Assembly: GCF_001458775.1 (NCBI RefSeq)
Contig: NZ_CZPZ01000023.1
Coordinates: forward strand, 1 to 64,000
Reading direction: 5' to 3'
DNA from: Candidatus Nitrospira nitrificans
Lineage (GTDB): Bacteria; Nitrospirota; Nitrospiria; Nitrospirales; Nitrospiraceae
Length of the DNA stretch: 64,000 nt
Shown here: positions 1 through 64,000 of the stretch, in pieces
Layout of the letters: the number at the start of each line of letters is the position of its first letter
How positions within the stretch are numbered: the first letter of the stretch is position 1
The notes under the pieces: generated by a model
Database searches by the model: none
What the model was told of the DNA's origin: nothing
Seen by the model: the letters and a program-made list of their open reading frames with translations, nothing else
Program-made: the position numbers and the translations under genes

Positions 1-1182
1 AGGGAAGGTCTGATTTATTCTTCCCGCGGGATGTGCTAAAGGACACGCAGTCCTGATGAGGAGGCGCATCTATGCAGCAATCGACGTTTGCCGAGGTCAC
101 GTTTGAGCAATATCGCAAGCCCACCCGCCGTGAGCAGTTCCTCGACGAGATGAATCGCGTGGTGCCATGGGCGGAATTAGTGGCCGTGATCGAGCCGGTT
201 TATCCCAAGGCCGATGGGCCGGGGCGTCCACCGGTCGGGATCGAACGCATGCTGCGCCTCCATTGCCTGCAACAGTGGTTTAACCTGTCGGACCCAGCTG
301 TGGAAGAAGCGCTGTATGACTCACGGGCCATGCGACAGTTCGTCGGGATTGATCTGGGCCGTGAGCCCGTACCCGATGAGACGACGATCTGCAAGTTTCG
401 CCACCTCCTGGAAGCCCACCAGTTGGGTGAGCAGCTCTTTGCACAGATCGGTGCGTATCTGACGAAGCAAGGGCTCCAGGTGAGCCGCGGCACCATCGTC
501 GATGCGACCATCATCAGTGCGCCCAGTTCGACGAAGAACCGGACAAAGGAGCGGGATCCCGAGATGCATCAGACCAAGAAGGGCAATCAGTGGTATTTCG
601 GTATGAAGGCCCATATCGGCGTGGACAGCCAGACGAAACTGATTCATTCGGTCGCGGCGACCGCTGCCAATGTGCATGACAGTCAGATGTTACCGGAGTT
701 GCTGCATGGCCAGGAGACTCGGGTGTGGGGCGATGCCGCCTACAGTGGGCAACGCGAGGTGATCCGGCAGCATGCGCCTAAGGCCAAGAGTTTCATCCAG
801 GCGAAAGCATACCGCTATCGACCGCTGAGTGAGGAGGAGCGGGCCAGGAACCGGACGAAATAGAAAGTGCGGGCCAAAGTGGAGCATACGTTCTTGGTGA
901 TCAAGCGCATCTTCGGCTGGGCCAAAGTCCGCTATCGCGGGTTGGCGAAGAATACCCATTGGCTGCATATCAGCTGCGGGTTGGCGAATCTGTACGTAGC
1001 GCGACGGCGGCTCATGGCGGGGACGTAGAAGACGTGTGTCCGGAGGCGGACAGCGGGCCATCGGACGGTGGGTGCGCCCGATAAAAAGGCTTCCGAGCCA
1101 GCGGATGCCCACCGAATTCACCCTGGTGATCACCCCAGAAACAGATTGCCGAGTGGAAACGTGAATTAATCAGATCTTCCCT
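1..1182 (+). mobile_element. IS5-family insertion sequence, about 1.18 kb
   Basis: The element is bounded by terminal inverted repeats. The left end at 1-20 reads AGGGAAGGTCTGATTTATTC, and the reverse complement of 1163-1182 matches it at 18 of 20 positions. A single transposase gene fills the interior. The left end coincides with the first base of the window, so the target duplication on that side cannot be seen. The right end abuts a receiver-domain coding sequence in frame, so the element interrupts that gene. The IS5 assignment rests on the transposase signature described under the transposase entry. Confidence 0.88.
72..1028 (+). pseudogene. IS5-family DDE transposase with an in-frame amber stop
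   Basis: The reading frame opens at ATG 72 with an N-terminal IS5 domain. The DDE aspartates are D144 (motif IVDATIISAP) and D221 (motif WGDAAYSG). A TAG at 861-863 stops the 263-residue product, but the same frame continues cleanly to a second TAG at 1026-1028. The continuation starts KVRAKVEHTF and holds the R(3)E(6)K part of the signature, including the catalytic glutamate at about residue 271. IS5 relatives normally read NRxKSKVRAKVEH here, so the stop sits where a serine codon (TCG) is expected, a one-base change. The truncated protein lacks the third catalytic acid and should be inactive unless the stop is read through. Confidence 0.88.
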
Positions 1183-1197
1183 AGGCCGATTGTCCTC

Positions 1198-1608
1198 GTG
1201 GTTGAGGACAACCCGGTGAATCAAAAGGTCGCGGCCAATATGATTGAAAAACTCGGATATCGTGTCAACGTGGCGGCCAACGGACGAGAAGCGGTCGAGT
1301 CGCTCGCGCGGATTCCGTATGCCCTGGTGTTCATGGATTGCCAGATGCCGGAAATGGATGGGTTTGAAGCGACAAAAATGATCAGGAATCAGGAGGCGAG
1401 CCTCCAGCAGGCCGGTGGGGAGCTGCCGCACCTGCCGATCATTGCGATGACCGCCAATGCGATGAAGGAAGATCGCGATCGATGTCTAGAGGTCGGGATG
1501 GATGGCTTTCTCAGCAAGCCGGTGGCGAGCAAATCTCTCGAAGCGGTCCTGAGCTACTGGCTGCCCCTCGATCAAGTTCCCACCAAGACAGAAACAAAAG
1601 CCGCGTAA
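1198..1608 (+). CDS. Response-regulator receiver domain, probable 3' remnant of a hybrid histidine kinase
   Basis: This is a complete CheY-like receiver domain. The acidic pair is E3-D4, the phosphoacceptor is D47 (motif VFMDCQMPEMDG), the switch threonine is T85 (IIAMTAN) and the lysine is K107 (LSKPV). The phrase VEDNPVNQKVA is typical of receivers at the C-terminus of hybrid sensor kinases. The frame continues upstream of the GTG at 1198 as R-P-I-V-L, directly to the right end of the insertion sequence, and no ribosome-binding site precedes the GTG. I infer that the insertion cut a hybrid kinase whose sensor and kinase parts lie left of the window. Independent translation as a stand-alone receiver is possible but unsupported. 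Confidence 0.8.
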   Translation: MVEDNPVNQKVAANMIEKLGYRVNVAANGREAVESLARIPYALVFMDCQMPEMDGFEATKMIRNQEASLQQAGGELPHLPIIAMTANAMKEDRDRCLEVGMDGFLSKPVASKSLEAVLSYWLPLDQVPTKTETKAA

Positions 1609-1919
1609 TCGAGGGAATAGCGGTGACGGTCCCTCTCCCGTTCTCGACCTATATGCCCGTCTCCATGCGAATCTGCGATGGTGGGCTCGTTCCTCGGATC
1701 TTCGATGTTTGCACGAATACGCCTCAGGCCCTTTAGGCTCCGCGCGCCGTCTCCCATCTTCCAAACTAACAGCCTGAAGTCGTACAATTCGCTGTCTTCA
1801 ATTAAGTTGATGCGCATTGATGGCGCATCGTAATAGACAGGCACCGCTGAATAGCGGCCGGGGGCTCTGAGTGGCTTGCCGGATGCGGTTGCTCCGCGCG
1901 CTTTCCCCATTGACGCACT
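1609..1919. other. Intergenic region, 311 bp
   Basis: I see no gene, terminator or clear promoter here. An open frame on the minus strand crosses it into the reductase gene, but it resembles no family that I recognise and is most likely a shadow. Confidence 0.4.
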
Positions 1920-2801
1920 ATGAAGCCACGTGTCATCGTCACCGGGGCGGCAGGGCTGATCGGGCAGTACTTCGTGAAGTCCGCTGCTCGATGGGTGCCG
2001 GGATGGGAGGTCTGTGGCCTCAGCCGCACCGACCTTGATCTCACGGATCATGCCGCCGCCGAACAGGTTTGGCGGCGTCTCAAGCCGAACGCGGTGATCC
2101 ACTGCGCGGCGTTGAGTCGAACGGCAGAGTGCGAGCGCAATCCTCAGATAGCCCGTCGTATCAATGTGGACACCACGGCTTATCTGGCTCGACTCTCCCG
2201 GGACATTCCCTTTATTTTCTTGTCGAGCGGGGAAGTCTTCGACGGCAAGGCCGGTTGGTATCAAGAGACCGATGAACCCACTCCGATCAATATCTACGGC
2301 AAGACCAAGCTTGAAGCGGAACAGCGCGTGTTGGAGAATCCGGCTCACACGGCCGTCCGGATCGTCCTCACGGCGGGCGCCTCACAGCGCGGCGATCGAA
2401 GTTTCGTTGAAGAGATGTGTCGATCGGTGAGGGGTGGCAAGCAAGTGACACTCTATCGTGATGAATTCCGCTGCCCATTGCCGGCCGGGGTCATTGCCCG
2501 CTCGGTATGGGAGTTACTCGATCAAGAGGCTCCCGGTCTCTACCATCTGGGTGGACGAGAACGGCTGTCACGCTGGGAGATCGGACAGGCGCTGCTCCGT
2601 TGGTATCCGGAGCTTCAAGGCCATCTGGTAGAAGGATCCGCCGGAGAACATGCCGGTGCCCCCAGGCCCGCGGATCTTTCATTGAGCTGTGAGAAGATCC
2701 AGGCGCGCTTGTCGTTTCCCATTCCGGGGTTTCGCAGTTGGTTGAAGGATCGGAAGCACCAAGGCGTCGACATATGGGACTATGAACGCAGTCTGTTATA
2801 A
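1920..2801 (+). CDS. RmlD-like NAD(P)-dependent sugar-nucleotide reductase (SDR)
   Basis: The protein is an extended short-chain dehydrogenase of 293 residues. It begins with the Rossmann motif TGAAGLIG at residues 8-15. The region FIFLSSGEVFDG supplies the catalytic serine and YGKTK supplies the catalytic tyrosine and lysine. The arrangement (loss of a long central insert, short C-terminal substrate lobe) is that of dTDP-4-dehydrorhamnose reductase relatives that act on nucleotide sugars. It is not accompanied by rmlABC, so the true substrate is unknown. The stop is 9 bp before the next gene, so the two may be cotranscribed. Confidence 0.8.
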   Translation: MKPRVIVTGAAGLIGQYFVKSAARWVPGWEVCGLSRTDLDLTDHAAAEQVWRRLKPNAVIHCAALSRTAECERNPQIARRINVDTTAYLARLSRDIPFIFLSSGEVFDGKAGWYQETDEPTPINIYGKTKLEAEQRVLENPAHTAVRIVLTAGASQRGDRSFVEEMCRSVRGGKQVTLYRDEFRCPLPAGVIARSVWELLDQEAPGLYHLGGRERLSRWEIGQALLRWYPELQGHLVEGSAGEHAGAPRPADLSLSCEKIQARLSFPIPGFRSWLKDRKHQGVDIWDYERSLL

Positions 2802-2810
2802 AGGGTAGGG

Positions 2811-3647
2811 ATGATGGAACCAGAAGACGGAATACTTGTATCGGATCCGTTGCAGCTTGTGGTGGTCACCTATGTCGTCATGGCGGTCGTCATGGGTTTC
2901 CTGTGGGCGGTGCAGCGAAAGACAAAAAATGCCGCGATCGCCGACGTCGCGTGGTGCGCGGGGCTGATCGCCTCGGTGTTCTCCTATATGACTCAGGCTC
3001 CCGCCGGGGTCGAGCGCATCCTCCTCACAGCGATGCTGGTCTTGCTCTATGCCGGCCGGCTGGGACTCCATATCTATTTCCAACGGGTGGATGGACAATC
3101 AGAGGACGCTCGCTATCGCCGCCTACGGAAAAAATGGGGTGATGCGGAGTCGGTGAATATGTTCGTGTATTTTCAATGGAAGGCGCTGTCCGTGGCGGCT
3201 TTTTCCCTTCCGTTTCTCGTGGTGCTCTGGAATCCACGGATTCCGTCTTCAGTGGTCGAGATGGTCGGATTGTTGATCTGGAGCGTCGCCGTGGCCGGTG
3301 AAGCCAAGGCAGACCGGCAACTTGCTCAGTTCCGCGCCGATCCGATGAATGAGGGACGCGTCCTCCGGGAGGGCCTGTGGCGGTACTCCCGCCACCCGAA
3401 CTACTTCTTCGATTGGCTGCACTGGTGCTCTTACGTCGTGATGACCTTGGGCGCATCGGGCTGGGTGTTCACCTGGATTGGTCCGATCGGGATGGGCTGG
3501 TTGCTGTACAAGGTGACTGGTATTCCGCGGGCGGAAGAGCAAGCCCTTGTAAGCCGTGGAGAAGAGTATCGAGCCTATCAGGCGACGACCAATGCGTTTT
3601 TCCCATGGCATCCTCGACAAGGGCCGGAGACGTCCGTTCAGTCATGA
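2811..3647 (+). CDS. DUF1295 / steroid 5-alpha-reductase-like membrane protein
   Basis: A 278-residue integral membrane protein with about six hydrophobic segments. It matches the DUF1295 family (related to 3-oxo-5-alpha-steroid 4-dehydrogenases and isoprenylcysteine methyltransferases). The diagnostic C-terminal motif is GLWRYSRHPNYFFDWLHW, followed by a late EEYRAYQATTNAFFPW segment. In this superfamily the Arg-His-Pro-Asn-Tyr motif lies near the cofactor site. The start at 2811 follows a purine-rich AAAGGGTAGGG. No substrate can be assigned. Its position directly downstream of an SDR reductase hints at a shared lipid or envelope role, which is inference. Confidence 0.82.
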   Translation: MMEPEDGILVSDPLQLVVVTYVVMAVVMGFLWAVQRKTKNAAIADVAWCAGLIASVFSYMTQAPAGVERILLTAMLVLLYAGRLGLHIYFQRVDGQSEDARYRRLRKKWGDAESVNMFVYFQWKALSVAAFSLPFLVVLWNPRIPSSVVEMVGLLIWSVAVAGEAKADRQLAQFRADPMNEGRVLREGLWRYSRHPNYFFDWLHWCSYVVMTLGASGWVFTWIGPIGMGWLLYKVTGIPRAEEQALVSRGEEYRAYQATTNAFFPWHPRQGPETSVQS

Positions 3648-3759
3648 CGCCGTCAGACTGACCGTTGCCTGACAGGCTGCGGAAAAACTCATTCTGTCCT
3701 CTGTCGCCGCCATGGATATTGAAGTTTGAGGCGACGTTGAACAGCCAGGCAGGATACGC

Positions 3760-3812
3760 AAAAAATCTGCTGCTCTCACCAGCCCGACCCCGGCGCGCCC
3801 GCTTCGCGCCTG
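3760..3812 (-). repeat. Partial copy of a dispersed intergenic repeat
   Basis: The stretch from about 3760 to 3812 matches the reverse complement of the right half of the repeat found at 26586-26687: both carry the shared words CTCTCAC, CCCGACCCCGGCGCGCC and CGCTTCG in the same order. The match breaks off after 3812. The rest of the 241-bp gap (3648-3888) holds no gene that I recognise. Confidence 0.6.
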
Positions 3813-3888
3813 CGTCGACGCTCGGCGCGGCGAAGCCGAGGCGCCAAGACGCGCCTCTCCCCAGGCAGGACCGCTGAGCCTCATCGCA

Positions 3889-4110
3889 TTATTTTCTGCT
3901 GTCGAGATCGGCAAGCCGCGCCCGAGCGATTTCAGCCACTTTGGTAGATGGATAGAGATTCACCAGCTCCTGGTAGAGCTGCTTGGCATGGGGGACATTC
4001 CCCTGGTTTTCTTCGAAAGCGGCCGTTTCAAACAGCTCGTTCGCCTTCTGATCGGAACAGCCGAGCAGCAGGAAACAGAGGGCACAGAGCACCAGTCGTG
4101 CGGATATCAT
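3889..4110 (-). CDS. Small outer-membrane lipoprotein with a TPR-like helix pair
   Basis: A 73-residue protein with a lipoprotein signal peptide: a basic N-terminus, a hydrophobic run and the lipobox LLGC. The mature part reads as one TPR-like pair of helices, with AKQLYQELVNLYPSTKVAEIARARL typical of YbgF/BamD-like repeats (quoted in two pieces of one motif, ending near residue 68). The frame is open upstream to 4281, but the extension lacks signal-peptide logic. I prefer ATG 4110 because GGAAAGG lies six bases before it. ATG 4116 would give an ATGA overlap with the upstream gene but has no spacing from that site. Function unknown; a scaffolding role in the envelope is a guess. Confidence 0.65.
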   Translation of the reverse strand: MISARLVLCALCFLLLGCSDQKANELFETAAFEENQGNVPHAKQLYQELVNLYPSTKVAEIARARLADLDSRK

Positions 4111-4112
4111 GG

Positions 4113-4475
4113 TCATCCTTTCCAGGCGTCTCTCCGCCGTGACACCTTCGTGTTCGCGTGAGTCGATCCTGATCTGAGACAATCGATTCCGTAGCGTGGG
4201 GCGGAGATCCCTTCGCTTCGGCATTGTGGACAGCGGCTTGGTCGTGTCAATCTCGTGCGGTCGCGGAACATAAATCCACAATCCATACAGCCGGACGGTT
4301 CAAGAACAAACTGACGTGCGCGGTCCCGAGACACCGTTTTTACCACATGAACCAAGTGCTCCTCCACCTGTCGTTCCGGAATCCCGAGTATGCGAGCCAG
4401 TTGCTCCGCGGTCGTCCGAGTATCCGTTAAGAGATCGGTGAGGCGCTGACGCAGGGTCTGTTCGAGCGGTAACAT
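4113..4475 (-). CDS. HTH / zinc-ribbon predicted transcriptional regulator
   Basis: A 120-residue protein. Residues 1-50 form a helix-turn-helix (TTAEQLARILGIPERQVEEH). A zinc ribbon follows with two CxxC knuckles, CMDCGF near residue 63 and CPQC near residue 82, separated by MFRDRTRLTRPSR. This fusion is a known small family of predicted regulators, often labelled ArsR-like. The last 25 residues look poorly conserved. It diverges from the hpnR-like gene across a 227-bp gap that contains the inverted repeat TTAAGT-N7-ACTTAA at 4542-4560, a candidate binding site. Its stop overlaps the start region of the lipoprotein gene. Confidence 0.75.
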   Translation of the reverse strand: MLPLEQTLRQRLTDLLTDTRTTAEQLARILGIPERQVEEHLVHVVKTVSRDRARQFVLEPSGCMDCGFMFRDRTRLTRPSRCPQCRSEGISAPRYGIDCLRSGSTHANTKVSRRRDAWKG

Positions 4476-4541
4476 GTTCGTATGGTAAGGACTGGGGCAC
4501 GGAAAATCCAGATGGCCGGAGCAGGCCTTCCGTGAATCATC

Positions 4542-4560
4542 TTAAGTCTTGCGCACTTAA
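4542..4560. promoter_or_regulatory. Inverted repeat between divergent genes, candidate operator
   Basis: TTAAGT and ACTTAA form a perfect six-base inverted repeat with a seven-base spacer. It lies between the divergent HTH/zinc-ribbon gene and the hpnR-like gene. Binding by the neighbouring regulator is inference. Confidence 0.3.
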
Positions 4561-4702
4561 CGGTTGCGCCGATGCCTCCATTCTGTCAAAATCCGTCCCC
4601 GCATCCATTACCGCATCACGATCATTCATTGGCCGGGCCTCTCCTTCGTCTTAGGACAATCGGTATCCGGCCAGTGTGTTATAGACCAGGAGGTTTGGGA
4701 CA

Positions 4703-6247
4703 ATGAAGTTCCTCGCAGTCCATCCAGGTCCGCTCATGTATACCAAGATCTATTTGCGTCTGGAGCCGCTCGGTCTGGAGATGGTGGCCCAGGCAGTCCG
4801 CCAAGCCGGGCATGAGGTTCGTCTCATCGACCTGCAGGCTGACACGTGGAAGGATTACCTCGCGCTCATCACCGCTTGGAAACCAGACGCGGTGGCATTC
4901 GGCTGCAACTATTTGGCGAACGTGCCGGAGATCGTTGACTTGGCCAAACTCACGAAGAAAGAGTTGCCGGATTGCTTCGTCTTCGTCGGGGGCCATAGCG
5001 CCTCATTTGTAGCCAAGGACTTTTTAGAGCACGGCAACGGCGCCATCGATTGCGTCCTCAAGGGCGAAGGGGAGGTGGCGGCTCCAAAGCTGCTCATGGC
5101 GGTCGAGGAGGATCGCAAGGCGATCACCAAAGTCCCAGGGGTGGTGACGCTTGACGGCGAAGGACCGCCGCCGCAATTCATCGAGAATCTGGACGACGTG
5201 CGTCCTGCCCGCGATCTCCTCCGTAACCGGCACAAGTACTTCATCGGAGTGCTGGATCCTTGCGCGTCGGTCGAGTTTGCGCGGGGCTGTCCCTGGGATT
5301 GTTCCTTCTGCAGCGCCTGGACCTTTTATGGGCGCAGCTATCGAATGGTCAGTCCGGAGAAAGCCGTCGAGGAGTTGGAGCAGGTTCAAGAGCCAGGCAT
5401 CTTTCTGGTCGACGATGTCGCTTTCATCCAGGGCAAGCAGGGCATGGAGATCGGCGAAGCGGTGGCGCGTCGGGGGATCAAGAAACAGTATTATATGGAG
5501 ACGCGCGGCGATGTCTTGCTGCGTAACAAGGAAGTGTTCCAATTTTGGAAGACGCTCGGACTGCAGTACATGTTCTTGGGCGTGGAGGCCATCGACGCGG
5601 AAGGCCTCAAGATGCATCGCAAACGCATCTCGTTGGGCCGAAACTTCGAGGCGCTCGAATTCGCTCGGTCCCTCGGGATCACCGTCGCCATCAATCTCAT
5701 CGCCGATCCTGATTGGGACCGGCATCGATTTGAGGTCATCCGGCAGTGGTGCCTGGAGATTCCCGAGATCGTGAATATCAGCGTCAATACTCCGTATCCA
5801 GGCACCGAAAGCTGGCTCACGGAATCTCGTAAACTTCACACGCGAGACTACCGCCTCTTCGATATTCAGCATGCCGTGATGCCGACCAAGATGCCGCTGC
5901 ATGAGTTTTACGCGGAACTGGTCAAGACTCAACAAGTCTTAAACAAGAAGCATCTGGGCTGGGCTGCGCTCAAGGGCACGGCCAAAATTGCGGCGGGACA
6001 CTTGATGCGGGGACAGACCAACTTCATCAAGATGTTGTGGAAGTTCAACAGCGTCTACAATCCCGAGCTACAAATGGCGGATCACCGCCGTTCGGTGACG
6101 TATGAGATGACGATGCCGCCGGAGAAGAAAGACAAGATCGATCCAAAACAGTTGTTTATCTTGCCTCCGAAAGGCCGCCATAGTCGGGCGATCGACGATG
6201 CAACCGAGACGTTCGTCGATGAGACACGCATGGGCACGGTAGTCTGA
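4703..6247 (+). CDS. hpnR: B12-binding radical SAM protein, probable hopanoid C-3 methylase
   Basis: A 514-residue class B radical SAM methyltransferase. Residues 1-150 form a cobalamin-binding Rossmann domain without the classical DxHxxG box. The cluster motif CX3CX2C is C196-C200-C203 in GCPWDCSFCSAWTFYG. Both the N-terminus (KIYLRLEPLGLEMVAQA) and the SAM motif look like HpnR, which adds the C-3 methyl to the hopanoid A ring at the inner or outer membrane. An AGGAGG site precedes ATG 4703 at good spacing. No other hopanoid gene (shc, hpnC-H) is in the window. Another B12 radical SAM methylase of unknown lipid substrate remains possible. Confidence 0.72.
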   Translation: MKFLAVHPGPLMYTKIYLRLEPLGLEMVAQAVRQAGHEVRLIDLQADTWKDYLALITAWKPDAVAFGCNYLANVPEIVDLAKLTKKELPDCFVFVGGHSASFVAKDFLEHGNGAIDCVLKGEGEVAAPKLLMAVEEDRKAITKVPGVVTLDGEGPPPQFIENLDDVRPARDLLRNRHKYFIGVLDPCASVEFARGCPWDCSFCSAWTFYGRSYRMVSPEKAVEELEQVQEPGIFLVDDVAFIQGKQGMEIGEAVARRGIKKQYYMETRGDVLLRNKEVFQFWKTLGLQYMFLGVEAIDAEGLKMHRKRISLGRNFEALEFARSLGITVAINLIADPDWDRHRFEVIRQWCLEIPEIVNISVNTPYPGTESWLTESRKLHTRDYRLFDIQHAVMPTKMPLHEFYAELVKTQQVLNKKHLGWAALKGTAKIAAGHLMRGQTNFIKMLWKFNSVYNPELQMADHRRSVTYEMTMPPEKKDKIDPKQLFILPPKGRHSRAIDDATETFVDETRMGTVV

Positions 6248-6434
6248 CACCCGTAGACGGAGCAGCGCGGGCGGATGGTGAACGGGTACCTTGAGACTGT
6301 AGGGTGTCAAGTCCACTCGGTCTGGTGCGAATACGAGATTGTCATCTCCAGTGAGGGCGCTCGATTACCCGCCCCCATCCGCTTTGGTCTCCGTCCGACG
6401 CCCAGAACCAGTGCTGGGCAATCCGCGATGAGTT

Positions 6435-8567
6435 TCATTGCGGCGGGGATCTACCTGACGTTGGCTCATCCGCCAGTCGCAAGGTCAACGTCGTCTCTTC
6501 CCGGCAGGTGCTCAGTCCTATCCCGCAGTTGACCGTCATGGTCTTTTTGGCAATCACGTCGGAGTCGCGTACTGGTGTCCAACCTCCGATCTCGTAGCCT
6601 TGCCGACCCGGAGTCCATTTGAATGTTCTGAAACGGGTGAGGTTGAAGGCTGAACTCCATCCCCCGCCTTCTGTCACGCCGTGGGCCTCACCGCCTTGGA
6701 CACCTTGTGAGGCAAACAGCTCCTTTAATTTTTCAGGCGTATGGCCGCTCGAACAGTGGGTCTCCGCCACTTCGCCTGATCGCCCCGGAAGAATGGTCAA
6801 GTTCACGGCAAACGGCTCAGGGTCCAGTTTGATCGAGCCTCCGTTCACATGAAAGGTGGTCGTGCCGGTGCCCTGAATGCGGATTTCGCACTGAGCCGGC
6901 TGAGTCACTGTGCGAGTGGTGTACTGCATCACGCCCTCCCCCACCCAGCCACGATCCTCTGTCTGTTGGAGCGGGACGGTTGCCTGAACGTGGGCATCGA
7001 ATCCATTTGAACTCATTTGCATGCCGTATTGCGGATTCACAAGATTCAACGGGCTTTGAACGATGTGCGACTTGAATTCCAGGACATAAGCAGCGGGGGT
7101 CAACTCCCATTCGCCGTCTTTCGTTTCAGCGGCGCCCGCGCGGGAGACCGCGCTCACTCGGAATCCACTGTGCTGAACCTTGGTCGCAGGCGCCTGGTAG
7201 CTGAAGGTCGCCGGCCTGTTGAGCTGGAACAAGTCCTCCCTCGGCGACACACGGCCGTTGCCTTCCCTGGGCCGTTCTTTTGCATCTTTGAACTTTGCGG
7301 GAACGGGCGCCTGTTCTTTTTTCGTCCGCAGCTCGGTCTTGACGGGCGTCGACGCGTTCGGCTCGAACTTCTTGGTCTTCGTGGGGGGATTGAAGACGAT
7401 CTCCACGCAGGTGTTGGGCTTGTTCCATTCGATTTCAGCAGCCAGGTAGTTTTGACCTCCCCAAAGCATGACCGCCGCGATAGCATCGCTCACGAAACTG
7501 TTTTCTTGTGGAGCGGCACCGTCACTATCCCACCCGGCCGCTGAGACTGTAACATCGGTGGGGAACCCGGACCACAATTCCTCACGACTCGGAACGAATC
7601 GAAATTGACTACGCTGTCTTCTCAGTGAAGCCGGCACATCCGTGCCATTCCGCTCGGCGACCGTAGAAAGATCCCCTTCGATATATTGCACCTTGGCATC
7701 GTCACCCACCTGTCCCTTCAGCGTGGCTGACGCATGGAGGCCGATGTGAATCATTCGCGTGACGCCTGCCTCCACGACTGTTTGATCAAGCACCACGGCA
7801 AACTCGAAATCTCCTGGGACCACTCCATCGGGTGTCGGACACTTGAGCACCTTGCCGCCGAGGATGGTGACGATGCTTCTTCTATTCCCCGCCGTCTCCG
7901 GCCAGATCGATCGAGCCGTGGTTTTCCATCCAACCCAGCCCGGAGGCGCCTGTTGTCTCGATTCGCTCCTTGTCGGGGAGACTGCCGGCGCCTGCGCGAG
8001 TTGAAACGATCCCCGAGCCGGTCCCGTGGCCAACAGGAGGCGAGATGGGTGCATGGGCTCGCCGAGGCGGCTCTGGCGCACGGGCGTGGGCGCGGGACAA
8101 TCGGCGACAGTCGGGCCGAGTTGTGCCTTGAAGCTCTCGAACAGCTGCTGATCCAAGGATTCCGCGCTCGACTCGGCTTGTGTACCGAGTGATTGCTTGA
8201 GCGACGGTCCTTCTTTCCCGGCAAACAGCTGTGCGCTGCCGAGGCCCTGGACAATTTTCGCCAAAGCTTCACAGGGGCTTTGGACGCTTTTGAATAATTG
8301 CAGCGACTCCGGGCTAACCGGCGCCTTCTTCCATTCGCCCTTTTCATTTGGTCCCGGTTCCAGCGGAGGGAACTGTATCGGCGGGAAGGTCTGTCCTGCC
8401 GGCTTCGCAACCGGCGCGGTTGGGGCGCTCGGGAGCGCAGGTGGTGTGGAATAGACTTTTTTCGGATCGTACTCAGGCGGGTTCGCCGAAGGCAGGTGTT
8501 TGTCTCCACCGCCACAACTGAGGGTCAACAGCGCGGCACTGAGAAGGACAATTGCGCGAGCTGACAT
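6435..8567 (-). CDS. Large uncharacterised lipoprotein
   Basis: A 710-residue protein. The N-terminus is a lipoprotein signal peptide ending in the lipobox LTLSC, with the modified cysteine near residue 18. Residues 20-80 are rich in proline and look disordered. The rest is a mixture of beta-rich segments without a domain that I recognise; phrases such as CEIRIQGTGTTTFHVNGG suggest extracellular beta structure. The start at 8567 has AGGAAG upstream. It is convergent with the hpnR-like gene and divergent from the TraT-like pair, so it may share their envelope location. Function unknown. Confidence 0.75.
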   Translation of the reverse strand: MSARAIVLLSAALLTLSCGGGDKHLPSANPPEYDPKKVYSTPPALPSAPTAPVAKPAGQTFPPIQFPPLEPGPNEKGEWKKAPVSPESLQLFKSVQSPCEALAKIVQGLGSAQLFAGKEGPSLKQSLGTQAESSAESLDQQLFESFKAQLGPTVADCPAPTPVRQSRLGEPMHPSRLLLATGPARGSFQLAQAPAVSPTRSESRQQAPPGWVGWKTTARSIWPETAGNRRSIVTILGGKVLKCPTPDGVVPGDFEFAVVLDQTVVEAGVTRMIHIGLHASATLKGQVGDDAKVQYIEGDLSTVAERNGTDVPASLRRQRSQFRFVPSREELWSGFPTDVTVSAAGWDSDGAAPQENSFVSDAIAAVMLWGGQNYLAAEIEWNKPNTCVEIVFNPPTKTKKFEPNASTPVKTELRTKKEQAPVPAKFKDAKERPREGNGRVSPREDLFQLNRPATFSYQAPATKVQHSGFRVSAVSRAGAAETKDGEWELTPAAYVLEFKSHIVQSPLNLVNPQYGMQMSSNGFDAHVQATVPLQQTEDRGWVGEGVMQYTTRTVTQPAQCEIRIQGTGTTTFHVNGGSIKLDPEPFAVNLTILPGRSGEVAETHCSSGHTPEKLKELFASQGVQGGEAHGVTEGGGWSSAFNLTRFRTFKWTPGRQGYEIGGWTPVRDSDVIAKKTMTVNCGIGLSTCREETTLTLRLADEPTSGRSPPQ

Positions 8568-8741
8568 TCGGAGTCTTCCTCGCAGAGACGGCCAATGGCG
8601 GGAATAACCGCCATGCTAGCCCAGGCGACTGGGTTCTTCAAGCAGGCCGAAGGGAAAACCTTCTATTTACTGACATGCAGGGTCGTTGCTATTGAAACCG
8701 ACTCTTGCGTACAATCCGATCGGTTTTGTCGTGAGGTGTCG

Positions 8742-9440
8742 ATGCGATATCTGGCACTGTCCCTTCTCTTCCTATTGCCGCTCACCGCGCACGCCGGCAA
8801 CATCAAAGACACGGATCTCATTACCAGCAACAACTTCTTTCTCCCGCCGAGCACCCAGAAAACCATCTTCATTCAAGCTCGGAACTCATCCGATAACCAA
8901 GAAGTTTCGCTTCACGATTTGGGCGCCAGGCTGAGCGCCAAGGGGTATCAGATCGTGAATGATCCGGACGGCGCGCAATATGTCCTGCTGGCCAACATCG
9001 TCTATTGCAACATTACCAAGCCGGACATGCCGGTTGAAGCGATGGTGGCAAGCGGCTATGGATCCGCGTTCAACTCGGCGATCGGCGCCATGCAAGGCCT
9101 GACCAGCATGGCGAGCATGGCTGGACCCTACGGGGCGATGGGCGGCGCGGCGGCATCCATGGGGTTGAGCGCGATTCAAGGCATCGGCGATCTGTTTAGC
9201 TCGTCCCAGTCGGCTCCCACAATGCCGGACGACGTGAACTATGCCTGCGTCGCGGATGTCCAGATCACCGAGCAGAGGACCGGACGGCTGCCAAGCGGGA
9301 TGAAGACAGGCACCGCGGAGGAGCCCGGTGTGTACCAGACCAGGTTGGCCGCCGATGTCCATCAAAAGAAATTGGATGAGGCTGAAGCGACGCCGTTGCT
9401 CCAACAGAAACTGAGCGCCGCCGTCGCTGGAAATTTTTGA
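8742..9440 (+). CDS. TraT-like outer-membrane protein, copy 1
   Basis: A 232-residue exported protein. The signal peptide MRYLALSLLFLLPLTAHA ends in a type I site (AHA-G). The motifs KTIFIQARNSSDNQEVSL, SAKGYQIVNDPDGAQYVL and CVADVQITEQRTG follow the TraT order. TraT proteins sit in the outer membrane and are known for surface exclusion and complement resistance on plasmids; chromosomal copies have no settled role. The middle (about 95-150) is a Gly/Ala/Met-rich hydrophobic stretch as in the family. The frame is open from 8595, but only ATG 8742 yields a signal peptide. It is translationally coupled to copy 2. Confidence 0.78.
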   Translation: MRYLALSLLFLLPLTAHAGNIKDTDLITSNNFFLPPSTQKTIFIQARNSSDNQEVSLHDLGARLSAKGYQIVNDPDGAQYVLLANIVYCNITKPDMPVEAMVASGYGSAFNSAIGAMQGLTSMASMAGPYGAMGGAAASMGLSAIQGIGDLFSSSQSAPTMPDDVNYACVADVQITEQRTGRLPSGMKTGTAEEPGVYQTRLAADVHQKKLDEAEATPLLQQKLSAAVAGNF

Positions 9441-10195
9441 TGGCACACGTATCTGCTCGCTTCACGCTTCACGCTTCACATTTCACGAGGCCGCTCGCTC
9501 TATTTCTATTACTAGGCGGCCTCTTGAGCGGCTGTTCCAACGTCATCCGTTCCGGCCTCATGAACAGCAACACGATCTTCCTCGACCCCAATACCAACCG
9601 GAATGTTTATACGCAACTCAGGAACGCGTCTGAAAATCAACACGTCACGTTGAACGATGTCAATGCGAAGCTGAGCGCCAAGGGATATCAGCTGGTTCAA
9701 GATCCGGAGCAAGCCAACTACTGGATACAGGTCAAGGTGATCTATTGCCACAAGGCGGCCGATGGAGTGGCGCCGGAAGCCGTGGCCAAAGCCGGCCCTG
9801 GCGCGGGGATCAGCAGCGGCGGAACCGTGATGGCCTCGGCCGCTGATCCGATGAGCGGTGGGATGGCGGGAATGGCCGGCATGCCGGACATGAGCGCCAT
9901 GATGCGGCAGGCCATGGCCATGAGCGGCGGGCGAGGGGGAATGGCCGGCTTTTCTGGCATGCAGCCACCGCCCAAGGAAGACGGCGTGACCTACCTGTGC
10001 GTGGCGGATGTTCAAATCACCGACAGGAAGATCGGCAAATCGATCGGTCGGCCGATCGGCGGTCAGTCGTCGGGCAATGAAAAGGTGCAACTGATGCGCA
10101 TGGTCGGCCACGTGCGGCAAAAAAGTTTAGACATCCCCGAAGCCACGCCCATCGTGCAAGAGAAGATCGCCACCGGGATTGCAGGGCTGTTCTAG
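9440..10195 (+). CDS. TraT-like lipoprotein, copy 2
   Basis: A 251-residue paralogue of the preceding gene. ATG 9440 overlaps the upstream stop by one base (TGATG), indicating translational coupling. It is a lipoprotein with lipobox LLSGC after a long basic N-region. The TraT motifs recur (NVYTQLRNASENQHVTL, SAKGYQLVQDPEQANYW, LCVADVQITDRKIGKS). Residues about 130-175 carry a dozen methionines among glycine and alanine, more extreme than in copy 1. The coding start region holds the direct repeat CGCTTCACGCTTCACGCTTC, so the N-region may have grown by repeat expansion. Function as for copy 1, unproven. Confidence 0.78.
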   Translation: MAHVSARFTLHASHFTRPLALFLLLGGLLSGCSNVIRSGLMNSNTIFLDPNTNRNVYTQLRNASENQHVTLNDVNAKLSAKGYQLVQDPEQANYWIQVKVIYCHKAADGVAPEAVAKAGPGAGISSGGTVMASAADPMSGGMAGMAGMPDMSAMMRQAMAMSGGRGGMAGFSGMQPPPKEDGVTYLCVADVQITDRKIGKSIGRPIGGQSSGNEKVQLMRMVGHVRQKSLDIPEATPIVQEKIATGIAGLF

Positions 10196-10359
10196 CTCCG
10201 TTCCGGATAAAGACCCGATAGATGATTTCGCAGCTACAAATCATTGATCGGCAATGGTTATGGCCTATTGTTCCTGAACCGTAATGGAGTGTTTTACAGA
10301 CAGCAATGAGCAGATCCGGCTCTTATGCTAATCGGCCTAAACATAGTTGTGCGTCATAA

Positions 10360-11149
10360 ATGACAAGCGTCGTTGTGTGGCCGAACTATGAAGTGCCAGG
10401 ACACCCAGCTGTGTGGGTCACTAGCGATTCGCGTATCAGTCGCGCCGAGGGCGAGCCCCTGATTGAAGACGGCGCAAAACTTTTTGGATTGCCAGTTGTA
10501 TGCCGCGGAGTCGGTGAGGACAAGTTCTTTTCGGATATCTACTTTGCACATTCCTTCGGGTACTGCTTCGCGGGCAGCACCTTAATGGGACAGAACGCCT
10601 ATCTGGCGATCGCCCCGCTACTGACGACGCTAATATCTACCGAGCGGTACATTCCGTCGATGGACGATGTGGCGACCTTTGTCTTCAAATTCCTATGTAG
10701 AACGTTCGATGCATTCAAAGTTCGCGTCGCAGCCGGAGCACTCTTTGAAGCTTCTCTATTCGGCTGGTGTCACGTGAGACGATCTCTGCAGATTTGGCAC
10801 TTTCATCCAAACGATTCGAGCGGCACCTGGGAGATGACCCGAAGCAATGTAAGGCAGCTACAAAGATCGCGTCGTGCCCTTGCTTTGCGATGCTATGGCC
10901 GAGGACAACGGCTTACAAAGGGCACCGCGCCGTGTTGTCCAGCAGCTAATCGCCGACAGTTCCTTTCCCTCGATAGGCGGCGACGAGCAGCTAGCAATAG
11001 CAAATGAGTATGGATTTCAAGCCTATACCCTTCTTCGGCCTGTCGAGCGTGGCAAACCGCAGGCATATCTCAGTTACTTGGGAATCGAGCTAACCGATGA
11101 AAACGCTTTAGTTGGACGAGCGAGGGTCGGCGGCCTCGGTATGACATGA
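10360..11149 (+). pseudogene. Frameshifted hypothetical gene
   Basis: The frame opening at ATG 10360 is protein-like for about 163 codons, then degenerates. The frame one base further on is protein-like from about 10853 (GSYKDRVVPLLCDAMAEDN) to the TGA at 11147-11149. An extra A at about 10852 reconciles the two, so this is one gene of about 262 codons with a single frameshift. Segments such as VTSDSRIS and HSFGYCFAGST weakly recall proteasome-like Ntn hydrolases, but I do not assign a family. It lies at the left edge of the accessory island. Confidence 0.6.
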
Positions 11150-11285
11150 CGCACAACAACGCGCTCCACGGATGGTCCTCTGCCGGCTGGCCCGCGAAGC
11201 GCGGATCAACCAACGGCTGCATCGGCTCACGGGTGCGCAAACGTCGTTTGCTCCGCGGACGCCGCTGATCCGAGGGGTCATTGAG

Positions 11286-11520
11286 CGGCACAGTACACAA
11301 TCTCCATGTTTGCAGGAGGCAGCGAGATCATGAGCGGTCAACCTTTGTTTTGAGACCCGATCAGCGTGAGCCCGCATTGAATGTGGCCGGAACGCAGGTG
11401 ACGGTGTTGGCGTCGAACGCGGCAACGCAGAGCTCCGGGATCACCTTGCAGCAGGGGGAGGAAGGAGCAGGCCCACCGCCGCATAGTCACGACTGGGGGG
11501 AGATCGGGTTTAGTTCTTGA
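11286..11520 (+). pseudogene. Cupin gene 5' fragment, copy A
   Basis: Starts with the leader shared by all three copies (CGGCA... then a good AGGAGG site) and ATG 11330. The first codons read MSGQPLF and hit TGA; a one-base gap restores LRPDQREPALNVAGTQVTVL and then ITLQQGEEG and PPPHSHDW. The last phrase is the first metal-binding motif of a cupin (HxH plus downstream E). The sequence stops resembling a cupin after about 11510, so the barrel is missing. It is both frameshifted and truncated. Confidence 0.7.
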
Positions 11521-11664
11521 CCTCGCACTTCCTCCGGCCAAGCGAGCAGGAGAGTGTGCAAGTTTAAGAACTGCCCCACCAGCTTCGCTACTCCACGCCC
11601 CGGTCAACGCAGTCGTCAGCCTTTCCGCCTCGCATCAGTCTGATATTTCGTATATATTCTCCAT

Positions 11665-11982
11665 ATGAGCACAAGTGCTATCACCCGTGACGAGGCGATC
11701 CGACGACTTCACACCGTTGAGTCCAAGATTCGGGGCCTTGGTGTACGTCGGCTGGCGCTCTTCGGGTCCGTGCTTCGTAACGAGGCTCGACCCGACAGTG
11801 ATGTTGATGTGCTTGTCGAGTTCGCTCCGAATGAGAAGACCTTCGATCGCTTCATGGCGCTGGCGGATCTGCTTGAAGACACATTGCAGCAACGGGTTGA
11901 AGTGATCACCACGGAGTCACTCTCACCGTTTATCGGGCCACACATCTTGGCCGAGGCAACGGATGTCCTTCGAGCCGCATGA
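11665..11982 (+). CDS. mntA: MNT-type nucleotidyltransferase antitoxin
   Basis: A 105-residue minimal nucleotidyltransferase. The motif GSVLRNEARPDSDVDVLVEF places G34-S35 and the metal-binding D46 and D48, the standard GSX10DXD arrangement. MntA antitoxins neutralise HepT by transferring AMP to a tyrosine near its active site. The partner gene follows with a 20-nt overlap, the usual arrangement for the pair. A TATATT-like -10 lies just before ATG 11665. The pair sits between cupin fragments A and B. I could not find an attC site for it. Confidence 0.88.
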   Translation: MSTSAITRDEAIRRLHTVESKIRGLGVRRLALFGSVLRNEARPDSDVDVLVEFAPNEKTFDRFMALADLLEDTLQQRVEVITTESLSPFIGPHILAEATDVLRAA

Positions 11983-12307
11983 CTATCTGCGGCATATTCT
12001 CGCGGAAGTCGAGTACCTCCTCGATCAGAGTCGGACGCTCACCTATGAGCGATTTGTAGCCGATCAGACGCTGCGCCGTGCGTTCGTACGCAGCTTGGAA
12101 ATTATCGGCGAAGCCGTGAAGAACCTGCCTGCTGAGTTCCGGGTATCGCATCCCGAGGTTGCGTGGCGTCCGATGGCTCAGATGCGCGATCGCCTGATCC
12201 ATAGTTACTTTGGAGTGGATTATCAGCTGGTATGGGATGTGGTGTCCGAGAAACTTCCGGAACTGAAACGTAGCATCCAGCGGATTATTGATTCGCAACA
12301 AGCTTAG
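11963..12307 (+). CDS. hepT: HEPN-domain ribonuclease toxin, HepT family
   Basis: A 114-residue all-helical HEPN protein. The active-site motif RX4HXY is R75-DRLI-H80-S-Y82 in MRDRLIHSYFGVDY. This family cleaves RNA and is kept in check by AMPylation of the motif tyrosine by the MNT partner. The start ATG 11963 lies inside the antitoxin gene, so translation is coupled. The last codons (CAAGCTTAG) run into CCAT, giving the word TTAGCCAT that also ends the attC site at 13362; whether this is a relic of a recombination site is discussed in the findings. Confidence 0.87.
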   Translation: MSFEPHDYLRHILAEVEYLLDQSRTLTYERFVADQTLRRAFVRSLEIIGEAVKNLPAEFRVSHPEVAWRPMAQMRDRLIHSYFGVDYQLVWDVVSEKLPELKRSIQRIIDSQQA

Positions 12308-12360
12308 CCATCAGGTTGAAAGAAAAGTGGAATGGCGAGCCGCTCACTCGAACCGTTGCC

Positions 12361-12587
12361 CGGCAATGCACACAATCTCCACATTCACATTTGTAGGAGG
12401 CACCGAGATCATGAACGCTCAACCCTTAATCTTGAGCCCGGATCAGCATGAGCCCGCCTTGAATGTGGTCGGAATACAGGTGACGGTGTTGGCGTCGAAC
12501 GCGGCGACGCAAAGCTACGGGATCACCCTGCAGCAGGGCGAAGAGGGAACAGACCCTCCGCCGCATCGCCAGGATTGGAACCATTAG
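12361..12587 (+). pseudogene. Cupin gene 5' fragment, copy B
   Basis: The best preserved of three copies. ATG 12411 follows GTAGGAGG. The 58-residue frame reads MNAQPLILSPDQHEPALNVV, then VTVLASNAATQ, ITLQQGEEGTD and PPPHRQDWN, and ends at TAG 12585-12587. The cupin HxH motif has become HRQ. The homology ends at about 12583, exactly where the higBA cassette begins with TTAGAC, so the stop codon is supplied by the cassette. The rest of the barrel is absent. Confidence 0.72.
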
Positions 12588-12590
12588 ACC

Positions 12591-12619
12591 TTGTTGCGTG
12601 CTGCGCAACATGCTATATC
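12591..12619 (+). promoter_or_regulatory. higBA promoter with embedded operator palindrome
   Basis: TTGTTG (12591-12596), a 17-bp spacer and TATATC (12614-12619) make a plausible sigma-70 promoter. A perfect inverted repeat, TGTTGCG-N5-CGCAACA at 12592-12610, overlaps it and is a good candidate for autoregulation by HigA. Transcription would begin close to the GTG start at 12626, so the message may be leaderless. Confidence 0.5.
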
Positions 12620-12625
12620 TGGCTT

Positions 12626-12904
12626 GTGATTCAATCATTCCGACACAAGGGGCTGAGGAAGTTCTTTGAGTCGGGGAGTGCGGCGGGTATCCAACCGCAC
12701 CACTCCAAGCGCCTGCGCATGCTGTTAGCAGCCTTGGACACGGCGCTGTCCATCGAGGACATGAACGTTCCAGGATTCCGACTACATCCCTTGAAGGGAT
12801 CGGAGCGCGGTCGATGGTCTGTGTGGATAAATGGAAACTGCCGTTTAACCTTCACGTTCAAAGACGGACATGCCTACGTCTTGGATTATGAGGACTACCA
12901 CTAA
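12626..12904 (+). CDS. higB: HigB-type mRNA interferase toxin (RelE superfamily)
   Basis: A 92-residue toxin. The start is GTG 12626, giving VIQSFRHKGLRKFFESG, the usual HigB beginning; the open frame upstream to 12575 is non-homologous. The core phrases RLRMLLAALDTA, VPGFRLHPLKGSERGRWSVW and NCRLTFTFKDGHAYVLDYEDYH match the family, which cleaves mRNA on the ribosome. Toxin precedes antitoxin as is usual for hig modules, and the two genes overlap by one base (TAATG). Confidence 0.9.
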   Translation: MIQSFRHKGLRKFFESGSAAGIQPHHSKRLRMLLAALDTALSIEDMNVPGFRLHPLKGSERGRWSVWINGNCRLTFTFKDGHAYVLDYEDYH

Positions 12905-13197
12905 TGGCTATGCACAATCCTCCCCATCCCGGCGAGTTCATTATCCAGGTCTATCTGGAGCCGAACAATCTGAGCGGCCGCGAACTGGCTGGGAAGCTCG
13001 GTGTAGCTGCTTCCACGCTGAATCGCATTCTGACAGGTACGAGCCGTATCAGTCCTGAAATGGCGCTGCGCCTGTCCAAGGCGCTTGGCCGTTCTCCGGA
13101 GAGTTGGTTGGCCATGCAGTACAACCACGATCTCTGGCACGCCAAGCAGCATGTGAAACTTGGCAAGGTCGGGAAAGTCCGGCTGACAGCGGCCTAA
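12904..13197 (+). CDS. higA: HigA-type XRE antitoxin
   Basis: A 97-residue antitoxin of the HigA addiction-module family. It starts with NPPHPGEFIIQVYLEPNNLS, a hallmark, followed by an XRE helix-turn-helix (GVAASTLNRILTGTSRISPEM) and the WLAMQYNHDLW segment. It should neutralise HigB and repress the promoter at 12591-12619. ATG 12904 overlaps the toxin stop. The gene is followed by 113 bp and then an attC site, so the pair travels as one cassette. Confidence 0.92.
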   Translation: MAMHNPPHPGEFIIQVYLEPNNLSGRELAGKLGVAASTLNRILTGTSRISPEMALRLSKALGRSPESWLAMQYNHDLWHAKQHVKLGKVGKVRLTAA

Positions 13198-13310
13198 GCG
13201 GCGCTTCGAGGCGGACGCAGTGAAACGTCGGCTCTGGGCACGCTTTTCCGCCGCTTGGCTGATCGCACTACAGGCGAGGTCATAGAACGCTGCGTCAAGT
13301 TCTGATTGCG

Positions 13311-13368
13311 GTCTAACAATTCATCCAAGCCGATGCCGCTTCATGGTGCCGCTAATCAAGCGTTAGCC
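13311..13368 (+). other. Integron attC recombination site
   Basis: A 58-bp site of the 59-base-element type. The R'' box is GTCTAAC (13311-13317, matching RYYYAAC), and the R' box is GTTAGCC (13362-13368, one mismatch to GTTRRRY). Between them are CAATTCATCCAAGCCGATGC and CGCTAATCAAGCG, arranged as in known attC sites. The inner stem is imperfect. The R' bases TTAGCC pair perfectly with GGCTAAC at 14145-14151, which marks the end of the following cassette. Confidence 0.82.
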
Positions 13369-14165
13369 ATATGAGGAGCAGTCGCGAATGAGCACAAGCA
13401 CCGGGAAGGTAATTGCAAAAGCGAGCGAGCTACTGGCAAGCGCGTCAAAAGGCATTCGCTATGCCCAATTGCATCAGGAAATCGAGGCTGCTTTCTCAGA
13501 CATTCCGCCCAACACTATTCACGGAGCCTTGCACAAGTTCAGAACAGAACTTCCGTCCGAAATTTATCAGCCTGCAAAAGGGCTCTATCGTCATATCTCT
13601 TTCCGCGAGGAAGTCACAGCGACCGAAGTGCCGTTACCGCCAAAACCTGCCGCGCCTAAGATCAAAGAAGAAGCTTTCTATGAACCTTTCGCCGAGTGGC
13701 TCATAAACGAGTTAGAGGAATGCACAAGCGCTATTGCTGTTGGCGGAAACGTGTTCCGCGACAAATGGGGCACACCCGACGTCATCGGAATTCGAGAAGC
13801 AAAAAGAAGTGACATTATCAAGCCTCCCACCGAGATCGTGACCGCAGAGATCAAGATTGACCTCAACGGCCTTATTACGGCTTTTGGTCAATGCTGCTCT
13901 TACAAACTGTTCTCTCATCGTGCATACATCGTCGTTCCGCAGAACTCGTCCGAGGAAGACATTTCACGGCTAGACGCTCTCGCCCGCATATTCGGTATCG
14001 GGTTCATCCTGTTTGACGCTTCCAACCCCAAGGAACCCGGCTTCTCTATTCGGGTTCGTGCGTCGCGGCATGAACCTGATGTCTTCTACGTCAACAAATA
14101 TCTCAAGCTCATTGAGGGTGACCTGTTCGGGTAGTGCCGCATATGGCTAACAAATGGTTCGACGG
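13363..14165 (+). mobile_element. Second integron-type gene cassette with truncated attC
   Basis: Begins with TTAGCC from the preceding attC and contains one gene at 13388-14134. Eleven bases after the stop is GGCTAACAAATGGTTCGACG, the left part of an attC whose R'' box GGCTAAC complements the cassette start exactly. The right half of that attC is not found; sequence passes into cupin fragment C at about 14159. Confidence 0.68.
13388..14134 (+). CDS. Winged-helix and PD-(D/E)XK nuclease-like protein, cassette-borne
   Basis: A 248-residue protein of unknown role. Residues 5-70 resemble a HARE-HTH-like winged helix (GIRYAQLHQEIEAAF, PPNTIHGALHKF). Residues 95-210 show the pattern of a restriction-endonuclease fold: WGTPDVIGI supplies a proline-aspartate, and EIVTAEIKID supplies the E-x-K. 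These are followed by ITAFGQCCSYKLFSHRAYIVV, a typical helix and strand of that fold. A DNA-directed defence or repair function is inference. It lies alone in the second cassette, 20 bp after attC. GAGGAG lies upstream of ATG 13388. Confidence 0.66.
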   Translation: MSTSTGKVIAKASELLASASKGIRYAQLHQEIEAAFSDIPPNTIHGALHKFRTELPSEIYQPAKGLYRHISFREEVTATEVPLPPKPAAPKIKEEAFYEPFAEWLINELEECTSAIAVGGNVFRDKWGTPDVIGIREAKRSDIIKPPTEIVTAEIKIDLNGLITAFGQCCSYKLFSHRAYIVVPQNSSEEDISRLDALARIFGIGFILFDASNPKEPGFSIRVRASRHEPDVFYVNKYLKLIEGDLFG

Positions 14166-14313
14166 CAAGGCACATCATCACCATCTTTGTAGGAGGCAGC
14201 AACATCATGAGCGTTCAACCCTTTGTCTTGAGACCCGATCAGCATGAGCCGGCTTAGAATGTGGTGGGAACAGAGGTGAAAGTGTCGGCGTCAAAAGCGG
14301 CGATGCAAAGCTG
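14159..14313 (+). pseudogene. Cupin gene 5' fragment, copy C
   Basis: Shares the leader (CGGCAAGGCAC, GTAGGAGG) and ATG 14208 with copies A and B. It reads MSVQPFVLRPDQHEPA, then meets TAG, and after NVVGTEVKVSASKAAMQS it meets TGA and loses similarity at about 14313. It is the shortest and most decayed of the three. It is fused on its left to the truncated attC of cassette 2. Confidence 0.68.
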
Positions 14314-14403
14314 ATCTCGTTCGTTCGCTCCCCATACTTTCACCATTTGACTCCTCACCTGTTATACTGACCCATCCATTCATTCAATTCGAGAGTGATC
14401 GTC

Positions 14404-15861
14404 ATGAGCTCTCCAACCTGGGATGAATTCACCGAGCTTGCGCTGAAACGCATTGCCGCATCCGGTGCCGAGTACGGCGATATCCGCATTCAGGACAGCA
14501 GCACGGAACACATTGAGGGCGAGGATCGCCGAATCGCCTCGATTCGAGATGCCAAGGACATCGGCTTCGGCGTGCGGGTGCTCTATCACGGAGCCTGGGG
14601 TTTTGCCGCGAGTTCGATTTTGTCGCTGGAAGAAGTACCGCGTGTCGCGGACCTGGCCGTCGAAATCGCCAGGGGGTCTGCATCAGTGGCCCTGGAAAAA
14701 GTGCGATTGGCGCCGGAACCGGTTCATCGTGACCGCGTCGTCACGCCGTATCGCGTCGATCCCTTCACCATATCGCTTGAGAAGAAAACCGACTTACTGC
14801 TGAATACGATGGAAACACTCCATCGACAATCCGGCATCGCACGGAGCAGCGCAAGCCTTTGGGCGCGCCGAGACCGCAAGTTGTTCGTCTCGACGGAAGG
14901 GTCGCGTGTGGAGTTCGATCTGTTGGCCGGGCAGGGCGAGTGTACGGCGACGGCGCTCTACAAAGGCCGGTTTGCGTCGCGCAGTTTCAATATGCCGCAT
15001 CTCCGGAGAGGGTATGAATTGATCGAAGAGGCCGATCTTCTACGAGAAGCGACACGGGTTGCTGCCCAGGCGATTGAAAAGGTGAAGGCTCCGGCGGTCG
15101 ATGCGGGTCAGTATGATCTGGTACTCGACCCCGAGCATCTGTCGTTGACGATCCATGAGTCCTGCGGCCATCCGAGCGAACTGGACCGTGCGCTTGGGTA
15201 CGAAGCCAATTATGCGGGGACCAGCTTCTTGACGCCCGATAAACTGGGCAACTTTCGCTATGGCTCGCGGCATGTGAATTTGGTGGCCGATAACACCGAA
15301 CCGGAAACATTGGCAGCGACCGGTTATGATGATGACGGGGTTCAGTGTCAGCGATGGGACGTCGTCCGAAACGGGGTGTTCGTCGGATATTGCACGAACC
15401 GTGAAGTCGCGTCGAAGATCGGCGAAGCTCGCTCACGGGGCGCCAATCGCGCTGATGGATGGAACCACGTCCCGATGGTGCGCATCGCGAATATCGGACT
15501 TGAGTCAGGCGCCGCGACCGTTGAGCAACTGATTGCCGACGTGAAGCATGGCATCTACATCGAAGGTCATGGGTCTTACAGCATCGATCAGCGTCGCTAC
15601 AATTTCCAGTTCGGCGGGGATGCGTTCTGGTTGATTGAACAGGGTCGGCGCACCCATATGCTGCGGGATGTAATCTACCATGGAATCACGCCGGAATTTT
15701 GGAACAGCTGCGACGGAGTGGCTGACCGAACGGCTCGTCGCCGGTACGGGTTCATTACCTGTGGAAAAGGACAGCCGGGCCAGTCCGGCTGGATGACCCA
15801 TGCCGCCTCACCTGCGAGGTTTCGCCGGATCCAGGTCATCCGAGGAGAAGGAAGCTCATGA
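14404..15861 (+). CDS. tldD: TldD metalloprotease subunit
   Basis: A 485-residue TldD homologue. The zinc site is HESCGH (HEXXXH) in LSLTIHESCGHPSELDRALG, and the downstream RSRGANRADGWNHVPMVR and GIYIEGHGSYSIDQRRYNFQ segments are family landmarks. TldD pairs with TldE to degrade peptides inside a cytoplasmic barrel. ATG 14404 is preferred over GTG 14395 because GAGAG lies nine bases before it. It overlaps the next gene by ATGA, so the two are coupled. Confidence 0.92.
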   Translation: MSSPTWDEFTELALKRIAASGAEYGDIRIQDSSTEHIEGEDRRIASIRDAKDIGFGVRVLYHGAWGFAASSILSLEEVPRVADLAVEIARGSASVALEKVRLAPEPVHRDRVVTPYRVDPFTISLEKKTDLLLNTMETLHRQSGIARSSASLWARRDRKLFVSTEGSRVEFDLLAGQGECTATALYKGRFASRSFNMPHLRRGYELIEEADLLREATRVAAQAIEKVKAPAVDAGQYDLVLDPEHLSLTIHESCGHPSELDRALGYEANYAGTSFLTPDKLGNFRYGSRHVNLVADNTEPETLAATGYDDDGVQCQRWDVVRNGVFVGYCTNREVASKIGEARSRGANRADGWNHVPMVRIANIGLESGAATVEQLIADVKHGIYIEGHGSYSIDQRRYNFQFGGDAFWLIEQGRRTHMLRDVIYHGITPEFWNSCDGVADRTARRRYGFITCGKGQPGQSGWMTHAASPARFRRIQVIRGEGSS

Positions 15862-17198
15862 CCGTGCTGAGCGGGGCCTGGCCGAAGATGACCGGCAGCG
15901 AGGAGTTTCGTTTTCTGAGCGATCTGGTCCTGACCCGCTCGACCGCCGATCACACCGTCGTCCGCCTTCGCGATCACCATTCGGGGACGACCAGATTTGC
16001 CAATAATCAAGTCATTCAGAATGTTGATGCGAGACGAGGCTCACTGGCAGTGACGGTCGCCTTTGGGGGACAGCAGGGGACCGCCAGCACGACGGACTTT
16101 ACCGCCGGCGCGATTCAGGATGCGCTGGCGCGCGCCGAACGGATCGCGCAGGTCTCGCCGGTTGATCCCGAGTATCTTCCGCCTCCCGATCCGTGCCGGT
16201 TCCCTGTTCGAGCGACGGCGAAACCGGAAACGCTGGCGGCAGGACCGGTCAAACGTCTGGAGTATGCGAATGAAGCGATCGGACACTGCCGGATGGAAAA
16301 CCTCATGGCGGCGGGGGTCGTTTCATCATCCGGAACCGCAGTCGGGATTGCGGCGAGCAATGGGTTATTCGGCTATGAGTTACGAGGAGAGGCGAGGTTC
16401 AGCCTCACGGTCCAAACCGGCGATGCGACAGGCTGGAGCGCGGCGGCGCATCGATCGATCGATCATTTGAAAATTCAAGAGCGGACCTTGGCGGCCATTG
16501 CCAAAGCCAAGCGAGGCCGGGATGCATGCGAGATGCCGGCGGGGCAGTATCCCGTGATCCTTGAGCCGGCGGCCGTGGCGGGCTTGTGGAGCTGGCTGAT
16601 CTGGTCTTTGGATGCCAAGTCATACGTGAAAGGGACAAGCCCCTTTGCCGACAAGTTGGGACAGGTGATTGTCGATGAACGACTGATGTTCCAGAACCTG
16701 CCAGATCATGCCGAGCTGTTTGGAGAGGGATTTACCGATGGAGGGTTGCCCAGTACCTCTTCTGTGTGGATCGACCACGGCACCCTCAAACAACTGGCGT
16801 ACGACCGATTTACGGCGAAGGCCGAGGGCGTGGAGACCATCCCGACGCTGGAGGCCCCGGCCTTGTCGATCGACGGCCTTCCGGCACAGTCGATTCAAGA
16901 GCTCGTGAAGAACGCGGAGCGCGCGATTCTGGTGACCAACTTTTGGTATATCCGCCCCGTGAATCCTCGTGATCTGATGTTGACCGGGATGACGCGAGAT
17001 GGAACGTTTCTGGTCGAGAAGGGGGAGATTGTCTCAGCCGTGAGAAATTTCCGGTTTCATGAAAGCCCGCTCCAAGCCTTTCGACACATTACGGCTTGCA
17101 CCACGCCGATGGAGGCGGTGACCTCAGAGACGGGGAAGATGCTGGTGCCGGCCCTCGCCCTCCCGAATTTTCATTTCTCAAGCGTCACCCGGTTCTAG
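15858..17198 (+). CDS. tldE: TldE/PmbA-type metalloprotease partner
   Basis: A 446-residue member of the PmbA/TldE half of the TldD/E family. It lacks the HEXXXH zinc motif, as expected of the non-catalytic partner, and retains PSTSSVWIDHGTLKQLAYDR and the late VTNFWYIRPVNPRDLMLTGM segment. Together with TldD it should form a heterodimeric cytoplasmic peptidase. The ATGA overlap with tldD at 15858-15861 supports cotranslation. Confidence 0.9.
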   Translation: MTVLSGAWPKMTGSEEFRFLSDLVLTRSTADHTVVRLRDHHSGTTRFANNQVIQNVDARRGSLAVTVAFGGQQGTASTTDFTAGAIQDALARAERIAQVSPVDPEYLPPPDPCRFPVRATAKPETLAAGPVKRLEYANEAIGHCRMENLMAAGVVSSSGTAVGIAASNGLFGYELRGEARFSLTVQTGDATGWSAAAHRSIDHLKIQERTLAAIAKAKRGRDACEMPAGQYPVILEPAAVAGLWSWLIWSLDAKSYVKGTSPFADKLGQVIVDERLMFQNLPDHAELFGEGFTDGGLPSTSSVWIDHGTLKQLAYDRFTAKAEGVETIPTLEAPALSIDGLPAQSIQELVKNAERAILVTNFWYIRPVNPRDLMLTGMTRDGTFLVEKGEIVSAVRNFRFHESPLQAFRHITACTTPMEAVTSETGKMLVPALALPNFHFSSVTRF

Positions 17199-17250
17199 CT
17201 TTCTCATGAGGAGTCCAAACATATTGAAGCGCCCGCCGAAATAAAAGGGG

Positions 17251-17279
17251 TTGACTCTTCTCTTTGCGAGGAGTAGGTA
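17251..17279 (+). promoter_or_regulatory. Candidate sigma-70 promoter
   Basis: TTGACT (17251-17256), a 17-bp spacer and TAGGTA (17274-17279) precede the gene starting at 17326 by about 47 bp. Purely a sequence match. Confidence 0.35.
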
Positions 17280-17325
17280 CATCCAAGGTATCCCAATAGG
17301 TCCGAATGAAGGGGGGATCTGCCAG

Positions 17326-17994
17326 ATGGCCCCGCGATTCAACAAAGAACCCATCAACCTCATTCATCGAATTCCCTCACAGAAGCAGATCGATGAAGCT
17401 CGGCCGGTCGCCACGCCCTATGGTCAGATCCTGCTCAATGCCGGATCCCTATGTTGGCGCAAGGTGGTTGACCTCTTTGCCTACGTGACGCGCTATGAGG
17501 ACGAGACCCATCCACGCATTCGTAAACCCCTTGCGCTCCCGGATCGAACGATGGAACACACCACGGTTCAAGGCCAGGGTTCCGTCCAGTCGAACGGAAT
17601 GGAGAAGTCGATTCAGGAAGTAGAGAGTCCGGTGACCGCCAAGGTGACGATCCTCCCACAACCGTCTCCGGCGCCGACTGGACAGTCGGAAGAAGTCGCC
17701 GAACTCCGGGCCTGCATGATCGGGCAGCAGGACGAGATTGCCCGGCTGACATCGCACATTCAAGAACTCGCCTCCTTGGTGACCTCCCAGCAGGAGGTCC
17801 TCGTTCATCTCGGGAAAGAGCTGGAAGCCGGTACATTTTCCCCGGTGTCCACCAGCACGGCGGCCGCCGCTCTTAAGCGAAGTCGTATCGGCCGAAAGAA
17901 ACCGACCGTCGGTGAGACGCCCAATTCACCTCAGGAACATGAGCATCCGTTTCCTCCTCAGGAAAATGGTGAAAGTCAGTCGATCCATCTGTAA
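17326..17994 (+). CDS. Hypothetical protein with a coiled-coil segment
   Basis: A 222-residue protein. ATG 17326 is chosen over the upstream frame opening because AAGGGGGGAT lies about eight bases before it and a plausible promoter sits at 17251-17279. Residues about 120-170 (EEVAELRACMIGQQDEIARL and following) form a predicted coiled coil; the flanks are proline- and serine-rich and the tail is basic then acidic. I do not recognise a family. A scaffold or attachment role would be speculation. Confidence 0.6.
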   Translation: MAPRFNKEPINLIHRIPSQKQIDEARPVATPYGQILLNAGSLCWRKVVDLFAYVTRYEDETHPRIRKPLALPDRTMEHTTVQGQGSVQSNGMEKSIQEVESPVTAKVTILPQPSPAPTGQSEEVAELRACMIGQQDEIARLTSHIQELASLVTSQQEVLVHLGKELEAGTFSPVSTSTAAAALKRSRIGRKKPTVGETPNSPQEHEHPFPPQENGESQSIHL

Positions 17995-18144
17995 GGTCGG
18001 CCCGGTTGGCCGTTGACGCTGGATACTGTTCGATCTCTTCGGACCTAGAAAAGAGCGAATCCTACTGATCCGACCACGGTCCCGTCACCCATACAGATCT
18101 ACTCCTCTAGCCAGCCGCGGGTCACGTCTGCTACAAAGCCGTCA

Positions 18145-19782
18145 ATGAACCTTGTTCGCGTCCTTTTGTGGGCTGTGCCGTGGCTTGGCCTATTGACAAT
18201 TGATCTGAGCGCGGGTACCGAGCGTCCTAGCGCTGAGGTGCCCCTCTTTGAGAATCTCGGCACTCTCCACCACCCCATCACCACGAGTTCACACAGGGCT
18301 CAACAATACTTTGATCAAGGCTTGCGGCTCGTATACGCCTTCAATCATGAAGAGGCGATTCTGGCTTTCGAAGAAGCCGCGCGCCTCGACCCTTCTGCGG
18401 CGATGGCCTATTGGGGCGTGGCGCTCGCATCCGGTCCGAACATCAACGCGGCGATGGATACGGCGGCCGAACGACGGGCGTGGGAGGCCGCACAAAAGGC
18501 TCAGGCTCATCGTGCCCGGGCGAGCGCAGCCGAGCAGGCCTATATCGATGCGATCGGCAAGCGATACGAACTCAAGGCGCATGCGCGACCGGCCCTTGAT
18601 CATGCGTACGCAAACGCGATGCGTTCTGTCTGGCGGCAGTATCCGAACGATCCGGATGCCGGCGTGTTGTTCGCCGAAGCTCTGCTGGACCTGCGGCCGT
18701 GGGACTTGTGGACGGCAGACGGACGGCCCAGACCTGGCACCCAAGAAATCGTGTCAACCCTGGAATCGATTTTGGCGCGCTTCCCGGATCATCCGGGAGC
18801 ATGCCATTACTATATCCACAGCGTGGAAGCCTCTTCGAACCCGGATCGAGCCGTGGCCTGTGCGGAACGATTGCCCGGGCTGATGCCGGGAGCCGGTCAC
18901 CTGGTCCATATGCCCGCGCACATCTATATGCGACTCGGTCGATACCATGAGGCGACTGAACGGAATGTGCATGCGGCGGCGGTCGATCGCCGCTATCTGG
19001 CCGAGCGAAAGATAAGCGGCGACTATGCCGACGGTTACTATACTCACAATCTGCATTTTCTCTGGGCGTCCTTGGCGATGGAGGGGCGCAAAACCGAGGC
19101 CCTCAAAGTGGCTCGCCAACTGACGGGGACGATCACTGAAGAGGAAGCACGGAGGGAGACCTGGAAGGAACTGTATCTCCCGGCTCCCCTGTGGTCGATG
19201 ATCCGGTTCGGACAATGGGACGATCTGCTGCGCGAACCGCCTCCTCCCAAACCGCTGCATCTGCAGCAGGGAATATGGCGACTGGGAAGGGGAATGGGGC
19301 TCGCGGCGTCCGGTCGGTTGCCCGGAGCGGAGGGCGAGCACGTGGTATTGGCCGGCATGGTCAAACGTCTCGGACGCGATCGGACACGGGAACAGAAAAC
19401 AGAACGGACCCTGCTGAAGATTGCAGAACGGCTGCTGGCCGGTGAGCTCGCGATGCACCGCCGCCAACACGATGAGGCCGGCAAATTCCTCGCTGATGCC
19501 GTCAAGCTGGAGGAGGAGCTGCCCTACAGTGAGCCGCCGTTCTGGCCGATTCCCATTCGTCACTACCTCGGCGCAGTCTTGCTGAAGGCCGGTCAGCCCG
19601 ATAAGGCTGAAGCCGTCTACCGAGCGGATCTGGCGAAGAATCAGCAGAACGGCTGGGCCCAATTCGGACTCATGCAGAGCCTTCGCGCTCAGCGGAAAGG
19701 GCGTGAAGCGGACGCGATGGAAAAGCAATGGAAACAGGTCTGGGAGCATGCGGATGTGACCCTCACGGCCTCTCGGTTTTGA
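18145..19782 (+). CDS. Exported TPR-repeat protein
   Basis: A 545-residue protein with an N-terminal hydrophobic segment (LLWAVPWLGLLTIDLSAG) that looks like a signal peptide. Several TPR-like units follow: AQQYFDQGLRLVYAFNHEEA with FEEAARLDPSAAMAYWG near residues 50-90, and a clear last unit near 480-540 (YLGAVLLKAGQPDKAEAVYR). The central GHLVHMPAHIYMRLGRYHEA motif is typical of a common uncharacterised TPR family. Such proteins usually act as binding scaffolds, here probably in the periplasm. No partner is suggested by the neighbours. Confidence 0.8.
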   Translation: MNLVRVLLWAVPWLGLLTIDLSAGTERPSAEVPLFENLGTLHHPITTSSHRAQQYFDQGLRLVYAFNHEEAILAFEEAARLDPSAAMAYWGVALASGPNINAAMDTAAERRAWEAAQKAQAHRARASAAEQAYIDAIGKRYELKAHARPALDHAYANAMRSVWRQYPNDPDAGVLFAEALLDLRPWDLWTADGRPRPGTQEIVSTLESILARFPDHPGACHYYIHSVEASSNPDRAVACAERLPGLMPGAGHLVHMPAHIYMRLGRYHEATERNVHAAAVDRRYLAERKISGDYADGYYTHNLHFLWASLAMEGRKTEALKVARQLTGTITEEEARRETWKELYLPAPLWSMIRFGQWDDLLREPPPPKPLHLQQGIWRLGRGMGLAASGRLPGAEGEHVVLAGMVKRLGRDRTREQKTERTLLKIAERLLAGELAMHRRQHDEAGKFLADAVKLEEELPYSEPPFWPIPIRHYLGAVLLKAGQPDKAEAVYRADLAKNQQNGWAQFGLMQSLRAQRKGREADAMEKQWKQVWEHADVTLTASRF

Positions 19783-19811
19783 GGGAGTGGAAGAGATGAG
19801 AGGAGAACGTG

Positions 19812-20354
19812 ATGCGATTTGTGGTGGGGGTGATGGGGCCGGCCAAGGCCGCGAAGAAGGATCTCGACAACGCCAGGATCCTTGGAGAGTTCATTGCCCG
19901 GCGAGGGTGGGTCGTATTGACCGGCGGTCGAGACGTGGGCGTCATGGACGCGGCGTGCGAAGGAGCCAAGCGGGTCGGCGGGAGTTTAACTATCGGGGTC
20001 TTGCCGACGGCCAAGGACAAAGTGTCCCGCCATGTGGACGTGCCGATCATCACGGAAATGGGCAGCGGCCGAAATAACATCAATGTGCTGACTAGCCATG
20101 TCGTGGTGGTATGTGGCTTGAGCGGATCCGGCACCGTGTCGGAGGTTGCGCTGGCCGTGAAGGCCGGGAAGCCGGTCATTCTCGTCGAGGCCTCTACCGC
20201 CGATGTCGCTTTTTTCAGAAAACTCGACAAGCGATTGGTCCAAGCCGCTGCCTCACCGGAAGAGGCCATTGAGCTGATCATGAAACTCATGGATGGGCGG
20301 CAACGACGAGTGCGTCGTGCAGAACAGGATCTCGACAGGTACATTCCAGCCTAA
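19812..20354 (+). CDS. TIGR00725-type SLOG-fold protein
   Basis: A 180-residue cytoplasmic protein of the SLOG/lysine-decarboxylase-like Rossmann superfamily. GWVVLTGGRDVGVMDAACEG is the nucleotide-binding loop, and GLSGSGTVSEVALAVKAGKP matches the second conserved loop where LOG cytokinin enzymes have GGxGTxxE; the divergence (SGSGTVSE) fits the TIGR00725 subgroup of unknown role. GAGGAG lies before the GTG-ATG pair at 19809-19812; ATG is preferred. It follows the TPR gene by 29 bp. Confidence 0.78.
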   Translation: MRFVVGVMGPAKAAKKDLDNARILGEFIARRGWVVLTGGRDVGVMDAACEGAKRVGGSLTIGVLPTAKDKVSRHVDVPIITEMGSGRNNINVLTSHVVVVCGLSGSGTVSEVALAVKAGKPVILVEASTADVAFFRKLDKRLVQAAASPEEAIELIMKLMDGRQRRVRRAEQDLDRYIPA

Positions 20355-20485
20355 CGCGCGAAAGATTCGCCACTGCCTCCTGCCTGTCTCCATGCGAGTT
20401 TGCCCACATCCACCTCTACGCAAGCGCCGTAGTAAGATATACGAACGGAGCCACTGCGACGACCATAACGAAGGAGGAAATCTAT

Positions 20486-21106
20486 ATGACCAGTCTTCAC
20501 CGTGTGACGATCCTGACAGTCGGCCTTGTGATCGGCATGGTTCTCGCGGGCTGGCCCTCGGGCGGACTTCAGGGCGCACCGACCACCGCCAAGGCCTACT
20601 TTGCGGGCGGTTGCTTTTGGTGCATGGAAGAGGCGTTTGAAAAAGTTGACGGCGTGATCACCGTCGTGTCTGGCTACATGGGCGGCACGCTCGCCAATCC
20701 CACGTATGAGCAGGTCTCCGATGGGCGCACGGGCCATGCGGAGTCGGTCGAAGTCTCCTATGATCCTTCCAAAGTCACGTACCAGAAATTATTGGATGCC
20801 TTTTGGCGCAACGTCGATCCCGTCACGCCGAACGCGCAGTTCTGCGACCATGGGACTCAGTACCGCGCGGCGGTCTTCTATTCAACCGATGAAGAAAAAC
20901 GACTGGCGGAAGAATCAAAACGCTCGCTCGAAGAGTCCAAACGCTTTCCCCAGCCCATCGTGACCCAGCTGGTCCAAGCCTCGGTCTTCTACCAGGCAGA
21001 GGAGTATCACCAGAACTACTACAAGAAAAACCCGCTCCGGTATAAGTATTACAAGTTCAGCTGCGGCCGAGCCCAGCGATTGGAAGCCTTGTGGGGAAAG
21101 CCATAG
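20486..21106 (+). CDS. msrA: Peptide-methionine (S)-S-oxide reductase MsrA, exported form
   Basis: A 206-residue MsrA that reduces methionine-S-sulfoxide in proteins. The catalytic motif GGCFWCMEEAFE starts near residue 40, and GYMGGTLANPTYEQV, GHAESVEVSYDP and CDHGTQYRAAVFY follow in family order. A signal peptide (residues 1-30, TVGLVIGMVLAGWPSGG) suggests a periplasmic enzyme, unlike the cytoplasmic E. coli form. AAGGAGG stands at good distance from ATG 20486. The gene is preceded by about 130 bp of intergenic DNA. Confidence 0.93.
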   Translation: MTSLHRVTILTVGLVIGMVLAGWPSGGLQGAPTTAKAYFAGGCFWCMEEAFEKVDGVITVVSGYMGGTLANPTYEQVSDGRTGHAESVEVSYDPSKVTYQKLLDAFWRNVDPVTPNAQFCDHGTQYRAAVFYSTDEEKRLAEESKRSLEESKRFPQPIVTQLVQASVFYQAEEYHQNYYKKNPLRYKYYKFSCGRAQRLEALWGKP

Positions 21107-21191
21107 CACAGAATAGGCGCGGGGTGGGGTGACGAACAGACTAAGTTCAGACTCCATAGGTGTTGGTACGGTTGCTGACGTTGTGTGTGTT

Positions 21192-22208
21192 CTATCGGGG
21201 AGAGTCGCCGGCGTTGAACGCGCAGCGATAGGCCAATGGGTTCGTTCCAACAATCCGCTTAAAACACTCGCGCATCACCGTTGAAGAGCCAAATCCAGAA
21301 TTCCGAGCGATTTCCTCAACGGACAGACGCGTCGTTTCAAGAAGGAGCTGCGCATGCCGTACGCGGGCTTGTGAAATCCACTGGGCCGGGGATGCGCCCA
21401 TCTGTTGCCGAAATCGCCTGCTCAGGGTCCTTGTGCTCATGGCGGCTTGCCTAGCGAGTATGGGGAGGGACAGTTCCTCGTGGAGATGTTCTTCAATCCA
21501 CGGCAGTAAAGCGGCCATCGAGTCGTGATCATCGGGAGCGGGGGGATGATGGAGAATGAACTACGTCTGACCTCCGGCTCGCTCAAGCGGCATCACCGCA
21601 GCGCGAGCGGCTCGAATCGCAATCTCAGCACCGAAGTCACAGCGCACCAGGTGAAGACACAGGTCCAACCCAGCCGCTGCTCCTGCTGAAGTCAGCACGC
21701 TGCCATTGTCTACGTATAGCACGTCGGGGTTCACGTGGACCCGCGGGTACCGACGGGCCAGATCTGCTGTCGCAAGCCAATGCGTTGTTGCCTTGAGACC
21801 ATCAAGAGCACCGGTTTGGGCAAGCACGAACGCTCCGGTGCAGATCGAGGCAACTCGCGTCCCACGATTAACAGCGGCGCGCAGCGCTCCGATGAGCTTC
21901 TTGGGGAGCGGTCGGTCAGGATTGTCGACGCCAGGGACGATCAGGGTGTTGGCTTGTTTCAACGATGAGAGCCGCCATGGGATTCTGAGTATCACGTGTT
22001 CGGATACGACCTCCGGTTCAATGCTGCAAACTCGTAATTCATACAATGGTCTTCCGGCAATGTCTCGGATACGTCCGAACACCTCGGATGGTATAGCTAG
22101 ATCCCCGAGCACAACACCGTCGAATGCCACCACGACCACGAGATGCCGTTTCCCCATCTCAAGCGAGGAGCGTGGCTTGAATCCTGCTGAAGTTGTCTTT
22201 TTAGCCAC
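21192..22208 (-). pseudogene. GlxA/FtrA-type AraC-family regulator with an in-frame amber stop
   Basis: One frame runs from 22208 to 21192. Its first 215 residues form a DJ-1/PfpI-like domain (ICTGAFVLAQTGALDGLKAT). A TAG at 21561-21563 follows ERAGGQT. The same frame then continues FILHHPPAPDDHDS and a complete AraC DNA-binding domain (two HTHs, LARQAAMSTRTLSRRFRQQM and VEEIARNSGFGSSTVMREC). Relatives read ERxGGQAQFI at this point, so the stop replaces a glutamine codon (CAG to TAG). The C-terminal half could restart at ATG 21518. Regulatory target unknown. Confidence 0.85.
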
Positions 22209-22285
22209 TGGCCGCAGTGTCTTTGATCTCGTACGATCGTGTCAAAGGGAAAAGAAATACGGTGAACACTCCGCCACTGCAAACA

Positions 22286-22675
22286 ATGAATTACTTGGGG
22301 CCCGTTATCGGAGCACTGGTGTTCGTGCTGGCCATGTCTTTGGTGGAAGAGCCGCGCCGGAGGAACCTGAATGCCGTTCTCGTCGCTGGCACCTGTGGCG
22401 TGTACCTAAGCGGGGGATTCGGCCTGTGGGAACTGCTCTATCCAATAGTTGCGACGCCGCTGATTTATCGCGGACTTCAATCTTACCGCTTCATTGGACT
22501 GGCGTGGCTGATGCATGCTGCGTGGGATCTGCCCCATTACTTGTGGGGCAATCCTATATGGCCCTTTATGCCGACCTCCTCCTTTGGATGTCTGATCTTC
22601 GACACCCTCATCGCAAGTTGGTTCTGGGTCGGAGCGCCCTCAGTCATGCCGCGCGGTTGCGGACTGAGACAGTAG
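22286..22675 (+). CDS. DUF6010-family small membrane protein
   Basis: A 129-residue protein with three or four hydrophobic helices. The phrases MNYLGPVIGALVFVLAMSLV, RFIGLAWLMHAAWDLPHYLW and NPIWPFMPTSSFGCLIFD match the DUF6010 family. The role of this family is unknown. The frame is open back to 22217, but homology begins at ATG 22286; no convincing ribosome-binding site is visible there. It diverges from the interrupted GlxA-type regulator, a common arrangement for a regulator and its target. Confidence 0.68.
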   Translation: MNYLGPVIGALVFVLAMSLVEEPRRRNLNAVLVAGTCGVYLSGGFGLWELLYPIVATPLIYRGLQSYRFIGLAWLMHAAWDLPHYLWGNPIWPFMPTSSFGCLIFDTLIASWFWVGAPSVMPRGCGLRQ

Positions 22676-22728
22676 CGCAGAATGTACAGTTCCGCTATCC
22701 TGCAACCCTCTGCCACAAGGACACCGAT

Positions 22729-22837
22729 CAGGATGTTGAAAAAGTCCTCCAGCTTCGTTCTCGCGTCATTTTGAAACACGTGAAGCCGGCGCCCCGGGGT
22801 CGAGAGGGTGAGATCAGAGGTCTTTTTGAACATCCTG
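22729..22837 (+). repeat. Dispersed intergenic repeat, copy 1
   Basis: A 109-bp element. The ends CAGGATGTTGAAAAAGTCCT (22729-22748) and AGGTCTTTTTGAACATCCTG (22818-22837) are inverted repeats with two mismatches over 20 bases. The interior shares GCTTCGTTCTCGCGTCATTT and GGGTGAGATCAGAGG with the copy at 26586. Confidence 0.8.
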
Positions 22838-22938
22838 CGGGTTATTCTAATTCGGTCCGTGATCTCCTGGCGTTCGAGAGTTTGCGAGTGCAAAATGGTT
22901 CTTCAACAGCCTGCGGTAAGTTAAGAAGGAGTTTGGTG

Positions 22939-24096
22939 ATGCGAACAGTCAGTCGACGGATGGGAGATCTCGCCCAATCGGAAATTCGGGCCATGACACA
23001 GGCCTGCGCGAGTGTGAAGGGTCTCAACATGGCCCAGGGTGTCTGTGATACGCCGGTGCCACCGATCGTTCTGGAAGGGGCGGAACGGGCAATCAGGGAT
23101 GGGCACAATGTCTATACCCGCTTCGATGGCTTGTCCGAATTGCGCCAGGCCATCGCCGAAAAATTAGCCCACTATAACGGGATTCATGCCGATCCAGAAA
23201 CGGAAATCACGGTCAGCGCCGGAGCAACCGGCGCCTTTCACTGTGCCTGTGCCGCGCTGCTCAATCCAGGCGACGAGGTCATTCTGTTTGAGCCGTACTA
23301 TCAATACCATGTCAGCGCGCTCGTGGCGGTCGAAGCGGTCCCTGTGGTGGTCCACATGCAGCCACCGGCCTGGACCTATTCGTCGGCTCAGCTTGAGCAG
23401 ATCGTGACCACGAGAACCAAAGCCATCATCGTCAATTCGCCCGGCAATCCCTCGGGCAAGGTCTTCAGCCGGACAGACCTTGAGGCGCTGGCGGAGTTTG
23501 CGTGCCGGCACGATCTGTTCGTTCTGACAGATGAAATCTATGAATATTTTCTCTATGACGGGCGACGGCATGTGAGCATGGCCTCCTTGCCGAATATGGC
23601 TGAACGCACCGTGACCATCGGAGGGTACTCCAAGACGTTCAGCGTGACAGGATGGCGGATCGGCTACAGTGTGGCTGCGCAGACGTGGACGCGAGCGATC
23701 GGCGCGATGAACGATCTCCTGTATGTTTGCGCTCCGGCGCCGCTTCAAATGGGCGTGGCTCGGGGCATCAGAGAGTTGCCCGACGATTTCTATAGGGGTC
23801 TGGCACGAGAGTATCAGCACAAGCGCGACAGGTTTTGCGGCGCTCTCGCCAATGCGGGACTCACTCCGTCGATCCCAGAGGGGGCGTATTACGTGTTGGC
23901 GGATGTGTCCCGGCTTCCAGGCGACAGTGGGAAAGCTCGTGCCATGTATCTGTTGGAACAAACCGGTGTGGCCGGTGTGCCAGGAGAGTCCTTTGTCTCC
24001 GGTGTGGCAGGAGCCGACTTCGTTCGTTTCAGTTATGCGAAGACAGACACCGATCTCAATGAAGCCTGTAGGCGGTTGACTCAAGCCGGCTTATAG
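22939..24096 (+). CDS. PLP-dependent class I/II aminotransferase
   Basis: A 385-residue fold-type I aminotransferase. The N-terminal SEIRAMTQACASVKGLNMAQ, the NSPGNPSGKVFSRTDLEAL segment and the LTDEIYEYFLYDG motif are standard. The Schiff-base lysine is in GGYSKTFSVTGWRIGY and the carboxylate-binding arginine in VRFSYAK. The frame is open far upstream, but only ATG 22939 with AAGAAGGAG in front gives family homology. Substrate cannot be fixed; aspartate, aromatic and kynurenine-type enzymes share this architecture. The dispersed repeat lies just upstream. Confidence 0.83.
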   Translation: MRTVSRRMGDLAQSEIRAMTQACASVKGLNMAQGVCDTPVPPIVLEGAERAIRDGHNVYTRFDGLSELRQAIAEKLAHYNGIHADPETEITVSAGATGAFHCACAALLNPGDEVILFEPYYQYHVSALVAVEAVPVVVHMQPPAWTYSSAQLEQIVTTRTKAIIVNSPGNPSGKVFSRTDLEALAEFACRHDLFVLTDEIYEYFLYDGRRHVSMASLPNMAERTVTIGGYSKTFSVTGWRIGYSVAAQTWTRAIGAMNDLLYVCAPAPLQMGVARGIRELPDDFYRGLAREYQHKRDRFCGALANAGLTPSIPEGAYYVLADVSRLPGDSGKARAMYLLEQTGVAGVPGESFVSGVAGADFVRFSYAKTDTDLNEACRRLTQAGL

Positions 24097-24147
24097 TCGC
24101 CCATGCGAGTAAGCGGCCGTTTCTTGCCTGAAGCGCAAGCCCGTGCT

Positions 24148-24609
24148 ATGAACTCGACCATGAGCCTGCGCCTTGCTTCCGTGGTCGCTGCCGTTGCTGC
24201 GCTGATGTTGACGGGATGCGGTCATCGGGCGACGGGTCCTCTCTCTGTTTTCACTGACCATTCGGCTGGTGATCGTTCCGTCCTGGCGGGGGAATGGGAA
24301 TACGAAGACGGCGGGGCCGTCGTCCTCCGACTCGATAATCAGGGCAACGGCACGTATGCATTCAAGGATGGCCGATTCGAAACCATTCGGCTCAGCGGCC
24401 GGACGTGGGTCGGGAAGTGGTCCCAAAAGGAAAATGATCGGGACGGCGGCTTCCGTGTGACCCTCACTGCGGATTCCGTGGAAGGCGAGGGGACCTGGTG
24501 GTATGAGCGAATCGGTGCCGATACGTCACCATCAGAGAAGGGCGGCACGTTCCATCTGACCAAGAAAACATCCGTGACACGTCTCGGAGACACTCCTCCT
24601 GCGCCCTGA
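24148..24609 (+). CDS. Small lipoprotein of unknown function
   Basis: A 153-residue protein. After the start there is a hydrophobic run and the lipobox LTGC, so it should be anchored in the outer or inner membrane. The mature part is beta-rich (LAGEWEYEDGGAVVLRLDNQ, GTYAFKDGRFETIRLSGRTW), reminiscent of small lipocalin-like barrels, but I claim no family. ATG 24148 is chosen for signal-peptide length; 24160 is an alternative. It follows the aminotransferase closely. Confidence 0.65.
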   Translation: MNSTMSLRLASVVAAVAALMLTGCGHRATGPLSVFTDHSAGDRSVLAGEWEYEDGGAVVLRLDNQGNGTYAFKDGRFETIRLSGRTWVGKWSQKENDRDGGFRVTLTADSVEGEGTWWYERIGADTSPSEKGGTFHLTKKTSVTRLGDTPPAP

Positions 24610-24627
24610 TCCTCCACTTCCCGGCCG

Positions 24628-25434
24628 TTAGGCAAGGCCGTTGTCGTTTCCACAGGTCAGGAGTCGGAGCCGTTGCGCGAGCGCCTCGGGACAGTGTGGG
24701 CCGGTGGCGATGATGCCGCGATAGCGAGGCTCGCGTCGGTTAAAGATGAGTTCCTGTCCGAAGCCATCGGAGATGATTCCCCCTGCTTCCGCGATGAGAA
24801 GTGTCCCTGCGGCAACATCCCATTCATTTTCAGGTTCCCAGGTGACGGCCCCCCCAATGCGGCCGGTTGCGGTCAGGGCGAGCATCCAAGCGATGGAGCG
24901 GATAGGCCGCTTCGTGATCGATGGTTCCAGGGCGGTGAAGCGGCCCATCTGTTGCTCCCATTGATTCAGGGCGATGACCGGGTCTCGACCGTTCCACGAA
25001 GCTGGTGGAGCAACCGGTTCATTATTGAGGCGCAGCCCTCCGCCCAGGGTTGCGGTGAATAACTCGTCCGTGGAAGGGTTGAAGATGCCTGCCACGACAG
25101 GTCGGCCCTGTTCAATGAGGCCGACGGAAATGCAATACTCCGGTTCACCACTGATGAACGCCTTTGTCCCGTCTATCGGATCAACCACCCAGACCCGTCG
25201 TTTCTGAAGTCGGTCCGGACGATCAGGCGATTCTTCAGAGAGCCATCCATCCTCAGGAAACGCCGACGTCAGGTGGGAGAGGAGGATCTCATTCACGGCC
25301 AGGTCCGCTGAGGTTACGGGGGATTGGTCCGGCTTTTGAATCGTGTCAAAGCCGTCGAGGGCAAATCGCAAGGCTTCTGCTCCGGCCTTTCGAATCGCCT
25401 TGCTGAGAACATCCAGCTCGTCGTTCCATGTCAT
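24628..25434 (-). CDS. cysQ: 3'(2'),5'-bisphosphate nucleotidase, CysQ-like
   Basis: A 268-residue member of the inositol monophosphatase superfamily. The metal-binding motifs are WVVDPIDGTKAF and the later EWDVAAGTLLIAEAGG; an acidic LSEES precedes them. The GEPEYCISVGLIEQGRPV segment after the first motif is characteristic of CysQ, which removes the 3' phosphate from PAP formed during sulfate activation. Inositol-monophosphate activity remains possible from sequence alone. It is divergent from corA. Confidence 0.82.
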   Translation of the reverse strand: MTWNDELDVLSKAIRKAGAEALRFALDGFDTIQKPDQSPVTSADLAVNEILLSHLTSAFPEDGWLSEESPDRPDRLQKRRVWVVDPIDGTKAFISGEPEYCISVGLIEQGRPVVAGIFNPSTDELFTATLGGGLRLNNEPVAPPASWNGRDPVIALNQWEQQMGRFTALEPSITKRPIRSIAWMLALTATGRIGGAVTWEPENEWDVAAGTLLIAEAGGIISDGFGQELIFNRREPRYRGIIATGPHCPEALAQRLRLLTCGNDNGLA

Positions 25435-25463
25435 GACATGGAGAGTAACAGTCTTGGAGACGG

Positions 25464-26582
25464 ATGGAAAGAACCGAGCATATGCGGCTTGACCTGGTCC
25501 CTAAATCTGCGTACAAGCACGTGACGATGAAACTGGTCCAGAAACGATCGAAGAAGACGGGGCTCTCGCCGGGGACGCTCGTTCATATCGGCGAACAGCG
25601 GGCCGAGGCCGTGAGCATGACCCTGTTCAATTATGCCGGTGCGCGGTGTGAGGAGCATGTGGTCACCGACCTGAACGCGCTTCAACTGCCTGCCGACGAA
25701 ACCGTCACCTGGGTGAATGTCGGCGGGGTCCACAAGGTTGACGTGTTGGAAGGATTCGGGAAACATTTCGGCCTTCATCCCCTTCTGCTGGAAGACATCG
25801 CCAACACGGATCAGCGTCCGAAGCTCGACGACTATGAGACCTATTTTTTTCTTGTGATGAAGATGCTGACGGCCTCCGAGCGAGGGGACATTGTCGTCGA
25901 GCAGGTGAGCTTCGTCCTTGGACGAAATTACGTGCTCTCATTCCAGGAAAACGGCACCGATGTTTTTCACACGGTGCGGGACCGTCTGAAAGGCGGGAAA
26001 GGGCGGCTTCGGCAAAACGGTTCAGATTATCTGCTCTATGCGCTGATCGATGCCATCGTCGACCAATACTTTGAGATCCTGGAGCTGCTCGGCGAGCGGA
26101 TCGAGTCGTTGCAGGAACGGGTGATGGCCGATCCCAAGCCGGACATCCTCAAAGACATTCATGGGCTGAAACAGCAGTTGTTGTTCGTGCGCCGTGCCGT
26201 CTGGCCGCTCCGGGAAGCGATCAACGGTCTGTCCCGCTCGGACTGTCCGTTCCTGCATGAGTCCACAAAGATCTTTATCCGTGACGTCTATGATCATGTG
26301 GTGCAGATCGTCGACACCATCGAAACCTTGCGGGAAATGGTCTCGGCCAGCCTGGACATTTATCTGTCGAGCGTGAGCTATCGACTGAATGCCGTCATGC
26401 GGGTTTTGACGGTCATCACCACGATTTTCATGCCGCTCACCTTTATCGCGGGTATCTACGGCATGAATTTCGAGTATATGCCGGAATTGAAATGGCCCTG
26501 GGGCTACCCGATGGCGGTCGGCATCATGGGTCTTGTGGCGGCCGTCATGCTCATTGGGTTCCGTCGCAAGAAATGGCTGTAG
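25464..26582 (+). CDS. corA: CorA-type magnesium/cobalt transporter
   Basis: A 372-residue CorA. A large cytoplasmic N-terminal domain (WVNVGGVHKVDVLEGFGKHF, HPLLLEDIANTDQRPK) and a long helix lead to two C-terminal membrane segments. The first ends in the signature YGMNF, which forms the pore entrance, and the second ends at the basic FRRKKWL tail. It forms a pentamer that admits magnesium. ATG 25464 follows GGAGA; ATG 25482 is an alternative start. The dispersed repeat copy 2 follows the stop. Confidence 0.93.
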   Translation: MERTEHMRLDLVPKSAYKHVTMKLVQKRSKKTGLSPGTLVHIGEQRAEAVSMTLFNYAGARCEEHVVTDLNALQLPADETVTWVNVGGVHKVDVLEGFGKHFGLHPLLLEDIANTDQRPKLDDYETYFFLVMKMLTASERGDIVVEQVSFVLGRNYVLSFQENGTDVFHTVRDRLKGGKGRLRQNGSDYLLYALIDAIVDQYFEILELLGERIESLQERVMADPKPDILKDIHGLKQQLLFVRRAVWPLREAINGLSRSDCPFLHESTKIFIRDVYDHVVQIVDTIETLREMVSASLDIYLSSVSYRLNAVMRVLTVITTIFMPLTFIAGIYGMNFEYMPELKWPWGYPMAVGIMGLVAAVMLIGFRRKKWL

Positions 26583-26585
26583 CAG

Positions 26586-26687
26586 ATGTTGAAAAGCCCT
26601 CCGGCTTCGTTCTCGCGTCATTTTGAAACAGGCGAAGCGGGCGCGCCGGGGTCGGGAGGGTGAGATCAGAGGACTTTTTGAACAACA
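26586..26687 (+). repeat. Dispersed intergenic repeat, copy 2
   Basis: Shares the ends GATGTTGAAAAG and GACTTTTTGAACAAC and the interior words GCTTCGTTCTCGCGTCATTT and GGGTGAGATCAGAGG with the copy at 22729-22837. The inverted-repeat ends are slightly more diverged here. It sits directly after corA. Confidence 0.78.
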
Positions 26688-26701
26688 GGGAGCGGATACA
26701 A

Positions 26702-27049
26702 CTATTCTTGGACTTCGACTTTGTCCACGAAATAGGTGGTCTCGCCGAAACACGTGGTGGGGATGTAGCGATACTCTTTGTAATGCAAGATCACCCGTTT
26801 TCCCATGACCTCTGACAATTGCGCGGAAACTTTATCGTCCCAGATCGTAAATTGCCAGAGGACAGGGGCCGTTCCCGGCACGGTTGTCATGGCCAACTCT
26901 CCCTCATGCGTCTTGCAAAGCCAGCCCTTCGTCGAAAATTTTTGAATGTATCCCGCCCGGTTTCCATCCGAATAGGTCCAGTTGAACACGACCGTGAGAT
27001 AGGCAGCGCCTAGAAAGAAGAGAAGCGTCAGAAATAATTTCACCGGCAT
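26702..27049 (-). CDS. Small membrane-anchored hypothetical protein
   Basis: A 115-residue protein with one N-terminal membrane segment (LFLTLLFFLGAAYLTVVF). The conserved body has SDGNRAGYIQKFSTKGWLCK, THEGELAM and LHYKEYRYIPTTCFGETTYF. This pattern belongs to a widespread uncharacterised family. GAGGAG abuts ATG 27049, so translation may actually begin at GTG 27043, six bases downstream of that site. It lies just after leuD on the same strand and could be cotranscribed with it. Confidence 0.7.
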   Translation of the reverse strand: MPVKLFLTLLFFLGAAYLTVVFNWTYSDGNRAGYIQKFSTKGWLCKTHEGELAMTTVPGTAPVLWQFTIWDDKVSAQLSEVMGKRVILHYKEYRYIPTTCFGETTYFVDKVEVQE

Positions 27050-27057
27050 CTCCTCGG

Positions 27058-27681
27058 TTACGAATGAATGTCGCTGAACAACCAAGGAGCGTCGGTCTTT
27101 CGACGAGATTCATAGGCTGTGATCTCAGGCTCATGTCGGAGCGTGAGGCCGATCGAATCAAGTCCTCGATAGAGGCAATCCTTGCGGAATGGGTCGATTT
27201 CGAACCGGTACGTCGTCTTCTCCGGCGTGACGACTGTTTGGCTGCCGAGATCGACGGTGAGCCGGTATCCCTCGGTGCCGACGGCCTGTTTCATGAGAGC
27301 CAGCACTTCATCGGCCTTCAGCACCACGGGGAGAATGCCGTTTTGAAAACAGTTGTTATAAAAAATGTCGGCAAAGCTCGGGGCGATAATGCAGCGGAAC
27401 CCCTGATCCAACAGAGCCCAGGGGGCATGTTCGCGAGAGGAGCCGCAACCGAAATTATCGCGCGTCAATAAGATCGAGGCCGATTGATAGCGCGGTTGAT
27501 TCAAGAAAAAGTCCGGATCGGGCGATCCGTCTTTTTCCTTCCTCCAGTCGAAAAAGAGGCCCTCGCGGAGTCCGGTCCGTTTGATCGTCTTTAAAAACTG
27601 CTTCGGAATGATCTGGTCCGTGTCGACATTGATGTGATCCAATGGGGCAACGAGACCAGTGAGTAGAGTAAACGGTTCCAT
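27058..27681 (-). CDS. leuD: 3-isopropylmalate dehydratase small subunit
   Basis: A 207-residue LeuD that completes the isomerisation of 2- to 3-isopropylmalate in leucine synthesis. Hallmarks are [36 protein letters not shown] and [21 protein letters not shown] 27681 is the homologous start; the open frame upstream overlaps leuC. It begins 7 bp after the leuC stop and so forms a leuC-leuD operon. Confidence 0.95.
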
Positions 27682-27688
27682 AGCGTCA

Positions 27689-29092
27689 TCAGCTCCAATG
27701 TCGAATATCGACGAAGTGACCTTCGATGGCCGCGGCGACCGCCATCGCAGGCGACACCAGATGGGTTCTCCCGCCCGCTCCTTGACGGCCTTCAAAATTG
27801 CGATTGCTGGTGGAGGCGCAACGTTCACCCGGTTGCAGGACGTCGGCATTCATGGCCAGACACATGCTGCATCCGGCCTCTCGCCATTCGAATCCTGCTT
27901 CACGAAATACGCGATCAAGGCCTTCCGCTTCCGCCTGTTGTTTGACGAGTCCGGACCCCGGGACCACCATGGCATGCACGGACTTGGCCACTCTTTTCCC
28001 CTTGGCAAGGCTGGCTGCCAGACGGAGGTCTTCGATCCGTGAATTCGTGCAGGAGCCGATGAAGACGCGGTCGATTGCAATATCCGTAATAGGTGTGTTG
28101 GGCGAGAGCCCCATATAGGTCAAGGCACGTTCCGTCGCGCTCTTCGTCTTCGCATCGGACATCGTTCGTGGATCCGGGATCTTTTGATCGACACCGAGCA
28201 CCATGCCCGGACTCGTTCCCCAACTGACCTGAGGCGCGATGCCTTCAGCCTGTAACGAGACGGTTGCGTCGTACTTGGCATCCGGATCGGTGGTGAGCCG
28301 CTGCCACGCCCGCACGGCTTGTTCGAACATATCCCCTTTCGGAACAAGCGGCCGTTCCTTCAAGTAGGCGATCGTCTTCTCATCGGGGGCCACTAGCCCG
28401 GCGCGGGCTCCCCCCTCGATCGACATATTGCAGAGGGTCATGCGCCCTTCCATGCTCAGCGCGCGAATAGCCGACCCTGTGTACTCAATCACGTAACCGG
28501 TTCCACCGGCCGTGCCGATTGTTCCGATAATCGCGAGAATAATGTCCTTTGCCGAACAGCGATCGGAAAGGGTCCCCTCCACTCGGATCTCCATCGTCTT
28601 CGGTCGTTTTTGGACGAGGCATTGCGTCGCCAGCACATGCTCGACTTCACTGGTTCCAATACCGAATGCCAATGCGCCGAACGCCCCATGGGTTGAGGTG
28701 TGGGAATCCCCGCACACGATCGTCGTCCCCGGCAGGGTGAATCCTTGCTCGGGGCCAATGACGTGCACAACGCCTTGCCGGATGTCATCCATGCCGAAGA
28801 AGGTAATGCCGAAGTCGCGACAGTTTTCCTCGAGGGTTTGAATCTGCTTCGCGCTGATGAGGTCGGCGATCGGTAGCTTCCGGTCGGTCGTCGGAACATT
28901 GTGATCCGGGACAGCCAGGGTTGCGGCCGGTCGTCGAGGCGTTCGCCCGGCCAGCTTCAACCCTTCAAACGCTTGAGGAGAGGTGACTTCATGAACCAGT
29001 TGTCGATCAATGTAGAGGAGCGTGGTCCCATCCGGTTCCGCCCGCACGACATGCGCATCCCAAATTTTATCGAATAGTGTTTTGCCTGCCAT
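27689..29092 (-). CDS. leuC: 3-isopropylmalate dehydratase large subunit
   Basis: A 467-residue aconitase-superfamily protein. It carries the 4Fe-4S cluster: one cysteine lies in [14 protein letters not shown] and the pair in [30 protein letters not shown] and the N-terminal [13 protein letters not shown] are family landmarks. With LeuD it forms the leucine-pathway isomerase in the cytoplasm. GGGAG lies upstream of ATG 29092. The usual length matches (E. coli 466). Confidence 0.97.
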
Positions 29093-29206
29093 GGCTACTC
29101 CCGTCTTTATGAATTCGAATCGTCATTATACAGAGAAGTCCTATGGTCTTGACAAGTGCGCGCCGAGAGCTTGCCCTGCTCCATGAGACGTGGTACCACC
29201 GCACCG

Positions 29207-29674
29207 ATGGAATCCAGGCTCTGGAACGAACCGCGTATTGTTGAGTGGAGTCACCGGTTGCTGGAGAGCTATTTCCATTGGACCAGCCAAGACCTCATCG
29301 ATCGGGCGGATGACCGAACGGCACAGGCCCTTCGGTTATTCGAGGCATCCGTTGTCGTTGTGTCGCACGGTGTGGAGCCGGACCCGATCTTAAATTATGG
29401 CAATCAAGCCGCCTTGGATCTGTGGGAGCTGTCCTGGGAACCATTCATCCAAACGCCGTCGCGACTCACGGCTGAGGCAGACGATCGTATTGAGCGGGCA
29501 AAAATGTTGGAGCGAGCAAAGCTCACCGGCTACTTCGACGGATATCGGGGGGTGCGAATTTCCTCGACGGGAAGACGATTTCTTGTCGAGCAAGCCGTGA
29601 TTTGGAATGTGATCGATCCTGCCGGACACCCTATCGGTCAAGCGGCGACGTTTTCTCGATGGTCATACTTGTGA
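29207..29674 (+). CDS. MEKHLA domain protein
   Basis: A 155-residue PAS-like protein. VVVSHGVEPDPILNYGNQAA, LWELSWEPF and GVRISSTGRRFLVEQAVIWN follow the MEKHLA domain closely. The domain is found in plant HD-ZIP III proteins and as a stand-alone protein in bacteria, where no role is established. ATG 29207 fits the usual bacterial start (MESRLWNEPRIVEW); the frame is open to 29156. It diverges from leuC. Confidence 0.8.
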   Translation: MESRLWNEPRIVEWSHRLLESYFHWTSQDLIDRADDRTAQALRLFEASVVVVSHGVEPDPILNYGNQAALDLWELSWEPFIQTPSRLTAEADDRIERAKMLERAKLTGYFDGYRGVRISSTGRRFLVEQAVIWNVIDPAGHPIGQAATFSRWSYL

Positions 29675-29787
29675 TGAGCAAGGCGAGGGGGTAGTCCGAG
29701 AATCGTCCCGCTCAGTCACGACGACGATCATTGCATCGCATCGAGCAAGACCGGTGGTGGTCTGTGCATGAAGTCACAGCGGGGAAG

Positions 29788-30402
29788 TTAGGTCCAGAGT
29801 TCGAGTGGGCCGTGGTTCGCGATACCCTGCAGGAGATCTCGGGTGGCAAGGATGCCGACCAGACGGCGATTGTGATCCAAAATCGGAACCGCATGAATCT
29901 GTTCATCCAGCATGACACGGGCAATCTCCCGGACTTCCGTCACGGGGGTTGCCGAAATAACTCGCGGCGTCATGATTTCCGCCAATCGCCGCCTGGAGGC
30001 CTGCCGCGTATCGGCTGCCGTGATCAGTTCAGGCGTATGGTGGAGCAGGTCACGATACGATACCATCCCGACGAGGGTGTCGTGCATCGACGTGACGGGG
30101 ATATGGTGGAATCCTTTGTCTGACATGCTCGTCCAGGCGTTCAGCAAGATGCTGTCGGATGGAAGAGAGAAAACCGGAGCGCTCATCAGATCACGCGCGA
30201 GGATCGCCGGTTTCGGGTGTGATTGGTCGACGCTTTGCTGTTGATAGGCCATTTGTGCGGCCAAGGCTGAATGATCCAGCGAAGCGCCGTGGTGACCATG
30301 ATGCTCCCGCTCCCTCGAGTATTCAGGTCGGGCATTCCGCGGACCAGCCGGTTTGATCGGATAGGCCTCCACGATTCCGTTGACCGCCAGAATGATGGGC
30401 AT
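29788..30402 (-). CDS. CBS-domain pair protein
   Basis: A 204-residue protein. The first 75 residues are His- and Gln-rich and probably disordered (SREREHHGHHGASLDH). Two CBS motifs follow: ARDLMSAPVFSLPSDSILLN with GFHHIPVTSMHDTLVGMVSY, then LAEIMTPRVISATPVTEVRE with IHAVPILDHNRRLVGILATR. CBS pairs bind adenosine nucleotides and act as energy sensors. GAGGAG precedes ATG 30402 by seven bases. No target domain is fused. Confidence 0.82.
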   Translation of the reverse strand: MPIILAVNGIVEAYPIKPAGPRNARPEYSREREHHGHHGASLDHSALAAQMAYQQQSVDQSHPKPAILARDLMSAPVFSLPSDSILLNAWTSMSDKGFHHIPVTSMHDTLVGMVSYRDLLHHTPELITAADTRQASRRRLAEIMTPRVISATPVTEVREIARVMLDEQIHAVPILDHNRRLVGILATRDLLQGIANHGPLELWT

Positions 30403-30791
30403 GCTGCAGCTCCTCAACTTCCCTATCGGAGTTTTCGGCAAATACTTAAGCGGGGCGCTCCCTCACCGGTGGCGTCGATCGTCCGGCACCGAGACGATTG
30501 GTATATGAGGTAGCGATTCACAGCCGCTTCATCAGGGACCGTCGCGGCAGTCGCCAGTGGGGCTGGATTCCATGGCATGAGTGACGGTTCCTGCAACTTC
30601 GGCGATTCCAAAGCGATTGCTTCCGTTTTAACCCGTATGTTATAAAAGCAGCCTTGTGGCGTCCAGAATGTCGGGAGACACCGTAGCCAACGGGTGTACC
30701 GTGTAGAAGCGGTGGTACCCTCCGCATACTTGGCGACGTATATTCACAAGCCTCTTTTTGTTTCTTCTTAATATTTGCAAGGGGGGTAGTC
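30403..30791. other. Intergenic region, 389 bp
   Basis: Lies between the divergent CBS gene and the cupredoxin gene and must hold both promoters. I see no RNA gene or repeat; AAGGGGGGT just before 30792 is the ribosome-binding site of the cupredoxin gene. Confidence 0.4.
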
Positions 30792-31268
30792 ATGGGCAAG
30801 ACGATGTTGGCGGTCTTCTTTGGCCTTGGAATGGTATTGGCCGGGGTTTCGGGTTCGTATGCGCTTCAAGCAGGAGGTGTAGAGACCGGAGATCTGGAAA
30901 CGGGTTCTGTCGTCGGCCAGCCGTTTAAGGAACTGAGCGTGGATGTTTCGTTCTTTGCTGTTGAAATTGGAAACATGAAGGTTTGGTATCCTCCCATGAC
31001 GGTTATCGATTTTAAGGCACGTCCAGGCTCGCCGGTTCTATTGAAGGTCACAAATAATTCAACGGCTGAACATGGATTCCATCTCGGCGCCGCAGGGAAT
31101 CAATCGGCGCCGACAGTTCTGGATACCAAGCTGGTGCTTAAACCAGGCGAGACACGGTACATCGGTGTTCCGACCAGCGATCTGTTCTATGCCGGGGGAA
31201 ATGTTCTTGAATATCGTTGCCACTTGCATCCGGGCCATGTCGGCGGCAAGTTGCTCATGCTGAAGTAG
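30792..31268 (+). CDS. Periplasmic cupredoxin-like protein
   Basis: A 158-residue exported protein with a signal peptide (LAVFFGLGMVLAGVSGSYA). The fold and ligands are those of a cupredoxin: a histidine in TAEHGFHLG, then C, H and H in YRCHLHPGHVGGKLLML near the end. This mononuclear copper pattern fits an electron carrier or a copper-binding domain of a nitrosocyanin- or oxidase-like protein. A strong terminator follows at 31291-31325, so the gene is probably monocistronic. The partner redox enzyme is not in the window. Confidence 0.78.
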   Translation: MGKTMLAVFFGLGMVLAGVSGSYALQAGGVETGDLETGSVVGQPFKELSVDVSFFAVEIGNMKVWYPPMTVIDFKARPGSPVLLKVTNNSTAEHGFHLGAAGNQSAPTVLDTKLVLKPGETRYIGVPTSDLFYAGGNVLEYRCHLHPGHVGGKLLMLK

Positions 31269-31290
31269 GCTGCCTGGATTTCAGTCGGCA

Positions 31291-31325
31291 AGAAAGGCCT
31301 CGGTGAAGCTCACCGAGGCCTTTCT
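31291..31325 (+). terminator. Intrinsic terminator of the cupredoxin gene
   Basis: Perfect 16-bp inverted repeat (left arm AGAAAGGCCTCGGTGA) with a three-base loop, followed by a T-rich stretch. Confidence 0.85.
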
Positions 31326-31366
31326 CATTTCATTTTCATTGTTCGGTCATAACAGTCCAAAAGAAA

Positions 31367-31396
31367 GGGCCCTCGTTCCATCCGGAACGAGGGCCC
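31367..31396 (-). terminator. Intrinsic terminator of the ferredoxin gene
   Basis: A 13-bp perfect stem (GGGCCCTCGTTCC and complement) with a four-base loop. On the minus strand it is followed by TTTCTTTTGG, so it serves the minus-strand gene ending at 31420. Confidence 0.8.
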
Positions 31397-31419
31397 GACA
31401 GACAGTCACTTGAACAGGC

Positions 31420-31800
<381 letters not shown>

Positions 31801-32009
31801 CTACTAGAACGTTGACAAGTTCACGCGGCCCACACCATATTGCGACACTCATCCATGGTGAGCAGATACGCGGAGAAGCATTTTATTACTCGATTCTTTT
31901 CCAAGTCAACTGAACGGAATCCGCTCAGAAGACCTAGGGTGCTATTCCGTATGGGGCATTGGCCCCAGCAGAGATAGAGACCGTCGACCACCATCTATGG
32001 CATCTGACT

Positions 32010-32510
32010 ATGGCATCTGATCAGGCCCAGGCGAGCGATCGAGAGCAGCGGAAGAAGCGGAACATCATGATGGTTCTGCTCGCTCTTCTCCTGATGAGCG
32101 CATCGGTGTTCCTCGTTGAGCGCAAGGAATCGAGCATCATCGTCGTCACGTTCCCGAGCGGTGTTGAACTCGAAGCCGAAGTGGCGGACACGCCGGAGAA
32201 GTTGCTCTTTGGACTTGCTTTTCGTGAGGGCTTGCCCCTACACGGAGGCATGCTTTATATCTTTGAGGAAAATGGGTTGCATCGTGTGACGACCCGGGAA
32301 TATCGATTCCCCATCGATATTTTGTGGGTGGACGAGGGGCATCATGTGGTGCATATGTTGGAACATGCGGAACCGTGCGCCAAAGATCCGTGCCCGTTTT
32401 TCGGGCCGCCGCCGGAAGCGGCGCGGTATGTGATCCAGGTAGAATCAGGGTTCATTAAGACAACAGGAGTCGCAAAAGGCGACGAGCTCAAGTATGCCCT
32501 TCGCATGTAG
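32010..32510 (+). CDS. DUF192 family membrane-anchored protein
   Basis: A 166-residue protein with a hydrophobic N-terminal anchor (IMMVLLALLLMSASVFLVER) and a DUF192 domain: VELEAEVADTPEKLLFGLAF, GMLYIFEENGLHRVTTREYR, FPIDILWVD and the late YVIQVESGFIKTTGVAKGD. DUF192 is a small beta-rich exported domain of unknown role. The start is complicated by a 13-bp tandem duplication that places another, out-of-frame ATG at 31997. It is followed 24 bp later by the Rieske gene. Confidence 0.8.
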   Translation: MASDQAQASDREQRKKRNIMMVLLALLLMSASVFLVERKESSIIVVTFPSGVELEAEVADTPEKLLFGLAFREGLPLHGGMLYIFEENGLHRVTTREYRFPIDILWVDEGHHVVHMLEHAEPCAKDPCPFFGPPPEAARYVIQVESGFIKTTGVAKGDELKYALRM

Positions 32511-32534
32511 CGGCTACGAGACGGGGATCCACAT

Positions 32535-32855
32535 ATGATGGATGGGTTTCAAAAAGTCGCACAGCTCGATGAGTTGCCTCCTGGAAAATCCAAGATGGTC
32601 ACGGTCAATGACCGTCCGATCGCCTTGTTCAACGTCGAGGGGAAATTGTACGCCATTCATAATAGCTGCCCGCACGAGGGAGGGCCCCTTATTGAAGGGA
32701 GGCTCAAAGGGTATGTCATTGCCTGTCCCTGGCATGATCTGGCGTTCGACATCAGAAATGGGCAAGGCACCGACGGTGGTGGGTATTGTGTCGGGAGTTA
32801 TGAAATCCGGGTGGACGGGAATGATGTTCTGATTGGCTCTCGGCGGAAAATGTAA
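32535..32855 (+). CDS. Rieske-type 2Fe-2S ferredoxin
   Basis: A 106-residue soluble Rieske protein. The cluster ligands are C and H of NSCPHEGGPL and C and H of IACPWHDLAFD. The length and absence of a membrane anchor fit the ferredoxin subunits of aromatic dioxygenases and nitrite-reductase NirD-like proteins. No oxygenase is adjacent, so its partner is unknown. ATG 32535 and 32538 are both possible. Confidence 0.9.
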   Translation: MMDGFQKVAQLDELPPGKSKMVTVNDRPIALFNVEGKLYAIHNSCPHEGGPLIEGRLKGYVIACPWHDLAFDIRNGQGTDGGGYCVGSYEIRVDGNDVLIGSRRKM

Positions 32856-32909
32856 AAAGGAAAGTCAGGCGGATATGGGTGTCTTCGCGACAGGGATGAG
32901 GATATCGAC

Positions 32910-33248
32910 GTGAGTGTTCCCGGTGCCGGTCACAATCCTGTGTTGGACGGCGGTGATCGCCGTGTCGTCACGGTCGACCAGGCATTCGCCATCCATCTAT
33001 GGGAAGATCGCACCAGGGGTGAACAGTGGGTGCCGTCGTATGATGCCAAAGGGCTTGCCCTTCTCAGTGATGAGTTTCTTTGTGTCGCGAGCAATAATGC
33101 GGTGGAAAACGGGCAGCGCATCTTCGAGTTTAAAGCCGTACAATCAGGGGTCTATCAGTTGCTTTTCGAAAAGCGCATGGGGTGGAAATTTACCGCGGAA
33201 GATCAGCGCGTGTTCAGAATCGAAGCGGGACCGGCCTCCCGAAATTGA
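32910..33248 (+). CDS. Small beta-rich hypothetical protein, possibly chagasin-like
   Basis: A 112-residue protein starting at GTG 32910. The order of conserved phrases (FAIHLWEDRTRGEQWVPSYD, LCVASNNAVENGQRIFEFKA, GVYQLLFEKRMGWKF) recalls the immunoglobulin-like I42 (chagasin) protease inhibitors. The match is from memory of the pattern and is not secure. No signal peptide is visible. It lies 3 bp before the class IV aminotransferase, so the two are cotranscribed. Confidence 0.55.
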   Translation: MSVPGAGHNPVLDGGDRRVVTVDQAFAIHLWEDRTRGEQWVPSYDAKGLALLSDEFLCVASNNAVENGQRIFEFKAVQSGVYQLLFEKRMGWKFTAEDQRVFRIEAGPASRN

Positions 33249-33251
33249 ACT

Positions 33252-34091
33252 ATGCCCGACATCGCGTTCATCAACGGTCGTTTTTTGCCTTGGGAAGAGG
33301 CGACGGTTTCCATCGATGATCGGGGGTTCCAATTCGGGGATGCCGTCTACGAAGTCATTCGCACCTATCGTGGGGGACCGTTCGAGTTCGGTGCCCATCT
33401 TGCCAGGCTGAATCGGAGCGCGGGAGAACTTTCGATTCGCCAGCCCTATACCAGGGAGCAATGGCTCGGGTGGGTTCAGCAAGGCCTCAGTCTGGCCGGA
33501 TATCAAGAGGCCAAGATCTATATCCAGGTCACCAGAGGGGTGGCTCCCCGTGAGCATGGCTTCCCTTCCGATATCCTCCCCACGGTCGTCATGACCATCA
33601 GGAAATTTCATCCTCTGGCAGCGGACGTGCGTAGCGCCGGCGTCAGCGCCGGCACCAGGGAAGATCTCCGATGGGGGCGCTGTGACATCAAAAGCGTCAA
33701 TCTGCTGGCCAATGTCCTTGCTCGCGAAGAAGCGAAAAAGGCCGGCGTCTTCGAAACGATTTTGGTCAGAGATGGCTTCGTCATGGAAGGCGCATTGAGC
33801 AATGTCATGGCTGTTCGGGGCGGGATGATTATGACGGCTCCCGAAGGCCCTCGAATTCTATCCGGCGTCACACGAACCGTGGTCTTAGAGTTGGCGAAAA
33901 AAGATGATATCGTGATCGAAGAACGGTTCATTCCGGTCGATGTGCTGTATCAGTCAGATGAAGTATTTCTGACGGGAACCACGCTCGAAGTACTCGGTGT
34001 TGTCCAGATCGACGGAAGAACCATTGGCTCCGGCCGGCCTGGTCCGATCACGAAAACGCTGGCTGCTCGATGGGCCATGTTGACCGGCTAG
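33252..34091 (+). CDS. Class IV aminotransferase (D-alanine or branched-chain type)
   Basis: A 279-residue fold-type IV PLP enzyme. IDDRGFQFGDAVYEVIRTYR is the family opening, the PLP lysine is in CDIKSVNLLANVLA, and the phosphate-binding MEGALSNVMAV and LTGTTLEVLGVVQIDGR segments follow. The length and the R-T-Y-R-G-G-PF phrase favour D-amino-acid transaminase (Dat), which feeds D-alanine or D-glutamate to peptidoglycan, over IlvE. The rimP leader/terminator hairpin follows at 34137. Confidence 0.85.
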   Translation: MPDIAFINGRFLPWEEATVSIDDRGFQFGDAVYEVIRTYRGGPFEFGAHLARLNRSAGELSIRQPYTREQWLGWVQQGLSLAGYQEAKIYIQVTRGVAPREHGFPSDILPTVVMTIRKFHPLAADVRSAGVSAGTREDLRWGRCDIKSVNLLANVLAREEAKKAGVFETILVRDGFVMEGALSNVMAVRGGMIMTAPEGPRILSGVTRTVVLELAKKDDIVIEERFIPVDVLYQSDEVFLTGTTLEVLGVVQIDGRTIGSGRPGPITKTLAARWAMLTG

Positions 34092-34136
34092 TGCCCTTGC
34101 TTTGCACTGGGGTGCATGATATGGTGCTGCCTCTGT

Positions 34137-34160
34137 AAGTGGGCTTATGCCCACTTTTTT
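34137..34160 (+). terminator. Hairpin with T-run ahead of rimP
   Basis: AAGTGGGC-TTAT-GCCCACTT followed by TTTTG. It can terminate the preceding aminotransferase transcript; a GTGGGC/GCCCAC hairpin is also a known feature of rimP leaders in many bacteria. Confidence 0.75.
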
Positions 34161-34170
34161 GTTTGGATAC

Positions 34171-34677
34171 ATGTCAAAGGGAAATGGGCTGAGCATACCG
34201 GGCAGGAGTCCGCAACCGGTTGCCGATCGGTTGCACGAAATCATTTCGCCGATCTTATGGACGCTTGGGCTTGAATTGGTTGATGTGGTGTGCGTGGGGA
34301 AAGGTCCTCGCTCGGTCGTTCGCGTTCTGATCGCTAAACCGGATGGAGTCAGCATCACAGACTGCGAGCAGGCACATAAGGCTCTAGGACCGGCGCTGGA
34401 TGTGGCCGATCCATTTCCCCATGCCTATACCCTTGAAGTCTCTTCTCCGGGTCTTGATCGACCCTTCAAGAGATCCCAGGATTATCAACGGGCGATTGGA
34501 AAAGAGGTGAGTCTCAAGCTTCGGCAGCCTCTCGAAGGCCAGTGGAAGATCGCCGGTCGGCTGATGCAGGTGGATGAAGAGGCGGTCGTGCTGACGGTGG
34601 TTGCCGCGCGGACATCCCACACGGTGAAACTGAGTCGAGACATGATTGCCGAAGCAAAGCTCGTCGTGAAGATCTAG
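34171..34677 (+). CDS. rimP: Ribosome maturation factor RimP
   Basis: A 168-residue RimP, needed for 30S subunit assembly. LGLELVDVVCVGKGPRSVVR, DCEQAHKALGPALDVADPFP and YTLEVSSPGLDRPFKRSQDY are diagnostic. ATG 34147 lies inside the leader hairpin, so ATG 34171 is preferred, though its ribosome-binding site is weak. First gene of the rimP-nusA-infB operon. Confidence 0.92.
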   Translation: MSKGNGLSIPGRSPQPVADRLHEIISPILWTLGLELVDVVCVGKGPRSVVRVLIAKPDGVSITDCEQAHKALGPALDVADPFPHAYTLEVSSPGLDRPFKRSQDYQRAIGKEVSLKLRQPLEGQWKIAGRLMQVDEEAVVLTVVAARTSHTVKLSRDMIAEAKLVVKI

Positions 34678-34733
34678 AGGGGGAGCGAAACGTGGGAGAT
34701 TGTCAGTGGTAACCGGATGCAGGAGCGTGACGT

Positions 34734-35885
34734 ATGAATCGTGAACTGATTTCCGTGATCGACGAAATCGGGCGTCAGAAAGGGATCGACAAGGCCCGAG
34801 TCATCGGGGCCATCGAATCCGCCCTGCAGACCGCCGCGAAGAAACGTTTCGGTCAAGCCGAAAACATCCAAGTGGAGATCGATCCCAAAACGGGGGAAAT
34901 TTCCGTCGTCTCCAAGAAGATCATCGTAGAAACGGTCAGCAACCCCAAGGCGGAGATCTCCCTCCAGGAAGCTCGCCAATACGATAGCGAGGCGGAGGTC
35001 GGCGACGAAATCGGATCGCTGATCGAAATGAATGAATTGGGAAGGATTGCCGCGCAAACGGCGAAGCAAGTGATCTTCCAGAAGGTGCGCGAGGCGGAAT
35101 GGGAAGCGGTTCAAAAAGAATATTCGACGCGGCAGGGCGATCTTGTCACGGGAATCATTTTGGGCATGGAACGTCGGAATTATCTTGTGGACCTGGGAAA
35201 GACGGAGGCCATCCTGCCCATCCAGGAGCAGATTCCGCGCGAAACGTATCGACGCGGCGATCGTGTGAAAGCGATGTTGTTGGAGGTGCGCCGCACGCCG
35301 AAGGATGTTCAAGTCATTCTGTCTCGCAGTCATCCGCAGTTCGTGGCAAAACTTTTCGAGCTCGAAGTGCCGGAAGTCATGGAAAAGATCATTGAAATCA
35401 GATCCGTCGTTCGGGAGCCGGGCGATCGAACGAAGATTGCGGTCACGTCCCGTGAAAAGGCCGTGGATCCGGTGGGGGCCTGTGTCGGCATTAAAGGCTC
35501 GCGCGTGCAGGCGGTCGTTCGCGAGCTGCGGGGCGAGAAGATCGATATCATTACGTGGACCCAGGATCCGCGAGTTTTTATCGCCGAAGCCTTAAATCCC
35601 GCCACGATCGAAAAGGTCGGGATCGACGAAGAGAAGAAGTCGGCGCTTGTGGTCGCAGCCGATTCGCAATTATCGTTGGCGATCGGAAAAAACGGTCAGA
35701 ATGTCAGGCTTGCGGCGCGTTTGACGGGGTGGAAGATCGACATCATCAGCGCCACCGAATACGAAAAGGAAAAGGTGGAACGCGATAAGGAAATCAAGGC
35801 CGCGCTCGCGGAGGAAACCGAAGCGCAGCGACTGCAAGAAGAAGCTCGGCAGGCCGCCAGAGCTGAGGAAGCAACGAGCGGATAG
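34734..35885 (+). CDS. nusA: Transcription termination/antitermination factor NusA
   Basis: A 383-residue NusA. The N-terminal RNA-polymerase-binding domain (residues 1-130) is followed by an S1 domain ([20 protein letters not shown]) and two KH domains ([20 protein letters not shown] and [20 protein letters not shown]). It lacks the C-terminal acidic repeats of the 495-residue E. coli protein, as is normal outside gamma-proteobacteria. The tail is an alternating Glu/Ala helix. It modulates pausing and termination. Confidence 0.96.
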
Positions 35886-35902
35886 AATACGGAACCGTCC
35901 CA

Positions 35903-38470
35903 ATGGCTATGCGTGTATACGAACTTGCGAAGAAGTTAGGCATGGAAAATCGGGTGCTCATCCCCGAGCTCAAGAAGATGGGGGTGTCGGTTACATCTCA
36001 CAGCAGTACACTCGACGAGGAGATCGTTCAGAAAGTGTTGGATAAGTTGGCCGCAAAATCGAAGAGCCGAGGGACGGGAATCGAGGGAGAGGTCGGTGCA
36101 AAGTTGGCGGAGCCTGCGAGTCAAAGTAAAACCGCGGCGGCAAGAAGCCATGTCGTCGAGGAGCCGCTCAAGCCTGACAAGCGCCGCATTCTTATCAAGC
36201 GAAAGAAGGAAGAAGAGCCGATTGAGGCCGTTGCGTCAGCCTCGATTATCGAAGCTGAGCGTTCGCCGCAGCCGGCGACCCCAAGCGCCGAGGCGACACC
36301 GTTCCCATCCGTTGAGCATCCTCCGAGCGGTGGCCCGGACGACCGTAGTCTGCCGGCGGAAGACGGTTCGAGCAAAGGTTCTCCCCCCATACCGATGCCA
36401 CTCGTTGCGAAGCAGGAAGCGCCGCCGGCCAAGCCGACCATCGCGCCGCCGATGCCAGGGGCGGCGACTCTGGAGTCTGTGACGGGCAAAAAGAAAAGCA
36501 TGGCGTTTGAAGCCATCGAAGCAGAGGCGCTCAAGGAAAAGCTCAAGAAAGCGAAAAAAACAGGCCGTCCTAAGGACGAGCAGCAAGACGTCAAATTACG
36601 CGAGGACGCCGCCCGCTGGCAAGACCTTCGCGCGATTCCGGTGCAGCGCCGCGATGACCGATCCAAGCATGTTCACCATAGCACCCCGGCAGAAATCACT
36701 AAACCGCGCCGGAAGAGCGTGAAAGTGACTCCTCGGACAACGGTCAAAGAATTCGCTGAGTTGATCGGTCAACGGCCGGCGGACATCGTTCGAAAACTGA
36801 TGGATATGGGGCAAATGCTGACGTTTCACCAACCTATGAGCCTTGAGGCCGCATCGATTTTTGCCGAGGAAAGCGGAGTCAAAGTTGAAATCTCCGTCGA
36901 GAAAGTTGGGGACGAGTTGCTGCAAGATGTCGTTGAGACGGGCGATGATGAGCGGCCGGAACCTCGACCGCCTGTGGTGACCATTATGGGGCACGTCGAT
37001 CATGGGAAGACGTCGCTCCTCGATGCGATTCGCCAAACAAAAGTGGCGGAAGGAGAAGCGGGGGGCATTACTCAGCATATCGGCGCCTACACGGTCTCCG
37101 TGCGCGGCAAGCAAGTGACGTTTCTGGATACTCCAGGCCATGAGGCCTTTACGGCCATGCGATCTCGCGGCGCGAAGGTCACGGATATCGTCATTTTGGT
37201 CGTTGCGGCAGACGATGGCGTGATGCCGCAAACTATCGAAGCGATCAACCATGCCAAGGCGGCGGGCGTGCCGCTGATCGTGGCGATGAATAAGATCGAC
37301 AAGCCGACCGCCAATCCTGATCGGGTAAAAAATGCTCTCTCGGAATATGGACTCATTTCCGAAGCCTGGGGTGGCGATACCATTATGGTCGAGGTGTCCG
37401 CCAAGCAGAAGACGGGCCTCGATACTCTCCTCGAGATGATCTTGCTTCAAGCGGAAGTGCTTGAACTCAAGGCGGATCCGCACAGGCAGGCTAAAGGCAC
37501 CGTCATCGAGGCCAAGATCGAACGAGGGAGAGGTCCGGTTGCGACGGTGTTGGTCCAGAGCGGAACTCTGCGGGTGGGCGACGCGTATGTCGTCGGAACG
37601 TTCAGCGGCCGTGTCCGAGCTCTCATTAGCGACCGTGGTGAAAAAGCGCAGCAGGCAGGGCCGTCCATTCCTGTGGAAGTCATCGGCTTGCCGGGCGTTC
37701 CATCGGCGGGGGATGTCTTTCATGTCGTCTCCAACGAGCGAGTCGCCCGAGAGATAGCGGAGGAACGAGCCCAAAAGCGTCGGGCGGCGGAACTCACCGG
37801 CCCCGCGAAAGTGTCCTTGGATGATCTCTTTGCGAAGATTCAAGAAGGGTCGGTGAAGGAGTTGGCCATTGTCATCAAGGCCGACGTGCAAGGTTCGTCG
37901 GAAGCCTTGGCGGGCGCCGTCGAAAAGCTCTCGACGGATGCCGTCAAGCTGCGCGTGATTCATAACGGAGTCGGTGGGGTCATGGAATCCGATGTGCTGC
38001 TCGCTTCCGCGTCACGAGCCATCATTATCGGTTTCAATATCAGGCCGGAGCCAAAGGCAACCGCATTGGCGGAACAGCAAGGTGTCGACATCCGGCTTTA
38101 CACGATCATTTATGACGCCATCGCCGATATCAAGGCTGCGATGGAAGGCTTGCTCGAGCCGACTCTGAAAGAGCGGGTGTTGGGACGAGCGGAAGTACGG
38201 CAGGTCTTTACGATTCCAAAGATCGGAGCCGTAGCAGGGACCTATGTGATCGACGGGACGATCTCTCGGTCCAGCGTCGGAGTCCGAGTGATTCGTGACA
38301 ATGTGGTGGTCTATCAGGGTAAACTTGGTTCGTTACGGCGCTTCAAGGATGATGTGCGTGACGTGCAGCAGGGGTATGAATGCGGGTTGAGCGTCGAAAA
38401 CTTCAACGATGTCAAATCCGGCGATATCATCGAGGCCTATGCAGTCGATAAGATCGCGACAAAGCTCTAG
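35903..38470 (+). CDS. infB: Translation initiation factor IF-2
   Basis: An 855-residue IF-2. A short N-terminal helical domain ([20 protein letters not shown]) and a long low-complexity linker rich in Pro, Ala and Lys (residues 60-280) precede the GTPase. The G motifs are [10 protein letters not shown] (G1), DTPGHEAF (G3) and MNKIDK (G4). Domains II, III and the fMet-tRNA-binding C2 domain follow. It brings initiator tRNA to the 30S subunit. It begins 17 bp after nusA. Confidence 0.97.
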
Positions 38471-38576
38471 GAAAGCCGAAGAATTTTGTGTGCAGCCCCT
38501 TGCTTGAGGGACTGACAGGCTCATGAAACTGATCGCGGACTCTTCATGGTGAGCCGACGCGAATCGAATCCCGGCC

Positions 38577-38858
38577 ATGGTTGTAGGGCTATGCACCGTT
38601 GAGTTATTCATCTCAGGAAGCCAATCGCTTAAAGACAAGCGGCAGGTTATCCATGGGATCAAGGACAGGCTTCGAGGCAAGTTTAACCTCTCAGTCGCCG
38701 AAGTGGACGGTCAAGACCTCTGGCAGAAGGCTATCCTTGGAATGGCTTGTGTCTCGAATGAGCGTAGCCACGCGAACCAGATGCTTGAACAAGCGTTGAA
38801 TCTGATCAAAAGCATGCCAACCGTCGAAGTGGTACGAGCCCAGTTGGAATTACTCTAA
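38577..38858 (+). CDS. ylxP: DUF503 protein, YlxP-like
   Basis: A 93-residue DUF503 protein. GSQSLKDKRQVIHGIKDRLR, NLSVAEVDGQDLWQKAILGM and VSNERSHANQMLEQAL are family phrases. YlxP is a small conserved protein encoded between infB and rbfA in many bacteria and is thought to assist ribosome biogenesis. The location here fits exactly. About 106 bp separate it from infB. Confidence 0.9.
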   Translation: MVVGLCTVELFISGSQSLKDKRQVIHGIKDRLRGKFNLSVAEVDGQDLWQKAILGMACVSNERSHANQMLEQALNLIKSMPTVEVVRAQLELL

Positions 38859-38900
38859 GCTCCCTGTCATACTTGCGATCGATGAGGCCGGGACACCAAG

Positions 38901-39317
38901 ATGTCGAAGACGACCTATAAAAGGGCAGATCGGGTGGCTGACCAGATTCGCATGGAAGTAGCGGATATTCTTATGCGAAAAATCAAGGATCCTCGAGTCC
39001 ATGACGTAACGGTGACCGATGTCGAGCTGACAGGGGATTTGCGCATCGCGCATATTTTTGTCACGACCATGGAAACAGGGGAAGCCGAGCGCGATATCTT
39101 TGCCGGCTTATCAAAGGCCAGTGGATTTGTGCGGTCGGAATTAGGACGGCGGCTCTCGCTCCGCTACCTGCCGGATGTGATTTTCAAGAAGGATGTCAGT
39201 GGCCCACGCGGCGACCGTATCATGCGGCTCCTGGAAGGACTGCACGGGGAGTCCGACCAGCATGAAGCCCAGGATTCACCGAACAGTGATCGGAAGATCA
39301 CAGCCTCTTCCTCTTAA
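38901..39317 (+). CDS. rbfA: Ribosome-binding factor A
   Basis: A 138-residue RbfA with a single KH-like fold: YKRADRVADQIRMEVADILM, IKDPRVHDVTVTDVELTGDL, ASGFVRSELGRRLSLRYLPD. It matures the 16S 5' end and 30S subunit. The last 20 residues are polar and poorly conserved. It lies between ylxP and truB in the translation operon; the truB start follows 4 bp after its stop. Confidence 0.95.
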   Translation: MSKTTYKRADRVADQIRMEVADILMRKIKDPRVHDVTVTDVELTGDLRIAHIFVTTMETGEAERDIFAGLSKASGFVRSELGRRLSLRYLPDVIFKKDVSGPRGDRIMRLLEGLHGESDQHEAQDSPNSDRKITASSS

Positions 39318-39321
39318 ACGT

Positions 39322-40272
39322 ATGGATCGAACAGATACCACGACAGGCCTGCGGGATGCTCTTGACGGAGTCCTCATCGTCCACAAGGAAGCCGGCTGGA
39401 CGTCGCACGATGTTGTCGCCAAGGTCCGGAGGCTGTTGGGGGGAAGTAAAGTCGGCCATGCCGGCACGCTGGATCCTAGCGCTACGGGTGTCTTGCCTAT
39501 CCTTGTCGGGCGGGCCACAAGAGTTGCTGAGTACCTGATCAATTGGGACAAGGAGTACCATGCCGTCTTGCGCTTGGGAGAAACGACCGATACGCAAGAT
39601 GCAACCGGGCAGGTCTTGAGCAGGGTCGATCCATGCGAAGTGACGGAAGACATGCTTCAGGCCGTGATCGCTCGATTCCGAGGCGAACAACGCCAATTGC
39701 CGCCGATGTATTCAGCCGTGAAAGTCGGCGGACAGCCGCTTTACAAAGCGGCCAGAGCGGGCAGAACAGTCGATCGGGCGGAGCGATCGATCATGATTCA
39801 TCAGCTTGAGATCACGGCCCTTCATGGCCGTGACGTGGCCCTGCGCATTGTGTGTTCGAAAGGCACGTATGTCCGCACGTTATGTGCCGACATCGGACAG
39901 GCATTAGGGGTCGGCGGGCATCTCTCTGCTCTCGAGCGTCGCCGTGTCGGGCCATTGTCGATCGAACAGGCGCTGACGATCGATCAAGTCGCCGATCACC
40001 TTACGATGAGAACGCTCTCTCGGCAGTTCATTTCGGTGGATCAACTCCTCGTTCAATTCCCGGCAGTGGTCGTGAACGCGGAGCAGGCGCAGCGTGTCTT
40101 GAATGGCTCGCCAATTTTCCCGGCGCGAGTCGGGCAACTCCCGCCTGCCCCCTCCACGCTGTCGGTACGACTCAAGGATGAAGCCGGTCAGTTGTTGGCC
40201 ATCGGAACTCACGATGCCGGCCGCATGGGGTCGATTAGAATTTGCAAAGTACTGAGTCTCTTGAATCATTAA
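39322..40272 (+). CDS. truB: tRNA pseudouridine-55 synthase
   Basis: A 316-residue TruB that makes pseudouridine 55 in the T-loop of tRNAs. The catalytic aspartate is D51 in [40 protein letters not shown] and [19 protein letters not shown] follow, and a C-terminal PUA-like domain closes the protein. The frame is open inside rbfA from 39193, but homology starts at ATG 39322. Confidence 0.95.
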
Positions 40273-40288
40273 TACGGAAGGAGTAGGT

Positions 40289-40558
40289 ATGGCATTGTTG
40301 AAAGAAGCGAAGAGTGAACTCATCAAGCAATATCAGCAGCATGACAAGGATTCCGGATCGCCGGAAGTTCAGATAGCCGTATTGACCAATCGGATTACGT
40401 ATCTCACCGAGCATTTCAAGACTCATAAAAAGGATCACCATTCGCGGCGTGGACTATTGCAGCTGGTCGGGCGCCGGCGGCGGCTTCTGGACTATCTCCG
40501 TGGTGTGAATGATGCGCGTTACCGAACCGTGATCGACCGACTCAGTATTCGCAAGTAA
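40289..40558 (+). CDS. rpsO: 30S ribosomal protein S15
   Basis: An 89-residue S15, the normal length. [40 protein letters not shown] and [18 protein letters not shown] are highly conserved. It binds the central domain of 16S rRNA and nucleates the platform. GGAAGGAG precedes ATG 40289. It is followed by a 189-bp inverted-repeat element rather than directly by pnp. Confidence 0.97.
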
Positions 40559-40591
40559 CCGGTCGTGCGAGTAGTGGCGTTGACCGGCGCC

Positions 40592-40780
40592 CTAGGAGCC
40601 TGTCCGACATTGACCTTTCTGCTGCGGCGAACGATGTACCGGCATCTGCGTAGTTCTCGGCCCAGAACATCCTCAACGTATTCCGGCGAATGCGCCTCCG
40701 GATTTTCGTGGACTGTGGCCTCGCATCTGCCGGCCCTTCCTTTGTCTCGTCGCGAAGGGCAATGTCGAACAGGCTCCTAG
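40592..40780. repeat. 189-bp MITE-like element with 21-bp inverted ends
   Basis: The left end CTAGGAGCCTGTCCGACATT(G) at 40592-40612 matches the reverse complement of the right end at 40760-40780 with one mismatch in 21 bases. Both ends carry CTAG. The interior has no convincing gene. It is inserted between rpsO and pnp, which are normally adjacent. Confidence 0.8.
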
Positions 40781-40954
40781 CATCGTTCGAATGTCCCACA
40801 GATGAACACCGACATGCGCTCACACGAAGTGCGCGGTGTAAACGTGAAAAGTCGTAAAGTCGGCGAGAAGTCGCTGACCTTAACCGTTTACCACGCACTC
40901 GTCGTTGAGCGTATCTCAGTGGGCATCTGTGGATCTAACCAGAGGAGACCATAG

Positions 40955-43072
40955 ATGATACACGTCGTAGAAATCGACATCGCAGGTCGAACCCTTCGCC
41001 TTGAAACCGGCCGAATCGCAAAGCAAGCTGACGGATCCATATGGGCCTCGTATGGCGACACGGTCGTCCTCGCGACAGCCGTGGCCGCGCAAACGGCCAA
41101 ACCTGGGATCGATTTCCTTCCCTTGACCGTCGACTACCAGGAAAAGGCCTACGCGGCTGGGAAAATACCCGGAGGCTACTTCAAGCGAGAAGGTCGACCG
41201 GCTGAAAAGGAAGTCCTCACCAGCCGCTTGATCGACCGGCCGCTTCGCCCGTTATTTCCCGAAGGCTACTATTTCGAGACGCAAGTCATTGCCTCGGTCC
41301 TCTCGGCGGATAAGACGGGCTCGTCCGACGTCATCGGAATCACTGCGGCATCCGCCGCTCTCGCGGTATCGAACATTCCGTTCAACGGCCCCGTGGCCGG
41401 TGTCAAGATCGGTCGGGTCAACGGCAAGCTCGTCGTCAATCCCGACCTGGAAACGATGGAACAGAGCGAGCTCCATCTGGTGGTTGCGGGCACAGCGGAT
41501 GCGGTGATGATGGTGGAGGCAGGCGCCAATGAATTATCCGAGCAGACGATGCTCGAGGCGCTGGAATTGGCTCACTCCGAGATTAAGAAAATCGTTGCGA
41601 AGATTAATGAATTGGCCCAGAAGGTCGGCAGAGTGAAGCGGGCGGTTGTTGAGGAGTCGATCGATCCCGTCTTGCAGGCCGAGATCAAGGCGTTGGTTGC
41701 GCAACCCATTCGTGACGCGATCATGATCGCCAACAAGACTGCCCGACAGGAGCGATTGGACCAGGTTCTGGCCGACACCATCGCAAGGCTGAAAAAGCCG
41801 GACGATCCCTCAAGCGAACGGCATATCAAGATCGTGTTCCATCAATTGGAATACACAGAAGTCCGGAAGATGATTTTGGAGAAGCGCTCTCGCGCCGACG
41901 GACGCGGCCCTTCGGATATTCGTCCGATTACTTGTGAAGTCGGCGCGTTGCCGCGAACCCATGGTTCGGCCATCTTTACCCGAGGCGAAACCCAGAGCTT
42001 GGCGGTGGTGACCCTGGGGACGACCGACGATGAACAGCGCATCGATGCGTTGGAAGGCGAGTACACGCGGACCTTTATGCTGCACTATAACTTCCCGCCG
42101 TTCAGCGTCGGTGAGGCGAGGCCCCTTCGCACGCCAGGACGGCGTGAGGTCGGGCACGGCGCATTGGCTGAACGGGCATTGAAGCCCGTCATACCGGGCA
42201 AGGACGTCTTCCCCTATACCTTACGCATCGTGTCTGAGATTTTGGAATCCAACGGGTCTTCCTCGATGGCAACCGTGTGCGGTGGGACGTTGGCCATGAT
42301 GGACGCAGGCGTTCCGATCAAGGAGCCGGTGGCCGGCATCGCCATGGGATTGATCAAGGAAGGGGACGACGTCATCATTTTGTCGGACATTCTTGGCCTT
42401 GAAGATCATCTGGGCGATATGGACTTCAAAGTGTGCGGGACCAAGAACGGCGTGACGGCACTGCAAATGGATATAAAAATCGGCGGCATTACCACAGCCT
42501 TGATGCAGCAAGCCCTGGAGCAGGCGCGGCTGGGTCGCCTCCACATTCTCGGCCATATGGCGAAGGCCCTCACCGGTCCCCGCGCCGACTTGTCGACGTT
42601 TGCCCCTCGCATCTACACGATGAAGGTCAAGCAAGACAAGATTCGAGATATTATCGGACAGGGCGGCAAAACCATTCGCGGCATTCAGTCCGATTGCGGC
42701 GTCAAGATCAGCGTCGAAGATACCGGCATTGTGACCATTGCGTCTGCGGACGGCACGTCCTTGCAAAAAGCCAAAGAGATCATCAACCGCCTGACCGAGG
42801 AAGTTGAAGTCGGGAAAATCTATACGGGAACGGTGAGAAAGATCATGGATTTTGGCGCCTTTGTGGAGGTGCTGCCGGGCACCGATGGGTTGGTCCATAT
42901 CTCACAGCTGGCGCATCACCGAGTGAAAGCCGTATCGGACGAGGTAGCCGAAGGCGATCAAATTCTTGTGAAAGTGCTGGAAATCGACAAGCAAGGCAAG
43001 ATCAGACTCAGCCGAAAAGAAACCCTCCCCGCGCCGACGGGCGGCGGTGCAAACGAGTCAGCGGGCGGGTAA
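40955..43072 (+). CDS. pnp: Polynucleotide phosphorylase
   Basis: A 705-residue PNPase, the phosphorolytic 3'-5' exoribonuclease. Two RNase PH-like domains (LETGRIAKQADGSIWASYGD near the start; RTHGSAIFTRGETQSLAVVT in the second) flank a helical domain. A KH domain (IIGQGGKTIRGIQSDCGVKI) and an S1 domain (YTGTVRKIMDFGAFVEVLPG) form the C-terminus. It acts in mRNA decay. AGAGGAGACC lies before ATG 40955. The 174 bp between the repeat element and the start may carry its own promoter. Confidence 0.97.
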   Translation: MIHVVEIDIAGRTLRLETGRIAKQADGSIWASYGDTVVLATAVAAQTAKPGIDFLPLTVDYQEKAYAAGKIPGGYFKREGRPAEKEVLTSRLIDRPLRPLFPEGYYFETQVIASVLSADKTGSSDVIGITAASAALAVSNIPFNGPVAGVKIGRVNGKLVVNPDLETMEQSELHLVVAGTADAVMMVEAGANELSEQTMLEALELAHSEIKKIVAKINELAQKVGRVKRAVVEESIDPVLQAEIKALVAQPIRDAIMIANKTARQERLDQVLADTIARLKKPDDPSSERHIKIVFHQLEYTEVRKMILEKRSRADGRGPSDIRPITCEVGALPRTHGSAIFTRGETQSLAVVTLGTTDDEQRIDALEGEYTRTFMLHYNFPPFSVGEARPLRTPGRREVGHGALAERALKPVIPGKDVFPYTLRIVSEILESNGSSSMATVCGGTLAMMDAGVPIKEPVAGIAMGLIKEGDDVIILSDILGLEDHLGDMDFKVCGTKNGVTALQMDIKIGGITTALMQQALEQARLGRLHILGHMAKALTGPRADLSTFAPRIYTMKVKQDKIRDIIGQGGKTIRGIQSDCGVKISVEDTGIVTIASADGTSLQKAKEIINRLTEEVEVGKIYTGTVRKIMDFGAFVEVLPGTDGLVHISQLAHHRVKAVSDEVAEGDQILVKVLEIDKQGKIRLSRKETLPAPTGGGANESAGG

Positions 43073-43075
43073 CAC

Positions 43076-44353
43076 TTGTACCGTAAGCTCATTCTCGAGA
43101 ACGGGATTCGCTTGGTTTCCGAGCGAATCCCGACTCTCAAATCCGTCACCATAGGCATCTGGGTCAATACGGGCTCTCGCGACGAAAGCCCCGCCCAAGC
43201 CGGGTACGCCCATTTCATCGAGCATATGTTCTTCAAGGGGACGACCTCTCGATCGGCCACGGAGATTTCTTGTGAAATCGATGCGCTGGGGGGCGAGATG
43301 AACGCCTTCACGACGCGTGAAACCACGACATACTACGTCAAGGTATTGGACCAACATCTCCCTAAGGCCCTCGACCTTTTGGCGGATTTGTTTCTCCGCT
43401 CTCGACTCGGAAAGAAAGAAATTGAAAAGGAAAAGCAGGTCGTCCTTGAAGAAATTCGGATGGTTCAAGACGATCCCGAAGATCTCGTTCAAGAGCTGCA
43501 TACCAAGTTGGCGATGGGCCGACACCCCTTGAGTCGTCCCATTCTTGGCCGCGAATCAACGATCGTCCGGATCAGCCGAGAAGATCTCCTCGAGTACATC
43601 GATACACACTATCGTCCGGAAGAGATCGTGCTCGCCGTCGCTGGAAATTTCGACCAACAACAACTCGAAAAAACGATGGCTCGCGCCTTTGGGAAGTATC
43701 GTCCTTCTTCGGGCGTCCTTCCTCGAAAACGTTGGCCTCCGGAGCTCTGTGGTGGCGCGATCGTGAAACAAAAGCCATTAGAGCAGGTGCACCTCTGTTT
43801 GGGATTCAAGGGCGTGGCGGCCGGTCATAAGGACCGATATGCGGTCTATGCGTTGAACAGTGTCCTCGGCGGTGGTGTCAGTTCGAGACTGTTCCAGGAG
43901 ATCCGTGAAAAAAGGGGCTTATCGTATTCGATCTACTCATTTTTGTCGGGTTATTCCGATGGTGGCACGATCACCGTTTATGCAGGCACTCAAGCGCGGG
44001 AGGTTGAGCGGGTTCTGGAGCTCGTCAGTCTGGAGATCCGGCGCTTCAGCAGAGATGGAATCGATCGGCATGAGCTGAAACGGACAAAAGAACAGATGAA
44101 AGGCGGCCTCATGTTAAGCTTGGAAAGTTCGCATAGCCGGATGAACAAGCTTGCAAAAGATGAATTAATCTCCCGTGCCCACACCACCCTCGAAGAAATG
44201 ATTCTGGAAATAAACGCGGTGACGCCACAACAAATAAGTCAAGTTGCCCAGGATCTCTTCACCCCTGAAAAAATAGCTCTGACAGGCCTGGGGCCACTTT
44301 CTTCACGGCAAGTGAAGGCGTTAAGCGGGCAATTCCAAAAATACTCAGCCTGA
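43076..44353 (+). CDS. M16-family zinc peptidase
   Basis: A 425-residue pitrilysin-family peptidase. The inverted zinc motif HXXEH is H46-F-I-E49-H50 in HFIEHMFFKGTTSRSATEIS. GGEMNAFTTRETTTYYVKVL and the C-terminal half (NSVLGGGVSSRLFQEIREKR) match the single-domain processing-peptidase type (YmxG/MPP-beta-like). This gene commonly follows pnp in many bacteria. Start TTG 43076, three bases after the pnp stop, indicates coupling. Confidence 0.92.
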   Translation: MYRKLILENGIRLVSERIPTLKSVTIGIWVNTGSRDESPAQAGYAHFIEHMFFKGTTSRSATEISCEIDALGGEMNAFTTRETTTYYVKVLDQHLPKALDLLADLFLRSRLGKKEIEKEKQVVLEEIRMVQDDPEDLVQELHTKLAMGRHPLSRPILGRESTIVRISREDLLEYIDTHYRPEEIVLAVAGNFDQQQLEKTMARAFGKYRPSSGVLPRKRWPPELCGGAIVKQKPLEQVHLCLGFKGVAAGHKDRYAVYALNSVLGGGVSSRLFQEIREKRGLSYSIYSFLSGYSDGGTITVYAGTQAREVERVLELVSLEIRRFSRDGIDRHELKRTKEQMKGGLMLSLESSHSRMNKLAKDELISRAHTTLEEMILEINAVTPQQISQVAQDLFTPEKIALTGLGPLSSRQVKALSGQFQKYSA

Positions 44354-44453
44354 CCACAGCATGTTGTACAGCCGGATAAAACTCGTAACTCATTGTTTTT
44401 TTTACGCTGGAAGAGGTCTCTATCTTCCCGTGACAAGTCCGGCAAACATTTTC

Positions 44454-44482
44454 TTGACAGCGCCTCGGAGTTTCAGTACCGT
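44454..44482 (+). promoter_or_regulatory. Candidate sigma-70 promoter
   Basis: TTGACA (44454-44459), a 17-bp spacer and TACCGT (44477-44482). It would transcribe the two secreted-protein genes from about 160 bp upstream. A short inverted repeat TCCGG-N6-CCGGA follows. Confidence 0.4.
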
Positions 44483-44645
44483 TCCGGTACCAACCGGACG
44501 GCTTTCCGTTTGTTTTTGGGCCGCCGGTTGCTGAAGGATACGGAATTTACTAGGGACTTTGAGTGGCCATCTCGATATAGAGTATGAAAAAGAACAGACA
44601 TCTCATCGCACTATGTGGCTCAATTTGACGAAGGAGGGATTAGCT

Positions 44646-45158
44646 ATGAAAAAGGCTGTCATTCTAGCTGCCGGGGCACTGGTTTTAGGTTTCGGCTTGC
44701 TGGCGGCCGAGGTTTCCCTGGCAGCCGGTGGTATTGAAAAATTAGGACTTGCTGATGCGGTTGTTGGAGGGAAACCTCTGAAGGCCGAAGCGGCCAAGAC
44801 ACTACAGGGCCGTGTGTGGTCGCAATGGGCGGATAACCCGGACGGAGAACTTTTGTTCGGCATTCAATATTGGAATACGGGCGAGCCGGGGTCCGGTGAC
44901 AGTGGAGGCCGATCATCAACGATGCTTGACGTGAAGCCGCCTGATCCATTGTTCAGTTGTTGTGCCTGGGGATTCTCCGGAGGCAGTGAGAAAAATTCAA
45001 CCTATTCCGGCTGGTACCATGCGGCCGCGACGGTCCGTCTGGCGGTCAAAGATAAAGCCCTCATGGACCAAATCATCAAAGCCTCTCAAGAATTGGTTGC
45101 GATGGAAGTCACCCTGGACGGCAGAACCATCACCGGCTTCAAAGTCATCAAAGACTAG
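44646..45158 (+). CDS. Secreted protein of unknown function
   Basis: A 170-residue protein. A signal peptide (KAVILAAGALVLGFGLLAAE) ends near VSLA-AGG. The mature region has TLQGRVWSQWADNPDGELLF, adjacent cysteines in FSCCAWGFSGG and a terminal EVTLDGRTITGFKVIKD. I do not recognise a family. GAAGGAGG stands before ATG 44646. The next gene starts 43 bp after the stop and also has an AAGGAGG site, so the two secreted proteins are probably made together. Confidence 0.75.
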   Translation: MKKAVILAAGALVLGFGLLAAEVSLAAGGIEKLGLADAVVGGKPLKAEAAKTLQGRVWSQWADNPDGELLFGIQYWNTGEPGSGDSGGRSSTMLDVKPPDPLFSCCAWGFSGGSEKNSTYSGWYHAAATVRLAVKDKALMDQIIKASQELVAMEVTLDGRTITGFKVIKD

Positions 45159-45201
45159 CCACTTTCAAAGCGTACGGATGTTGTTGAAGGAGGACGCGAT
45201 T

Positions 45202-45864
45202 ATGATGTTACGGAAGCAAGGTGCCGCCGCGTTGGCCGCCGTTGCACTGGTGGTCGGGATGGCTTCGACCGCCTCGGCCATTGAGTCATTTCAAGAGCGG
45301 TTCGAGTGGGGTGATATGAGCAAACCGACCACTCTTCAGGGTCGGGTAATCGTGCTGGACCCCTATGACGAAGCAGTGTGGATCCACATCGCCGTATTCG
45401 GCGGCAATGCCGAGAGCGGCTTGTACTGGCAAAAAATTCATCCAGGTAAAAATGTGAAGTTCTATGCCGATAAGTCCGCCTGGCAAGAGCTGAAGAAAAT
45501 GGGTCGGCCCCATGCCGGACCGGCAGCGGCGAAGGAAGTTCCCCCAGGCAGCACGACGGACTTGATCGAATTCGTGGTAACAGAAACCGAACAGAATCAT
45601 CGGGTGATTTCATCAGTGAAGAAGATTCCTGAAGTATCCGGCTCTGTGGGCAAGCCGTTGAGCATGTCCGCGCTTCGCCTCAAAGAGTGTGCAGGGAAGA
45701 GTGAAATTGAGGCAGGTTGCGCAAAAGCCAAGCAAGGCCTTAACTCTTCGCCGGTCAGTCCGGATGGAAGTAATGTGGGCATGCAATACGATGTCATGCT
45801 GCCCGGTGGAAAAGTCGTCGGCGGCTTGATTCCATGGACTGCCCAATATAACCTGGCGCACTGA
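45202..45864 (+). CDS. Secreted protein of unknown function
   Basis: A 220-residue protein. The signal peptide (GAAALAAVALVVGMASTASA) is cut after ASA. TLQGRVIVLDPYDEAVWIHI shares the TLQGRV phrase with the preceding gene, hinting at a distant relation or a common fold. Two cysteines lie in KECAGKSEIEAGCAKAKQGL. No catalytic motif is apparent. AAGGAGGACGCGATT precedes ATG 45202. A strong bidirectional terminator closes the unit. Confidence 0.75.
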   Translation: MMLRKQGAAALAAVALVVGMASTASAIESFQERFEWGDMSKPTTLQGRVIVLDPYDEAVWIHIAVFGGNAESGLYWQKIHPGKNVKFYADKSAWQELKKMGRPHAGPAAAKEVPPGSTTDLIEFVVTETEQNHRVISSVKKIPEVSGSVGKPLSMSALRLKECAGKSEIEAGCAKAKQGLNSSPVSPDGSNVGMQYDVMLPGGKVVGGLIPWTAQYNLAH

Positions 45865-45879
45865 AAACTGTTCCAGAGC

Positions 45880-45918
45880 GAAACGGGCGGCATTTCCATC
45901 GGAAATGCCGCCCGTTTC
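45880..45918. terminator. Bidirectional intrinsic terminator
   Basis: An 18-bp perfect stem (GAAACGGGCGGCATTTCC and complement) with a three-base loop, between the secreted-protein gene and the convergent mutS. T-rich sequence follows on the plus strand. Confidence 0.85.
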
Positions 45919-45943
45919 ATTTTCATCATATGGTCGATGCGAG

Positions 45944-48598
45944 TTATCGATCGGATGGATCGCTGCTCTTTGACCTCGCCATACGCTGCAACTCGGCAAG
46001 ACGATTCAGCGCATCGAGCGGGGTCATCGAGAACAGGTCGATCTGCTTGACTTCTTCTATGATCGGATGCGGATGCGGAAGGAGTTCCGCTGTCCTCGTA
46101 CCTTCTTCCTGATTCAACACCGAACCGGCAGGCTCAGGTTGTTCCAGCTGTGACAACACCGTTTGCGCACGGCTGATGATGTCGGCAGGAAGGCCCGCCA
46201 GTTTGGCGACGTGAATGCCGTAACTTCGATCAGCTTTGCCCGCCACGATTTTCCTGAGAAACACCACATCGCCATCGCATTCCTGAACGGCCACGCGATA
46301 GTTCTTGATTCCGATCCGTTGTGGCTCCAGTTGCGTCATCTCATGATAGTGAGTTGCGAACAATGTGCGCGCACCAAGCCTGGCGCAGTCGTGAATGTAT
46401 TCCGCAATTGCCCAGGCGATGCTCAGGCCGTCATAGGTACTTGTGCCGCGGCCGATTTCATCCAACAGAATCAGACTGCGGGGAGTCGCATTTTGGAGAA
46501 TGTTCGCTGTCTCCACCATTTCGACCATAAAGGTGCTCTGGCCCCCGGCCAGATTATCCGAGGCTCCCACTCTGGTGAAGATGCGATCGGTTAATCCGAT
46601 CGTGGCTTCTGCGGCGGGTACGAAGCTGCCGATCTGAGCCATCAACATAATCAGCGCGACTTGACGGAGATAGGTGCTCTTTCCGGCCATGTTTGGCCCA
46701 GTAATGATCAGGAGCCGGTTCAGTTCGAGATCCAACAGTGTGTCATTCGGGACAAATACCGAATCGGTACAGAGTCGCTCGACTACCGGGTGACGACCTT
46801 CCTTGATGATGATGGCGCCCCCGTCAGTCACCGTCGGCTTGGTATAGCGGTACAGGGCGGCCACCTCGGCCAATCCGGCCACGACATCCAGGAGCGCAAG
46901 GGCAGTCGCCATGGCGTCCAATCGATGGGCCTCTTGAGCCAATCGTGACCGAAGCTGGAGAAAAACCTCCTGCTCGCGAGCCAGGAGATTGGCCTCGGCT
47001 CCGGTCACACGTTCTTCCAATTGCTGTAGCTCGGCCGTCATAAATCGTTCGGCATTCACGAGCGTTTGCTTGCGGATGTAGTCAGCGGGCACACGGGCAA
47101 GATTGGCTTTAGTGATCTCGATGTAATAGCCAAACACTTGATTGTAACGGACCTTCAACGATTCAATGCCTGTCCGGTCGCGTTCCTGTCTTTCGATCGC
47201 CGCGATCCAAGTTTTCCCCTCCTTGCTGGTTTTGCGCAACTCGTCCACGACGGGGTCATAGCCATCGGTGAAGATGTTCCCGTCCCGAATGAAAGGCGGA
47301 GCATCAGGTCGGATGGCGCGCTCAATCACGTCGTAGAGATCCTGGCCGCTATCCCATGAGGTTCGTACCTGACAGAGCAGCGGACTCCGCAGCGGTGTCA
47401 GCTGGACACCAATTTCTGGTAAAGCCGAGAGCGATTGTTTGAGGGCCAGAAGTTCTCGTGGGCCGGCCAAGCCGAGTACGATGCGACTGCCGAGTCGCGC
47501 GATATCCTGGACCTCTCGCAAGGCGGTCCGTATTGCAGTTCTGACCTGCATATGGTCCTTCAGTTCTTCAACCGCATCGAGCCGCTGACGTATCTGGTCG
47601 TCGTGGAGTAACGGCCGTACCAGCCACTGGCGAAGGAGTCGGCTTCCCATGGCCGTGGCGGTCCGATCCAACACGCTCAGGAGCGTGGTAGGTTTCGGGC
47701 TTGATACGTGCTCGTTCGCCAGCAATGGCTTGAGAATCTCCAGGTTACGGATGGTGGTGCCGTCCAAATGCATGTACTCGTCATTGCGTCTGAGCGTGAA
47801 TCGGCGAATATGATCGAGAGGAACCGTCGGTTGAGTTTCACGCAAGTACGATAAAACGGCGCCTGCCGCGCTACTGGCAGCGGGGCAGGCGGCACAGCCT
47901 AAGGCGTCAACGTCCTGTACGTGGAAATGCTCCGTTAAGGCATGAGTAGCCGATTGTTGGCTGAACGATGTCGGCGGTCGTTCACACAGGCGTGTTCCGA
48001 CGAGTTCCTTGATCCAGGCGGAACATTCGGGGACGAGGTTTGCCGGAAAAAGCACTTCTCGAGGATCCAGTCGAGCGAGTTCGTTCAATAGTTGCGTGGC
48101 CGCGTGGGGACCATAAAACTCCATCCCCCAAAATTCACCCGTTGAAACCTCAAGGACGGACAAGCCGATCGACCTGCCGCGAATCTTGTCTGATCGAACC
48201 GCGAAGGCGGCGAGATAATTGAGTTCGCCCGGGGCGAGAAATTCTGTCTCGACAAGCGTGCCCGGCGTATAGAGCCTGACGACTTCACGGCGCACCAGAC
48301 CTTTGGCGGCCTTGGGATCCTCAACTTGCTCGCACAACGCGACAATACGGCCGGCTTTCAATAACTTTGCGATATAGCCGGTTGCGGCATGAAAGGGGAC
48401 GCCGCACAGTGGAACAGGATGGGCGCTGTTCTTGTCGCGAGACGTGAGCGCGATCGATAAGAGTCGCGAGGCTTCCCGGGCGTCCTCGTAGAACATCTCA
48501 TAAAAATCTCCCACCCGAAAAAACAGTATGGCTTCAGGGTATCCCTGTTTCATGTCCCGATACTGCCGCATGAGCGGGCTCAGAGCTGCGTCACTCAT
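45944..48598 (-). CDS. mutS: DNA mismatch repair protein MutS
   Basis: An 884-residue MutS. The mismatch-recognition motif FFRVGDFYEMFYEDA (Phe-x-Glu equivalent) is near residue 30, the connector and lever domains follow, and the ATPase has GPNMAGKSTYLRQVALIMLM and LILLDEIGRGTSTYDGLSIA. It recognises mispaired bases and recruits MutL. ATG 48598 is preferred to TTG 48604 and overlaps the lapA stop by eight bases. It is the last gene of the pdxJ-nnrD-tsaE-lapA-mutS run. Confidence 0.96.
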   Translation of the reverse strand: MSDAALSPLMRQYRDMKQGYPEAILFFRVGDFYEMFYEDAREASRLLSIALTSRDKNSAHPVPLCGVPFHAATGYIAKLLKAGRIVALCEQVEDPKAAKGLVRREVVRLYTPGTLVETEFLAPGELNYLAAFAVRSDKIRGRSIGLSVLEVSTGEFWGMEFYGPHAATQLLNELARLDPREVLFPANLVPECSAWIKELVGTRLCERPPTSFSQQSATHALTEHFHVQDVDALGCAACPAASSAAGAVLSYLRETQPTVPLDHIRRFTLRRNDEYMHLDGTTIRNLEILKPLLANEHVSSPKPTTLLSVLDRTATAMGSRLLRQWLVRPLLHDDQIRQRLDAVEELKDHMQVRTAIRTALREVQDIARLGSRIVLGLAGPRELLALKQSLSALPEIGVQLTPLRSPLLCQVRTSWDSGQDLYDVIERAIRPDAPPFIRDGNIFTDGYDPVVDELRKTSKEGKTWIAAIERQERDRTGIESLKVRYNQVFGYYIEITKANLARVPADYIRKQTLVNAERFMTAELQQLEERVTGAEANLLAREQEVFLQLRSRLAQEAHRLDAMATALALLDVVAGLAEVAALYRYTKPTVTDGGAIIIKEGRHPVVERLCTDSVFVPNDTLLDLELNRLLIITGPNMAGKSTYLRQVALIMLMAQIGSFVPAAEATIGLTDRIFTRVGASDNLAGGQSTFMVEMVETANILQNATPRSLILLDEIGRGTSTYDGLSIAWAIAEYIHDCARLGARTLFATHYHEMTQLEPQRIGIKNYRVAVQECDGDVVFLRKIVAGKADRSYGIHVAKLAGLPADIISRAQTVLSQLEQPEPAGSVLNQEEGTRTAELLPHPHPIIEEVKQIDLFSMTPLDALNRLAELQRMARSKSSDPSDR

Positions 48599-48935
48599 CG
48601 GCAAGGTCTCTCGAAGACTCCGTCGTGGCGGGAGTCTGGCTGCGTCCGGAAAGTTTCTCGAGGGATTGCCGAAGCCGCTCTAAATTCGCTTCGGCTTCCT
48701 GGAGGGCCTTCGTCTTTCGTCGAAGATCGATGCGCCCGCGTATCCAGGGAGGGAACAACAAGATGGCCGAGACCAAAAGGCCGACAAGACATCCGGCCAT
48801 GATAGGTTTGTAAATGGGAGTTGAGGCTTCGAGCAATCCAAAGAAATAGCGGAGGGTGACTTCCTGTTCCTGGTTTTGAAGAATGAAGGCCAACGAAAGG
48901 AGCAAAAGAGTACCGACTAAAATCAGTCGAGTCAT
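48591..48935 (-). CDS. lapA: LapA-domain (DUF1049) membrane protein
   Basis: A 114-residue protein with two membrane segments (LILVGTLLLLSLAFILQNQE and AGCLVGLLVSAILLFPPWI) and a C-terminal coiled coil (LQEAEANLERLRQSLEKLSG). This is the LapA arrangement; in E. coli LapA helps regulate LPS assembly with LapB. The start ATG 48935 overlaps the tsaE stop by ATGA, and the stop overlaps mutS. Confidence 0.8.
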   Translation of the reverse strand: MTRLILVGTLLLLSLAFILQNQEQEVTLRYFFGLLEASTPIYKPIMAGCLVGLLVSAILLFPPWIRGRIDLRRKTKALQEAEANLERLRQSLEKLSGRSQTPATTESSRDLADE

Positions 48936-49477
48936 CGTGGGGAAGTCTTTCTGCCTCGTTGGAGGCGTAGCTTGAATGATCGCGAGGGGCGAGGCCAGGC
49001 CTTCTTGAGGAGCGCGAGCAATGAGCGAGAGCGTGAGCCTCGCGCCTCAACCAGAGCGCGTCTGGTCGTCCTGGTTCGATGGATAAGCGTGACTTCAAGT
49101 CGATCTCCCGGAAGCAGGTGGGGAAATCGGTCGGCCCACTCAATGGCGACGGCCGCGTCATCCCTCATCAAGCAATCCGATAGTCCGATCGATTCGGTTT
49201 CCTCAGGCCTCTGCAATCGATACAGGTCGACGTGAATGATCGGAAGTCGTCCCTGGTATTCATGGATAAGCAGGAACGTCGGGCTCGTGACGGAAGCGGC
49301 CGGCGCTCCGAGCCCGGCCACGATGCCCCTGACCAGTGCTGTCTTACCCGCTCCCAATTCGCCGATCAAAGCGAGCACCTCGCCTCCTCGAAGCAACCGG
49401 CCGATGGCGTTTCCGAACGACTCTGTCTCGCGCGGAGATGAGAGGTGAAGGTCCAGAGAACCGACGGATGTCACCAT
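48932..49477 (-). CDS. tsaE: tRNA threonylcarbamoyladenosine ATPase TsaE
   Basis: A 181-residue TsaE. The P-loop is [19 protein letters not shown], followed by [15 protein letters not shown] and HVDLYRL (Walker B region) and AIEWADRF. TsaE drives the TsaBD complex that makes t6A37 of ANN-decoding tRNAs. The last 40 residues are unusually basic ([20 protein letters not shown]). The start is at ATG 49477, 11 bp after nnrD. Confidence 0.92.
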
Positions 49478-49488
49478 AGGAACGTCCT

Positions 49489-51087
49489 TTACACGAGATC
49501 GTTCCCGATGTTTTGCTTGGAGGTGCTTGAGGGATCCTGACTCATGAGTTTGAAGGCATGGGGAATCATCTCAAGCACATCGCGCGAGATCAATCCGGGT
49601 TGCCCCTTTCCGGTCGCAGCCAAATCCCCGGCGACGCCATGCAGGTAGGTGGCGGCACAGGCGGCTTCCCAGGAAGGAACGCCTTGGGCCAAGAGTCCTA
49701 CTATCATGCCGGTCAATACATCGCCCGTTCCGGCCGTCGCCATGCCAGGATTACCCGTGGGGCAAATCGCGACGACTCCATCCGGTCTGGCGATGACGGT
49801 TCGAGCCCCTTTCAGAACGACGAACAGTCCCCGTTGCACCGCGAAGCGGGTGGCGGTGCCGATCCGATCGCGGTTGACGATCTGAGGCGTTGCGTCGGCC
49901 TCCAGTCGTGCCATTTCTCCGGGGTGGGGCGTGATGATCGGCGGTGTTTTGCAAGTCGCCAAAAGGGCAGTGCGCCCGGTCAACGCATTCAAGGCGTCCG
50001 CATCCAAAACAGCCGGGCGGTCCAGCTGTTTCGTTAAGGCCCGGACCAGTTCAACGGTTTCGGGATGAGTTGATAGACCTGGACCGATGGCGATGGCCGT
50101 TCTCGCTTCCATGAAAGCGACGAGTCGATCCAATGCGGTTCGCGACAAGGTGCGTGCTTTGGTTTCAGGCATGGGAACCGTCATCGCTTCCAATAGCTTT
50201 GCTTCCAAGACGTCATTCACACTTGTAGGGATTGCAACCGTCACGAGGCCCGCGCCCGCACGCAGGGCCGCTTGAGCGGCCATGGCGGCCGCGCCGGTTT
50301 TGCCTACGGATCCCGCTATGATACCGGCATGGCCGAACGTGCCTTTGTGACTCGATGCCCGTCGTTTCGGCAGGTATGCGCGCACCATGTGCGGTGTCAT
50401 CAAGCTCGTTCGGCTCTGGACCGCGTCGACGTAGGCCGGCGGAATTCCAATGTCGACGAGCGCCACCTCTCCGGCCAGATCGATCCCATCATTTTGATAG
50501 AGGCCTAACTTCGGTAGACCAAAGGTCACGGTAAGGGAGGCATGAATGCCTCGGCCTAGGACCGTTCCTGTATCGGCATGGAGGCCAGACGGAAGATCAA
50601 CAGCCACCACGGGGCGACCGGTTTCATTGATGCTGTCGATGGCCTCCGCGTAGCGGCCGGTTACAGTGGCGGACAGTCCTGTTCCGAGGAGGGCATCGAC
50701 GAGGATGTCACTGTCTTGTAGAAGTGCCCGCGCCTGAGTCTTGGACCCATAGAGGTAGACGGAGGACCTCCCTGCGGCGCGAACGAATTGCTTATACATG
50801 GTGGCGGCATCACGGCTCAGTTCTGACGTGGGCATCACGGTGAGGACGCGCACGTTTGCATGGCGCCGACGGAGGAGTCGAGCGGCGACGAATCCATCCC
50901 CGCCGTTGTTGCCCTTGCCGCAAACCACGGTGATTGTTTTGCCCCTCATGGGTCCCCACCGCTGCTCAAGGCAGGAGACGACACCGGTCCCGGCGCGTTC
51001 CATCAACGTGGTCGCCGGGATATGGGCCTCTGAGATCGTTCGGAGGTCGAGTGCCTGCATCTGTGCAGCGGTGATGATCTTGGTCAT
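49489..51087 (-). CDS. nnrD: Bifunctional NAD(P)HX epimerase/dehydratase
   Basis: A 532-residue fusion protein that repairs hydrated NAD(P)H. Residues 1-215 are the epimerase (VVCGKGNNGGDGFVAARLLR; VAVDLPSGLHADTG). Residues 235-520 are the ADP-dependent dehydratase (GHAGIIAGSVGKTGAAAMAA; ITPHPGEMARL; GTGDVLTGMIVGLLAQG). Both active domains look complete. It sits between pdxJ and tsaE; the neighbourhood with tsaE is common. Confidence 0.94.
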   Translation of the reverse strand: MTKIITAAQMQALDLRTISEAHIPATTLMERAGTGVVSCLEQRWGPMRGKTITVVCGKGNNGGDGFVAARLLRRRHANVRVLTVMPTSELSRDAATMYKQFVRAAGRSSVYLYGSKTQARALLQDSDILVDALLGTGLSATVTGRYAEAIDSINETGRPVVAVDLPSGLHADTGTVLGRGIHASLTVTFGLPKLGLYQNDGIDLAGEVALVDIGIPPAYVDAVQSRTSLMTPHMVRAYLPKRRASSHKGTFGHAGIIAGSVGKTGAAAMAAQAALRAGAGLVTVAIPTSVNDVLEAKLLEAMTVPMPETKARTLSRTALDRLVAFMEARTAIAIGPGLSTHPETVELVRALTKQLDRPAVLDADALNALTGRTALLATCKTPPIITPHPGEMARLEADATPQIVNRDRIGTATRFAVQRGLFVVLKGARTVIARPDGVVAICPTGNPGMATAGTGDVLTGMIVGLLAQGVPSWEAACAATYLHGVAGDLAATGKGQPGLISRDVLEMIPHAFKLMSQDPSSTSKQNIGNDLV

Positions 51088-51139
51088 GGCAAACCAGATG
51101 TCGTAAACGGGCGGGCCGAGCGGGCCTACGAACCTCAGG

Positions 51140-51853
51140 TCAAACGAGCAAGGCTTTCATTTCTTTCACGGCTTGGACGAGACCGACGAGAACCGCCCGG
51201 GCAACGATACTATGCCCGATGTTGTATTCGACAATTTCGGGAATATGCGTCAGGCGTTTGATGTTGCGGTAATTCAGTCCATGCCCGGCATTGACGCCGA
51301 TCCCAAGTTTGTACGCCAGCCTGGCGGCGTGGGTAATGGCCTCGAATTCCGCATCGGCTTCTTTGGAGCGGGTGGCATTCGCGTAGCGACCGGTATGCAA
51401 CTCCACGAAATCAGCGGCAACCTTGTGCGCAGCCCTGATCTGATTCAGATCGGGTTCAACAAAGACGCTGACGGGAATCCCTCCGTTATGTAACAACGTC
51501 ACGATGTTCTGAATTCGCTCGCGATGCCCGGCGATATCCAGGCCCCCTTCAGTGGTGAGTTCCTGTCGCTTTTCCGGTACCAAGGTGACAAGGTCGGGCT
51601 TGATGGTCAGGGCGATCTTCGCGATTTCTTCGTCGGCCGCCATTTCGAGGTCGAGCTTTGTTCGGGTTATTTCGCGAAGGAGTTGAAGATCTCGATCTTG
51701 GATATGGCGCCGGTCTTCCCGTAGGTGAACGACCAGGCCGTCTGCTCCCGCCAGCTCGACAAGCACCGCAGCCGCCAAAGGATCTGGATCGGTTCCTCCG
51801 CGGGCCTGCCGCAACGTCGCCACATGGTCGATATTCACACCAAGCCGGGCCAT
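51140..51853 (-). CDS. pdxJ: Pyridoxine 5'-phosphate synthase
   Basis: A 237-residue TIM-barrel PdxJ that joins 1-deoxyxylulose 5-phosphate and aminoacetone phosphate to make pyridoxine phosphate. [37 protein letters not shown] and [19 protein letters not shown] are diagnostic. AAGGAGGGGTG places the start at ATG 51853 rather than the adjacent GTG. It heads the minus-strand run toward mutS and diverges from alaC. Confidence 0.96.
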
Positions 51854-52149
51854 CACCCCTCCTTATATCCGGTCAGCCTGATAACACGCGCGCGAGACAG
51901 GCCAGATCCATCAATCCAGCGCTAGTAGTAGCAGAAAGGATGGAGAGGGGGCAAGAACGGGTTCGCGGATCGGTGAAGAACCGATTGAAGAGCAGGCGCG
52001 TCCGACAAATTCAGAACCCCGTAAGAAAATTAGGCAAATTGACTCGACCAAAGCCCTCCATTAGAATAGGACTCTTTCAAAATCCCTCCACTCATTTTGT
52101 CGGGACGAGTGAGTGTGTGGGGATATTCAAAAGTAGTCAAAGGAAGTTC

Positions 52150-53346
52150 ATGGGGTTGGGCGAAGGTTTTTATCGAATCAAGCGACTCCCGCCGTACGTG
52201 TTTGCGCAGGTTCAATCGCTCAAGCTTGAGGCTCGCCAGCGTGGGGAAGACATCATTGATTTCGGGATGGGAAATCCCGATCAACCGACCCCGCCTCATA
52301 TCGTCGAGAAAATGATCGAGGCCGCCCGCAAGGCAAAGAATCATCGGTACTCGGCTTCGCGCGGCATCACGAAACTGCGGCATGGGATTTGTGGGTGGTA
52401 CAAACGCAACTACGGTGTTGAACTGGATCCGGAGACTGAAGCGATCGTCACCATCGGATCCAAAGAAGGTCTCGCTCACTTGGCCTTGGCCATGATCGGT
52501 CCAGGCGATGTGGTTCTGACCCCGACGCCGACCTATCCCATCCACATGTACAGCTTCATCATTGCGGGCGGTGAGGTTCGCGGCATCGAACTCCGTCAGG
52601 ATAGCGATTTTTTCGAAGATCTGACGCGCGTCTATCGGCAGACGTTTCCGAGACCGAAGATTCTCGTGATCAACTTTCCCCACAATCCCACGACGGCCGT
52701 CGTGGATTTGGAGTTCTTCAAGAAGATCGTGGCGTTTGCCAAGGAGCACAACGTCATCGTCATCCATGACCTCGCCTATGCCGACCTGGTGTTCGACGGA
52801 TACAAGGCGCCGAGCTTTCTTCAGGTCCCGGGCGCCAAAGACTGCGGGGTAGAATTCTATACCCTGTCCAAGGCCTACAACATGCCGGGTTGGCGCGTGG
52901 GTTTTTGCGTGGGCAATCGAGAGGTCGTCGGTGCGTTGGCAAAGATTAAAAGCTATCTGGACTATGGTATTTTCCAACCCATTCAGATCGCCAGTGTGAT
53001 TGCCTTGAATGGCCCTCAGGACTGTGTCAAGGAGACGGTGTTGCGGTACCAGAAACGCAGGGATGCGCTTGTGGGCGGGCTGAATCGGATCGGCTGGCAA
53101 GTCGCAAAGCCCCTGGCCACGATGTTTGTATGGGCGCGCATCCCCTTGCCCTATCGCCACATGGGATCCTTGGAGTTTTCAAAGCTCTTGCTCAAAGAGG
53201 CAAAAGTGGCCGTTTCTCCGGGAATCGGATTCGGGGAAGGCGGTGATGACTACGTGCGGTTTGGGCTGGTAGAAAACGAACATCGCACCAGGCAGGCCGT
53301 CAGAGGAATCCGGAAAGCCCTCAAGCTCGATGGGGATGAGGAATGA
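52150..53346 (+). CDS. alaC: Alanine-type aminotransferase, AlaC-like
   Basis: A 398-residue fold-type I aminotransferase. [60 protein letters not shown] and the PLP lysine in [16 protein letters not shown] track E. coli AlaC closely. AlaC makes alanine from pyruvate; in this operon it may instead serve aspartate or homoserine-linked metabolism. The frame is open to 51658, but homology and AAGGAAG support ATG 52150. Its stop overlaps hom (ATGA). Confidence 0.86.
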
Positions 53347-54656
53347 GATCGCGCATCGGAATCGGGATCGTAGGGTTCGGGACGGTCGGCACCGGAGTCG
53401 CCAAAATCCTTCTCGATAATGCCGCCCTCATTACGCGGCGCGTCGGCGTCCCGGTCGAACTTGTTCGCGTGGCGGATCTGGATGTCGTCAGGGAGCGTGG
53501 CGTCGCCTTGGCCGCCGGGGTGTTGACGACCGACAGCAGGGACGTTCTGACTGCGCCGGACATCGATATCGTCGTTGAGCTCATCGGCGGATACGATGCG
53601 GCCAAACGCGTCATCCTGGATGCGATCGCGGCCGGGAAGCATGTGGTGACGGCAAATAAAGCGCTCCTGGCGCTTCACGGAGAGGAAATCTTTGACGCCG
53701 CCGTGCGTAACGGAGTGGATGTAGGATTTGAAGCCAGCGTCGGCGGCGGCATTCCCGTTATTCGTGCGTTGACGGAAGGTTTAGCCGGAAATACGATCGA
53801 ATCCATCTATGGCATTATCAACGGGACGTCCAACTATATTTTGTCGAGAATGACCCGTGAGGGGCATAGTTTCGAGGAAGTGCTCACCGACGCGCAACGA
53901 GCCGGGTACGCCGAAGCCGATCCGACCTTTGACGTGGCCGGGATCGATTCGGCCCACAAGCTGGCCATCCTCGTCAACCTTGCCTATGGAACCCCGGTCA
54001 ACTTCAAGGACATCTATACTGAAGGGATTACCAACGTCACGCCGATCGATATCGCGTACGCGAAGCAGTTTGGGTTCACGATCAAGCTGCTCGGCATCGC
54101 AAAACTGGTGGACGGAGAGATTGAGGCGCGGGTTCATCCTACGATGCTCCCCTCGACGTCTCCGATTGCCCAAGTTGAGGATGTGTACAATGCCATCCAG
54201 CTCGTCGGTGATGCGGTCGGTGACGTCGTTCTCTATGGTCGGGGGGCCGGATCCATGCCGACCGGAAGCGCCGTGGTCAGCGACCTCATTGCAATCGGAC
54301 GGAATCTTTTAAAAGGCAGCGCCGGTCGCGTGCCGGTGGCGTCGTTCCAGCCGGATCAGCGACGGCCGCTCCGGCTGCGGTCGATGGAAGAGATCAGCTC
54401 GCTCTATTATCTCCGGTTTACCGTCGTCGACCGACCCGGCGTGTTGGCGCAGATCGCCGGCGAGTTGGGTCGGTGCGGGATCAGCATCTCGTCGATGGTG
54501 CAGCAGGGGCGCCGTGAAGGACAGACCGTGCCGATCGTCATCAAGACACATGTGGCGAAGGAGCGGGATGTCCAAACCGCGTTGCGGGAAATCAATCGAA
54601 AGGCGTTCGTCTCCGAGCCGACGACGCTGATTCGTGTCGAAGGCAAGGATGAGTGA
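53343..54656 (+). CDS. hom: Homoserine dehydrogenase
   Basis: A 437-residue monofunctional homoserine dehydrogenase. The NAD(P) motif is [14 protein letters not shown], the catalytic region has [36 protein letters not shown] and [20 protein letters not shown], and an ACT domain closes the protein ([20 protein letters not shown]), suggesting feedback control by threonine. It converts aspartate semialdehyde to homoserine. thrC starts 3 bp after its stop. Confidence 0.96.
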
Positions 54657-54659
54657 TCG

Positions 54660-55718
54660 ATGAATCCTTGGCGCGGAGTGATCGAGGAGTACCGTAAATT
54701 CCTTCCCGTGACGGAAAAGACACCAGTGGTCAGCCTGGGAGAGGGCAATACCCCTCTGATTCGGGCCACGAGATTGGCTCAAGCCATCGCCCCAGGAGTT
54801 GAGCTCTATCTGAAGTTCGAGGGGGCCAATCCGACCGGTTCCTTCAAGGACCGCGGCATGACATTAGCCATCTCGAAGGCGGTGGAAAACGGCGCGCGGG
54901 CCGTGATGTGCGCGTCGACCGGCAACACCTCCGCCTCGGCCGCCGCTTACGGCGCGCGCGCGGGGTTATCCGTTTTCGTGTTGATACCAGCCGGCAAGAT
55001 CGCGATGGGGAAGCTGTCCCAGGCGATGATGCATCAGGCCACGGTGATCCAGATTGAAGGCAACTTTGATCAGGCCCTCGCGCTCGTCAAGGAGTTTTCG
55101 GCGACACTGGCCATTGAATTGGTGAACTCGGTGAATCCCTTCCGGATCGACGGGCAGAAGACGGCGGCCTTTGAGGTGTGCGATCAACTTGGCGGGGCCC
55201 CGGCGCTTCATGTGTTGCCGGTCGGGAACGCGGGAAATATCACAGCGTATTGGAAAGGGTACCAAGAATATCGTGCGGCCAATCAGATTGCGAAGGTGCC
55301 CCGCATGATGGGATTCCAAGCCGCCGGCGCGGCTCCGATCGTGTTGGGCCGGGTCGTCGATCAACCACAGACCATCGCCACGGCCATTCGAATCGGCAAT
55401 CCCGCCAGCTGGTCTTCGGCAGTCAAGGCGGTTGAGGAATCGGCGGGCGCGATCGATCTGGTGACCGATGAGGAAATTCTCCAGGCCTATACCATGGTGG
55501 CGGCAACCGAAGGGGTTTTTTGTGAGCCGGCTTCCGCCGCGTCTGTCGCCGGCGTCGCCAAATTGCATCGAGCCAGGGTTCTACAAGAAGGAGAGACGGT
55601 CGTATGTACGTTGACGGGGCATGGTTTGAAAGACGCCGATACGGCAATCGGTGTGTCCAAACAACCGCAGACGGTCAAGGCGACGCGCGAGGACGTGGCC
55701 CGGCTGTTGAAAGTCTGA
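54660..55718 (+). CDS. thrC: Threonine synthase
   Basis: A 352-residue threonine synthase of the short type. The PLP lysine is K63 in [19 protein letters not shown], followed by [20 protein letters not shown] and the phosphate-binding [18 protein letters not shown]. It makes threonine from O-phosphohomoserine, so a homoserine kinase is needed; no thrB is in the window. It lies directly upstream of the ApgM-like gene. Confidence 0.95.
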
Positions 55719-55734
55719 GAGACGTGTGGATCCT

Positions 55735-56943
55735 ATGAAATATGTGATTGTGCATGCCGGTGGAATGGCTGATCACCCGCAAGAGGAACTGGGCGGTAGG
55801 ACGCCGCTCCAAGCGGCTGCGACTCCCCATCTCGATCGTCTGGCGCAGAGCGGAGAGCTGGGTCAGCTGCTGATTCCAGCCGACGGGATGCGCCATGGCG
55901 GTGGATTGATCGGAACGGCGATTCTGGGATATGACCCTAAAAAGTTTTATCCAGGCCCTGGACCGCTTGAGGCCGCGAGTTTGGGCGTGTCCGGGACGGA
56001 GCAGGACGTCGTGTACCGATGCACGATGGTCACCGTGGCGCCGGAGAGCGGGAAGGGCGGTGAGATCAAAAAATTAGGTCCACACGTCATCATGGATGAT
56101 GGGACGGCCGGGCTGATCGAAACCGAAGAAGCCCGTGAATTGATCGAGGCGATCAATGAGCAGCTCGGTTCGGAGACCATCCAATTCTATCCCGGGGCGG
56201 GTCATCGCCATCTGATGGTATGGGTGAAGGGGAAGCCGCGAGCGATCTGCACCGATCCGCAGACGATACTTGGTCAATCCATCGCGGATGCCTTACCGAA
56301 AGGCGATGGAGCCGATATTCTGCGCAAGTTGATGGATGCGGCCTATTTCATCTTGCGCGATCATCCTCTCAACGAGGAACGGATAGCCGCGGGGAAGAAA
56401 CCGGCCAATTGCATCTGGCTCTGGGGCGAGGGGCGAGCGGTCATGTGGCCGAGTTTGGTTGAGAAATACGAGGTCACGGGGGCGGTCGTGGCCACCAACG
56501 ACGTCCATCGCGGGGTCGGGATCTGCGCAGGTCTGGATGCTGTGGATCCTGAGCGGCTAGAAGGTGGTGATCTCCATACCAAGGCGACCGTGGCGTTGGC
56601 GGAATTTGCCAAGAGAGATTTTGTGTATGTGCATGCCAAATTGGCCGATGAGGTGATACACGGCACTGACATCAAAGCCAAAGTTCAGGGGATCGAAGAG
56701 TTCGATCGTCATCTCGTCGGCCCGTTATTCGAAGGCTTGTCTAAACAAGGCCCCTATCGTTTTCTGGTGATCTGCGATCATACCGCAGGAATCGAAGGCC
56801 CGGCGTTCTACGCGTTTGGTGAAGGAGGCGGAAAGGGATCAGAGGCCGTCGGCCGCCGATTCACCGAGGCGGATGCTTTCGCAGCAAACATGCCTGCCCG
56901 CGACGCCACCAAGTTTGTCATCAAGTTTTTCTCTAAAAGCTGA
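55735..56943 (+). CDS. ApgM-like (cofactor-independent phosphoglycerate mutase family) protein lacking its nucleophilic serine
   Basis: A 402-residue member of the ApgM/TIGR02535-type family, in which a subgroup encoded with threonine genes has been proposed as homoserine kinase. The family body is clear: [49 protein letters not shown] and [16 protein letters not shown]. However the opening D-G is A-G-G (G9 where the metal-binding Asp is expected), the GSDV(A/G)N motif has become GGGLIG (G56 for the nucleophile serine), and the late histidine motif (THT) is absent. The classical mutase reaction seems impossible. Position between thrC and lysC suggests a threonine-pathway role. Confidence 0.8.
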
Positions 56944-56948
56944 CGGCT

Positions 56949-58172
56949 GTGGCGCTGATCGTTCAAAAATACGGCGGAACCTCGGTCGGCACGATCGAGC
57001 GAATCCATCGCGTCGCCGACCGTGTGGCTCACGCGCAGCGGGAGGGAAATCGGATCGTCGTCGTCCTCTCGGCCATGAGCGGCGAAACAGATCGGCTGAT
57101 CAAGCTGGCGCATGAGGTGACGTCTTCTCCCGATGAACGAGAAATGGATATGCTGCTCTCGACGGGTGAACGAGTCACTATCGCCCTGCTCGCGATGGAG
57201 TTGCGAGGGCGAGGGGTGAATGCCCGATCCTTTACCGGCCGGCAGGTCGGCATCATCACGGACAGCGCCCATACCAAAGCGAGAATCGCGCGTGTGACGG
57301 CGGATCGTATCCGCGAGGCCCTGGACCAAGGAGTCGTTCCCGTTGTGGCCGGGTTCCAGGGGATCAATGAGCGGTCGGACGTGACCACGCTCGGACGAGG
57401 AGGGTCGGATCTCTCGGCTGTGGCACTGGCGGCGGCCTTGAAGGCCGATCGCTGTGTCATCTTCACGGACGTCGACGGAGTGTATACGGCGGATCCCAAC
57501 ATCGTGCCGGCGGCGAGGCGGATCGAGAAGATCGCGTATGAAGAAATGCTCGAAATGGCCAGTCTCGGCGCGAAAGTGCTTCAGACCAGATCGGTGGAAT
57601 TCGCGGCCAAGTTCAATGTCCCCGTCGAAGTGAATTCCAGCTTCAAAGAAGGAAAGGGAACGCTCGTGACGAAAGAAGATACGGACATGGAAGCGGCGGC
57701 CATCGCCGGTGTGACCGGGGACCGCAATCAAGCCAAGATTACGGTCATCGGAGTGCCGGACAAGCCGGGGATCGCCGCCAGGATTTTCGGACCCGTCGCA
57801 GATGCGCACATCAATGTCGACATGATCATTCAGAATATCAGCCAAGCGGCCTTGACGGACCTCTCCTTTACCGTGCCTCGCGCCGATCTCAAGAAGGCCG
57901 TGCCGCTCATTCAAGCGGTGGCAAAGGACATCGACGCCAGGTCTATCTCAGTGACTGAAGCCATCGCCAAAGTCTCGCTCATCGGCGTGGGCATGCGGTC
58001 GCACTCGGGCGTGGCGGCCAAGATGTTCGAGGTGCTGTCCCGCGAAGGCATCAATATCATGATGATCAGCACATCCGAGATAAAAATCTCTTGCGTCATC
58101 GATGAGAAATATCTTGAACTGGCCATGCGCTCTCTCCACTCGGCGTTCGATCTGGACCAAGCGCAGTCCTGA
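56949..58172 (+). CDS. lysC: Aspartate kinase
   Basis: A 407-residue monofunctional aspartokinase starting at GTG 56949. The kinase domain has [40 protein letters not shown] and [20 protein letters not shown]. Two ACT domains follow ([40 protein letters not shown]), the site of feedback by lysine and threonine. It phosphorylates aspartate, the first step of the lysine, threonine and methionine pathways. Last gene of the alaC-hom-thrC-apgM-lysC operon. Confidence 0.96.
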
Positions 58173-58372
58173 AACGGTACGGCCAAGATCTCTCTCCAAT
58201 TCATCCTGCTTCCTATCATTGATTGAGGGTTGACGACCGTTCTTCACGCACTGAACTCTGCCCGGTGCATTTCGACCCTATTGTCCCCTTCTCCTATAGC
58301 CTGTATTCTTACGCGCGCTGAGTGCGTAATTCTCAAAAATATCTGTCATCTGCATGAAACTGGATTGTGACC

Positions 58373-58555
58373 ATGAGCAATGGCGATCTGAACTGGATTG
58401 CGAACTTCATATGGGGGATCGCTGACGATGTGCTGCGCGATCTCTATGTGCGTGGTAAATATCGCGACGTTATCCTGCCGATGACGGTCCTTCGTCGGTT
58501 AGACGCCGTATTGGAGCCGACCAAGCAGGCAGTACTCGATATGAAGTCCTCGTGA
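58373..58555 (+). CDS. hsdM: Type I methyltransferase HsdM, N-terminal piece
   Basis: A 60-residue frame with the conserved HsdM beginning (LNWIANFIWGIADDVLRDLY, YRDVILPMTVLRRLDAVLEP, TKQAVLDMKSS). It stops at TGA 58553-58555. In relatives the protein continues directly into the next frame, after ...DMKxS-L. The two frames overlap by GTGA (58552-58555). Either a one-base deletion has split hsdM, or the subunit is made as two coupled chains. ATG 58373 is taken over GTG 58367. Confidence 0.82.
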   Translation: MSNGDLNWIANFIWGIADDVLRDLYVRGKYRDVILPMTVLRRLDAVLEPTKQAVLDMKSS

Positions 58556-60516
58556 ATAAGGCCAAGATCGTTCATCAAGATCCGGCGTTGCGGCAGGCAG
58601 CCGGTCAGGATTTTTATAACACGTCCAAGTTTACTCTTCGTGATCTCAAGGCCCGTGCAAGTCAGCAACAGCTCAAAGCTGATTTCGGGGCCTACCTGGA
58701 TGGTTTTTCTCCCAACGTCCAAGACATCCTGGAAAAATTTGAATTTCGAAACCAAATTCCACGCCTCTCAAAGTCCGATGCCCTCGGCACGCTGATCAAC
58801 AAGTTCCTCTCGCCGGACATCAACCTCAGTCCCAATCCCGTCAAGAACCCTGATGGATCGGTGAAACATCCGGGCCTTGATAATCATGCGATGGGGACGA
58901 TCTTCGAAGAGCTAGTCCGGCGATTTAATGAAGAGAACAATGAAGAAGCCGGCGAACACTGGACCCCGCGCGACGCCGTGAAACTGATGGCAAAGCTCAT
59001 CTTTCTGCCGATTGCTGATCAAATTAAGTCTGGGACGTATCTGCTCTACGACGGCGCTTGCGGAACAGGCGGCATGCTTACGGTGGCGGAAGAAACGCTT
59101 CAACAACTGGCCGCTGAACATAACAAGAAGGTCGCAGCGCACCTGTATGGGCAAGAGATTAACGCCGAGACGTATGCTATCGCAAAAGCTGACTTTCTGT
59201 TGAAGGGTGAAGGCGAGGCGGCAGACAACATCGTCGGTGGACCGGAATACTCTACGCTGGCGAATGACGCTTTTCCTTCACGTGAATTCGACTTCATGCT
59301 GTCGAATCCACCGTATGGGAAGAGCTGGAAAAGCGATCTCGAACGTCTGGGAGGGAAGGAAGGGATTAAAGACTCGCGTTTCGTGATCCAGCATGCAGGA
59401 GAAGCCGAGTATTCGCTAATCACCAGATCCAGCGACGGCCAAATGCTTTTCCTCGCCAACATGCTGTCGAAGATGAAGCACAAGACCAAGCTCGGGAGCC
59501 GAATCGCCGAGGTGCACAATGGCTCATCGCTCTTCACCGGAGACGCCGGCCAGGGGGAGAGCAACATTCGCCGCTGGATCATCGAGAACGATTGGCTCGA
59601 AGGCATCGTTGCCCTGCCCCTCAACATGTTCTACAACACAGGCATTGCCACCTATATTTGGGTGCTCGCCAATCGAAAGTCGGCTCATCGCAAAGGCAAG
59701 GTTCAGCTGATCGATGCCACACAGTGGTTTAAGCCGCTTCGCAAGAACCTTGGTAAAAAGAATTGTGAGCTGTCGGAAGACGATATTACGCGCATCTGCG
59801 ACACCTTCATCGACTTCAAGGAAACCGAGCAGTCCAAAATCTTCCCCAACGAAACCTTCGGCTATTGGAAGGTCACGATCGAACGGCCGCTCCGCTTGCG
59901 CGTCGATTTGGACGCACAGAGCCTCTCTGCATTCCGAACGATATGCGAGGAGGAAGAAGAAGCGCCTCTGTCTAACCTTGCGGAGAGAGTTGCCGGTCAA
60001 CTCGGTCCAGGCCCCCACCTCAATTTCAACGAGTTCGTGAAGACAGTCGAGGCCGATGCTGAGAAGCACAACATCAAGCTGACTGGTGCTCGTAAGAAAC
60101 TGTTAAAGGACCAATTGGCTAAGCGAGATGAGACCGCAGCCGAGGTCATCCGCAAGATCCACAAGCCAGGCAAAAACAAACCAGACCCACTTCGCGGCCT
60201 GTTCGAGACCACTATCGATGGCAAATTGTGTGTGACCGAATACGAGCCCGATACCGATCTTCGTGATACGGAGCAAATCCCGCTCTTAGAGGACGGCGGC
60301 ATCGAAGCTTTTATCCGACGAGAAGTCCTCCCCCATGTGCCGGACGCCTGGTACGACGCGGAGAGCGTCAAGACCGGCTATGAGATCAGCTTCACGCGGT
60401 ACTTTTACAAACCACAGCCGCTGCGGTTACTCGAAGAAATTCGAGCCGACATCATGGCATTGGAGAAGGAGATGGAGGGGCTGCTCGGTGAGATCATCGG
60501 GGATACCAGGCGATGA
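58552..60516 (+). CDS. hsdM: Type I methyltransferase HsdM, catalytic body
   Basis: A 654-residue N6-adenine methyltransferase lacking only the first 60 residues found in the preceding frame. The SAM-binding motif is DGACGTGG at 167-174 and the catalytic motif NPPY at 252-255 in FDFMLSNPPYGKSW. HWTPRDAVKLMAKLI is the usual phrase before them. The C-terminal 200 residues are helical and contact HsdS. It begins with GTG within the GTGA overlap. The stop overlaps hsdS by ATGA. Confidence 0.9.
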   Translation: MNKAKIVHQDPALRQAAGQDFYNTSKFTLRDLKARASQQQLKADFGAYLDGFSPNVQDILEKFEFRNQIPRLSKSDALGTLINKFLSPDINLSPNPVKNPDGSVKHPGLDNHAMGTIFEELVRRFNEENNEEAGEHWTPRDAVKLMAKLIFLPIADQIKSGTYLLYDGACGTGGMLTVAEETLQQLAAEHNKKVAAHLYGQEINAETYAIAKADFLLKGEGEAADNIVGGPEYSTLANDAFPSREFDFMLSNPPYGKSWKSDLERLGGKEGIKDSRFVIQHAGEAEYSLITRSSDGQMLFLANMLSKMKHKTKLGSRIAEVHNGSSLFTGDAGQGESNIRRWIIENDWLEGIVALPLNMFYNTGIATYIWVLANRKSAHRKGKVQLIDATQWFKPLRKNLGKKNCELSEDDITRICDTFIDFKETEQSKIFPNETFGYWKVTIERPLRLRVDLDAQSLSAFRTICEEEEEAPLSNLAERVAGQLGPGPHLNFNEFVKTVEADAEKHNIKLTGARKKLLKDQLAKRDETAAEVIRKIHKPGKNKPDPLRGLFETTIDGKLCVTEYEPDTDLRDTEQIPLLEDGGIEAFIRREVLPHVPDAWYDAESVKTGYEISFTRYFYKPQPLRLLEEIRADIMALEKEMEGLLGEIIGDTRR

Positions 60517-61964
60517 TCGCCGACCTCAAACCCTATCCAGCGTACCAAGATTCCGGCGTGTCATGGCTGGGTAATGTGCCGGAGCGCTGGGAGGTACGGC
60601 GGCTCAAGTACTTGCTACGGGAGCAAGACAGTCGTTCTGCAGATGGCAGCGAACAGCTACTAAGAGTGTCTCAATATACCGGAGTGACGAAACGAACTCG
60701 CGCGGATGGCAATGCTGAGCCGGATACTCGGGCCGAATCACTTGTGGGCTATAAGTGTGTGGAGCCAGAGGATCTCGTTGTCAATATCATGCTGGCATGG
60801 AATGGCAGCATGGGTGTCTCACAATTTCAAGGCATTGCTAGCCCTGCTTACTGTGTTTATCGCTTTAAATCGGAGGCACATCCTTGGTACTTCCATCATC
60901 TGCTTCGTTCTCCAGTGTACAAAGGACGAATCAAAGCTGCTTCCACAGGTGTTGTTGAGAGTCGTCTCCGTCTTTACACGGACGATCTTTATCGCCTTGA
61001 AGCTCTTCTTCCGCCTTCTCCAGAGCAAGCCGCGATCGTCCAATTCCTCAATCATGCTGACCGGCGGATCAGGCGCTATATCCAGGCCAGGCAAAGACTG
61101 ATCAAGCTGCTGGAGGAACAGAAGCAAGCCATTATCCACCGCGCCGTCACCCGTGGCCTTGATCCTAACGTCCGCCTCAAGCCCTCCGGCGTCGAATGGC
61201 TCGGTGATGTGCCGGAGCATTGGAGGATTGCGAGACTCAAGGATGCTGCTGCAGTGCAAACGGGGCTCACATTGGGGAAAAACTATAAGGGCGTGAAAAC
61301 AGAGACGCGACCGTATCTCCGTGTAGCCAACGTACAAGTTGGCCGTGTGGACCTAAGGCATATGAAGTGCGTTGATGTTCCTATCGTTGAGGCCAATAGT
61401 GCGACCTTACGGGGTGGCGATGTATTGATGACCGAGGGAGGTGACATCGATAAGCTCGGTCGCGGCTGCGTATGGCAAGATGAGATTCCAGGATGCCTGC
61501 ATCAGAACCATATCTTTGCGGTTCGATGCCGAAAGGATGTTCTGATTCCAGAATTCTTGGTCGGTCTCATAGCTTCAATGCACGGGCGCGCATATTTCCA
61601 GCTCACGGCAAAGCAGACTACCAATCTGGCGTCTACAAACAGCGGTACATTGCGAGCATTCCCAATTTTTATTCCTCCTCTTCCTGAACAGCAAGCCATC
61701 CTCGCGGAAATCGCCAGCCAAACTGCTGGAATAGCTGCCGCCATAGATCGGGCCGAACGGGAGATTGCCCTCCTCCTCGAATACCGCACCCGCCTGATCG
61801 CCGATGTGGTCACAGGCAAGCTCGATGTCCGCGAGGCAGCGGCCAAGTTGCCGAATGAGACAGAAGAACCTAAAGCGCTTGATGCCGACGAAGCACTGGT
61901 TGACGCTGAAGAGGATATGGATAACGAAGACGTCGACGCTGTGTCTGAAGAGGCCGAGGCGTGA
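60513..61964 (+). CDS. hsdS: Type I specificity subunit HsdS
   Basis: A 483-residue HsdS. Two target-recognition domains each start with a similar phrase (WLGNVPERWEVRRLKYLL and WLGDVPEHWRIARLKDAA). Each ends with a conserved helix (PPSPEQAAIVQFLNHADRRI; PPLPEQQAILAEIASQTAGI), which set the spacing of the bipartite recognition site. The last 40 residues are strongly acidic (DEALVDAEEDMDNEDVDAVS), an unusual tail. It overlaps hsdM and, by GTGA, the next gene. Confidence 0.94.
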   Translation: MIADLKPYPAYQDSGVSWLGNVPERWEVRRLKYLLREQDSRSADGSEQLLRVSQYTGVTKRTRADGNAEPDTRAESLVGYKCVEPEDLVVNIMLAWNGSMGVSQFQGIASPAYCVYRFKSEAHPWYFHHLLRSPVYKGRIKAASTGVVESRLRLYTDDLYRLEALLPPSPEQAAIVQFLNHADRRIRRYIQARQRLIKLLEEQKQAIIHRAVTRGLDPNVRLKPSGVEWLGDVPEHWRIARLKDAAAVQTGLTLGKNYKGVKTETRPYLRVANVQVGRVDLRHMKCVDVPIVEANSATLRGGDVLMTEGGDIDKLGRGCVWQDEIPGCLHQNHIFAVRCRKDVLIPEFLVGLIASMHGRAYFQLTAKQTTNLASTNSGTLRAFPIFIPPLPEQQAILAEIASQTAGIAAAIDRAEREIALLLEYRTRLIADVVTGKLDVREAAAKLPNETEEPKALDADEALVDAEEDMDNEDVDAVSEEAEA

Positions 61965-63457
61965 GCACTGATCGCCCTGCAGACTATCTGGTGAGTCTTG
62001 TGCGTGAGCTATGTAAGCTGCCTCACGAGACCGAGTGGATGGAGATCAAGGTCAACAACTCGAACCCCTCTGAGATTGGTGAGTACATCTCGGCTCTAGC
62101 AAACTCGGCAGTGCTTTGCGACAAGCATTGTGCCTATGTCTTATGGGGCATCGAGGATGGCACGAGGAGACTTGTCGGCACTAGATTCGAACCATCGACG
62201 GTGAAGCAGGGCAACGAAGACGTGGAAAACTGGCTCACTCGTCTGCTGCAGCCACAGGTTCCCTTCCGGTTCTACACGTGTGAGATCGAGGGTGCACGGG
62301 TCATACTCCTGGAAATCGACAGACCTCTCCATCAGCCTGTTCGATTCAACGGTGAAGAGTACATACGGGTGGGCTCGTATACAAAGAAGCTCAAGGACCA
62401 TCCTGAGAAGGAACGCGCCCTCTGGCAGCGCTTTATGACAACCGCCTTTGAGGATGGAATGGCCGCGCAGCGATTGAGCGGTGAGGAAATTCTTCAGCTG
62501 CTGGCGTTCCCGTCGTATTTCGACCTTCTTCAGATTCCGCTCCCGCCCAATCAACCTGGTATCCTCGCAGCATTAGAAGCTGATGGTCTCGTTGAGCGGT
62601 CCCAGGGTGGCATGTGGAACATCACAAACCTCGGAGCCATCCTCTTTGCCAAGGATCTTTCGAGGTTCGGCGGTCTTCGGCGGAAGATTGTGCGTGTTGT
62701 CCAGTATGCCGGGAAGGGGCGTATCCTCACGACGAAGGAGCAATCGTTTTCACCAGGCTATGCCGTGGGCTTTGAGGCGTTCATCCAAAGTGTGATTGCG
62801 GTGCTTCCGACGAATGAGGTGATCGAGCAGGCGCTGCGCAAGACAGTGCCGATGTTTCCCCCGCTTGTCATACGAGAAGTGGTCGCAAATGCGCTTATCC
62901 ATCAAGACTTCTCCATCACAGGTGCCGGACCTATGGTCGAGGTGTTTGACGATCGCGTGGAAATCACGAATCCCGGTCAGCCATTAGTTCCGACCGATCG
63001 CTTGCTCGATCAGCCGCCGCGCTCACGCAACGAGAAACTTGCCTCGCTCATGCGACGGTTCGGTATCTGTGAAGAGCGCGGCAGCGGCATCGATAAGGTC
63101 GTATTCCAAATTGAGCTATTCCAACTCCCTGCACCCCTGTTCGAGGTTCCAGGCAATTCTATGCGCGTCGTGCTTTTTGGTCATCGTACCTTGAAGGACA
63201 TGGAGAAGGCGGATCGTATACGGGCGTGCTATCTGCATGCGTGCCTGCGTTATGTGACCCATGAGCCCATGACCAACACCTCGCTCCGGAAGCGTTTTGG
63301 GATCGGCGAGAAGAACGCGGCACTGGCCTCCCGTCTGCTTACTGAGGCAGTCGAAGCTGGGGTGATTCTGATACGCGATCCCGAGGCTGGAACCAGGAAT
63401 AGGACTTATTTGCCATTCTGGATAGCAGCGAGCACGGCGAAGGAAGGAATTGCTTGA
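61961..63457 (+). CDS. AlbA_2/Schlafen-type domain and ATPase protein in the hsd locus
   Basis: A 498-residue protein starting at GTG 61961, inside the hsdS stop. Residues 15-140 are an AlbA_2 (SLFN-like) domain: EWMEIKVNNSNPSEIGEYIS, YVLWGIEDGTRRLVGTRF. Residues about 300-400 carry a HATPase_c_4-like segment (VIREVVANALIHQDFSITGA; EERGSGIDKVVFQIE). A winged helix probably closes it. Such proteins are common accessories in defence loci; some Schlafen-type domains are nucleases. Function here is unproven, but translation coupled to hsdS points to the restriction system. Confidence 0.82.
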   Translation: MSTDRPADYLVSLVRELCKLPHETEWMEIKVNNSNPSEIGEYISALANSAVLCDKHCAYVLWGIEDGTRRLVGTRFEPSTVKQGNEDVENWLTRLLQPQVPFRFYTCEIEGARVILLEIDRPLHQPVRFNGEEYIRVGSYTKKLKDHPEKERALWQRFMTTAFEDGMAAQRLSGEEILQLLAFPSYFDLLQIPLPPNQPGILAALEADGLVERSQGGMWNITNLGAILFAKDLSRFGGLRRKIVRVVQYAGKGRILTTKEQSFSPGYAVGFEAFIQSVIAVLPTNEVIEQALRKTVPMFPPLVIREVVANALIHQDFSITGAGPMVEVFDDRVEITNPGQPLVPTDRLLDQPPRSRNEKLASLMRRFGICEERGSGIDKVVFQIELFQLPAPLFEVPGNSMRVVLFGHRTLKDMEKADRIRACYLHACLRYVTHEPMTNTSLRKRFGIGEKNAALASRLLTEAVEAGVILIRDPEAGTRNRTYLPFWIAASTAKEGIA

Positions 63458-63550
63458 TGCTTTACCCATCTCTAGCTGGATTCAGAGACGTCGTGCTTCA
63501 TAACATATTGATATAACGAGGTGATACTTCTCTGCATTGCTTGACGGTTG

Positions 63551-63649
63551 CTTGATTAGAGCGGGCTTGATAGACGGATCTTGAGGGGCGGGTCATTTAA
63601 GCTCGACAAGTTAGAGAGTGCTTGTTACTTGATGGGTACTTGATTAGAG
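63551..63649 (+). repeat. Direct repeats upstream of hsdR
   Basis: CTTGATTAGAG occurs at 63551-63561 and again at 63639-63649, 88 bp apart, with related CTTGATAGA and ACTTGATGG words between. The second copy ends eight bases before the hsdR start. Confidence 0.4.
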
Positions 63650-63656
63650 ACTTCCC

Positions 63657-64000
63657 GTGAACACCGACACCAGCGAAAAGGGTCTTGAAAACCTCATCGT
63701 CACGGCAATGGCTGGCCAAGCCTCTGGCGAAGGGCCGCCACCTGGCGAGGGCATTAGCCTCATTCGGGAACGATATGGCGGTACCGGATGGATTTCCGGC
63801 CAAGCCGAGGACTACGACCGCGAGTTCTGCGTGGACCTTCCGCAGCTCAGCGCATTCTTACACGCCACACAGCCGAAAGTTGCCGAAGCATTAGACCTCA
63901 ATAACGATAGCCCAACCCGGCGTAAGTTTCTGGCCCGACTCCAAGGGGAGATCTCGAAGCATGGCGTGATCGATGTCCTGCGCCATGGAATCAAGGACGG
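63657..64000 (+). CDS. hsdR: Type I restriction subunit HsdR, N-terminal part (runs off the window)
   Basis: The frame opens at GTG 63657; an in-frame TAG at 63645-63647 rules out an earlier start. The first 114 residues read EKGLENLIVTAMAG, DREFCVDLPQLSAFLHATQP and SPTRRKFLARLQGEISKHGV, then DVLRHGIKDG at the window edge. This is the standard HsdR N-terminus ahead of its nuclease and motor domains, which lie beyond the window. It translocates DNA and cleaves it. The gap of 199 bp to the preceding gene is larger than the overlaps elsewhere in the locus. Confidence 0.9.
   Translation, partial: MNTDTSEKGLENLIVTAMAGQASGEGPPPGEGISLIRERYGGTGWISGQAEDYDREFCVDLPQLSAFLHATQPKVAEALDLNNDSPTRRKFLARLQGEISKHGVIDVLRHGIKD

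Follow-up and report, generated by a model that had tools for sequence, protein, structure and literature searches.

Which protein makes O-phosphohomoserine in Candidatus Nitrospira nitrificans, and what does the ApgM-like gene in its threonine operon do with an altered active site? The window analysed here (the whole stretch of 64,000 nucleotides, from contig C23; the genome measures 4.12 Mb and is 99.8% complete) carries this gene on the forward strand, and its original placement between thrC and lysC is confirmed. Upstream of it, on the same strand, are the genes for an alaC/DapL-like aminotransferase (52150-53346, start approximate), which is the first gene of the conserved operon, for homoserine dehydrogenase (hom, 53343-54656) and for threonine synthase (thrC, 54660-55718; 322 bits against TIGR00260, cut-off 167), and aspartate kinase (lysC, 56949-58172, forward strand) follows it after 5 bp. 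The order alaC-hom-thrC-apgM-lysC occupies 52.1 to 58.2 kb, with no more than about 20 bases between neighbouring genes, and the gene thus has the linkage to hom, thrC and lysC looked for in the TIGR02535 family. In most relatives the next gene after lysC is that of citramalate synthase; in the window a type I restriction-modification cassette (58552-63457) lies directly downstream, encoding an HsdM-like protein of 654 aa, an HsdS-like protein of 483 aa and then a protein of 498 aa with no NCBIfam match. Many genomes outside Nitrospirales (loci L070, L073 and L209, for example) have two unlike threonine-synthase-like genes close together upstream of the ApgM gene, about 35% and 65% identical to the thrC of the window.

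The ApgM-like gene (55735-56943) is a complete open reading frame of 402 aa, running from an ATG at 55735 to a stop at 56943 with no internal stops; an in-frame GTG at 55726 is an alternative start, the ATG being favoured because a Met-Lys start is conserved across relatives. The closest named relatives of its product, mostly from Nitrospira MAGs, are 92-94% identical to it. The protein belongs to the ApgM family (341.4 bits against NCBIfam TIGR00306, cut-off 320) and shares its fold and domain order, the AlphaFold model being predicted with confidence (mean pLDDT 91) and finding its best fold matches in the ApgM structures 3kd8 and 2zkt. Its score against TIGR02535, the "proposed homoserine kinase" family, is 319.1 bits and falls below the cut-off of 446.3. 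A search of the source genome for an intact apgM found no second member of the family. Many genomes outside Nitrospirales (such as G014, G107 and G221) have two ApgM copies, one of them adjoining lysC or thrC; the other is possibly the phosphoglycerate mutase.

According to established work on iPGM and ApgM, the two-metal/phosphoserine centre has seven ligands (D, S, D, H, D, H, H). In an alignment with intact-site relatives the window protein has G, G, D, H, D and H at the first six of these positions, starting from canonical D9 and S56 (D9G, S56G), and has lost the seventh. Three of the seven are therefore gone, the deleted THT segment included, and the protein lacks the full set expected of a catalytically active ApgM. 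The original prediction that the DG, GSDV(A/G)N and THT motifs are all altered holds: DG and GSDVAN carry substitutions, and THT has been deleted. Four of the seven ligand positions are nevertheless still canonical. Shifted motifs as an explanation are ruled out by the alignment with relatives from other orders, in which the ligands stay in register. The loss of the nucleophile serine, also predicted, is real in the window protein but not general, since 69 of 111 distinct Nitrospirales sequences keep this residue, its loss being confined to the sub-clade of the window protein and a scatter of others.

Across the 111 Nitrospirales sequences, which form a single clade (support 100/99), none keeps more than five of the seven ligands: five are kept in 33 sequences, four in 45, three in 26, two in 4 and one in 3. 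None of the 111 retains the THT histidine, and every one of the seven ligands is replaced in some genus, leaving none invariant. Such variation of the losses by genus matches what is expected from a loss of constraint. Unlike ApgM enzymes, the window protein has no complete catalytic centre. A role as the cell's phosphoglycerate mutase was also rejected: a separate gpmA-type protein scores over the cut-off in all eight Nitrospirales genomes tested (in which no iPGM was found), and the gene is missing in genera g11 and g13 of a sister family (f2), discussed below.

Elsewhere in Nitrospirota the site is intact. A further 40 ApgM genes, each from a different genome, all encode the seven ligands; most of them adjoin hom, thrC or lysC, and none is accompanied by ThrB or ThrH over the cut-off. 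The same is true of thirteen earlier ApgM loci, also from genomes without ThrB or ThrH over the cut-off, so that the site is complete in all 53 proteins aligned from other Nitrospirota genomes without a rival homoserine kinase. Strong matches to the ApgM-like protein (E < 1e-40) occur in 189 genomes, only four of which also have ThrB (G007, G117, G129 and G181). In one of these, G181, which belongs to the same class and a different order, the gene in the same operon position (L071:6001-7221) is degenerate, its ligands reading N, S, D, P, D, H, P; this is possibly a second, separate case of a degenerate operon ApgM beside a rival kinase. G117 is a counter-case, having ThrB and yet an ApgM-like protein with all ligands intact, which shows that decay is not obligatory.

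What, then, phosphorylates homoserine in Nitrospirales? No canonical thrB is present in the source genome, as had been predicted: the best match to TIGR00191 scores 46 bits (cut-off 168), and no kinase of the TIGR00938 type was found. A hidden ThrB was rejected, as the GHMP matches read by sequence as IspE (the best TIGR00191 match) and an HddA-like sugar kinase, and an APH match reads as an AmgK-like sugar kinase. Desulfovibrio has a homoserine kinase of the shikimate-kinase type, but several Nitrospirales genomes have a single SKI protein, so that no second copy is common to the order. In a survey of 245 genomes of the phylum (77 from Nitrospirales and 168 others), ThrB scored over the cut-off in 36, none of them from Nitrospirales. 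The original prediction had seen here a gap that the ApgM-like protein must fill. That premise fails, as the source genome has a thrH gene (contig C9:58421-59002; L201:8389-9030). Its product scores 298 bits against TIGR02137 (cut-off 223), lies above the cut-off of two NCBIfam ThrH equivalogs and matches Pseudomonas aeruginosa ThrH (PDB 1rku) with 276 bits over residues 6-201 of 207, that is, over nearly the full length. Of the 77 Nitrospirales genomes, 75 have a ThrH over the cut-off and two have hits that run into contig ends; none of the other 168 genomes has one over the cut-off.

The P. aeruginosa protein moves phosphate from phosphoserine to homoserine and substitutes in vivo for homoserine kinase and for phosphoserine phosphatase, as summarised in PMC1079889 (citing Patte 1999 and Singh 2004). 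By its family, the Nitrospira ThrH is predicted to be a phosphoserine:homoserine phosphotransferase as well, and the genome would thus have an O-phosphohomoserine enzyme other than the ApgM-like protein. The two are not homologous, ThrH being an unrelated HAD-fold protein encoded elsewhere; it is the proposed supplier of a step that the ancestor of the ApgM-like protein formerly supplied. ThrH probably serves serine synthesis too, as no SerB was found over the cut-off in eight Nitrospirales genomes tested; it is also the best SerB-like match in the source genome, whose serine synthesis may depend on it, and it may be kept mainly as a phosphoserine phosphatase.

In the sister family f2, ten genomes from genera g11 and g13 lack any match to the ApgM-like protein, and the four operons read among them (three g11 loci and one g13 locus) have the order alaC-hom-thrC-lysC with the gene cleanly absent. 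A search of genomes without the gene for a shared extra gene adjoining the operon found none between thrC and lysC, and citramalate synthase follows lysC in most. In an eleventh genome (G204, genus g14) the gene is a pseudogene with several frameshifts (L096:10915-11991) between intact thrC and lysC, an open copy being retained in two congeners. ThrH is present in all of these genomes and ThrB in none. The ApgM-like protein is therefore dispensable in the sister family, and neither it nor ThrB is required there for threonine if threonine is made, as the presence of hom and thrC suggests.

In Nitrospiraceae, on the other hand, all 62 genomes surveyed carry the gene, free of inner stops; three of these genomes measure 1.7-2.0 Mb. 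Its median dN/dS (pairwise Nei-Gojobori estimates from 27 pairs, nearly all within Nitrospiraceae) is 0.10, compared with 0.048 for thrC and 0.034 for lysC. The gene is under purifying selection, far below neutral, and evolves faster than its two neighbours. Mean identity in the loop of the GSD motif is 38% in Nitrospiraceae and 65% in the canonical set, while in the cap (residues 96-190) it is 69% and 57%, respectively. K113, E142, Q143 and Q150 do not vary within the clade, as they do among canonical proteins. At the position of canonical R75, 106 of 111 sequences have Pro, and both groups share R158, H159, H210 and R216. The predicted view of a protein that is well kept and not decayed is thus borne out, and the loss of catalytic residues under purifying selection is the combination that marks a pseudoenzyme under selection.

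We consider it likely that the ApgM-like protein is a former homoserine phosphotransferase that was displaced by ThrH and is kept as a non-catalytic pseudoenzyme, this being the option of the original prediction that is left standing by the presence of ThrH and the losses in the sister genera. It would descend from the threonine-operon ApgM proposed as homoserine phosphotransferase in other Nitrospirota. ThrH would have become available in the ancestor of Nitrospirales and taken over the homoserine step, upon which the two-metal/phosphoserine centre would have lost constraint, its ligands being replaced differently in different genera. The gene would then have been broken or deleted in part of family f2. 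In Nitrospiraceae, the family to which the window belongs, purifying selection would have preserved the fold and the cap domain of a protein that stays in the operon without catalysing a reaction. Against this reading stands the fact that the window protein still holds four of the seven ligands. The centre was probably lost because ThrH can do the homoserine step, and the intact gene in Nitrospiraceae probably serves a different purpose; we infer that the protein is inactive and that in vivo the homoserine flux runs through ThrH.

It could be argued instead that the protein is still a homoserine kinase working by a different mechanism, such as direct transfer or the use of one metal, with ThrH only making serine. 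The lack of ThrB, the retention of the gene in the operon in all 62 Nitrospiraceae, the strong purifying selection, the conserved cap residues R158, H159, H210 and R216 and the lack of SerB over the cut-off in the Nitrospirales tested are all consistent with this. A different mechanism, which the original prediction had also offered, is nevertheless not supported and seems improbable to us, as no ligand is invariant across Nitrospirales genera, ThrH is present, and the gene is absent or frameshifted in 11 f2 genomes without ThrB whose operons, where read, keep hom, thrC and lysC. Equally, the ApgM-like protein could be dead and the homoserine kinase a third enzyme, neither it nor ThrH. The homoserine activity of ThrH in Nitrospirales is assigned from its family, and some bacteria have novel homoserine kinases yet to be found (PMC5764234). 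The distribution of ThrH is exactly order-wide, however, as the step needs, and TIGR00191, TIGR00938 and the shikimate-kinase family yielded no candidate common to the order; we give a third enzyme little credence. If the gene were decaying in all lineages, surviving only by chance or because it spaces the operon, this would fit the eroded active-site loops and C-terminus, a dN/dS about twice that of thrC and the broken or missing copies in f2, but such a reading is very improbable given no losses in 62 Nitrospiraceae genomes, a dN/dS of about 0.1, the invariant residues specific to the clade and a confidently folded model.

For the displaced, non-catalytic ApgM-like protein, the most likely present role would be to bind a ligand, or to assist an enzyme of the aspartate family as a structural partner, which is favoured by the kept cap and pocket-side residues, the newly invariant residues and the strict co-location with hom, thrC and lysC. 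More specifically, and tentatively, it could be a pseudoenzyme regulator recruited after the ThrH takeover, the ancestral cap pocket sensing homoserine or O-phosphohomoserine and tuning ThrC, Hom or LysC.

The nearest known system is TIGR02535 and its member BT2402 of Bacteroides thetaiotaomicron, which also belong to the ApgM family, the members of TIGR02535 often adjoining threonine genes in genomes without ThrB. BT2402 differs from the protein described here in keeping its metal (zinc) sites (PMC9765024). It is needed for threonine but failed to complement an E. coli thrB mutant, and the GapMind authors are uncertain whether it makes O-phosphohomoserine (PMC7311316); a gut-microbiome reconstruction names the intact family ThrB2 on the basis of co-occurrence and co-location (PMC9026213). 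No report of the degenerate Nitrospirales protein, or of ThrH in Nitrospira, was found in the literature searched, which included few subscription journals.

The coincidence of ThrH with decay of the ApgM-like protein rests on one clear event, on the stem of Nitrospirales, with G181 as a possible second case. The one lineage with ThrH has lost the centre, and every sampled genome lacking both ThrB and ThrH retains it, which is indirect evidence of selection for the homoserine step. In this way the coincidence indirectly supports the proposal that the intact threonine-operon ApgM proteins make O-phosphohomoserine. Annotating the Nitrospira gene as a phosphoglycerate mutase or a homoserine kinase is probably wrong. 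Its product would also provide a clear natural case of a pseudoenzyme in environmentally important nitrifiers, present throughout one family and missing from some members of the sister family.
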